36,182 nucleotides of DNA, from NCBI GenBank assembly GCA_024228555.1, contig JAAETI010000909.1:1-36182 (forward strand), in the 5' to 3' direction. Positions 1 through 36,182 of this stretch are shown piece by piece. The notes beneath the pieces were generated by a model. It saw only the letters and a list, made by a program, of their open reading frames with translations. It made no database searches and had not been told where the DNA came from. Source of the stretch: a bacterium. Its GTDB lineage: Bacteria; Actinomycetota; Acidimicrobiia; Spongiisociales; UBA5794. The position numbers and the translations under genes are program-made. How positions within the stretch are numbered: the first letter of the stretch is position 1; each line of letters opens with the position of its first letter.

Positions 1-413
<413 letters not shown>

Positions 414-506
414 AGTTTGACTGCCTGACGTCCTTGGTTCTCGACTGTCTGATCCGCACTAGTGCTTCACAGACTGAGTGCCATGGAGTCAAACATCAAA
501 GGATGC

Positions 507-587
507 CACATCGGGAACGCTAATTCCCTTTGTTGATGTGACGTGTGTGCTACATCGAGGACGGGGGTCCTCTTTGTGATGTAGCAC
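507..587 (-). promoter_or_regulatory. Two structured hairpins in the rRNA leader
   Basis: Two inverted repeats stand side by side. In the first, 547-556 (GTGCTACATC) pairs with 578-587 and the inner GAGGAC at 557-562 pairs with 567-572, leaving a five-base internal loop at 573-577. In the second, CACATC at 507-512 pairs with 535-540 and GGGAA at 513-517 pairs with 524-528, leaving a six-base internal loop at 529-534. Both have the same design, and the one-sided loops have almost the same sequence (TTTGT and TTTGTT on the plus strand). They lie between the rrn promoter and the 16S start, so processing or antitermination of pre-rRNA is the likely role. That role is inferred. Confidence 0.6.
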
Positions 588-634
588 GTTATTTGCATCG
601 TCTGTACTTCCCCTCCCACCAATGGTGAAAGAGC

Positions 635-680
635 AAGCCAGACGCATGCTGGCTTTTGACACGCTGTTTAGTTGTCAAGG
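635..680 (-). promoter_or_regulatory. boxA-like antitermination element and adjacent hairpin in rRNA leader
   Basis: Reading the minus strand from 680, CCTTGACAACTAAACAGCG resembles the boxA-type sequence that recruits NusB and S10 to rRNA leaders. It is followed by an inverted repeat AAGCCAG/CTGGCTT (635-641 with 649-655). A boxA plus hairpin downstream of an rrn promoter is the usual layout of a Nus antitermination site, although the canonical order puts the boxB hairpin first. On the plus strand the same hairpin is followed by TTTT and could terminate transcription towards the DUF11 gene. The assignment rests on similarity and position only. Confidence 0.45.
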
Positions 681-721
681 AGCCCGGTTCCCCGCGCGCT
701 GAAACGCTCGAGGGGCCTCAT

Positions 722-750
722 ATCATAACCTAACCGAAGTGGTCAGGCAA
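722..750 (-). promoter_or_regulatory. Predicted rRNA operon promoter
   Basis: On the minus strand a -35 element TTGCCT (745-750) and a -10 element TATGAT (722-727) are separated by exactly 17 bp. This is a good match to a housekeeping sigma-factor promoter. Transcription would start near 715, giving a leader of about 300 nt before mature 16S. Its place upstream of the boxA-like site and the two leader hairpins supports the call. Other rrn promoters may exist farther upstream, between here and the divergent DUF11 gene. Confidence 0.6.
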
Positions 751-1060
751 GATCGGTCGGCGTCCCCAAACCCGGGGTCGACGACCGGTACGGCCGGTAT
801 AGAAGCACACCCCGAACCGGAATGCAAATCCATCGCGATCGAGCCAGGCTCTGGCGATGGACAGACCCATTCTGAGGCACCGATGCATCGCCCTGATCTC
901 TACCGGGTACACTGCCAAGGACTAGTGCACTCGGGCGGAGTAAATCCCGATACACATTGTAGTCCTCCTACCACTTAAAGTGGGGGCATAGGAGTTCCAG
1001 AGGTAAGGGCTTACCTCAGGGCAAATAGGGAAAATGGGAAGAATGGAAGGCAAACTGCAC
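751..1060 (+). promoter_or_regulatory. Intergenic region before the DUF11 gene with three inverted repeats
   Basis: No convincing gene is visible here. Three inverted repeats precede the plus-strand gene. The first is CCATCGC/GCGATGG at 830-836 and 854-860, enclosing GAGCC-A-GGCTC (841-851). The second is CCACTT-A-AAGTGG at 971-983. The third is GAGGTAA/TTACCTC at 1000-1006 and 1011-1017 with a four-base loop. GGAAGG at 1045-1050, ten bases before ATG 1061, is a reasonable ribosome binding site and decides the start. I could not find a clear -35/-10 pair for this gene. The odd-centred repeat at 971-983 could be an operator, but nothing in the window says for what. Confidence 0.4.
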
Positions 1061-3361
1061 ATGTCGTATGCGACCAGTAGTGCCCGTCGCTTTGTTGCGA
1101 TCGCTTTGGTGACACTGCTCATGACCGCTCTCGTTGGGACAATCGCTGTCCCCGAAGCAAGCGCCATCGAGCAAACATCCGTGATCGACTTCGAAGCGGG
1201 GCTCAACCCGGGTGACACCCCGGCAAACCTATCAGTTGGCAATGGGATTTCGGGCGCCGCTCTTGGCACCGTGTCACTCGTCGGCTTCAATCCGGATGTC
1301 CCCGGCAATTCGGCGATGATCTACGACGCCTCCTGCGGCGGCCAAACCGTGCCAATCGCCGACCCGGCGTTTGATCCGGCCTTGTGTAGTGGCGGCGACA
1401 GCGACCTCTATTCGCCGGGAGCAGGCAACGTCGCGATTATCACTGAGGATGGCGATCCGCTTGACCCGGATGACAGCGGCCACCCCGACTCAACGTTCTC
1501 CTTCGACTTCACCGCATGGGGCCCCGGAGTCGTTACGGTCGATAGCTTCTCAGTGCGTGACATAGACATCGGACAAGTTGGCGCTATAGCGACGTTCAAC
1601 GATATCGACGGGAACGTCCTGGCCGTGATCTCACTCCCCGAGATTGGCGACAACGCCGTCGCCCAGATCGTTGCCAACGTGAGTGGCGTCGCAACCATGG
1701 TGGTCTACCTCAACGGATCTGGTGCAATCGACAACATCAACCTCACCACTGACTCCCCCATCATCGATCTAGAGCTCAACAAGGATGTTGCGCCCGCAGA
1801 GGTCGAGGTAGGCGATGAAACTACGTTCACGATCTCCGTCGTTAACCAAGGACCCGATGATGCCACCGGCGTTGAGGTGACTGACACATTGCCAGCCGGC
1901 CTGACGTACGTTTCCGACAACGCAGGTGGCGCCTACGACTCGGCATCCGGCGTTTGGACAATCGGCGACCTCGACGTCGGAGACAGCGTCTCGATGGACT
2001 TCGTCGTCACCGTTGACGAGCCGGGCAGCTTCACCAACGTCGCTGAAGTCACCGCAGCCAACGAGGAGGACATTGACTCGGTGCCTGGTGATGGCGAGGG
2101 CGACGACTGGGACGATGCAATCGTCACGGCCGTCGTTCCCCCTGCGATCATCGACCTGGAACTCGTGAAGGACGTTTCCCCGGCAGCAGTGCAGGTTGGC
2201 GGAGAAACAGAGTTCACGATCACCGTTGTCAATCAGGGACCTGAAGATGCAACCGGTGTCGAAGTCACCGACACTCTCCCCGCCGGTCTGACTTACCTTT
2301 CAGATGATGGCGGAGGGACCTACGACGCGGCATCCGGTGTTTGGATAATCGGCGACCTTGCGGTCGGCGACTCTGTTCAGCTCAGCTTCGTCGTCACGGT
2401 CGATGAAGTGGGTACGTTTACCAACGTTGCTGAGGTGACCGCGGCGAACGAGGAGGACAGCGACTCGGTGCCCGGTGATGGCGAGGGTGACGACTGGGAC
2501 GACGCAGTGGTCATCGCAACCGACGACCCGCCGGCCATCATTGACCTCGAGTTGGTCAAGGACGTCGATCCCGCTGAGGTTGAAGTCGGCGGTGAAACGG
2601 TCTTCACGATCACCGTTGTCAATCAGGGTCCTGACGATGCCACCGGCGTCGTCGTCACCGATACTCTGCCAACCGGGCTGACCTACGTTTCCGACAACGC
2701 AGCGGGTGCCTATGACGGTGCCACCGGGGTCTGGACTATCGGAGATCTCGCCGCTGGCGGAAGCGTTGCGATGGACTTCACAGTGACCGTCGACGACATC
2801 GGTATCTTCACCAACGTTGCTGAAGTCACAGCGGCGAACGAGGAGGATATCGACTCGGTGCCCGGTGATGGCGAGGGCGACGACTGGGACGACGCTGTCG
2901 TCACAGTAATCGACATCGTCGAAGCATCATCGACAATCGGTGACTACGTCTGGTTTGACAAGGACAAGGACAAGGTCCAGGACGCGGACGAACTGCCGGT
3001 GGCCGGTGCCACCGTGCGCATCACCAATCAGGCAACCAATGCGACGTCGACGCAGACCACAAACGCCGATGGCAAGTATCTGTTCGCCGACCTCGACGCA
3101 GGAACGTACGTCGTGGAGATCTTGACCTCATCGCTGCCTGACAACCATGCTCTGACCACGGTCGGGACCTACACGGTCACTGTTCTCGACGACGAGAGCT
3201 TTCTTGATGCCGACTTCGGCATCGTGGCGATTCTCCCTGTAACCGGCATGGAGGTCGAAACCGCTGCGCTCTTCGGCTTGATGTTCTTTGCCATCGGTCT
3301 CGGATTGCTCGGATACGAACAGGGCAGACGTCGTCTGGCAACTGGGCCAATCGCGGCCTAA
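1061..3361 (+). CDS. Secreted, LPxTG-anchored DUF11 repeat surface protein
   Basis: A 766-residue protein with every mark of a sortase substrate. Residues 1-35 form a signal peptide (basic start, long hydrophobic stretch, cleavage after PEASA). Residues ~36-233 form a beta-rich domain of the choice-of-anchor kind. Three near-identical DUF11 repeats begin at residues ~234, ~363 and ~493 (DNA period 387-390 bp), each ending in the acidic sequence DSVPGDGEGDDWDDA. A SdrD-B/prealbumin-like domain starts at IGDYVWFDKDKD (~627). LPVTG at 725-729 is followed by a hydrophobic segment and a tail with RRR, the classic anchor. ATG 1061 is preferred over ATG 1034 and 1043 because GGAAGG stands ten bases before it. 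No sortase gene is in the window. A structural or adhesive role at the cell surface is inferred; the ligand is unknown. Confidence 0.85.
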   Translation: MSYATSSARRFVAIALVTLLMTALVGTIAVPEASAIEQTSVIDFEAGLNPGDTPANLSVGNGISGAALGTVSLVGFNPDVPGNSAMIYDASCGGQTVPIADPAFDPALCSGGDSDLYSPGAGNVAIITEDGDPLDPDDSGHPDSTFSFDFTAWGPGVVTVDSFSVRDIDIGQVGAIATFNDIDGNVLAVISLPEIGDNAVAQIVANVSGVATMVVYLNGSGAIDNINLTTDSPIIDLELNKDVAPAEVEVGDETTFTISVVNQGPDDATGVEVTDTLPAGLTYVSDNAGGAYDSASGVWTIGDLDVGDSVSMDFVVTVDEPGSFTNVAEVTAANEEDIDSVPGDGEGDDWDDAIVTAVVPPAIIDLELVKDVSPAAVQVGGETEFTITVVNQGPEDATGVEVTDTLPAGLTYLSDDGGGTYDAASGVWIIGDLAVGDSVQLSFVVTVDEVGTFTNVAEVTAANEEDSDSVPGDGEGDDWDDAVVIATDDPPAIIDLELVKDVDPAEVEVGGETVFTITVVNQGPDDATGVVVTDTLPTGLTYVSDNAAGAYDGATGVWTIGDLAAGGSVAMDFTVTVDDIGIFTNVAEVTAANEEDIDSVPGDGEGDDWDDAVVTVIDIVEASSTIGDYVWFDKDKDKVQDADELPVAGATVRITNQATNATSTQTTNADGKYLFADLDAGTYVVEILTSSLPDNHALTTVGTYTVTVLDDESFLDADFGIVAILPVTGMEVETAALFGLMFFAIGLGLLGYEQGRRRLATGPIAA

Positions 3362-3385
3362 CGCCAACCGGCACTACGACCTGGT

Positions 3386-3415
3386 TGTGGCCCGTCCCCC
3401 AGGGGGCGGGCCACA
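3386..3415. terminator. Strong GC-rich hairpin between convergent genes
   Basis: GTGGCCCG (3387-3394) pairs with CGGGCCAC (3407-3414), with a second CCCCC/GGGGG stem inside at 3396-3400 and 3402-3406. The hairpin sits between the stop of the plus-strand DUF11 gene (3361) and the stop of the minus-strand small membrane protein (3425), so it can end transcription from both sides. There is no U-run on either strand, so it is not a textbook intrinsic terminator. Confidence 0.6.
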
Positions 3416-3424
3416 CTTGTGTCG

Positions 3425-3598
3425 CTAGTTGCGGAGCTTGGCCGCGATCCGGAAGGCAAACACCACCACGACAATCAGCACAAGCATGGATGCCCCCCAC
3501 GAAACCAATCTGAAAACGCCGCGCAACAGCCACAGCGCACCCAACACGAGGACGACACCCACGAGAACGTCGGCAAGAACGTTGCGTAGCCCCTTCAT
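3425..3598 (-). CDS. Small membrane protein, 57 residues, coupled to tyrS
   Basis: Translating the minus strand from ATG 3598 gives 57 residues to TAG 3425. The protein starts MKGLRNVLADVL and has two hydrophobic segments (about residues 7-25 and 31-49) separated by a basic turn (LLRGVFR), with a positively charged end (FRIAAKLRN). Its ATG overlaps the tyrS stop as TGATG, so it would be translated by ribosomes leaving tyrS, and it ends just before the hairpin at 3386-3415. The overlap, hydrophobic composition and position before a terminator argue for a real gene. I do not recognise a family; a function cannot be given. Confidence 0.65.
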   Translation of the reverse strand: MKGLRNVLADVLVGVVLVLGALWLLRGVFRLVSWGASMLVLIVVVVFAFRIAAKLRN

Positions 3599-4794
3599 CA
3601 GTCCGTGAGCCGAACGAAGCGCCGCTTGCCTACCTGGAGTACTGCATCGACGAGCCCCGACCGAGCCATCGTGTCGGCTTCGATCTTGACCCCATCGACC
3701 TTGACCGCGCCCTGGTTGACCATGCGACGACCTTCGGAGTTGGATGCGACGAGACCGGCATCATTGAGGAGAGCGGGAATCCAGATGTCGTCATCTGCGG
3801 GCAGAGCGTGGGTCGGCGTATCTTCCGGTGCATCGTGTTGCTTGAAGAGCCGATCGAAGCTCGTCTCAGCGCCAACCGCGGCTTCCTCGCCCCAGTAGAT
3901 CGCAACGATCTCTCGCGCCAGCCGTCGCTTGGTCTCACCCGGGTGTAGGGAGCCATCGGCGAGGCCAGCCATGGTCGCGGCGACTTCGCTTTCTGAGTTG
4001 CCGGCACCAAGCAGAAACCACTGTTCCATTGCCTCATCGGGGATGCTCATGGTCTTGCCGAACATCTCAGCAGGTTCATCGCGAACCGAGATGTAGTTGC
4101 CGATCGACTGGGACATCTTTTGGTGCCCATCGGTGCCAACCAGTAGCGGCACGGTCAGCACGACCTGCGGCCGCTGCCCCGAGCGCTCCTGAAGATCCCG
4201 GCCCACCAGCAAATTGAATAGCTGGTCGGTGCCGCCGATCTCGACGTCCGCAGCAACCGCAACCGAGTCCTTTGCCTGCAGCAGCGGATACATGAACTCG
4301 ATCATTGAGATCGGCTCGTGGGCTGCCCAACGTCTTGAGAAATCCTCACGATCCATGATCCGCGAGACCGTGAACTTCGAGGTGAGGTCAAGAACATCGT
4401 GCATGTCCATGGCTCCGAGCCACTCCGAATTCGGGCGAAGTTCGAGTCGCTCGGGAAGGAGCAGGCCTTTGATGGTGTCGAGAACGCCGCTCACGTTTTG
4501 CCCGACTTCGTCAAAGTCAAGGCGGCGTCGAGTCGCAGACACACCTGACGGGTCACCAACCTGTGCAGTGAAATCACCAATGATGAGTACTGCTGTGTGC
4601 CCGCATTCTTGAAACTTGCGGAGTTGGCGGAAGACCACAGCCCAGCCGAGGGTCACATCAGGGGCGGTGGGGTCGACGCCAAGCTTCACCCGAAGTGGGC
4701 GATCGAGGCGCAACTTCTCGAGAAGCTCGCCCTCCGGCAAGACCGTGTCGACGCCATCGGTTAGGTATTCGAGTTGCTGTTCGGGTGTCATCAT
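3598..4794 (-). CDS. tyrS: Tyrosyl-tRNA synthetase with altered HIGH motif
   Basis: About 398 residues, class I aminoacyl-tRNA synthetase that attaches tyrosine to its tRNA in the cytoplasm. It shows GVDPTAPD, GDFTAQVGDPSG, the tyrosine-site region EIGGTDQLFN, the KMSKS-type loop KMSQSIGNY (~226-234) and a C-terminal S4-like RNA-binding domain (RRMVNQGAVKVDG to the end). The position of the HIGH signature reads TLGW (residues 48-51), so both histidines are replaced; I checked this on the DNA. An in-frame ATG at 4866 lies inside the upstream glycosylase gene and is unlikely. ATG 4794 (or 4791) gives the usual MTPEQQLEYLTDG start, though no clear ribosome binding site is seen. The gene follows argF and the glycosylase and is coupled to the downstream small membrane protein. 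Confidence 0.93.
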   Translation of the reverse strand: MMTPEQQLEYLTDGVDTVLPEGELLEKLRLDRPLRVKLGVDPTAPDVTLGWAVVFRQLRKFQECGHTAVLIIGDFTAQVGDPSGVSATRRRLDFDEVGQNVSGVLDTIKGLLLPERLELRPNSEWLGAMDMHDVLDLTSKFTVSRIMDREDFSRRWAAHEPISMIEFMYPLLQAKDSVAVAADVEIGGTDQLFNLLVGRDLQERSGQRPQVVLTVPLLVGTDGHQKMSQSIGNYISVRDEPAEMFGKTMSIPDEAMEQWFLLGAGNSESEVAATMAGLADGSLHPGETKRRLAREIVAIYWGEEAAVGAETSFDRLFKQHDAPEDTPTHALPADDDIWIPALLNDAGLVASNSEGRRMVNQGAVKVDGVKIEADTMARSGLVDAVLQVGKRRFVRLTD

Positions 4795-4813
4795 CGTGAC
4801 GCGGAGATTAGCG

Positions 4814-5362
4814 CTACCCAGCCGCGATGAACCGCCACGGTCGTTCAACTGCCTTCGAGATTCCAATTCGGGGCGTCCGCTCTACCGTTCGGTCCCCGAT
4901 ACCTGGCCCCGCGACGATACGGACCGGACCCAAACGGAGATCGGTCCCGTTGTCATCGCCGGTAACAGCAAGCGCTTGGGACAGCTTGCCGGGTCCGTTG
5001 GTGAGATCCGTGTCTCGGCCTCTGCGTCGGATGATCTCGGCCCGCCCCGCAACAGGTTCGCCACCGCGGAGAAGGACTGCATGGGGCACCCCCGGTTCAC
5101 CAACCACAACGTTCATACACCAGTGGATGCCATACGATCGGTAGACATACAGGAATCCTGCCGGTCCGAACATAACGCGATTGCGGTCGGTCAAACCGCG
5201 GTAAGCGTGACTCGCCGGATCGTCGGGGCCGGCATACGCCTCGGTCTCGGTGATCGTCACCGCGGTAGTGATCCCGTCGAACTCAGTTTCGAGCCGGCAG
5301 CCAAGAAGGTTGGCGGCAACTCCAAGTACATCATCATCGAGCAAACTCTCCAGCTGGCTCAC
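4814..5362 (-). CDS. DNA-3-methyladenine glycosylase (AAG/MPG family)
   Basis: A 182-residue protein matching the AAG/MPG family that removes alkylated purines such as 3-methyladenine in base excision repair. Family motifs are clear: ETEAYAGPDDPASHAYRG (catalytic Glu region), TDRNRVMFGPAGFLYVYRSY, GIHWCMNVV, and LTNGPGKLSQAL near the middle. The length is close to the family norm (~190-200). The start is GTG 5362, which overlaps the argF stop as GTGA, so the two are translationally coupled. The gene ends about 20 bases before tyrS. Sitting between arg and tyrS genes is common in Actinobacteria. No oddities are seen. Confidence 0.93.
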   Translation of the reverse strand: MSQLESLLDDDVLGVAANLLGCRLETEFDGITTAVTITETEAYAGPDDPASHAYRGLTDRNRVMFGPAGFLYVYRSYGIHWCMNVVVGEPGVPHAVLLRGGEPVAGRAEIIRRRGRDTDLTNGPGKLSQALAVTGDDNGTDLRLGPVRIVAGPGIGDRTVERTPRIGISKAVERPWRFIAAG

Positions 5363-6267
5363 CCGTTGAGGTAGAGCAGCAAACCGCGGAACGAGTGCAT
5401 GCGATTCTCGGCCTGGTCAAAGATGCGAGACCGACCATGCTCGAGTACCTCGTTGGTCACCTCTTCGCCACGATGAGCGGGAAGGCAATGCATGAAGATC
5501 GCATCATCGGCCGCACTCTCGAAGAGCTCGCGAGTCACCTGGTACGGCATCAACATTTCGATCCGGTCCGCAGCTTCGCTCTCTTGCCCCATCGAGGTCC
5601 AAACGTCGGTGTAGACGACGTCAGCTCCCTCGACAGCCTCAGCTACATCCCTTGTGACCATGATCCTGCCACCGCTGCCAGCCGCGATTGAAGAGGCTTC
5701 AGCGACGATGTCGGCGCCGGGCTCATAGCCTGCCGGGCCGGCCACCCGAATCTCACTGCCGCTCATCGCCCCTGCCAGCATCAGGCTGTGACAAACATTG
5801 TTGCCATCGCCGATGTAGGCGACCTTTGCCTCGTCCAATGGCATGTGCTCAGCGATCGTCTCTAGGTCCGCAAGCGCCTGGCAAGGGTGTGACCGATCCG
5901 AGAGAAGATTGACAACCGGGGCAGCCGAGCTCCCGGCCATCTTGACCAAGTTCTGATGATCGAACACCCGGAATGCCAGCATGTCCAGATAGCGATCGAG
6001 AACCCGCCCGACGTCTTCCACAGCCTCTCGTTTGCCCAGACCAACTTCATCGGCCTTGAGCACCACGGGATGTGCCCCCAGTTCCACGGTCGCAACTTCG
6101 CAGGACACCCTGGTCCTGGTCGACGGCTTCTCGAAGAACAGGCCCACCTTCTGCCCCCGCATGGCACCGGCATACTCGGTCAAATCGCGCTTGGAATCAG
6201 CAGCCAGCCGCAACGCTTCAGTCAAACCATCGCTGCCCAGGTCGGGCACCATCAAGAAGTGGGACAT
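5359..6267 (-). CDS. argF: Ornithine carbamoyltransferase
   Basis: A 302-residue enzyme joining carbamoyl phosphate to ornithine to make citrulline in arginine synthesis. It has the carbamoyl phosphate loop STRT (49-52), the ornithine-specific loop DVWTSMGQE, and the catalytic MHCLPAHRG (HCLPA at 260-264), which separate it from aspartate carbamoyltransferase. ATG 6267 is chosen because AGGAGA lies directly upstream at 6272-6277; the longer reading frame to 6309 runs into pheT. It is the only arginine gene here. In many Actinobacteria the run argC-J-B-D-F-R-G-H lies between pheT and tyrS, so this may be what remains of that cluster, or the others may lie elsewhere. Confidence 0.95.
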   Translation of the reverse strand: MSHFLMVPDLGSDGLTEALRLAADSKRDLTEYAGAMRGQKVGLFFEKPSTRTRVSCEVATVELGAHPVVLKADEVGLGKREAVEDVGRVLDRYLDMLAFRVFDHQNLVKMAGSSAAPVVNLLSDRSHPCQALADLETIAEHMPLDEAKVAYIGDGNNVCHSLMLAGAMSGSEIRVAGPAGYEPGADIVAEASSIAAGSGGRIMVTRDVAEAVEGADVVYTDVWTSMGQESEAADRIEMLMPYQVTRELFESAADDAIFMHCLPAHRGEEVTNEVLEHGRSRIFDQAENRMHSFRGLLLYLNG

Positions 6268-6283
6268 CTCGTCTCCTGTCGTA

Positions 6284-8668
6284 TCAAGCGCCGCCGCGCA
6301 GCTTCGCACCCCGCGCCGCAGCTTCTTCGATCATGTTGCTTCGTTCTGTTGAGATCTCATCGGCCTCGAGGGTGCGATCGGAGGCACGCAGGCGGTACCG
6401 AATCGCGATCGCCCTCTCCCCCGAATCGCGGTAGTCGTCGAAGATCTCGGCGCGCTCGACCAGCGATGATGCGTTCCTAGTCGTGGTCACGATGTCGTTG
6501 GCGGTCGCATCCATCGCAACCTCAAACGAGAGATCAAAGTCCACATGCGGGTAATTCGACACAGGCGCCATCTGCACGCTCGGCTGTTCGGCAACAACCG
6601 GCTTGAGATCAATCTCGACAACCGCAACCCGGCCATTCAGCTCGAACTGCGCTGCAATTTCGGGATGGAGCTCTCCGGCAACACCAACGACCTCTCCCCC
6701 GATCAGCAGCTCTGCGGTACGGGTGGGATGGAGGCCGGCACGGGTGGTGGGCCTTCGCACGATCTCCACACCAAGACCCTCAGCCACAGCTTCAGTAACC
6801 GCCAGCGCGGTTGCGGCGTCGGCGGCCGCAGTTTCCGCAAAGACGCGGGAATCACCGAACGGTCCGACAATGGCTACCCCGAGGCGGTCCGGCTGCTCCG
6901 GCACTCTGGGGTCGTCGCTCCAGGGCCTGGAGTAGAACACCCGGCCGGTCTCGAAGAGCGCGACCGACGCACTCCCCCGGTTTCGGTTGTCCCGAAGATT
7001 GCGGAGCAGCCCTGGGAGAAGGCTCTGTCGGAGCTTCGACTGGTCATCGCGCAACGGGTTGCGCACCGTGACAACATCTACGGCGCCGTCCTCCTCGGTG
7101 TCACCGAACGCAGTCAGCTCATCGTCAGAGACGAAGGGCAGGTTGATTGACTGCATCAGACCCAAGCCTCGCAACACGTTGTGCGCAAGGCGGGTCCGCT
7201 TCTGCTCGATCAGCAGCCCTCCTGCCGGGCCGGTAGGCACCGTTTCGTCGAAAGTATCGAAGTCCGCAAGACGGGCGATCTCTTCAACAAGATCGGCCGG
7301 CCTGGTCAGATCCGGGCGGTTCGTGGGAACCGTCACCGCGAGCGGTTCGTCACCACTGACGTCGAGCTCGATGCGTCGGAGCAGTTCGGCTGACTGCTCG
7401 GGTGTGATCCGATCACCGAGGATCCTGGTGACAGCCCGCGATGGGAGCTGAATGGTCTGTGGCTCCATTGGATTCACGTTGACGTCGATGACGTCTTCGA
7501 GAATCGTTCCGCCTCCGATTGAGAGGAGAAGCTGACATGCTCGTGCGTTGGCGTCGGGCGCCAGGTTCGGGTCAACGCCGCGTTCGAAACGAGCCGATGC
7601 CTCGGATCTCAGATCGTGACGTCGCGACGTGTACATGACCGTCGGTGGATCCCACGACGCTGCCTCCATGATCACACGGTGCGTCCTCTCCCTGACCTCG
7701 GAACGGGCTCCACCCATGACGGCGGCAAGAGATGTGGGGCCATCGGCGTCGACGATCACCAAGTCTCTCTCGTCCAACGAACGCTCCACACCGTCGAGAG
7801 TCTCCAACGTTTCACCGGGTCTTGCCCAGCGAACATCGAGCCGCTCGCCGGCGATTTCATCGGCGTCAAAAGCGTGCATCGGATGCCCCATCTCGAGCAT
7901 CACATAGTTGCTGACGTCGACGATGTTGGAGATCGCACGAATCCCCGCCTTGCGGAGACGCTCCCGCATCCACAGCGGTGCGGGACCGATTTGGACACCG
8001 GTCATCTCTCGCGCCACGAAACGGTTGCAGCCATCGGTGGCAGAGATTGTGACAGCCAACTCCGGGGTTCCGGGGACGGTGGCATGGCTCACATCGGGAT
8101 AGGTGACCGGGATGTCGAACCAGGCCCCGAGCTCCCTGGCCACGCCGATCATCCCCATTGCGTCAGGCCGGTTGCTGGTTATTTCGAGGTCGAAGACAAC
8201 ATCGGGCAGCGCCAGGATCGACTCGAATGGTTCGCCAAGCGGTGCATCATCGGCAAGCACCATGATTCCCTCATGGAGCTCACCGAGTCCGAGTTCACGC
8301 TCCGAGCAGATCATCCCATGAGATTCAACGCCTCGAATCGCGCGCGTCCCGATCCTGAAGTCACCGGGGAGCACCGCACCAGGCACGGCGACGGGGACGA
8401 CGGCCCCTTCGTCGAAGTTCCACGCACCGCAGATGATTTGATGATGTTGCCCATCGCCAAGATCAACCTGGGTAACCCGTACGTTGTCGGCGTTGGGATG
8501 TGCCTCTATCGAAACGACCTTGCCGATGACGACGTCGGTCCAGTCGGCACTGAAGTGTGCGATTTCCTCGACCGCATGCCCGAGCATGTCAAACGCACGC
8601 GCCAATTGCTCGGGGTCCTCGGTGGGAACATCTACATATTCTTTTAGCCAGTTCAGAGATACTCGCAT
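6284..8668 (-). CDS. pheT: Phenylalanyl-tRNA synthetase beta subunit
   Basis: A 794-residue beta subunit of the (alpha-beta)2 enzyme that charges tRNA-Phe, with the normal domain order. The OB-fold tRNA-binding domain is at ~40-155 (VVSIEAHPNADNVRVTQVD). The B3/B4 editing domain is at ~210-370, the B5 domain at ~400-470, then the catalytic-like core, and a C-terminal FDX-ACB anticodon-binding domain (~700-793, SNYPHVDFDLSFEV). The start ATG 8668 is three bases after the pheS stop. Expression probably depends on the attenuator upstream of pheS, because no promoter is visible between the two genes. Confidence 0.96.
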   Translation of the reverse strand: MRVSLNWLKEYVDVPTEDPEQLARAFDMLGHAVEEIAHFSADWTDVVIGKVVSIEAHPNADNVRVTQVDLGDGQHHQIICGAWNFDEGAVVPVAVPGAVLPGDFRIGTRAIRGVESHGMICSERELGLGELHEGIMVLADDAPLGEPFESILALPDVVFDLEITSNRPDAMGMIGVARELGAWFDIPVTYPDVSHATVPGTPELAVTISATDGCNRFVAREMTGVQIGPAPLWMRERLRKAGIRAISNIVDVSNYVMLEMGHPMHAFDADEIAGERLDVRWARPGETLETLDGVERSLDERDLVIVDADGPTSLAAVMGGARSEVRERTHRVIMEAASWDPPTVMYTSRRHDLRSEASARFERGVDPNLAPDANARACQLLLSIGGGTILEDVIDVNVNPMEPQTIQLPSRAVTRILGDRITPEQSAELLRRIELDVSGDEPLAVTVPTNRPDLTRPADLVEEIARLADFDTFDETVPTGPAGGLLIEQKRTRLAHNVLRGLGLMQSINLPFVSDDELTAFGDTEEDGAVDVVTVRNPLRDDQSKLRQSLLPGLLRNLRDNRNRGSASVALFETGRVFYSRPWSDDPRVPEQPDRLGVAIVGPFGDSRVFAETAAADAATALAVTEAVAEGLGVEIVRRPTTRAGLHPTRTAELLIGGEVVGVAGELHPEIAAQFELNGRVAVVEIDLKPVVAEQPSVQMAPVSNYPHVDFDLSFEVAMDATANDIVTTTRNASSLVERAEIFDDYRDSGERAIAIRYRLRASDRTLEADEISTERSNMIEEAAARGAKLRGGA

Positions 8669-8671
8669 TGC

Positions 8672-9754
8672 CTATCCCGGGAATTGATTGAGGAAGCGGA
8701 CATCGTTGTCCACGAAGTGTCGTATCGAGTCGATCCCGTGACGCACCATGGCCAGACGTTCGACGCCCATACCGAACGCAAAGCCGGTAACCGCATCGGG
8801 GTCATAACCGACGGCCTCGAATACGTTGGGGTCGACCATGCCGCAGCCCAACATCTCCAGCCAGCCGACCCCCTTGCAGACTCGGCAGCTCGATCCAGAG
8901 CCATCGCAGTTGAAGCACGAGACATCCAACTCGGCGGATGGCTCGGTGAACGGGAAGAAGTGTGGTCGCATCCGGACTCGTGTTCCCGACCCGAAGAACT
9001 GTCTTGCGAACTCTGCCAGCGTCCCCTTCAGATCCGAGAACGTGATGGATTCGTCAACCGCCAGGCCCTCGATCTGATGGAAGACCGGAAGATGCGATGC
9101 ATCGATGGTGTCGTTGCGATATGCCTTGCCAGGTGCGACCAGATACACGGGTGGTTCGTTGGTCTCCATGTATCGGGCCTGGATCGGCGATGTATGTGAC
9201 CGCAACACCATCCCGTCTTCATCGTCGCCGTAGTCCACATACATCGTGTCCATGCCCAAACGCGCCGGATGAGCAAGCGGTGTGTTCAATGCATCGAAGT
9301 TGTACCAGGCGAGCTCGGCCTCTGGCCCCTCGGCGACGTGATAGCCGAGACCAACGAAGATATCGCAAACCTCATCTGTAACTTGCTGGATCACGTGAAG
9401 ACGACCCGAGGCAATCTCGGCGTAGTCGACCGTCACATCGATTGCCTCAGCGGTGATTGCCGCCTCCTGTGCCTCTGCCTGGAGTTCGTCACGGCGCATG
9501 GCGACGATCGCCTCGATCTGCTTGGCGACTTCGTTGATGAGACGCCCTGCATCGCTGCGGTCTTCATTTGGCATCTTGCCAAGACCACGACGAGCAGCGG
9601 CAATGGGCGATTCCCTGCCGACCGCTTCGTTCTCGACCGTGGCAAGGCCGTCGAGGTCCTGAACCTCTGCAACCTTCGAGATCGTTGACGTGCGGAGGGC
9701 TTCTAGTGATTCAGCAAGATTCATAGGATCGATCAGGTTAGCGGTCGGATCCAT
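8672..9754 (-). CDS. pheS: Phenylalanyl-tRNA synthetase alpha subunit
   Basis: A 360-residue class II synthetase alpha subunit that forms phenylalanyl-adenylate and pairs with PheT. It has an N-terminal coiled-coil arm, motif 2 (LRSHTSPIQARYM, then GKAYRNDTIDASHLPVFHQIEG) and motif 3 (GFAFGMGVERLAM). A small cysteine cluster (Cys 280, 283, 290, 293, in CFNCDGSGSSCRVC) precedes motif 3; such an insert occurs in several bacterial PheS and may bind zinc. ATG 9754 is chosen over the longer frame to 9796 because CTAGGAG lies just upstream of it. About 90 bases separate the start from the terminator of a predicted attenuator, which suggests control by Phe-tRNA supply. Confidence 0.95.
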   Translation of the reverse strand: MDPTANLIDPMNLAESLEALRTSTISKVAEVQDLDGLATVENEAVGRESPIAAARRGLGKMPNEDRSDAGRLINEVAKQIEAIVAMRRDELQAEAQEAAITAEAIDVTVDYAEIASGRLHVIQQVTDEVCDIFVGLGYHVAEGPEAELAWYNFDALNTPLAHPARLGMDTMYVDYGDDEDGMVLRSHTSPIQARYMETNEPPVYLVAPGKAYRNDTIDASHLPVFHQIEGLAVDESITFSDLKGTLAEFARQFFGSGTRVRMRPHFFPFTEPSAELDVSCFNCDGSGSSCRVCKGVGWLEMLGCGMVDPNVFEAVGYDPDAVTGFAFGMGVERLAMVRHGIDSIRHFVDNDVRFLNQFPG

Positions 9755-9845
9755 GGCTGCTCCTAGGGGTGCGGGCAGTACCCGCTGCCGGTTCATGTGT
9801 CATGTCTTCTTCTTGCATAGGGGTGGTTCGTCTGTTCCTGGCCAC

Positions 9846-9871
9846 AAAAAAACCCGGAGCATTGCTCCGGG
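9846..9871 (-). terminator. Intrinsic terminator of the pheST attenuator
   Basis: On the minus strand CCCGGAGC (9871-9864) pairs with GCTCCGGG (9860-9853) around a three-base loop, followed by seven T (9852-9846). This is a textbook intrinsic terminator. It lies about 90 bases before the pheS start, and the left arm also belongs to an alternative 9-bp helix (9867-9875 with 9910-9918). That makes it a conditional terminator rather than just the end of the upstream methylase gene, although it may serve that role too. Confidence 0.85.
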
Positions 9872-9896
9872 CGAGGCTGCTGTAGGTGAACCTAGT

Positions 9897-9965
9897 TCAC
9901 GACGCACGACTCGCCCGGGCACCGGGCCCGATAAAAGTGAATTCGCGTCGCGGGTTGGCTGTCAT
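9897..9965 (-). CDS. Predicted leader peptide of the pheST attenuator (22 codons)
   Basis: From ATG 9965 the minus strand encodes 22 residues to TGA 9897, with Phe at positions 9 (TTC) and 11 (TTT) in the stretch EFTFIGP. The end of the ORF overlaps a hairpin GCCCGG/CCGGGC (9922-9927 with 9913-9918). Its second arm, extended to 9910, can instead pair with 9867-9875, which is part of the terminator stem. This is the 1:2, 2:3, 3:4 arrangement of ribosome-mediated attenuation. A ribosome stalled at the Phe codons would open the first hairpin and allow antitermination; one reaching the stop would cover arm 2 and allow termination. There is no ribosome binding site; a TAGCGT -10 element lies seven bases before the ATG, so the ORF is probably leaderless. 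It is inferred, not a recognised family. Confidence 0.6.
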   Translation of the reverse strand: MTANPRREFTFIGPGARASRAS

Positions 9966-9972
9966 GACGGCA

Positions 9973-10001
9973 ACGCTATCGAGCAGACCGCGCAAATGCA
10001 A
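9973..10001 (-). promoter_or_regulatory. Predicted promoter of the leaderless pheST leader
   Basis: On the minus strand TTGCAT is followed after 17 bp by TAGCGT, which fits the actinobacterial TANNNT -10 pattern. The -10 box ends seven bases before the leader-peptide ATG (9965), the spacing expected if transcription starts at the A of the ATG. It lies just downstream of the methylase gene stop (10014), so pheST would have its own transcript as well as any read-through from infC-rpmI-rplT. Confidence 0.5.
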
Positions 10002-10013
10002 GAAACTCGCCGG

Positions 10014-10775
10014 TCAATCCGATCGGCCGACCATACGGAGATACATGAGGATGCCCGCGCTGACGGCCGCGTTGAGGCTCTCGCTGCCACCTGGCATCGG
10101 TAGGGTTATGGTCTGAACGTTGCCTGTTGATGCAATCGCATCGGGGACACCATGCGCCTCGTTGCCTACCAGCAACGCCACCGGGTGGTCACCGTCGAGG
10201 CGTACGTCGTTGGCTGGTGCTCCGTCGGCCGTCGCCACCATGGCGGTCAACCCTGCAGCGGCAAGTGGTGCGACATCGGCGGGCAGACCCTCCACCAAGG
10301 TGGTGCGGAAGTGACCGCCAACCGCAGCCCGCAACACCTTTGGCGACCAGAGGTCGACCGTCCCCTTGGTTGCAAGAACCTGAAACCCAAAGGCCGCGGC
10401 AGTCCGAATCATTGTTCCCGCGTTGCCGGGGTCGGCGATATCCCACAGCACGAGGGAGTCGATCCCCGCAACCTGCCTGTCTCCTCCGGGGATCGTGATG
10501 ATCGTGACGGGCCCCCGCGGGTTGACACTCGATGCCATCCCAGCGAGGACGTCGTCCGAGACCTTTGTGACCTCCCGGCCCGCGGTGGCTGCGAGCTCGG
10601 CGGCAACCTCGTCATCAGACCTTGCGTAGACGTCGTTGATGGTGATTCCGGCTTCGATTGCTTCGCTCAACAGAAGAGGGCCCTCGATCGCGGTACGACC
10701 GGTGGCCCTTCTCTCCCGCCGACGTTGCAGCCGACGGACTCCAGCTATACGGGGGTTGCGGAGAGACGTAATCAC
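10014..10775 (-). CDS. SpoU/TrmH-family RNA 2'-O-methyltransferase
   Basis: A 253-residue SPOUT methyltransferase, probably acting on 23S rRNA ribose 2'-OH with S-adenosylmethionine. It has an N-terminal L30e-like substrate-binding part (IEGPLLLSEAIEAG, ~30-43) and the three SpoU motifs: motif 1 DIADPGNAGTMIRTAAAFG (112-130), motif 2 LLVGNEAHGVP (~201-211) and motif 3 ITLPMPGGSESLNAAVSAG (~223-241). The start is GTG 10775 with GGGAG upstream. Its place between rplT and pheS is the usual one for the TsnR/TrmH-like gene of Actinobacteria; the exact modified base cannot be told. Confidence 0.92.
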   Translation of the reverse strand: MITSLRNPRIAGVRRLQRRRERRATGRTAIEGPLLLSEAIEAGITINDVYARSDDEVAAELAATAGREVTKVSDDVLAGMASSVNPRGPVTIITIPGGDRQVAGIDSLVLWDIADPGNAGTMIRTAAAFGFQVLATKGTVDLWSPKVLRAAVGGHFRTTLVEGLPADVAPLAAAGLTAMVATADGAPANDVRLDGDHPVALLVGNEAHGVPDAIASTGNVQTITLPMPGGSESLNAAVSAGILMYLRMVGRSD

Positions 10776-10806
10776 GCTGCTCTCCCGCCTCCTACTTGTC
10801 AGATTC

Positions 10807-11163
10807 CTATGCCTTCACCGATCGAGAAACCTCGACCAACTGTGCAAACGCCTTGGGATCGGTCACCGCCATATCGGCAAGCATCTTGCGATCCACCTCG
10901 ACGTCGGCAGCCTTCAGTCCTGAGATCATCTGCGAGTAGGTCGACCCGTTGAGACGGGCCGCAGCGTTGATGCGCTGGATCCAGAGACGACGGAATTCGC
11001 CCTTGCGCGCCTTGCGATCGCGGTACGCATACTGCCCCGAATTGAGTGTCTGCTCACGGGCGGTGCGATACCTGCGGCTGCGGGCTCCGGTGTAACCCGA
11101 AGCTCGCTCCATTACCTTGCGGCGCTTCTTGTGTGCGTTTACCGCACGTTTTACTCGTGCCAT
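10807..11163 (-). CDS. rplT: Ribosomal protein bL20
   Basis: A 118-residue basic protein with the full bL20 sequence, beginning [15 protein letters not shown] and including [16 protein letters not shown] and [16 protein letters not shown]. It binds 23S rRNA early in large-subunit assembly. It follows rpmI by 14 bases with a good ribosome binding site (AGGAGGT) before ATG 11163, and belongs to the infC-rpmI-rplT operon. In other bacteria bL20 represses this operon; whether it acts here through the infC leader is unknown. Nothing unusual. Confidence 0.97.
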
Positions 11164-11177
11164 GTTGCGGTGACCTC

Positions 11178-11372
11178 CTAGCGTCCGAGCAGACGGGCGG
11201 CGCGCTTGGCATCCTTACCCTGCAGCGTGGCCTCGCCGGCGACGCGACGCCAGCGGGTTGCGGACTTCGAGTGGCGGTTGTGCCCACGCCATGCCTTGGC
11301 GTGCCGGATCTTCCCGGATCCGGTCACTTTGTAGCGCTTTGCCGCGCCCTTATGTGTCTTCTGCTTTGGCAC
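11178..11372 (-). CDS. rpmI: Ribosomal protein bL35
   Basis: A 64-residue basic protein with the bL35 pattern: [20 protein letters not shown], then [20 protein letters not shown]. It starts with GTG 11372, preceded by AGGAGCAGGAAA, and overlaps the 3' end of infC by 23 bases in another frame, so its ribosome binding site lies inside infC. It is part of the conserved infC-rpmI-rplT operon. Confidence 0.96.
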
Positions 11373-11976
11373 TTTCCTGCTCCTCTACGGGCTCGGCGAT
11401 CGGAGTGGGCTCCGCTACTGGGGCCCTCTTCGACTCATCCGAACCGCTCTCATCTGTGGTTCGTTGTCTGCGCAGCGGCGCTATCACCATCGTCATCTGC
11501 CTGCCATCGAGGCGGGGCATTGTTTCGACGGCTCCGAGATCCTCAACTGCGGCTTCAAGCCGTTTCAGGATGTCCCGGCCGAGTTCGGGGTGAGTGACCT
11601 CACGTCCCCGAAAGCGCATTACGACTTTGACCTTGTCTCCATTGCGTAGGAACTTCTCGACCCGCTTCCGCTTCACATCAAAATCTGACGATGCAATCTT
11701 CGGGCGGAACTGAACTTCCTTGATGACGGTACGGGTCTGGTTCTTGCGGGCTTCACGTGCTTTGACGGACGCCTCGTACTTGAACTTTCCGTAATCCATC
11801 AGTCGAACAACCGGGGGACGGGCTTCTGGGGCTACCTCGACGAGATCAAGACCGAGCTGGTCTGCCAGCCATCGTGCCTCGTCGATACCCTTGATTCCGA
11901 CCTGGCCGCCGCTGGGGTCAACGAGCCGCACTTCTTTTGCGCGGATCTTCTCGTTTACCCGTGGTTCGTTGGCGAT
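11350..11976 (-). CDS. infC: Translation initiation factor IF-3 with AUC start codon
   Basis: About 208 residues. IF-3 binds the 30S subunit and discriminates against wrong start codons. The protein begins [19 protein letters not shown] after the initiator and has the N-domain ([17 protein letters not shown]), linker ([17 protein letters not shown]) and C-domain (KEVQFRPKI... [17 protein letters not shown]). A perfect AGGAGG (11984-11989) lies seven bases before ATC 11976, and no ATG, GTG or TTG is available nearby in frame before the conserved region. A frame running back to ATG 12147 would start upstream of the promoter. Rare start codons in infC are known to let IF-3 repress itself. The C-terminal tail after ~residue 175 is long and acidic, and its end overlaps rpmI. 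Confidence 0.92.
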
Positions 11977-12006
11977 TGTGGGACCTCCTGGTCGTTTGCT
12001 TGGACG

Positions 12007-12042
12007 CAAAAACAAAATGGCAGCACAAACTACGGTGCTGCC
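12007..12042 (-). terminator. Terminator-like hairpin in the infC leader
   Basis: On the minus strand GGCAGCAC (12042-12035) pairs with GTGCTGCC (12026-12019) around an eight-base loop and is followed by ATTTTGTTTTTG. It lies between the infC promoter and start, about 30 bases before the AGGAGG. Being inside the leader of a ribosomal-protein operon, it may be an attenuator. I did not find a convincing antiterminator partner. Confidence 0.6.
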
Positions 12043-12119
12043 TGAGATGGACCACAGCGCACGCCTAATCGTGGCTGGGTGGGAAGCAGGCGCCTCCGCT
12101 TGCGTCGGTTGTGGCCGTG

Positions 12120-12147
12120 AGTATACGGAACTGGCCGCAGCCGTCAA
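12120..12147 (-). promoter_or_regulatory. Predicted infC operon promoter
   Basis: The minus strand has TTGACG (12142-12147), a 16-bp spacer and TATACT (12120-12125), the best promoter match in the window. Transcription would begin near 12112, giving a leader of about 135 nt with the hairpin at 12007-12042 before the infC start. The -35 box stands just past the ribH stop (12162), so infC-rpmI-rplT can be transcribed separately from the rib operon. Confidence 0.7.
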
Positions 12148-12161
12148 TCCCGAGAGTGTTC

Positions 12162-12629
12162 CTAGACCACGGTCAACTCTCGGAGCAAGAGTGCCGTCTC
12201 AACAGCAGCGGCGGCCGCCTCAGCACCTTTGTTGCCGGCACCTGGCTTGCTGCGGACTTCAGCCTGCTCCCGTTCCCGCACCGTGAGAATCCCGAATGCA
12301 ACCGGCTTGCCCGTTTCGAGGGACACCTTCATCAGACCTTCTGACGCCCGCCCGGCCACGTGCTCATAGTGGTCGGTATCACCGTCGATGACTGCCCCGA
12401 TGGCAACTACGGCGTCGTACCCGGCCTCGAGGAGACGGGCAGAAATGAGCGGTAGCTCAAACGCCCCCGGCGTGTCATAGACCTCGAAGTCCGCACCCGC
12501 GCTCTCCAAATAGTCAACCGCACCAGCAGCAAGGCGGGAAGTGATCGAGTGGTTGAACCGGGAGCGGGCTACGGCAATCCGAAGCCCATTTGCGTCGAGA
12601 GGCTGCAGCTCCTGTATCTCCTCGCTCAT
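12162..12629 (-). CDS. ribH: 6,7-dimethyl-8-ribityllumazine synthase
   Basis: A 155-residue lumazine synthase, the next-to-last riboflavin step, condensing the ribityl-pyrimidine with dihydroxybutanone phosphate. It shows ARSRFN, DTPGAFELPL, the active-site loop with the conserved His (DGDTDHYEHVA), FGILTVREREQAEVR and GNKGAEAAAAAVE. The loop has D where many homologues have R (AVIDG rather than VIRG); the catalytic His is kept. The start ATG 12629 overlaps the ribBA stop (ATGA). It is the last gene of the rib operon before the infC promoter. Confidence 0.95.
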   Translation of the reverse strand: MSEEIQELQPLDANGLRIAVARSRFNHSITSRLAAGAVDYLESAGADFEVYDTPGAFELPLISARLLEAGYDAVVAIGAVIDGDTDHYEHVAGRASEGLMKVSLETGKPVAFGILTVREREQAEVRSKPGAGNKGAEAAAAAVETALLLRELTVV

Positions 12630-13834
12630 TGAATCTCCCCATGCCCGACAAGGTGGCCCAGTCGGTCAACTTTGGTGGCCATGTAGGCCTCGTTGTCTCC
12701 GTTGAGGCCCACAACCAGGGGTTCACGACCCTTGACCTCGATGCCCAGCTCTTCGAGAGCCGCCATCTTGGCCGGATTGTTGGTCAGGAGCCGGACACTC
12801 GATACCTTGAGATCGTGGAGAATCTGTCCTTCGACTCCGTAGTGACGGGCGTCGGCGGGAAGGCCAAGATCGAGATTGGCATCAACCGTGTCTCTTCCCT
12901 CATCCTGCAACCGATACGCATGGAGCTTTGACAACAACCCGATGCCGCGGCCCTCATGGGATTCGTTGTAGGTGATGACACCGGCACCCTCGGCGGCAAT
13001 CATTGCCATCGAGGCTTCCAGCTGAGGGCCACAGTCGCAACGGCGGCTGCCGAGGACGTCACCGGTCAGACAACGCGAGTGGATCCTGGTGAGGACGCCA
13101 TCGCGCCCTGCCACATCACCGTGAACGAGTGCGATGTGTTCGCTGCCATCGATACTGAGCCGATAGCCAAACGCCTTGAACGATCCATGGTCGGTCGGGA
13201 TGAAGGTCTCGACTTGGCGATCAACGAGAGCTTCCTTGCGCCAGCGGTATGCCACAAGATCCTCGATCGTGATGAGGGGAATCTCGTGCTCCTCGGCGAA
13301 CACGCCGAGCGCCTCGCCTCTCGCCATCGACCCATCATCGCTCACGACCTCACAGAGAACCCCAGCGGGGAACAAGCCTGCGAGCTTCGCCAGGTCGACC
13401 GCAGCTTCGGTATGGCCGGGACGGACCAGTACGCCACCGTCTTGGTAGCGCAGCGGGAAGATGTGGCCGGGTCGGGCAAGGTCACGAGGGCCCGTATTCG
13501 GATCCACCATGGCGTGGATGGTTGCGGCCCGGTCTCCAGCCGAGATGCCTGTGGTGGTTTCCCCTACGGCATCGACGGAGACGGTGAACGCCGTCTTGTG
13601 CGAATCGGTGTTCTCCAAGACCATCAGCGGCAGCCCGAGCTCGTCCAGCCGATCACCGGTGGTTGGGAGGCAGATCAACCCGCTGGTGTGCCGCACCATG
13701 AAGCCGACCTGCTCAGCGGTCACCTTCTCCGCCGCGATGATCAGATCGCCTTCGTTCTCCCGATCCTCATCATCTATGACGAGGACGAACTGGCCGGCTG
13801 CGATTGCAGCCACGGCCTCTTCGATGGTTGCCAT
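12626..13834 (-). CDS. ribBA: Bifunctional DHBP synthase / GTP cyclohydrolase II
   Basis: A 402-residue fusion that feeds both branches of riboflavin synthesis. Residues ~1-200 are dihydroxybutanone phosphate synthase, making the four-carbon unit from ribulose 5-phosphate (DDEDRENEGDL, HTSGLICLP, DSHKTAFTVSVDA, RPGHIFPLRY, HTEAAVDLA). The rest is GTP cyclohydrolase II, with the zinc cysteines in SRCLTGDVLGSRRCDCG and EGRGIGLLSKLHAY. Here NESHEGRG stands where many homologues have LRQEGRG. ATG 13834 follows the ribE stop within a few bases; a TTG at 13840 is also possible. Full length and, by motifs, both activities intact. Confidence 0.95.
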   Translation of the reverse strand: MATIEEAVAAIAAGQFVLVIDDEDRENEGDLIIAAEKVTAEQVGFMVRHTSGLICLPTTGDRLDELGLPLMVLENTDSHKTAFTVSVDAVGETTTGISAGDRAATIHAMVDPNTGPRDLARPGHIFPLRYQDGGVLVRPGHTEAAVDLAKLAGLFPAGVLCEVVSDDGSMARGEALGVFAEEHEIPLITIEDLVAYRWRKEALVDRQVETFIPTDHGSFKAFGYRLSIDGSEHIALVHGDVAGRDGVLTRIHSRCLTGDVLGSRRCDCGPQLEASMAMIAAEGAGVITYNESHEGRGIGLLSKLHAYRLQDEGRDTVDANLDLGLPADARHYGVEGQILHDLKVSSVRLLTNNPAKMAALEELGIEVKGREPLVVGLNGDNEAYMATKVDRLGHLVGHGEIQ

Positions 13835-13836
13835 TT

Positions 13837-14427
13837 TCAAGAGCTCATCAGCCTTTCCACATACTTTGCAAGAACATCCGTTTCCAAATTCACTTTGTCA
13901 CCAGGCCCACGCCGCCCCAATACGGTGACTTCGAGAGTGTGGGGTATCAGAACTATCTCCAACCATGGTTCGCTGCCCACGGCGGTAACGGTGAGGCTGA
14001 CCCCGTCAACGGTCACCGAACCCTTCTCAACGACGTAACGGGCCAGCGTCTGGCTCAGCGTGATCCGCATCCGCACGGCGTCACCCTCTGGAACGATTGT
14101 CTCCACAGTGCCAACACCGTCAACGTGACCCTGCACGATGTGGCCATCGAACCGTCCGGAGGCAGCCATGGGTCGTTCGAGGTCGATACGCGATCCGGCG
14201 GTGAGGAGGCCGAGGTTGCTTCTGTCCAATGATTCTTGAACAATGTCTACAGTCACGCACGAGCCGGCGATTGCCACCGCGGTCAGACATACGCCGTTCA
14301 CCGCTATCGAATCGCCCAAGTTCATGTCGGCGACGAGGCCACCACCTTCGATTTCTATGCGCCGCCCTGTGGGGGTCTCGATGACACTCGCCACGGTCCC
14401 AAGCTCGGCAACAATGCCCGTGAACAT
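13837..14427 (-). CDS. ribE: Riboflavin synthase alpha chain
   Basis: A 196-residue riboflavin synthase that dismutates two lumazines to riboflavin. It has the two lumazine-binding repeats of the family: MFTGIVAELGTV, GDSIAVNGVCLTAV and FDGHIVQGHVDGVG for the boundary, then VEKGSVTVDGVSLTV in the second half. The start ATG overlaps the ribD stop as TGATG, and the gene runs into ribBA. Nothing unusual. Confidence 0.95.
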   Translation of the reverse strand: MFTGIVAELGTVASVIETPTGRRIEIEGGGLVADMNLGDSIAVNGVCLTAVAIAGSCVTVDIVQESLDRSNLGLLTAGSRIDLERPMAASGRFDGHIVQGHVDGVGTVETIVPEGDAVRMRITLSQTLARYVVEKGSVTVDGVSLTVTAVGSEPWLEIVLIPHTLEVTVLGRRGPGDKVNLETDVLAKYVERLMSS

Positions 14428-15470
14428 CAGCTTCCCACCTTTGCCTGGATTCTCAGATCAGTGCCGATGCGGTCGACTGTCTCAATGAGCAGCGGCACTG
14501 CATCGGTAATGGTTTTGAATTCGCCCGCAAACGCACCGATTCCCTGGCCAACACCTAGCTTGGCGGCCAGATAGAAGACAATCCTGTCGACATGACCTCC
14601 CTCGACAAGCGCCGAAGCCAGCGTGGCGCCTCCCTCGACAAGCGCCGAGACATAGCCCCGCTTGCCCAGATCCTCAATCATGGCCGACACGTCGACTCGG
14701 CCATTCGCCCCGATTTCGACCTGTTCCAGGTCGATCGGCAAACGACGATCGGCGTAGACGAGGGCATTGCGATCGTAGAGTGCCGCTGCCTGCGGCAGCT
14801 CCCGGTTCCCTGCAACGATGACAGGACGAGGCTGGCGCCCTTGGTACCCGTCGAGACGTACGTCAAGCCTCGGATCATCGTCGATCACCGTACCCGCCCC
14901 TGCGATTATGACGTCGGCTTCGGCCCGAAGCCGATGACCGTCTTCACGCGCTTCGTCACCACTGATCCACTTCGAAGTTCGGTCGGCCGCCGCTATCTGG
15001 CCGTCCATGGTTGTTGCCAGCTTCAGCGTCACCAGTGGCAGCCCGGTGCGGCGATGGTGGAAGTAGCCGGGATCGGCCGCTTCCACTTCCTCAGCAAGCA
15101 CTCCAGTCAGAACCTCAATGCCAGCAGCGCGCAACTCGGCGATCCCGCTGCCATGAACCCGCTCGTCCGGATCAACAGCCCCGACAACCACCCTCGTTAC
15201 GCCTGCGGCAATCAATGCCTGCGAACACGGTGGTGTCTTTCCAAAGTGGGAGCAGGGCTCGAGGGTCACATAGACAGTGGCACCGCGGGCACGATCGCCT
15301 GCTTCCTCGATAGCGACCGCCTCGGCATGAGGCTGGCCTGCGACAAGGTGGGCGCCATTTGCGATCACCTCACCCGCAGCGACGACAACGGCTCCGACCC
15401 GGGGATTGGGGTGAGGTTGCGTTTCCAAAGCAAGTGCGATGGCTTCCCGCATGAAGTTGGCTTCGGACAC
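14427..15470 (-). CDS. ribD: Riboflavin-specific deaminase/reductase
   Basis: About 347 residues, two domains. The N-terminal pyrimidine deaminase has the zinc motifs PHAEAVAIEEA and LEPCSHFGKTPPCSQAL; the C-terminal reductase (from ~residue 145) has LATTMDGQIAAADRTSKWISG and LVEGGATLASALVEGG. Together they carry out the second and third steps of the GTP branch. The start is uncertain. RibD usually starts a few residues before FM in the (E/D)xxFM motif, so GTG 15470 or ATG 15452 fits, but neither has a clear ribosome binding site. GTG 15593, immediately after the riboswitch, is in frame and would add 41 residues. First gene of the FMN-controlled rib operon. Confidence 0.92.
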   Translation of the reverse strand: MSEANFMREAIALALETQPHPNPRVGAVVVAAGEVIANGAHLVAGQPHAEAVAIEEAGDRARGATVYVTLEPCSHFGKTPPCSQALIAAGVTRVVVGAVDPDERVHGSGIAELRAAGIEVLTGVLAEEVEAADPGYFHHRRTGLPLVTLKLATTMDGQIAAADRTSKWISGDEAREDGHRLRAEADVIIAGAGTVIDDDPRLDVRLDGYQGRQPRPVIVAGNRELPQAAALYDRNALVYADRRLPIDLEQVEIGANGRVDVSAMIEDLGKRGYVSALVEGGATLASALVEGGHVDRIVFYLAAKLGVGQGIGAFAGEFKTITDAVPLLIETVDRIGTDLRIQAKVGS

Positions 15471-15595
15471 GACAAAGCAACGTTGTTCCGCGGGAACTTC
15501 GTCACCGGCAGACCCACCGATCGAGTCGGATGGTCCATCCCCCCGGCCCATAGGTGCCAGGTCTCGGTTGTCGGACAATGCGCGTCGCGACACAC

Positions 15596-15717
15596 GCCCT
15601 CCTTCTTCCATCCGGACTGTCACCGTCGGCCCCGGAGTTTCACCGGATCCACCCCTGCTACGGGGGTCGCGGGCTTTCACCGCCGGTCGGGGATTTCACC
15701 CTGCCCTGAAGGGGGCT
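15596..15717 (-). ncRNA. FMN riboswitch (RFN element)
   Basis: The minus strand has the conserved RFN blocks in order: CAGGGCAGGGTGAAATCCCC and GACCGGCGGTGAAAGCCCGC, then GATCCGGTGAAACTCCGGGG, CCGACGGTGACAGTCCGGAT and GGAAGAAGG. These make the six-helix FMN aptamer. It lies directly upstream of ribD and would lower rib expression when FMN is abundant. The 3' strand of the closing helix includes GAAGGAGG, a ribosome-binding-type sequence just before an in-frame GTG (15593), so control by hiding that site is possible. No U-tract terminator follows, which favours translational control. Confidence 0.95.
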
Positions 15718-15732
15718 CTTTCTTACATGCGA

Positions 15733-15761
15733 ATTCTAGCTGTCCTGTTTCGTTGCAAAGT
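15733..15761 (-). promoter_or_regulatory. Predicted rib operon promoter
   Basis: TAGAAT at 15733-15738 on the minus strand is a good -10 box. A weak -35 (ACTTTG) lies 17 bp upstream. Transcription would start near 15726, only about ten bases before the FMN aptamer, as expected for a riboswitch leader. A 7-bp hairpin (GTTGCGG/CCGCAAC, 15790-15796 with 15805-15811) between the previous gene and this promoter may end the rpe transcript. Confidence 0.5.
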
Positions 15762-15822
15762 CGCGACGAATGGCTGAGCTGAAGCCTGGGTTGCGGCACC
15801 ACGTCCGCAACGTCGTTGTAGC

Positions 15823-16749
15823 CTAGGAGCGGCGGTCAATCTGATAGGACGAGCCGGGCTGGCGCTTGGCATATTCCTTCATTTCGGAGGCGATCGCCGA
15901 CGCCTCCCATTCCGACTTCACCGGACGCTTGGTATTGGTGGCTACACCCATGGAGATAGACGAAATCGGGAAAGCGTGCCGCTCCCCCTTGCGATCAGAC
16001 ACCTCGATGTAGCCCTGGAGGGCATCGGCGGTGTCATAGAAGTCAAGAATGCCTTGGTCGAATGTGGTCACAACGTCTTTGCAGAATTCCTCGACGTGGG
16101 TCGGATCAATGACCGCGACAAAGTCGTCACCACCAACGTGGCCAACGAACACGTCTGCGTCACCGCTGCGCTCGGCTGAGTCCAAGAGGACCTTGGCGCT
16201 GTACTTGATGACTGAGTCACCTCGCATGAAGCCGTAGTGATCATTGAAGGACTTGAAATTGTCAAGGTCGGCGTGGACGATGGCGAACTCGCCGCCTTCA
16301 GCCACCCGGGATTCCAGCTCGCGGGAGATCCGGAAGTTGCCGGGAAGACCCGTCAGCGGCGAGAGGTCCCGCATCTGTTGCGCCCTACGCAACACGGCCT
16401 TTACTCGTGCCAGCAACTCTTCAATGTCGAACGGCTTGGTGATGTAGTCGTCTGCGCCGAGGTCAAGCCCGCGGACGCGGTCTTCGGCCAGCGCCTTGGC
16501 GGTGAGCAGGACAACCGGGATACTCGAGGTGGCAGGGCTGGAACGAAGACGCCGCAAGACGGTTAGACCATCGAGTTCCGGCATCATGACATCGAGCAGG
16601 ATGAGATCCGGCGGCCGTTCTCTGGCCACCTCGAGTGCCACCCTCCCGCTCTCGGCGGTGTGGGTGTCGAACCCCTCCATGTCGAGGTTCATCTCTACGA
16701 ACTGAAGAATGTCCGGGTCGTCATCTACGACCAGGATGCGGTCCTTCAT
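15823..16749 (-). CDS. Response regulator with GGDEF-type (GGDDF) domain
   Basis: A 308-residue signalling protein. Residues 1-~122 are a receiver domain with the acidic pair near Asp9-Asp11, phosphoacceptor Asp53 (LILLDVMMPE), Thr83 and Lys105 (ITKPF). After a short helical linker (RDLSPLTGLPGN) comes a GGDEF domain with DLDNFKSFND (161-170) and the signature GGDDF (206-210) in place of GGDEF. The substitution is conservative, so diguanylate cyclase activity is possible but not certain; no RxxD inhibitory site stands at the usual five-residue distance. The start overlaps the rpe stop (ATGA). No histidine kinase is encoded in the window, so its input is unknown. Confidence 0.9.
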   Translation of the reverse strand: MKDRILVVDDDPDILQFVEMNLDMEGFDTHTAESGRVALEVARERPPDLILLDVMMPELDGLTVLRRLRSSPATSSIPVVLLTAKALAEDRVRGLDLGADDYITKPFDIEELLARVKAVLRRAQQMRDLSPLTGLPGNFRISRELESRVAEGGEFAIVHADLDNFKSFNDHYGFMRGDSVIKYSAKVLLDSAERSGDADVFVGHVGGDDFVAVIDPTHVEEFCKDVVTTFDQGILDFYDTADALQGYIEVSDRKGERHAFPISSISMGVATNTKRPVKSEWEASAIASEMKEYAKRQPGSSYQIDRRS

Positions 16750-17408
16750 GCCTCGTCTCGACTCTCTACTGCTGTCCTCAAATGTCTTACTGCCTCTGTC
16801 GAATCAGCGGCATTGAACACCGCACTGCCTGCAACGAAGACATTGGCACCAGCATCTCGCACACGCTCGATGTTGGCTGCTCCGATGCCGCCATCGACCT
16901 CTATATCGGTCAATAGGTCGTTCGACTCAACCAAGTTCCTGGCGTTCTCAACTTTTTTCAGAACCTCAGGAATGAAGGACTGTCCGCCAAAACCTGGATG
17001 GACTGCCATGACGACGATCATGTCGCACAACTCCATGTAGGGCTCGAGAGCCGAAAAAGGTGTCGGCGGGTTGATTGCGATGCCAAACTCAAGACCCTCT
17101 GCTCGAGCCTTGGCCGCTACCTCGGTCGGATCTGGGAACACCTCCAGATGCACAGTGACTATGTCCGCACCCGCTTTCCGCAGCGGGGCGAAATAGAAAT
17201 CGGGGTTGAGCATCATCAGATGGCAATCGAACTTGATGTCTGTCGCCGCCCTGAGGGACTCGATGACCGGGATCCCGAGCGAGATATTCGGCACAAAGTG
17301 ACCGTCCATCACATCGACGTGGAGCAAATCGACATACGGGGCCACACGGTTGACCTCCTCACCGAGCCGGGAGAAATCGGCGGCGAGGATCGACGGCGCA
17401 ATCAACAT
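16746..17408 (-). CDS. rpe: Ribulose-phosphate 3-epimerase
   Basis: A 220-residue TIM-barrel enzyme that interconverts ribulose 5-phosphate and xylulose 5-phosphate. Motifs: IAPSILAADFSRLGEE at the start, HVDVMDGHFVPN (metal and catalytic residues), FDCHLMM, MAVHPGFGGQSF, and IEVDGGIGAANI (second catalytic Asp). ATG 17408 gives the standard N-terminus; the longer frame to 17837 lies antisense to the PPK2 gene and is rejected. Ribulose 5-phosphate is also the substrate of RibBA downstream, so the neighbourhood is metabolically sensible. It is divergent from the PPK2 gene across a gap of about 90 bases. Confidence 0.95.
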   Translation of the reverse strand: MLIAPSILAADFSRLGEEVNRVAPYVDLLHVDVMDGHFVPNISLGIPVIESLRAATDIKFDCHLMMLNPDFYFAPLRKAGADIVTVHLEVFPDPTEVAAKARAEGLEFGIAINPPTPFSALEPYMELCDMIVVMAVHPGFGGQSFIPEVLKKVENARNLVESNDLLTDIEVDGGIGAANIERVRDAGANVFVAGSAVFNAADSTEAVRHLRTAVESRDEA

Positions 17409-17495
17409 GGAATTCTTCACACCGAGAGCATAGGACCAAGCGTGCCGCAAACCGGGTCTTGATGCACCGTGCAGTATCGTGCGCATACGCAGCAC

Positions 17496-18311
17496 ATGGA
17501 GGACGAGGTGGACAAGTATCGGGTCAAGCCGGGCCAGCACGTGGACCTCAGCAAGTGGGATCCAGCCGATCGCTCGGAGTTTGATGGCTCCCGTAGAGAA
17601 GGCGTGAAGTACCAAAAGAAGCTGCGCAAGCGTCTCGCCGAACTTCAGCAGCTCATGTGGGCCGAGGACCGCCACAAACTCCTTGTCGTCTTTCAGGCAA
17701 TGGACACCGGAGGCAAGGACGGGACGATTCGAAAGGTTTTTTCGGGCGTCAATCCTCAGGGCATCCATGTTGTCAATTTCAAGGCACCCACATCGGAGGA
17801 GCTCGACCACGACTATCTGTGGCGAATACATGACCACACGCCCGAAACCGGGTCATTCTCAGTCTTCAACAGGAGCCACTACGAGGATGTCCTCATCGTG
17901 AGGGTGCTTGATCTCGTTCCCGAAGCACGATGGAGTCGCCGCTATGGCCACATCAACGATTTTGAGCGTCTTCTTGCTGACGAAGGCACCACCATCTTGA
18001 AGTTCTATCTCCACATCTCCAAGGAGGAGCAGGCAGAACGTCTCCAGGCCCGTCTCGACGACGACACCAAGCATTGGAAATTCAACGCCGGCGACCTCGA
18101 ACATCGCGCCCTGTGGGCTGACTACATGGCTGCCTATGAAGCTGCGCTCGAGCAGACGAGCACCGCACATGCCCCTTGGCACGTGGTTCCGGCAAACCGC
18201 AAGTGGTACCGCAACATCGTGATCACCAAAACCATCGTTGACACCCTGGAAGGGTTCAACATGCAGTACCCCGATCCGGAAGACGGCCTCGCGGACGTTG
18301 TGATCACCTAG
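17496..18311 (+). CDS. Polyphosphate kinase 2 (PPK2) family protein
   Basis: About 271 residues, a PPK2-family nucleotide:polyphosphate phosphotransferase. It has the P-loop FQAMDTGGKDGTIRKV, the Walker-B/lid region FNRSHYEDVLIVRV, the RRYGHINDFERLL segment and the C-terminal WHVVPANRKWYRNIVI motif. PPK2 enzymes use polyphosphate to phosphorylate nucleotides (or the reverse); the subclass and nucleotide preference cannot be told, though the single-domain length fits the class I/III type. ATG 17496 is preferred; a GTG at 17469 would add nine residues, and neither has a visible ribosome binding site. It is the only plus-strand gene inside the minus-strand housekeeping run, and its stop codon abuts the rsmB stop with no gap. 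Confidence 0.92.
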   Translation: MEDEVDKYRVKPGQHVDLSKWDPADRSEFDGSRREGVKYQKKLRKRLAELQQLMWAEDRHKLLVVFQAMDTGGKDGTIRKVFSGVNPQGIHVVNFKAPTSEELDHDYLWRIHDHTPETGSFSVFNRSHYEDVLIVRVLDLVPEARWSRRYGHINDFERLLADEGTTILKFYLHISKEEQAERLQARLDDDTKHWKFNAGDLEHRALWADYMAAYEAALEQTSTAHAPWHVVPANRKWYRNIVITKTIVDTLEGFNMQYPDPEDGLADVVIT

Positions 18312-19526
18312 CTAGGTCTTGTCGATCGTAGCGATGTACATGCCATCGGTACCGGTTGAATGAGGGGCCATGAGCAGGCCGCTCCCCCACTGTCTGCCGG
18401 GCACGCCCGGTGGAGGGGCCGCCGGGTAGCCCGCAACGACGTCGACTGTCTCTGCAGCAAACACGGTGCAGACGGAATAGACGATGCGACCTCCGGGCCG
18501 GGTAATCCGCCACGCCTCGGCGAGCATGGCGCGTTGTTGCTCAGCCATCCGATTTGGGGCCTTGCCCTCGAGACGCATCGCGATCTCGGGACGACGCCGT
18601 AGGGTCCCGAGACCGGTACACGGTGCGTCTAGCAAAACAGCATCGAAGACCGCGTCGGCAAAGGGCGCATTTGATGCGTCTGCCGTCATCCAGCACGGTC
18701 TCACGTTCTCCTTGTCGAGACGTCGTTTGGCGCTGCGCAGGCGCCTTCCATGGCGATCCATCGCAACGATCGTCGCTTGCCCACCGCTTTGATCCCACAG
18801 ACTCATCGTCTTGCCGCCTGGCGCCGCAGCCATGTCGAGCACGGTCTCGCCCGGACGTGGCGCAACAGCGAGGGCTACTGCACTAGAAGCGCCATCAGCA
18901 AACACCACACCCGGCACGGTCCGGGGCCGTCCGGTAAGCCCATAAGTATCAGGGATGCCCGCGATCGGGACCGACCCTTCAGGAATCGATGCACCCGGCC
19001 TCACTCGCACCGAGACGGTTGGCGGCATGTTGCGGAGTCCGTCGAGAAGGTCAAGCGCTTCATCGCGACCATGGTCGGTAATGAGAACCTGCACTATCCA
19101 ATCAGGCACCGAGACGTCGCGGGCAGGGTTCCGTTCCAACTCCGGAAGCCCATTGCGATCAAGACCCCGAAGTACCCCATTGACCAGGCGAGCGGCACGA
19201 GCGCGATCCAGGTGCTTGATCGCCTCGACCGATTCGTTGACCGTCGCGTAGATATTGCCCCGGTCGTCGGTGATCATCTCGGCGATCGCGACCTCGAGCA
19301 CCGCAGACACCTCAGGATCCAGATCGGCCAGCTTGCGGCCCGTTACTTCCTCGATGACATCGTCGACAAGGCGTAGTCGACGAAGTGCCCCGGTGACGAG
19401 GCTGTAGACGAACGCACGATCCGGGCCACTGAGATCCTTCGTCGCTTGCGGCAGCAAGACATTCGAATACGCACCTTCGTCCCGGATTCGGATCAGAATG
19501 TCGGCCGCAATGGCCCTGGTGTTCAT
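18312..19526 (-). CDS. rsmB: 16S rRNA (cytosine-5) methyltransferase RsmB
   Basis: A 404-residue protein with an N-terminal NusB-like RNA-binding domain (~1-130: RAIAADILIRI, LVTGALRRLRLVDDVI, ARLVNGVLRGL) and a C-terminal Rossmann methyltransferase. The latter has the SAM site DMAAAPGGKT (~231-240) and the two cysteines of the m5C family, DAPCTGLG (Cys ~303) and YSVCTV (Cys ~353). It methylates C967-equivalent of 16S rRNA. ATG 19526 overlaps the fmt stop as TGATG. The end meets the convergent PPK2 gene without a spacer. Confidence 0.94.
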   Translation of the reverse strand: MNTRAIAADILIRIRDEGAYSNVLLPQATKDLSGPDRAFVYSLVTGALRRLRLVDDVIEEVTGRKLADLDPEVSAVLEVAIAEMITDDRGNIYATVNESVEAIKHLDRARAARLVNGVLRGLDRNGLPELERNPARDVSVPDWIVQVLITDHGRDEALDLLDGLRNMPPTVSVRVRPGASIPEGSVPIAGIPDTYGLTGRPRTVPGVVFADGASSAVALAVAPRPGETVLDMAAAPGGKTMSLWDQSGGQATIVAMDRHGRRLRSAKRRLDKENVRPCWMTADASNAPFADAVFDAVLLDAPCTGLGTLRRRPEIAMRLEGKAPNRMAEQQRAMLAEAWRITRPGGRIVYSVCTVFAAETVDVVAGYPAAPPPGVPGRQWGSGLLMAPHSTGTDGMYIATIDKT

Positions 19527-20452
19527 CAAAGCGACGGCGCCGGATCCAAGACAAGCCCTACTCCGCGGCGACCATTGGCCCAGGCCCTGCCGGAGAGCGC
19601 CGACTTGCCTGATGGCTGCATCTCGACAATCTCGATAGAGCTACTCACCAAACCGAGTATTGCCCGACCCCCCACCACCTCGATATGGCCTGCTGGAACA
19701 CTCGGTGTCGCCGGCCCTACCTCGAGCACCTTGATCCTTTGCCCATCGGCATGGATCCAGGCGCCGGGACGGGGGTTGAACGCCCGGACGGCACGGGCAA
19801 AAGCCGTCGGGCTCGAGTTCACATCCAACGCAGCTTCTGCGGTTGTGAGCCGAGGGGCGTTCTTCGCTCCGGTGGCCATTTGCCGAGCAGGTTTCAACCG
19901 TTCGTGGATGTAGTCCGACAGATGGTCGCCCAGCACGTCCGCACCGAGCGAGGCGAGACGCCCGGTGAGCTCACCAGCGCTCTCGTGGTCCTTGATCGCG
20001 GTGTCGGCCGCCGCAAAGACCGGCCCGGTGTCGAGGCCAGCATCGATCAACATCAGTGATACGCCGGTGTAGTCGTCGCCGGCCAGGATCGCTCGCTCGA
20101 CGGGGGCGGCACCGCGCCAGCGAGGCAACAGCGAGAAGTGAACGTTGACAAAGCCGTGCTTGGTCAACTCCAGGACCTCTGGCTTGAGAATGCGTCCGTA
20201 TGCCACTACGACGGCAATGTCGAGATTTCTGTTCGTGAACAACGATCGCAAATCTGAGTGACTGTTCGGCTGGTGCACCGGCAAGCCCCACTCCACGGCA
20301 GCATGCTTGACGGGCGGAGCCTCCAGGCGACGCCCTCTTCCCTTGGGACGATCCGGCTGGGTGACGACCAACTCGACAGAAGCCACTTCCATCAGGGCTG
20401 CCAAGGACGGCACCGCCGCCGATGGAGTGCCCAAGAATGCAGCTCGGATCAC
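19526..20452 (-). CDS. fmt: Methionyl-tRNA formyltransferase
   Basis: A 308-residue enzyme that formylates initiator Met-tRNA with 10-formyl-tetrahydrofolate. It has FLGTPSAAVPSL at the start, the catalytic NVHFSLLPRWRGAAP (Asn103, His105, Ser107), LDTGPV with Asp141, and a C-terminal OB-fold tRNA-binding domain (FNPRPGAW onward). GTG 20452 overlaps the def stop as GTGA. The def-fmt pair, which adds and removes the formyl group, is conserved in bacteria. Confidence 0.95.
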   Translation of the reverse strand: MIRAAFLGTPSAAVPSLAALMEVASVELVVTQPDRPKGRGRRLEAPPVKHAAVEWGLPVHQPNSHSDLRSLFTNRNLDIAVVVAYGRILKPEVLELTKHGFVNVHFSLLPRWRGAAPVERAILAGDDYTGVSLMLIDAGLDTGPVFAAADTAIKDHESAGELTGRLASLGADVLGDHLSDYIHERLKPARQMATGAKNAPRLTTAEAALDVNSSPTAFARAVRAFNPRPGAWIHADGQRIKVLEVGPATPSVPAGHIEVVGGRAILGLVSSSIEIVEMQPSGKSALSGRAWANGRRGVGLVLDPAPSL

Positions 20453-20952
20453 AGGTGACCTGCCGATCCCACAGAATCTTCACGAATGTCGCGCAAAGCC
20501 TGCTTTTTTGCCCGCCGGGAGAGCCGCTCGAGGAGCAGCATGCCATGGAGGTGGTCAATCTCGTGCTGGAGCACACGCCCCATGAGTTCCTCGCCTTCGA
20601 ACTCGACAGGGTTGCCCTCGATATCAAAGCCGCGAGCCTTGGCGAAGTCGGGACGCTTGATCGGCCAGTAGTAGCCCGGCACGGACAAACATCCTTCGTC
20701 GAATGTCCACGTACCAGACAGGTCGACGATCTCGGGATTGACCATCGTGAACGGACCCTCTCCAATGTCAGCGACAAAGATCCGCTTGGAGATCCCGATC
20801 TGAGGGGCCGCCAACCCAACTCCGGGCGCCTCGTACATTGTCTCGAGCATGTCTGCGACCAAACGTTCGAGTGATTCGGCGTCGTCGGTCACATCGGCGG
20901 CCGTTGCTCTGAGAACTGGGTCGCCAAATGTTCTAATTGGGTAGATGGCCAT
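20449..20952 (-). CDS. def: Peptide deformylase
   Basis: A 167-residue metalloenzyme that removes the N-formyl group from new proteins. All three family motifs are present: GVGLAAPQIG (44-53), EGCLS (86-90, metal Cys88) and QHEIDHLHG (129-137, metal His130 and His134, catalytic Glu131). The start is ATG 20952 without a strong ribosome binding site. The 68 bases back to the priA stop include a 6-bp hairpin (GCGGGC/GCCCGC, 20970-20994). Confidence 0.96.
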   Translation of the reverse strand: MAIYPIRTFGDPVLRATAADVTDDAESLERLVADMLETMYEAPGVGLAAPQIGISKRIFVADIGEGPFTMVNPEIVDLSGTWTFDEGCLSVPGYYWPIKRPDFAKARGFDIEGNPVEFEGEELMGRVLQHEIDHLHGMLLLERLSRRAKKQALRDIREDSVGSAGHL

Positions 20953-21020
20953 AGATCCGAGTGGGGGTAGCGGGCGTTGCGAGCTTCGGCCCGCATGACT
21001 TGGAGATCATACCCACGCGG

Positions 21021-22811
21021 TCATAGATCAATCGGATCGGCATCGATGCGTACCTTGAGACCGGAGTCGCGCCATCGTTGCACGATGGTGCGGAGTTGGA
21101 CTCTGCTCCCCTGTATCGAATCACCCTGGATGAACCATCGGGTCCTGCCTCCACCGGTCTCGGGGCCATGCACCTGCACGCCGTCGTCGGCCAGCACCTC
21201 GAGGTCATCAGATTGGGAAGTCGTATCGCCGCTGACCTCGATCGCGATCAACGAGGCTGCCGGGGGCAGATGATCTCGCTCTCGCTCTCGGTTGAGCGTA
21301 TTGAGAAACTCGATTGAGTGGCCGCTGCGTAGTACTTCGAGAGCGCGATGCTCTGGCTGACCGGTTTGGACAAGACAGCGTCGCCCCGTCCCTCTAGCAA
21401 CGGTCGATGCCACCCTGACCAAGAGCCGAACCGCATCGTCTTCTGCTCGGTAGTTGGGAGCCATCAACAACGAATCCGCATCTACGGCCACCGTAAGCGC
21501 TGTTTCCGGGACATAGGGCAAGTCACGTTCTGACCCAACGACAATCTGTCGCCCCGACCCCACCGCACCGACTTGATCCGGTGAAATCTGTTTCTGGAGC
21601 TCATCGGCAACACGACCCATCCCCGCCCCAAGCGGTTCGAAACGGCGGCCTCCACATTCGACGCAGGGACCGAGACTGGCTCCGCACCTCTTGCAGCTGT
21701 CACCACGATCCGGCCCAGACGAGCACTCGGGGCATCGTCGTAGCTCCCGGCAGCGCACACAGCGGAACGCCGGGGCATATCCACGCCGCGACACGAAGAC
21801 GAAAACCTGCCCTCCACGCTTCACCACCTGCCGGATCGCCTGGACCGTTCGCGACGAAAGGCTCCTGCCGACTGGTGAATCCTCGCGACGATCGACCAAT
21901 TCCACGAGTGGCCAGACTCGACCTGGAGGCTCAACCACTGCCGCTCCTTTTGCGAGCGTATCGAGCGTCGGCACCGGTCCCAGGAAGACCACAGACGTCC
22001 TCTCGACAAGCGCACGTCGCCGAACCAGATCGCGCACCTGCAGAGTGGGGGTCTGCTTGGACTTCATTGCCCTCCTCCCCTCTTCGACGACGATCCACAT
22101 CGCCGGCCCCCCAAGGGGCCACAGCGCGATCTCCGGTGTCCCCACCACAAGGAATCCGGGATGCCGCATCGTTGCTACCCAGACCTTTGTCGCCTCCTTG
22201 GCGGCAAGAGCAGACGAAGCGTATTTCACGCGATCGCCGTAGATCGCGGCTAGCCGATGCGCAAGATCCTTCGCTTCATCAACAGTCGGAGCCACCACGG
22301 CAACGTTCTTGTCACTGCGGAGCGGTTCATTGGCGATATCGGCAATGACGGTGGCGTACGGCCCGTCGGAGATGTAGCAGGTGGGCCTGACTCGGGCCCC
22401 CCCGGCCGCGCTGGCGCTCACCTCGGGCAGCGGTGAACTGAGCTTCGGGATAGTCGACTTGGCTGTCTTCCCTTTGCCCCGTGGCAAATTGGGCGGAGCG
22501 GCTCGGCCGAGCAGTACCGATAGAGGGGCGACGTAGTGCAGTGCCGCCCAACGCAAGGTCTGGAGGAGACCGTCATCGAAGACGGGTTGGTCTCCCGATA
22601 CCGAAACAATCGGCTTCAAGAACGAAGTGTCGCCACTGCGTATTGAGGCCACGTAACCGCGGATGCGGCGGGAACCGAGCGGTATACGCACGATCGAACC
22701 CACTTCGAGAGCGACTAGGTCCTCAGGAATTCGGTAGGCGAAGCCGTCGTCGACGGCGAACGTCGGCAGATCGGGTACTACCTGGGCGATTGGTCCCGCC
22801 GGGCCGTTCAC
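21021..22811 (-). CDS. priA: PriA-like replication restart protein without helicase motifs
   Basis: About 596 residues. The N-terminal part fits the PriA DNA-binding domain (FAYRIPEDLVALEVGSIVRIPLGSRRIRGYV), and the zinc-binding cysteine array is intact in the middle (CVRCRELRRCPEC, CKRCGASLGPCVECGG). The P-loop GxTGSGKT is absent (the region reads YISDGPYATVIAD), and the Walker-B/DEEH region is degenerate (WIVVEEGRRA). It therefore probably cannot act as an ATP-driven helicase, as is known for actinobacterial PriA, and may only recognise forks and load other proteins. GTG 22811 overlaps the coaBC stop as GTGA; the longer frame to 22883 lies inside coaBC. metK, often between priA and coaBC in Actinobacteria, is not here. 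Confidence 0.9.
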   Translation of the reverse strand: MNGPAGPIAQVVPDLPTFAVDDGFAYRIPEDLVALEVGSIVRIPLGSRRIRGYVASIRSGDTSFLKPIVSVSGDQPVFDDGLLQTLRWAALHYVAPLSVLLGRAAPPNLPRGKGKTAKSTIPKLSSPLPEVSASAAGGARVRPTCYISDGPYATVIADIANEPLRSDKNVAVVAPTVDEAKDLAHRLAAIYGDRVKYASSALAAKEATKVWVATMRHPGFLVVGTPEIALWPLGGPAMWIVVEEGRRAMKSKQTPTLQVRDLVRRRALVERTSVVFLGPVPTLDTLAKGAAVVEPPGRVWPLVELVDRREDSPVGRSLSSRTVQAIRQVVKRGGQVFVFVSRRGYAPAFRCVRCRELRRCPECSSGPDRGDSCKRCGASLGPCVECGGRRFEPLGAGMGRVADELQKQISPDQVGAVGSGRQIVVGSERDLPYVPETALTVAVDADSLLMAPNYRAEDDAVRLLVRVASTVARGTGRRCLVQTGQPEHRALEVLRSGHSIEFLNTLNRERERDHLPPAASLIAIEVSGDTTSQSDDLEVLADDGVQVHGPETGGGRTRWFIQGDSIQGSRVQLRTIVQRWRDSGLKVRIDADPIDL

Positions 22812-23989
22812 CCGCGATCGTACGAGGCGATGATCCGATCCCACAGACGGGAAGCGACTTCTCGCTTGGTAAGCAGTGGCCACGTCTCTGCAGAGCCGTC
22901 GGGGGTATACACAGTCACCTCGTTCGTATCTGTGGCGAACCCTGAGCCTGTCTTGGCGACATCATTGCCGACCAGGAGATCGATATCCTTGCTGGTTGCC
23001 TTGCGCAGCGCACCGTCGAGCGATCCGGTCTCAGCAGCGAACCCGACAAGGAAAGGACGAGGTTCCATCGCCGCAACGCCGGCCAACACATCTGGAGTAG
23101 GTTCGAGATCGATGGCAGGAAGTCCTTCGTTACGCCGCAGCTTTGCCGCTTCAGGGTTCTTGGGTCGAAAATCCGCAACCGCAGCGGCCATCACCGCGAC
23201 ATCACAGTCGCCGGCCTGCGCCCACGTAGCTTCCGCCATTTCCTGTGCGGTCTCGACCGATATCACAGAGACACCGGCCATTGCAGGGGGCGGTGCACTT
23301 GTCACAAGCACGACGTCGGCTCCCCGGCTGGCAGCCTCAACCGCGATCGCGTTGCCCATCTTCCCCGATGACCGATTCCCGATGTAGCGAACTGGGTCAA
23401 TCGCCTCACGAGTGCCGCCTGCTGTGACGAGGACCCGCCATCCATCGAGTTCACGAGTCAGAGCTGCGGCGACTGCCGCAACAATCGCCTCGGGTTCGAC
23501 CATTCGGCCCTGGCCAACATCGCCACCGGCCAACGGCCCAACCGCGGGGCCGACCACGATCGCACCATCGGCAACAATCTCAGCGATGTTGCGCTGCGTT
23601 GCGGGCTTGCTCCACATTTCGGTGTGCATGGCGGGCGCCACCACAAGCGGAGCCTCTGCGGCGAGGGCAGTGCCGATCAGCACGTTGTCGGACAATCCGC
23701 TGGCGAGCTTGGCCATTGTGGCCGCCGTGGCAGGAGCGATGATCATTGCATCGGCCCACTGCCCGAGGGTTGTGTGCGGACTGACGTCGGCTTCGTCGAA
23801 GAAGCCGACGACCGGGTATTCGCCCGTTATCGCCGCAAAGGTCTGCGCACCGACAAACTCAGTTGCGGCATCGGTGAGAACACACCGCACCTTGGCTCCA
23901 GCCTCCATGAGGCGCCGGGCGAGGTATGCCGCTTTGTAGGCGGCTACACCACCGGAGACCCCAAGGACAATCCGGCGTCCGGTGAGCAT
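22808..23989 (-). CDS. coaBC: Bifunctional phosphopantothenoylcysteine synthetase/decarboxylase
   Basis: A 393-residue flavoprotein making 4'-phosphopantetheine for coenzyme A. The N-terminal CoaC domain (~1-180) has GVSGGVAAYKA, the catalytic His72 in SPHTTLGQWAD, and PAMHTEMW (119-126), where many bacteria have PAMN; the His variant is familiar to me from other Actinobacteria. The C-terminal CoaB domain (~188-393) has VTAGGTREAIDPVRYIGNRSSGKMG, AAVADFRP and the lysine loop KATSKDIDLLVGND. It stands three bases after rpoZ. Confidence 0.94.
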   Translation of the reverse strand: MLTGRRIVLGVSGGVAAYKAAYLARRLMEAGAKVRCVLTDAATEFVGAQTFAAITGEYPVVGFFDEADVSPHTTLGQWADAMIIAPATAATMAKLASGLSDNVLIGTALAAEAPLVVAPAMHTEMWSKPATQRNIAEIVADGAIVVGPAVGPLAGGDVGQGRMVEPEAIVAAVAAALTRELDGWRVLVTAGGTREAIDPVRYIGNRSSGKMGNAIAVEAASRGADVVLVTSAPPPAMAGVSVISVETAQEMAEATWAQAGDCDVAVMAAAVADFRPKNPEAAKLRRNEGLPAIDLEPTPDVLAGVAAMEPRPFLVGFAAETGSLDGALRKATSKDIDLLVGNDVAKTGSGFATDTNEVTVYTPDGSAETWPLLTKREVASRLWDRIIASYDRG

Positions 23990-23992
23990 GTC

Positions 23993-24220
23993 CTACTCCT
24001 CGGTGTCGATGACGACCTTATCGTTGTCGATCTCTTCGAATGCGATTGAAAGTGGCTTTCGTGACATCGAGTGGACCTGCGGTGGCACATAGCTGCCAAG
24101 ACCTTCGCCAAGCTGGTTGAAGTAGGCGTTGATCTGGCGGGCGCGTCGTGCTGACAGCACGACCAGTGCGAAACGTGAGTTGGTCTTCGACAGTACGCGA
24201 CCGATTGGTGGTTGGATCAT
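23993..24220 (-). CDS. rpoZ: RNA polymerase omega subunit
   Basis: A 75-residue protein recognised as omega by its actinobacterial context (gmk-rpoZ-coaBC) and sequence: NSRFALVVLSARRARQINAYFNQL, which is the RpoZ helix that clamps the beta' subunit, and a C-terminal KPLSIAFEEIDNDKV segment. It helps assemble and stabilise RNA polymerase. ATG 24220 is preceded by AGGAG about a dozen bases upstream, a rather wide spacing. Nothing else is unusual. Confidence 0.92.
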   Translation of the reverse strand: MIQPPIGRVLSKTNSRFALVVLSARRARQINAYFNQLGEGLGSYVPPQVHSMSRKPLSIAFEEIDNDKVVIDTEE

Positions 24221-24254
24221 CGTGAAGGGGTGCTCCTGCGTGTAGAGAGGACAG

Positions 24255-24854
24255 TCAGGGACTATCCGCGGCGGCCAGTATAGAGACGATCTCGTCCGCT
24301 ACGGAGCCAACCTCGGAGTTTGTCACCAAATAGTCGAATTTTGCATGTGCTTCTTCAATCTGCGAGCCGGCTACGGACAGCCGTTTCTTGATGTCAGACT
24401 CAGAAGTATCCCCACGATGACGCAGCCTGCGCTCGAGTTCAGCCAGCGACGGCGGCAGGATAAAAACCAGCACTGATTCGGGGTAGGAAAGCTTCACCTG
24501 GCCGGCACCATCGTTCTCGATATCAAGCAGGACATTCTCGCCGCTATCGATATGCGACAGGACCTGCTTGCGTGGCGTCCCATACAGATAGCCCGAGTAT
24601 TCGGCCCACTCCAGGAACTCGCCCGCAGCAATGCTCTTCTCGAACTCGTCACGCTCAACAAAGACGTAGTCAACGCCGTCGACCTCGCCGGGGCGACGGG
24701 ATCGGGTCGTCCAAGAAGCGGAGAAGTGGAACTGCATCCTCTCGTCGAGAGCGCGTACGACGCTCGACTTCCCGACCCCCGAGGGTCCTGAGACAACCAG
24801 CAATGTGCCCTTGGTTACGCCGCTACCCGACTCTGCCTCAGTCACCGGCGTCAC
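24255..24854 (-). CDS. gmk: Guanylate kinase
   Basis: A 199-residue kinase converting GMP to GDP. It has the P-loop SGPSGVGKSS (22-31), the GMP-binding TTRSRRPGEVDGVDYVFV, EWAEYSGYLYGT, and the lid region RLRHRGDTSESDIKKRL. The usual LLEIDVQGA motif reads LLDIENDGA, a mild divergence. The start is GTG 24854, which overlaps the mihF stop as TAGTG; GTG three codons later is also possible. It is part of the conserved mihF-gmk-rpoZ-coaBC run. Confidence 0.95.
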   Translation of the reverse strand: MTPVTEAESGSGVTKGTLLVVSGPSGVGKSSVVRALDERMQFHFSASWTTRSRRPGEVDGVDYVFVERDEFEKSIAAGEFLEWAEYSGYLYGTPRKQVLSHIDSGENVLLDIENDGAGQVKLSYPESVLVFILPPSLAELERRLRHRGDTSESDIKKRLSVAGSQIEEAHAKFDYLVTNSEVGSVADEIVSILAAADSP

Positions 24855-25162
24855 TAAAAAGACTCGAGGAGAGCTTCCTTTTGGCGGGGCCCGAGACCGC
24901 GCAAGCGACGGTTCTCCGCGATGCCAAGCTCTTCCAGAAGACGCTTTGCTTTGATCTTTCCCATGTGCGGCATCGAAACCACAACGGCGCTCACCTTGAT
25001 GCCTGCGATGAGGTCGTTTTCCTCGGCACGCTCAAAAACATCTTCGAGCGACAGCGATCCGGTCTTCAGCAGCTGCTTGACCTCAGCACGCACCCGACGG
25101 GCTTCGCCAGCACGCGCCAACGCAGCCGCTCGCTGCTCATCGGTCATCTTCGGTGCTGGCAT
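24854..25162 (-). CDS. mihF: Actinobacterial integration host factor
   Basis: A 102-residue basic DNA-binding protein of the actinobacterial IHF family (unrelated in fold to E. coli IHF). It has a helical N-terminal half (EQRAAALARAGEARRVRAE) with LLKTGSLSLEDVFERA, and a helix-two-turn-helix-like part ending HMGKIKAKRLLEELGI and RRLRGLGPRQKEALL. It is a nucleoid protein that bends DNA and supports recombination. The position between pyrF and gmk is the standard one in Actinobacteria and is a useful lineage marker. ATG 25162; the stop overlaps the gmk start. Confidence 0.93.
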   Translation of the reverse strand: MPAPKMTDEQRAAALARAGEARRVRAEVKQLLKTGSLSLEDVFERAEENDLIAGIKVSAVVVSMPHMGKIKAKRLLEELGIAENRRLRGLGPRQKEALLESF

Positions 25163-25215
25163 GTGGCGCGCTCCTCAGCTGGATCTATGGGTGGACTCTA
25201 TCAATAGCGACACGT

Positions 25216-25920
25216 TCAGTCCGGTATCTTCGCCTCGGCAGCGATCGCCTGAGCCGCACTCACCGGATCGGCAGCACCAGTTATCGGTCTGCCGACGACG
25301 AGCCAGTCGGCGCCCCGTTCCATTGCTTCGGTCGGCGTCATCACCCGCCGCTGATCGCCGGTTGCGCTGCCCTCGGGCCGCACCCCTGGCGTCACCTTCA
25401 ACAGACTCGGAGCAACCGCGGCAACCACAGCCAGCTCCTGGGGCGAGCAAACGATCCCCTCGCAACCCGACTGGTCTGCCACCCGGGACATCTTGGATAC
25501 CATTTTGCCCGGCGTATTCGCCATACCCAGCGTGGTGAGGTCCGTTTGCTCGAGACTGGTGAGCACCGTCACCCCGAGAATCCCGGCGAACCCATTTGAA
25601 CTCTCCCCAAGGCCCTCGACTGCGGCACGCAGCATTGCCCCGCCGCCCGAAACGTGGGCCGTGATCCACCGGACCCCGAGACGACCGAGACGATGCGCCG
25701 CCGCTCCAACCTGACTGGGGATGTCATGAAGCTTGGCATCGGCGAACACAGGCTTGCCGAGATCGACCAAGGCGGTGGCTACGCCCGGGCCCGCGCCGTG
25801 CAGCAGTCCGAGGCCCACCTTGAACGCCCCAACGTGAGGAGCAACCCGTTTCGCAAGGCGTACTGCATCCTCAGCCGTTGCCAGGTCCAGGGCCACGATT
25901 ATCCGGGTGTCGGTCACCAT
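25216..25920 (-). CDS. pyrF: Orotidine 5'-phosphate decarboxylase
   Basis: A 234-residue TIM-barrel enzyme for the last step to UMP. The catalytic motif DAKLHDI (Asp61, Lys63, Asp66) and the phosphate-binding end VTPGVRPEGS...DWLVVGRPITGA are present. Its motif belongs to the E. coli-like type rather than the longer type found in mycobacteria. ATG 25920 overlaps the end of pyrD by seven bases. About 50 bases separate it from mihF. Confidence 0.95.
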   Translation of the reverse strand: MVTDTRIIVALDLATAEDAVRLAKRVAPHVGAFKVGLGLLHGAGPGVATALVDLGKPVFADAKLHDIPSQVGAAAHRLGRLGVRWITAHVSGGGAMLRAAVEGLGESSNGFAGILGVTVLTSLEQTDLTTLGMANTPGKMVSKMSRVADQSGCEGIVCSPQELAVVAAVAPSLLKVTPGVRPEGSATGDQRRVMTPTEAMERGADWLVVGRPITGAADPVSAAQAIAAEAKIPD

Positions 25921-26819
25921 GGTTCTGCGGCTCCTACCAATTCCGCGATATCGGCGATGCGATGCTTGCTCATATAGCGGCGCAACTGGGTGATGATACG
26001 CCCGCCAATGCGGGGGCTGGCAAAGTGCACTGTTCCCACACCGACTGCAGAAGCTCCTGCGAGCAGGAATTCCACAACGTCAGAGCCACTGGTCACCCCA
26101 CCGCTGCCAATTATGGCCAGCCCCGGCAGTGCCTGGCTGACCTCCCACACACAGCGCAGGGCGATCGGTTTGATCGGCGAACCCGAATAGCCTCCAACTA
26201 CACCCGAAAGCAGAGGACGGCGTGTCTCGATGTCGAATCCTGCGCCCCAAACGGTGTTGCCCAACACGACCCAATCAGCGCCGGCTGTCGCAACTGCATC
26301 TGCAATGGAGACGATATCCTCGGAGTTCGGAGTGAGTTTGGCACCGATCGGCAACTCGGTGCTCTGGCGGACCTCCGCTACGACTTCGGCAGCCGCCTTC
26401 GCATCAAGGGCGAACATGCGCCCGCTCTCCAGATTCGGACATGAGAGATTCACTTCGATGGCACGGACGGTGGTACCACTCAACTTGGCGGCGACCTCGG
26501 CGAACTCCGCCGCATTCTTGCCTACCGCTGATCCCCACACGTCAGTCGGCACAGATTCGAGCTGTGGGCCGACATCGGCGGCCCACCGGACTACTCCGGG
26601 GTTCTGGATCCCAATGCCGTTCAGCATTCCGGCTCCTGTTGAACCCATCCGTGGTGGTTTCCGTCCTGCCCACGGGGTGCCGCTCACCGACTTGGCGACG
26701 GCAGCCCCGTAAGCAGTCAGATCCCCTACCCCAGCAAAATCGACGACTGATCCAACGGTCCCGCAGGATGCGACCAGCGGACTCTTCAGGTCGTAGCCGC
26801 CAAGCCGGGTTGCAATCAC
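25914..26819 (-). CDS. pyrD: Dihydroorotate dehydrogenase, class 1
   Basis: A 301-residue FMN enzyme oxidising dihydroorotate to orotate. Motifs: NGIGIQNPG (67-75), EVNLSCPNLESG with the catalytic Cys127 that marks soluble class 1 enzymes (class 2 has Ser), GAKLTPN, and the FMN-binding IIGSGGVTSGSDVVEFLLAGA. No N-terminal membrane helix is present. Class 1B enzymes use an NAD-linked partner PyrK; no pyrK is in the window, so the electron acceptor is open. GTG 26819 overlaps the pyrC stop as GTGA. In many Actinobacteria carAB stands between pyrC and pyrD; here they are absent. Confidence 0.93.
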   Translation of the reverse strand: MIATRLGGYDLKSPLVASCGTVGSVVDFAGVGDLTAYGAAVAKSVSGTPWAGRKPPRMGSTGAGMLNGIGIQNPGVVRWAADVGPQLESVPTDVWGSAVGKNAAEFAEVAAKLSGTTVRAIEVNLSCPNLESGRMFALDAKAAAEVVAEVRQSTELPIGAKLTPNSEDIVSIADAVATAGADWVVLGNTVWGAGFDIETRRPLLSGVVGGYSGSPIKPIALRCVWEVSQALPGLAIIGSGGVTSGSDVVEFLLAGASAVGVGTVHFASPRIGGRIITQLRRYMSKHRIADIAELVGAAEPW

Positions 26820-28108
26820 CCGGCTACTCCTGCAAGGTCTGTCAATGTGCCGTTGCGGACAGTGAACTCGCCTTGGTAAACGGTGTGCACTACCCCGCCA
26901 CTCAGTTCCATGCCTAGATACGGTGCATTCGAACTACGCGACACAGTCCGCTCGGTGTTGGCCACCGCTTCCGGATCGAATACCACGAGATTCGCCGATT
27001 GCCCGGCTGCCAACCGTCCTTGTGTCTCTAGACCAACGATGGCCGCCGGCGCCGTCGACATCACATTGAAGAAGTCCTCAGGGGGTAGTGCCGCCACTGT
27101 GTTCACGACCGCGGCCGCCCACTCCAGTCCGGTTACGCCGAACGGTGAGTCCTCCCAAGGGTGGTCGGTCTCATGCTCGGCGTGCGGAGCATGGTCGGTT
27201 CCGACAACGTCGATGACCCCGGTGCGCAACCCCTGTCGAACCGCAGCGACATCCGATGGAGAGCGCAGTGGCGGCATCATCTTGAACATCGGGTTGCTGT
27301 CCTCGACAAAGCTGTGGTCAAACAGAAGGTGATGCGGTGTCACCTCTGCGGTGACAAGGAGCCCCTCCTCTTTCGCATCTGCGATCAGCGCCACCGCACC
27401 GGCCGTGCTCAGATGTTGGACGTGATAGCGGGCACCGGTGAGGCGAACCAAGCTCAGGTCGCGAGCGATGACGATCTCCTCAGCCTCGCCTGGAATGCCG
27501 GCCATACCGAGCCGCGAGGACACCTCGCCTTCGTGCATCTGACCTCCACTGGCAAGTCCCGCGTCAATGCAATGCTGGGCGACAACTCCCCCACGTTCGG
27601 CCAGATACTCCATCGCCCGACGCAACAGACCTGCATCGGCCACGCTGTCACCGTCGTCAGTAAACAACGTGACGCCTGCGCTCCACATCTCATCGAGATG
27701 GGCAAGCTTCTCCCCTGCTCTGCCTTCGGTAATTGCCCCGCTGGGCACTACCTCGACAAGTCCGACTTGCTTGCCGCGGTCACTAATGAATCGCGCCAGG
27801 TAACCCGAGTCAACGACGGGGTCGGTGTTCGGCATGGCAACAACCGCGGTGTAACCGCCTGCCGCGGCCGCCCGCGACCCGGTGGTGATGTCTTCCTTCC
27901 ACTCCTGGCCGGGCTCCCGCAGGTGGGTGTGCATATCGACAAACCCCGGCCCGACCCAGGCACCTGCACAATCAACCGCTTCACCCCTGACTGCGATATC
28001 TTCACCGATCTCGACAACTACACCATCGACAACCGCAATGTCTTGCAGACCGGGGAGCGTCTCTCCATCGGCAACGACGACCGCATTCTGCAACGTGAAC
28101 TCACTCAT
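26816..28108 (-). CDS. pyrC: Dihydroorotase
   Basis: A 430-residue amidohydrolase, class I dihydroorotase, closing carbamoyl aspartate to dihydroorotate. The metal motif DMHTHLREPG has His60 and His62; other family parts are AMPNTDPV, FTDDGDSVADAG, HVQHLSTAGA, EVTPHHLLF and GTDHAPHAEHE. ATG 28108 is chosen because GGGAGGT lies seven bases upstream; a frame to 28162 runs into pyrB. It overlaps the end of pyrB by eight bases. Confidence 0.95.
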   Translation of the reverse strand: MSEFTLQNAVVVADGETLPGLQDIAVVDGVVVEIGEDIAVRGEAVDCAGAWVGPGFVDMHTHLREPGQEWKEDITTGSRAAAAGGYTAVVAMPNTDPVVDSGYLARFISDRGKQVGLVEVVPSGAITEGRAGEKLAHLDEMWSAGVTLFTDDGDSVADAGLLRRAMEYLAERGGVVAQHCIDAGLASGGQMHEGEVSSRLGMAGIPGEAEEIVIARDLSLVRLTGARYHVQHLSTAGAVALIADAKEEGLLVTAEVTPHHLLFDHSFVEDSNPMFKMMPPLRSPSDVAAVRQGLRTGVIDVVGTDHAPHAEHETDHPWEDSPFGVTGLEWAAAVVNTVAALPPEDFFNVMSTAPAAIVGLETQGRLAAGQSANLVVFDPEAVANTERTVSRSSNAPYLGMELSGGVVHTVYQGEFTVRNGTLTDLAGVAG

Positions 28109-29018
28109 CTCTGCTACCTCCCAGCAGCTGGAATAGCGCAGCCATGCGCACCGCCACTCCATTGGTCACCTGCTCGAGCACCTTGCATCGGGGATCGTCG
28201 GCGACACCCGCGTCAATCTCGATCCCTCTGATCATGGGACCGGGGTGAAGAACGATCGCTTCAGGCTTTAGCCGCGCCATTCGAGCGTCGGTCATGCCGA
28301 ATCTCTCCCGATACTCGGCGACAGACGGGAAGACCGAAGCCCCGCCGCGCTCTGCTTGCACTCGAAGCACGTACACGGCGTCGACCTCGCTGAGCACCTC
28401 GTCGAAGTTGGACGTCGCAGTGACCGGCCACCCGGTGAGGTCAGGAGGGAGCAATGTCGGTGGTGCCACCATGGTGACTTCCGCTCCAAGTGTCGTGAAT
28501 GCCCAGGCGTCAGATCTCGCTACTCGGGAATGTCTGATGTCTCCGACGATGGCAATCCGCAAGCCTTCAAGGGTGCCGAAATGCTGCCGCAGAGTCAGCG
28601 AATCCAAGAGGGCCTGCGTCGGATGCTGGTGGGCACCGTCGCCCCCGTTGACAACGGGAAGTCGTGACCATTCCGCAACCCGCCAAGCCGCACCTGTGGA
28701 CTTGTGCCGAACCACCATGAGATCGACACCCATCGCCTTCACCGTCAGCACCGTATCTTTGAGGCTCTCGCCCTTCTTCAGAGACGAAGTTCCCGGCGAA
28801 AAGGACACGACGTCGGCAGACAGTGCTTTGGCGGCAGCGTCGAAGGACATCTTGGTTCTTGTCGATGGCTCAAAGAACATCATCGCGACGGCCTTGCCCC
28901 GAAGCGCAGGGACCTTCGGAATGGGCCTATGCATGACCTCGTAGAACTCGTCAGCGTCGTCAAGCAAGCTGTCGAGAGTGGCGCGGTCCACTCCCTCCAT
29001 GGTCAATAGATTCTTCAT
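28101..29018 (-). CDS. pyrB: Aspartate carbamoyltransferase catalytic chain
   Basis: A 305-residue transferase joining carbamoyl phosphate and aspartate. It has [12 protein letters not shown] (STRT 52-55), [21 protein letters not shown], the [12 protein letters not shown] motif and [13 protein letters not shown]. No regulatory pyrI is present, so it is probably of the unregulated or DHOase-associated kind. ATG 29018 follows GGGGGAGA and overlaps the pyrR stop as ATGA; a longer frame to 29057 lies inside pyrR. The operon is probably controlled through the pyrR leader. Confidence 0.95.
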
Positions 29019-29551
29019 GTTGTCTCCCCCTGGTCGGAGCCTGGGCCCTCGATCCACACCCCGTCCTCCCCGTCGATCTCAGCAACCCGCACAGTCACAT
29101 GCTCGGAGCCGGAGGTGGGAAGGTTCTTGCCGACGAAGTCTGCTCGGATAGGAAGCTCACGGTGGCCGCGATCGACGACAACCGCGAGCTGGACGACGGC
29201 CGCTCGGCCAAGGTCGGCCAAGGCGTCGAGGGCAGCCCGGATGGTCCGCCCGGTGTAGAGGACGTCATCGACAAGCACGATGGTTGCGCCATCTATGTCA
29301 CCTGGAACCTCCGTGGGTCCCAATTCGATACGGGGACGACTATCGATATCGTCGCGATACATACCGATGTCGATGATTCCACAAGGGACTTCATGGCCCT
29401 CGATCTCCTCGAGGAGTGCAGCCAAGCGCTGTGCGATCGGGCCACCTCTGGTCCGGATACCGACCACGACGACGTCTGCGGTTCCGCGGTTACTCTCGAT
29501 GATCTCGTGTGCGATACGACGAAGAGCCCGCCCCATATCGCTGCCGGACAT
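29015..29551 (-). CDS. pyrR: Pyrimidine operon regulator / uracil phosphoribosyltransferase
   Basis: About 178 residues. PyrR binds pyr mRNA in the presence of UMP and lowers expression; many also have uracil phosphoribosyltransferase activity. The sequence has [28 protein letters not shown], the PRPP motif [20 protein letters not shown] and [22 protein letters not shown]. The start is a choice: ATG 29551 overlaps the stop of an upstream 27-codon ORF as TGATG, while ATG 29563 is four codons longer with GGTGGAG only two bases ahead. No other ATG, GTG or TTG in this frame lies upstream within the leader. pyrR is first of the tightly packed pyrRBCDF run. Confidence 0.93.
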
Positions 29552-29634
29552 CACAGATCGCATGGCTCCACCGGCCCCTCTGGGGTTGCGGCCTGTCTCC
29601 TCGGAGACGGCGTGCGAGACGACGTTGTGTACAT
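29551..29634 (-). CDS. Upstream ORF (27 codons) coupled to pyrR
   Basis: ATG 29634 stands five bases after AAGGAAGGAG, the best ribosome binding site in the region, and opens a frame of 27 codons to TGA 29551. It is out of frame with pyrR, and its stop overlaps pyrR ATG 29551 as TGATG. Its ribosome binding site directly follows the PyrR-binding-type hairpin. The simplest reading is that translation of this small ORF drives pyrR by coupling, and that PyrR binding blocks it. The peptide itself (basic, rich in Ser, Thr, Pro) has no recognisable domain. An alternative is that it is not translated and pyrR uses ATG 29563. Confidence 0.5.
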
Positions 29635-29645
29635 CGATGCTCCTT

Positions 29646-29677
29646 CCTTTCCGGCCTCACAGGACCGGTCTTAAAGG
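29646..29677 (-). promoter_or_regulatory. PyrR-binding-type RNA hairpin
   Basis: On the minus strand CCTTTAAGACCGGTCCTGTG and the following AGGCCGGAAAGG fold as an outer CCTTT/AAAGG and inner CCGG/CCGG stem. The loop contains GTCCTGTGAGGC, close to the conserved PyrR binding loop (GUCC-purine-GAGAGGC-like in bacilli; GUCCxGUGAGGC-like in actinobacterial pyr leaders, from memory). The 3' strand runs into the AAGGAAGGAG ribosome binding site, so PyrR binding here would be expected to block translation start of the upstream ORF. Confidence 0.7.
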
Positions 29678-29724
29678 TTGGTTACTTACCCGGCACCGGC
29701 CAGCGCGGTCGGTACCAGAATTCG

Positions 29725-29733
29725 ACGATAGCA
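29725..29733 (-). promoter_or_regulatory. Possible extended -10 promoter for the pyr operon
   Basis: TGCTATCGT on the minus strand matches an extended -10 (TGN-TANNNT). There is no good -35. Transcription would start near 29718, about 40 bases before the PyrR-binding hairpin. The nusB gene ends at 29783, so the pyr operon probably has its own transcript. Confidence 0.35.
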
Positions 29734-29782
29734 CCCGTCGGGCCTGTCGCGCAGATTCACCCAAATGGCGATGGGGAGAGGG

Positions 29783-30151
29783 CTATTTTGCCGCAGCCTC
29801 TTCTACCAGTCTGGAGAGAACACCGTTCACAAAGGCTCCACTGCGCTCCGTAGAGAAGCGTTTCGCCATGTTCACAGCCTCTGAGATGACAACACCGACT
29901 GGTGTGTCGCCGAGACGGAGTTCGTGCAACGCCAGACGAATGATGTTGCGATCAACGGCAGGCATTCGCTCGATGCGCCACCCTGTCGCAGCCGCGGCAA
30001 TCGCCGAATCGATCAGTTGACGATCCGCCCACGTGCCTTCGACAAACCGCTTGGCACGCCCAGAAAGGCCGGTCGTGATCGGCTCGGAACCCGTCATGTC
30101 AGCTGCGTAGAGAGCGCCAAGGGCTTGATCTCGAGCTGAAGCCCTGCTCAC
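29783..30151 (-). CDS. nusB: Transcription antitermination factor NusB
   Basis: A 122-residue all-helical protein that binds boxA RNA with ribosomal protein S10 for rRNA antitermination. Recognised by SARDQALGALYAADM, ERMPAVDRNIIRLALHEL and PVGVVISEAVNMAKRFS...AFVNGVLSRL. It is somewhat shorter than many NusB, with a short N-terminal helical bundle. GTG 30151 overlaps the efp stop as GTGA. Its boxA target may be the element at 661-680 in this window. Confidence 0.94.
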   Translation of the reverse strand: MSRASARDQALGALYAADMTGSEPITTGLSGRAKRFVEGTWADRQLIDSAIAAAATGWRIERMPAVDRNIIRLALHELRLGDTPVGVVISEAVNMAKRFSTERSGAFVNGVLSRLVEEAAAK

Positions 30152-30708
30152 GAAACCCGCGTGATGTAGTCGCCGCTGCGGGTATCAACTTTCAGGAGGT
30201 CGCCCTGTTCGACAAACAGAGGCGCCTGGACAACGAGGCCCGTCTCCATGGTCACCGGTTTGGTTGCGCCGGACACCCGATCGCCCTTCACACCTGGCTC
30301 GGCATAGGTGACCGTCATCTCGACGGACGCCGGCAGGTCAATCCCGATGGGATTGGCCTCGAATATCGGCAACTGGACCGTCATTCCTTCCCTGAGGAAT
30401 GGAGCCGCATCGGTCACAAGCTCCTGCGGAACTGCCATTTGCTCGTACGTCTCACCATCCATGAAGTGGAATCCCATGTCGTCGCTGTAGAGAAACTGGA
30501 ATTCCCGCCTGTCGATCTTGGCATCCTGGACGTTCTCACCGGCGCGGAAGGTGCGTTCGGCCACTGCACCGGTGTCGAGGTTGCGTAGCTTCATCTTCAC
30601 AAATGCCTTGCCCTTGCCCGGCTTGGTGTGCTGGTGGTCGACGACCTGGAACAGTCCGTCGGGGAGATTGAGCGCCATCCCGGCGCGAACATCGTTTGTT
30701 GAAATCAT
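30148..30708 (-). CDS. efp: Translation elongation factor P
   Basis: A 186-residue three-domain protein that relieves ribosome stalling at proline runs. The KOW-like first domain has [17 protein letters not shown] with Lys32 at the loop tip. The middle domain has [11 protein letters not shown], and the C-terminal OB domain has PATVEM-like SVEMTV and [23 protein letters not shown]. No EpmA/EpmB-type modification gene is in the window. ATG 30708 overlaps the stop of the peptidase as ATGA. Confidence 0.96.
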
Positions 30709-31760
30709 GCCTCTAGACCTTTTTCTGATTTGGTGAGAACTTCATGGCCGGTCTCGGTGACGACAACCATGTCCTCGATTCGGATGCCACCGAAGCCCGG
30801 AACGTACACGCCCGGCTCGACTGTGACAACATGACCAGCGGCGAGAACATCCTCCGACTTCGGCGCAACCCGCGGCCCCTCATGAATCTCGAGCCCGACA
30901 CCGTGCCCGGTGCTGTGCACAAAGAGGTCCTCGTAATCGTACTTACGCAGGACGGCTCGACAGGTTTCGTCTACGTCGTGCCCGGTAACTCCTGGCTTGA
31001 CCGCCGCTATTCCCGCTTCCTGTGACTCGAGCACCGCCTGGTGCATTCGTTTGATCTCGGGGTCGGCCTCAGCGTTTAGCCATATCGTCCGCGACATGTC
31101 GGAGTGATAGCCGTCAACGGTGCAGCCGTAGTCGAGCAAGAGCAGCTCGTCACCAAGCGGATCGCCAAGCGAGAGATGATGCGGCAGCGCCGCGTTGGCC
31201 CCCGATGCAACGATCGGCGGCCAACCCGCCTGCCTACCTCCCGCATCTCGCATCGCCCCGATGAGCGCCCACCCGAGATCTCCTTCGATGTCGATGTCGG
31301 CGGCCAATCCCCGAACCCTGTCGAACGCTGCATCCCCCGCCGCAGCCGCCTTGGCCAACGACTCGATCTCAACGGCGTCCTTGATCTCGCGAAGACTCTC
31401 CACTGTGCCTTTGGTGGGAACGAGATTTGACTGCGTCTTCGCCTTGAGTCCGTGAACGAACGACCAGCGCACATGCTGTGACTCCAGACCGACTCGGTCG
31501 TGGCCGGCGAGTTGTGCGGCGAGCACATCTTCGAGACCCGTCCGATACACCTCGAGTTCCGCACCTTCGATCTGATCAAGGAGGCGGCCGCCGAGCTCGC
31601 TGTAGCGACCGTCGGTAATGAACACGAAACGCTCGTCCGACACGAAGATGAAGCCGTTGCTCCCTGTGAATCCGGTCAAGTAGCGGATGTTGGGCAGAAA
31701 GGTAATGAGAAGCGGGTCCTCGAGGTTCTGGCGAAGTCGCGCAATACGCTGGTTGTACAA
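30705..31760 (-). CDS. M24-family Xaa-Pro aminopeptidase
   Basis: A 351-residue metallopeptidase, probably releasing N-terminal residues before proline. The creatinase-like N-terminal domain (~1-120) includes [11 protein letters not shown] and FITDGRYSE; the pita-bread catalytic domain has [19 protein letters not shown] (two metal Asp), [14 protein letters not shown] (His), [18 protein letters not shown] (Glu residues). The start is TTG 31760 with GAGGGG upstream. The pepP/pepQ-efp-nusB order is common in Actinobacteria, and linking a proline peptidase with EF-P is a recurrent arrangement. Specific symbol (pepP or pepQ) is not assigned. Confidence 0.92.
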
Positions 31761-31823
31761 GGCAAACCCCTCTGTCTTTGGGCTCTTTCGACGCGACGAT
31801 ACACCAGCAACCGACTGGCATAG

Positions 31824-32882
31824 CTACCCGAGTGCAACTCCGACGGCCGCCAATCCCGTTGCGATCTGCCCCTCAGCAACGTGTCGCAGCACCGGCCGGC
31901 CAAAGTCCTCGAGCAACACCATGCGGATTCCCGCAGCGTCTCTCTTCTTGTCGCGGCCCATCAGTGTTGCCACCAACTCGACGTCAACTGCCGGCGCTAC
32001 GACCGGTAGTCCAAGGTGTTCGATGATGGTGCGCTGCCGAGCGGCATGGGGGAAGCCGAGCATCTCTTCGGAAATCGCTCCCGCAGCAACCATTCCAATC
32101 GCAACAGCTTCACCGTGCGAGATCGAACCAGCCACCTCAATGGCATGGCCGATGGTGTGGCCATAGTTCAAGATCGCACGCAGCCCTTTTTCACGGAAGT
32201 CGGCTGTGACCGCGTGCACTTTTACCGCGATTGCCGCAGGGACCACAACATCGAGAGATGCCGCAATTCCGTTGCTCTCGTACTCGTCAACGATCGCCCG
32301 GTCCGCAATAAAGCCGGCCTTGACCGCCTCAGCAGCGCCTTCGCGTCGCAATGCGCCGGGGATCTCGTCGAGGAGATCCAAGTCCACGATGACTCTGGAG
32401 GGATGCCGAAATACTCCAGCCAGATTCTTGCCGCCGACGTTGACCCCGGTCTTGCCGCCGATGGACGCGTCGACTGCACCGAGCAGAGAGGTCGGCAGAT
32501 AGACAACGTCGACACCTCGTAGATACGTGGCCGCAGCAAACCCGGCGAGATCCGTCAAAGCACCTCCCCCGACGCCAATGACGAGGTCGGAGCGAGTGAA
32601 GCCAAGCGAATTGAGCCACTCGTAGACATGCTCCACGGTGGTCAGGTTCTTGGCCGCCTCACCATCAGGGAGGATGCGCACATGGGCGCTCGAAGTGCGA
32701 TCTCGTCTTGCCTGGTCGGCAACGAGTTCGGCAAGAGCAGCCACCGCGGGTTGAGTGAGCACCGCAACGTTCGCCACTTCGCGCACTATCAGATTGTCGG
32801 CGTTTGCCAGCCCGCGCCCGACACGAATCTCACAGCGCCTGCCGTCGGCACCATCAATGGTGTGAATGGCGGTGCTGCCCAC
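31824..32882 (-). CDS. aroB: 3-dehydroquinate synthase
   Basis: A 352-residue NAD- and zinc-dependent enzyme for the second shikimate step. Motifs: IGVGGGALTDLAGFAAATYLRG, the DASIGGKTGVN loop, ALRREGAAEAVKAG, NYGHTIGHAIE and SHGEAVAIGM with metal ligands. GTG 32882 overlaps the aroC stop as TAGTG; the longer frame to 33029 lies inside aroC. In most Actinobacteria aroK lies between aroC and aroB and aroQ follows; neither is present here. Confidence 0.95.
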   Translation of the reverse strand: MGSTAIHTIDGADGRRCEIRVGRGLANADNLIVREVANVAVLTQPAVAALAELVADQARRDRTSSAHVRILPDGEAAKNLTTVEHVYEWLNSLGFTRSDLVIGVGGGALTDLAGFAAATYLRGVDVVYLPTSLLGAVDASIGGKTGVNVGGKNLAGVFRHPSRVIVDLDLLDEIPGALRREGAAEAVKAGFIADRAIVDEYESNGIAASLDVVVPAAIAVKVHAVTADFREKGLRAILNYGHTIGHAIEVAGSISHGEAVAIGMVAAGAISEEMLGFPHAARQRTIIEHLGLPVVAPAVDVELVATLMGRDKKRDAAGIRMVLLEDFGRPVLRHVAEGQIATGLAAVGVALG

Positions 32883-34033
32883 TAGAAGTCCGCTACGTGT
32901 TTCCGATAGGCACCAACGGCACCACGTAGCTCCTTGATGGTATCGCCACCGAACTTTCGCTGGATCTCGTTGGCGAGCACAAACGCGACCATTTGCTCGC
33001 CGACAATCGCGGCGGCAGGAACGGCGCACACATCGCTGCGCTCCCTGAAGGCCTTCTCTGCCTCCTTGGTAACCACATTGACAGTGTCCAGCGGCCGCAT
33101 GACAGTGGAGATCGGCTTCATTGCCGCCCGCACCCGTACAACATCCCCAATCGTCATTCCACCTTCGAGACCACCGGCGCGATTTGTCTTTCTCGTGAAC
33201 CCGCCGTCCTCGTGATATATCTCGTCATGGGCCGAAGAGCCGGGGGTGGCTGCCATCTCATACCCGTCACCGACTTCAACACCCTTGACGGCCTGGATCG
33301 ACATCATGGCCTCGCCAAGTGCGGCATCGAGGCGACGATCCCAGTGCACGTGTGAGCCGATCCCGATCGGAAGCCCATAGGCCAAGACCTCGAATACGCC
33401 ACCAAGCGTGTTCCGATCGTCCTTGGCCTTCTCGATTGCTGTGACCATCGCGGCCTCGGCATCCTTGTCGAAGGCTCGTACCGGCGAGGCATCTATCTCG
33501 GCCGAGTCAGCGGCAGTTGGCACAGGGGTGTCCACTACTGAAGCTTCGCCGATGGCGACGACATGGCTGACGATGTTGACGTCGATCGCGTTCAGCAAGG
33601 CTTTAGCGAGATAGCCGACAACGGTCCGAGCGGCAGTTTCTCGGGCCGATGCTCGTTCCAGTATGTCGCGCGCATCTCGGGTGTCGTACTTGATCATCCC
33701 TGCAAGATCAGCGTGGCCGGGTCGAGGCGTCTGCAGGGGCCGCTTGCTGGCGCCAGCAGCAGTCGACATCTCCCTTTCCCACTTCGGCCATTCAGTGTTG
33801 CGAACGATCACGGCGACCGGGCTGCCGAGGGTCTTGCCAAAACGGATCCCGCCCATGATCTCAATCTCGTCCTTCTCGAGTGCCATTCGCCGTCCCCTGC
33901 CAAGACCGAGACGACGTCTCGCCAACTCGGCGGCCAAGTCGTCTGCGGAAACGGCAAGGCCGGAGGGAAGACCCTCGACAATGGTCACAAGACCTGGGCC
34001 ATGGGATTCGCCGGCTGTTAGAAATCGGAGCAT
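32882..34033 (-). CDS. aroC: Chorismate synthase
   Basis: A 383-residue FMN-dependent enzyme for the last shikimate-pathway step. It starts MLRFLTAGESHGPG and has RRRLGLGRGRRM, SARETAARTVVGYLAKAL, GSHVHWDRRLDAALGEAMMSIQAVKGVE and GGLEGGMTIG. ATG 34033 has no ribosome binding site, but a TACTAT -10 box ends eight bases upstream, so it is probably translated from a leaderless mRNA. It is first of the aroC-aroB-peptidase-efp-nusB run. Confidence 0.95.
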   Translation of the reverse strand: MLRFLTAGESHGPGLVTIVEGLPSGLAVSADDLAAELARRRLGLGRGRRMALEKDEIEIMGGIRFGKTLGSPVAVIVRNTEWPKWEREMSTAAGASKRPLQTPRPGHADLAGMIKYDTRDARDILERASARETAARTVVGYLAKALLNAIDVNIVSHVVAIGEASVVDTPVPTAADSAEIDASPVRAFDKDAEAAMVTAIEKAKDDRNTLGGVFEVLAYGLPIGIGSHVHWDRRLDAALGEAMMSIQAVKGVEVGDGYEMAATPGSSAHDEIYHEDGGFTRKTNRAGGLEGGMTIGDVVRVRAAMKPISTVMRPLDTVNVVTKEAEKAFRERSDVCAVPAAAIVGEQMVAFVLANEIQRKFGGDTIKELRGAVGAYRKHVADF

Positions 34034-34041
34034 GACGCCCG

Positions 34042-34070
34042 ATAGTAGGCAGATTCCTGATGGGGTCGAC
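34042..34070 (-). promoter_or_regulatory. Predicted aroC promoter giving a leaderless mRNA
   Basis: TACTAT (34042-34047) and GTCGAC (34065-34070) on the minus strand are spaced by 17 bp. The -10 box ends eight bases before the aroC ATG, so the start point would fall on or next to the A of ATG. The lack of any ribosome binding site agrees. Confidence 0.5.
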
Positions 34071-34088
34071 GCACCCCCCATCGACTCG

Positions 34089-34126
34089 GCAATAAAGAGA
34101 GCGAAGGGCCTCTCGGCCCTTCGCTC
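34089..34126 (-). terminator. Intrinsic terminator after the prepilin peptidase gene
   Basis: GAGCGAAGGGCC (34099-34110) pairs with GGCCCTTCGCTC (34115-34126), a perfect 12-bp stem with a four-base loop. On the minus strand it is followed by TCTTTATT. It separates the mltG-aroE-peptidase transcript from the aroC promoter. Confidence 0.8.
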
Positions 34127-34159
34127 AGAAAGGGGTTTGGAATTGGCTAGCGCCCTAAT

Positions 34160-34283
34160 CCCGGGTGACGATTCCCCCCACCGTGAGAAGTCACACCCCC
34201 GTGTGCACCCGCTTTGCATCGCTGCTCGGCGAGTAGACGCATCATAGGCCCGGCAGTGACTAGTCCCAAGGACCGCCCCTCAT
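34160..34283. other. Structured intergenic segment, unclassified
   Basis: About 125 bases after the prepilin peptidase stop hold several inverted repeats. On the minus strand AGTCAC (near 34259) can pair with GTGACT (near 34190) around a nested TGCGTC/GATGCA stem; a CACAC/GTGTG hairpin competes. On the plus strand the loops contain runs of six and five C (near 34181 and 34195). No ORF with a ribosome binding site and no tRNA fits. It could be a small RNA or a long 3' end. I do not recognise it. Confidence 0.3.
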
Positions 34284-34982
34284 CTATGACGCACGGAGGT
34301 ACCAGTCGAGAAGTTCCTCCCCCCAAATCAGGGCGATCCAAGCTCCGACGACCAGATAGGGTCCGTAGGCGAACTTGGCGTCTCTCTTCTTCTTGGTGAG
34401 AGCCAGGAGCCCAACCGCGGCAACGCCACCCATCAGGATCGCGAGCACCGACCCGAGCATCAGGATGTTCCAACCCAGGTATCCGAGGAACAAGCCCAGA
34501 AGAAGGGCGAGCTTCACATCGCCCATCCCAAAGCCACCTCTGGCAACCAGGCCAACGGCCAGCAGGATCAGGAAGTAGACAACACCACCGAGAATGCCCC
34601 GCAGCAAAGCCGATGATCCGCCGTCGATGATCGCACCAATCACGAGGAGGGCTGCGCTCACACCCAAACCTGGGAACAAGACACGGTTCGGAATCAACTG
34701 ATGGTCGAGGTCGATAAGAGCCAGAGCGAGCGTCGCAGTCCCGAAGACCAGAAAGGCAGGGAGCACGGCCCAGCTATCGACGGTGCGTGTCACCAGCCAT
34801 CCATACGCAGCCCCAGTGAGCACGGCTGCCACCCACCACCCGACGGGTCGGGGCCGATCCTCAACACCCATCCGTGGTGGCACCACCTGCGCCAGCCACA
34901 CCGCAACTAGTCCCCCGATGGTCGAAACCACAACCGCTGCCAAGACCAGCGAAGTTGGTGCCTGCGTCGACACGAAACTCAT
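34284..34982 (-). CDS. Prepilin peptidase, A24 family, without methylation domain
   Basis: A 232-residue integral membrane aspartic peptidase with about seven or eight hydrophobic segments. The two catalytic aspartates are in ALIDLDHQLIPNR (Asp91) and GFGMGDVKLAL (Asp155, the GxGD motif). The N-terminal cytoplasmic domain with the cysteine pairs seen in full PilD proteins is lacking, so it would cut prepilin-type signals but not methylate them. No pilin or secretion ATPase gene is in the window. It lies between aroE and aroC, with ATG 34982 a few bases after aroE; this position is known in other Actinobacteria. Confidence 0.9.
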   Translation of the reverse strand: MSFVSTQAPTSLVLAAVVVSTIGGLVAVWLAQVVPPRMGVEDRPRPVGWWVAAVLTGAAYGWLVTRTVDSWAVLPAFLVFGTATLALALIDLDHQLIPNRVLFPGLGVSAALLVIGAIIDGGSSALLRGILGGVVYFLILLAVGLVARGGFGMGDVKLALLLGLFLGYLGWNILMLGSVLAILMGGVAAVGLLALTKKKRDAKFAYGPYLVVGAWIALIWGEELLDWYLRAS

Positions 34983-34997
34983 TTGTCTCCTCGTGGT

Positions 34998-35786
34998 CTA
35001 TGTCCGTCGCTCTAGTTCCGCCAGCGCTGCCGATCGAAACACGGAGGAGTCGACATCGACCCCTGTCCAGATGGCGAAGCTGCCGACCGCTTGGCCGACC
35101 AGCATGTCAAGACCATCCGCTACCGGAAGTCCCACGTTGCGAATCGCCGCGACTGATGGTGTCTCTGCGTCGCCATAGGACATATCGAGCAATCCGGCCG
35201 CTGACTCAAGGAGATACTCGGGAAGCGTCTCGCCGCCCATTCCCAACGACGTGGCATTTACCAACACCCCGCCAGGTATTGGATCGCCCCACGCAATGAC
35301 CTGGGCGCCTACTGCCACTCGCTCGACCATGGTCTGCGCCACCTCGGGACGACGCGCCACGACATAGAGTTCGTGCCCCTCAAGAGCGACTTGGGCGGCA
35401 GCCGAAGCGCCTCCTGCTCCCAGGATCACAACGGGTAGATCGATCGGAAGACACCCAACCTCCCAAGCGGACCGGATACCCAGGATGTCGGTGTTGTCAC
35501 CAAACAGCAGTCCCTCCTGCATCGAGAGCGTATTCACCGCCCCGGCCCGAGCCGCAGGCAACGAGATCTGGTCACACACGTCGTAGGCGACAATCTTGTG
35601 GGGCATGGTCACGTTGGCGCCGTCCAATCCGCCATTGCGAATCGAGACAACGCCGGTGAGAAACCCGTCGTGATCAACGTCGTGAGCGGTGTAGTCCCCT
35701 TCGATACCGGCGTTTGCGAACGCAGCCCGGTGCATGGCAGGCGACAGCGAGTGTCCTACCGGTGAACCGAAGATCGCCAGGTTCAC
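34998..35786 (-). CDS. aroE: Shikimate dehydrogenase
   Basis: A 262-residue NADP-dependent enzyme reducing 3-dehydroshikimate. It has FGSPVGHSLSPAMHRAAF (substrate serines), GANVTMPHK with catalytic Lys64, GDNTD with Asp100, the nucleotide loop ILGAGGASAAAQVAL, and NATSLGMG. ATG 35786 overlaps the mltG stop as ATGA. Confidence 0.95.
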   Translation of the reverse strand: MNLAIFGSPVGHSLSPAMHRAAFANAGIEGDYTAHDVDHDGFLTGVVSIRNGGLDGANVTMPHKIVAYDVCDQISLPAARAGAVNTLSMQEGLLFGDNTDILGIRSAWEVGCLPIDLPVVILGAGGASAAAQVALEGHELYVVARRPEVAQTMVERVAVGAQVIAWGDPIPGGVLVNATSLGMGGETLPEYLLESAAGLLDMSYGDAETPSVAAIRNVGLPVADGLDMLVGQAVGSFAIWTGVDVDSSVFRSAALAELERRT

Positions 35787-36182
35787 GGGGTTAGTACCCC
35801 TGCTTCCTTCGCTTCCGCTTTCTTCTGATTGTGCTCTTCGAGTGTCTCGCTGAAGCCGTGAGTTCCGTCCTCGCTGATCAGCACGTAGTAGAAGAACTCG
35901 GTCTCAGCCGGGCTGGCTGCGGCTTCGATCGAGGCGAGACGCACTCCCCCGATGGGCGTCGGCGGCAGATCCGGGTACAGATATGTGTTGTAAGGGCTGT
36001 CCACCTGAAGGTCTGCGTTGGTCACTTCGCCCGGGTTGACGCCGAGTGCGTAAATGATCGTCGCATCGATCTGCAACGCAATGCCCGCCTCGAGACGGTT
36101 CGTGATGACGGAAGCGACGACCGGCCGTTCCTCGTCGAGCTTCACTTCCTTCTCGATAAGTGAGGCAATGATCAAGCCGTCG
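35783..36182 (-). CDS. mltG: Endolytic transglycosylase MltG, C-terminal part (cut by window edge)
   Basis: The last ~133 residues of a YceG/MltG-family protein, open at the right edge. The visible part has the catalytic ASLIEKEV (catalytic Glu), ERPVVASVITNRL, QIDATIIYAL, SPYNTYLYPDLPPTPI and a C-terminal HGFSETLEEHNQ motif. MltG cuts new glycan strands in the periplasmic or outer-membrane-proximal side of the cell membrane and sets their length. The N-terminal membrane anchor and LysM-like part lie outside. The mltG-aroE order is common in Actinobacteria and other bacteria. Confidence 0.93.
   Translation of the reverse strand, partial: DGLIIASLIEKEVKLDEERPVVASVITNRLEAGIALQIDATIIYALGVNPGEVTNADLQVDSPYNTYLYPDLPPTPIGGVRLASIEAAASPAETEFFYYVLISEDGTHGFSETLEEHNQKKAEAKEAGVLTP

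Follow-up and report, generated by a model that had tools for sequence, protein, structure and literature searches.

Located on the minus strand of the window, the 36,182-nucleotide stretch of bacterial DNA analyzed here, is an element (positions 9965-9846) that in all likelihood, with a probability of roughly 0.9, functions as a ribosome-mediated transcription attenuator coupling pheST to the supply of Phe-tRNA(Phe). This reading is built on the anatomy of the leader, its conservation, the codon bias of its open reading frame (ORF), and the covariation of its helices, all of which were observed directly. An earlier note, made from the DNA letters alone, had proposed that pheST is attenuated through a leader peptide, and that proposal is now supported by conservation, Phe codons, and covariation.

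Anatomy of the pheST leader

The features of the locus are listed below in the order of transcription.

10014-10775, minus strand: gene for a SpoU/TrmH-type RNA methyltransferase, the upstream neighbor (Pfam SpoU_methylase, 1.8e-27)
9973-10001, minus strand: promoter of the leader, with a -35 box TTGCAT (10001-9996), a spacer of 17 nt, and a -10 box TAGCGT (9978-9973), then 7 nt to the ATG at 9965; assigned from the sequence and from TANNNT and -35/-10 counts in relatives
9897-9965, minus strand: leader ORF of 22 codons plus TGA, MTANPRREFTFIGPGARASRAS, with orthologous ORFs at 35 loci of the family; the Phe codons are number 9 (TTC, 9941-9939) and number 11 (TTT, 9935-9933)
9913-9927, minus strand: 1:2 (pause/protector) hairpin GCCCGG-TGC-CCGGGC, in which GCCCGG (9927-9922) pairs with CCGGGC (9918-9913)
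9910-9918, minus strand: segment 2, the 5' strand of the antiterminator, CCGGGCGAG, which covaries with 9875-9867
9867-9875, minus strand: segment 3, the 3' strand of the antiterminator, CTCGCCCGG, partly shared with the terminator's 5' arm
9846-9872, minus strand: intrinsic terminator (3:4 helix), GCCCGGAGC-AAT-GCTCCGGGT plus T7
9752-9764, minus strand: likely Shine-Dalgarno sequence of pheS, AGGAG (9764-9760), and likely start ATG (9754-9752), both assigned from the sequence
8672-9796, minus strand: pheS open frame (PheRS alpha; Pfam tRNA-synt_2d, 6.8e-96)
6284-8668, minus strand: pheT (PheRS beta; Pfam B3_4, B5, tRNA_synthFbeta, and FDX-ACB)

The elements that the earlier note had described base by base are all present in the sequence, including a terminator with seven U residues (9872-9846). 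The terminator is characterized by nine base pairs between 9872 and 9852 and seven T at 9852-9846, and no other terminator-like site was observed in the 600 bp scanned. The leader folds better than its own shuffled versions (z of -2.5). An outer helix between the two ends of the ORF, which appears in the minimum-energy fold, was rejected, as the alignment does not support it and slid registers score equally. A gap of 5 nt separates the last Phe codon from segment 1, a placement such that a stalled ribosome would mask segment 1. The promoter does not pass a strict sigma-70 scan. With two Phe residues in 21 codons at a local Phe frequency of 2.7%, the Phe content of the window ORF is not significant by itself (P of ~0.11), and thus the case rests on the relatives. 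A point against the reading is that the window leader contains only two Phe codons, with a Thr codon between them.

The longest pheS frame opens at 9796. The true start, however, is probably the ATG at 9754, which is favored over 9796 by the Shine-Dalgarno sequence and by conservation. Most close relatives have a matching pheS start shortly past the terminator, often behind an AGGAG-like sequence. Elsewhere in the window, an FMN riboswitch (RF00050, 110 bits) is located at 15596-15717 on the minus strand.

In the proposed mechanism, RNA polymerase would initiate at, or a few bases from, the leader ATG, and the 5'-terminal start codon would load a ribosome without a Shine-Dalgarno sequence. With ample charged tRNA(Phe), the ribosome would clear codons 9 and 11, reach the TGA, and cover segment 2, leaving segment 3 available for pairing with segment 4, and transcription would terminate in the T7 run. 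With charged tRNA(Phe) scarce, the ribosome would stall at the Phe codons and mask segment 1, such that segments 2 and 3 would pair, the terminator would not form, and pheST would be transcribed. If the leader were not translated, the 1:2 hairpin and the terminator would probably form by default. Both the response of the pheST attenuator to starvation and its termination efficiency are predictions from the sequence.

Folding was modeled for 43 leaders at equilibrium rather than kinetically, on transcripts truncated 5' of segment 4. In this model, segment 3 is sequestered with a median probability of 0.87 when the ribosome is stalled at the last Phe codon, versus 0.30 when it resides at the stop codon; with a dinucleotide-shuffled intervening sequence the value is 0.61. 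Sequestration was greater for the stall than for the stop codon in 41 of the 43 leaders. For six divergent family members (L009, L044, L045, L053, L088, and L092), the modeled antiterminator is not better than that of shuffles. Equilibrium folding without a ribosome varies by leader, and the state permitting the terminator is not always favored, the window's own leader being one such case.

Conservation and promoter spacing

PheS was taken from 60 related genomes and from all 50 genomes of the family, and the DNA upstream was read. The same leader architecture lies 5' of pheS in 35 of the 50 family genomes, examples being MKSLLQRQHFAFTGPGARASRMS, MRDLHRRRFSFTGPGARVSNAS, MKPIRRFRFAFTGPPARAIGRG, MVDTRFTSVSFTGGAARER, and the short MKHLRWDDGSFTG. 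In the relatives, the terminator is kept along with the ORF and its Phe codons; a terminator retained without the ORF or its Phe codons is what the earlier note had named as contrary to attenuation. The comparison of relatives suggested in that note reveals that the Phe codons are conserved and that the antiterminator and the terminator covary. In most genomes of genus g7 the leader is still positioned with pheS though trmH is found elsewhere. Some of the pheS-leader terminators in g7 and g12 have poor T runs.

In the other families of the order no leader was seen at pheS, and trmH or another gene directly abuts or overlaps pheS. No comparable leader came out of 29 scanned pheS loci, drawn mostly from across the phylum; the one weak candidate, a short ORF with Phe near a -10 box, lacks a terminator. 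Three leaders of genus g9 (L050, L053, and L092) seemingly contain another 1:2 stem, for example GACGAGTT/AACTCGTC, that encloses the second Phe codon. These divergent pheS leaders may represent a rebuilt architecture.

All 35 pheS leaders have a TANNNT box 6-9 nt ahead of the start codon, as do, at 6-11 nt, all 47 leaders of a second kind, which precede aroF and are described below (~4% in shuffles for each). In 17 of the 35 pheS leaders, a -35/-10 pair ends at most 10 nt from the leader start, versus 0.2 expected. In Streptomyces lividans the mean distance between the -10 box and the transcription start is 6.3 nt (PMC8079986), and the 6-9 nt spacing read here in all 35 leaders is typical of leaderless genes. 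On the basis of this spacing, the pheST leader is predicted to have a leaderless 5' end, and the aroF leader is apparently likewise leaderless.

These data bear on the possibility that a plain intrinsic terminator simply ends the rplT-trmH transcript, with the ORF being fortuitous and the pheST promoter located beyond the terminator. The terminator does lie close behind trmH, and the Phe content of the window ORF is, as noted, not significant on its own. The conservation of the ORF, the Phe codons, and the promoter spacing in 35 genomes, and the g7 leaders that mostly stay with pheS while trmH is elsewhere, make such an explanation highly improbable. In addition, a promoter-like pair between the terminator and pheS was observed in 0 of 35 relatives (1.8 expected), and in close relatives the gap between the two measures only a few tens of bases.

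A second leader before aroF

An exact pattern of the leader core was scanned over 84,980 species genomes. The 23 matches were all in metagenome assemblies, most of them labeled Acidimicrobiia or Acidimicrobiaceae, and approximately half precede a DAHP synthase-chorismate mutase fusion (PF00793 + PF01817) rather than pheS. This gene, aroF, stands first in the synthesis of the aromatic amino acids. The genome of the window contains such an aroF leader outside the window (L096 1294-1419; G000:C519 ~90180-90306), where MNRSSFHFVYFFTGLSARAESAR is followed by a terminator and then by the fusion gene. In the 5.4-Mb genome, the pheST and aroF sites were the only two convincing matches to a covariance model of both leader kinds; a third element was rejected, as the matches ranking next, a tRNA cluster and coding sequence, scored weakly. 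A model built from pheS leaders only matches the genome's aroF leader (E of 3.7e-9 for the whole genome) and 36 of the 36 aroF loci tried, and thus the similarity is no artefact of mixing the two kinds.

Of the 138 genomes of the order, 81 gave a match. Beyond the family of the window, every checked match with a recognizable gene was an aroF leader (families f2 to f7). The aroF leader is present in seven families of the order, and the pheST copy was found in the window's family only. Three weak order-level matches (L151, L152, and L164) that fit neither aroF nor pheS were set aside, and of the matches outside the order, a murA-linked terminator and a terminator pair in G262 were judged false. 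A scan of viral contigs gave nothing. In a distant family of the phylum, another of these matches, a genuine-looking Tyr-Trp-Phe-Phe leader, MNTDTVTRYWFGFAAGPGRRVH, with a terminator precedes a DAHP synthase gene (L172 ~1501-1606, minus strand, G428); it possibly belongs to the same leader family or is convergent. In one f2 genome, a contig carries an aroF leader with its gene (L108, G113:C15:2077-2199) that shares 91% identity with the family f6 counterparts and occurs beside a second copy of the genome's own type, which points to contamination or horizontal transfer.

The codon content of the two kinds of leaders is distinctly different. In the pheS leaders Phe accounts for 73 of 651 codons (11.2%, P of ~1e-23 versus the local background), a figure that is somewhat biased because the leaders were partly recognized by their Phe codons, and Tyr for 2 (0.3%). 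The corresponding values for the aroF leaders are 113 of 880 (12.8%) for Phe and 73 of 880 (8.3%) for Tyr. All 34 distinct pheS-leader ORFs contain Phe. Tyr codons are found in 2 of these 34 ORFs versus 42 of 43 distinct aroF ORFs, a contrast less subject to that bias (P of ~4e-18, uncorrected for kinship). This fits sensing, by each leader, of the amino acids relevant to its downstream gene: upstream of a biosynthetic gene the shared core comes with codons for both Phe and Tyr, and upstream of the Phe-tRNA synthetase with Phe codons almost exclusively.

The F-T-G-P-x-A-R-A sequence of the leaders is strikingly conserved, and FTGP is kept despite a change of codons (ACC GGG CCC or ACG GGC CCC), as would be expected if FTGPxARA were a nascent-chain arrest peptide, with ribosome stalling caused by a small molecule or by the peptide and not by the charging of tRNA(Phe). 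Most of the motif, however, is forced by the GGGCCC/GCCCGGG hairpin, and divergent leaders without it (MKHLRWDDGSFTG and MKHRRFTDEFALGVHTRVR) keep both Phe and the hairpin. Moreover, the Tyr codons segregate by the downstream gene, as tRNA sensing predicts. Arrest by the peptide is thus considered very unlikely.

For the antiterminator, 25 double-changed cells were counted in 31 aligned leaders versus 13.3 in shuffles, and 54 in 65 homologues versus 31.4 (0/500 in both cases), relative to controls that correct only partly for relatedness. In both sets the in-register pairing is superior to slid versions. Most of the signal arises from the broader set of pheS and aroF leaders, and it is weak within the pheS leaders alone. 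In the terminator, 95% of the cells are paired in the 65 homologues, with 53 double-changed versus 8.3 in shuffles. The segment 3 base at window position 9872 has two alternative partners, one in segment 2 (antiterminator) and one in segment 4 (terminator), and in 12 leaders the three bases change together, from C-G-C/U to U-A-U. A single base is thereby held under constraint by two alternative helices. The counterpart of the 1:2 hairpin in the relatives is paired in 81% of the cells and shows little covariation because its bases are nearly invariant. The earlier note had looked to covariation in all three helices; it is present in the antiterminator and the terminator and is uninformative for the third.

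A terminator with an alternative helix would suit any attenuator, including a translation-independent cis element such as a T-box, a riboswitch, or a protein-binding leader (PheRS autoregulation, for example) controlling pheST. A search of 9700-10050 for T-boxes and riboswitches gave no match even at a relaxed threshold, and no Rfam covariance model matched the leader at the gathering threshold, the sub-threshold matches being unrelated. Such an element would also leave unexplained the amino-acid-specific codons of the ORF and the predicted leaderless start, and its likelihood is judged to be very low.

The earlier note had envisaged that the logic of attenuation arose separately at this locus. 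That view is not sustained, as a homologous and more widespread Phe and Tyr leader precedes aroF in the same genome and order. Given that the pheST copy was found in the window's family only, the pheST leader probably arose when a copy of the aroF leader was relocated in the ancestry of the family, with loss of the Tyr codons; the direction of copying is drawn from the distribution of the leaders rather than from a tree. It appears rather likely, on balance, that an order-wide Phe/Tyr aroF leader was duplicated and retargeted to pheST in one family, giving a two-gene aromatic attenuation regulon. If so, amino acid synthesis and tRNA charging would answer overlapping yet distinct signals. The paired leaders offer a natural case for testing how an attenuator is copied and given a new specificity.

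Comparison with known attenuators

The pheM leader of Escherichia coli carries five Phe codons, whereas the window leader has two and a predicted leaderless start. The two systems, the E. coli pheST attenuation by pheM being that of Springer et al. 1985 (as cited in PMC11802643), are alike in the target operon, the amino acid sensed, and the logic of stall, antiterminator, and intrinsic terminator. No Rfam family matched the window leader, and thus there is no detectable homology to the E. coli pheST leader.

Among actinobacteria, Seliverstov et al. (2005) described Streptomyces attenuators before trpS and leuS and none before phenylalanine operons (PMC1262725). The leaders of S. lividans include leuL2-leuS, trpL2-trpS, thrL-thrS, and alaL-alaS, of which leuL2, trpL2, and thrL are stated to be leaderless and trpL2 contains a single regulatory codon (PMC8079986). 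These are, as here, short actinobacterial ORFs 5' of synthetase genes. They differ in that they concern other amino acids, no pheS leader is listed, and several have no clear terminator, whereas the window has one. For the predicted leaderless leader in an actinobacterium described in the earlier note, these S. lividans leaders provide a precedent. The literature searched contained no account of pheST attenuation in an actinobacterium.

The aroR-aroF attenuator of Corynebacterium glutamicum (Neshat et al. 2014) contains, according to its description in PMC11802643, a Phe-Tyr-Phe leader before a DAHP synthase gene. By that description it resembles the aroF leaders reported here, likewise from an actinobacterial lineage. 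It differs in that it controls aroF and not pheST, whereas in the Acidimicrobiia one FTGPxARA-core family is common to both. The trpL leader of Sinorhizobium meliloti is a leaderless classical attenuator, the RNA of which begins at the leader AUG (PMC7298713); it is alike by description and differs in being alphaproteobacterial and responding to Trp.

Given the leaderless synthetase attenuators of S. lividans and the Phe-Tyr-Phe aroF attenuator of C. glutamicum, the class of mechanism is already known. What is new, to the extent tested, is the target, the lineage, the sequence family, and the pairing of pheST and aroF leaders. The window leader adds a leader family absent from Rfam and extends pheST attenuation by a leader peptide to a lineage of actinobacteria whose only representatives among the matches are metagenome assemblies.
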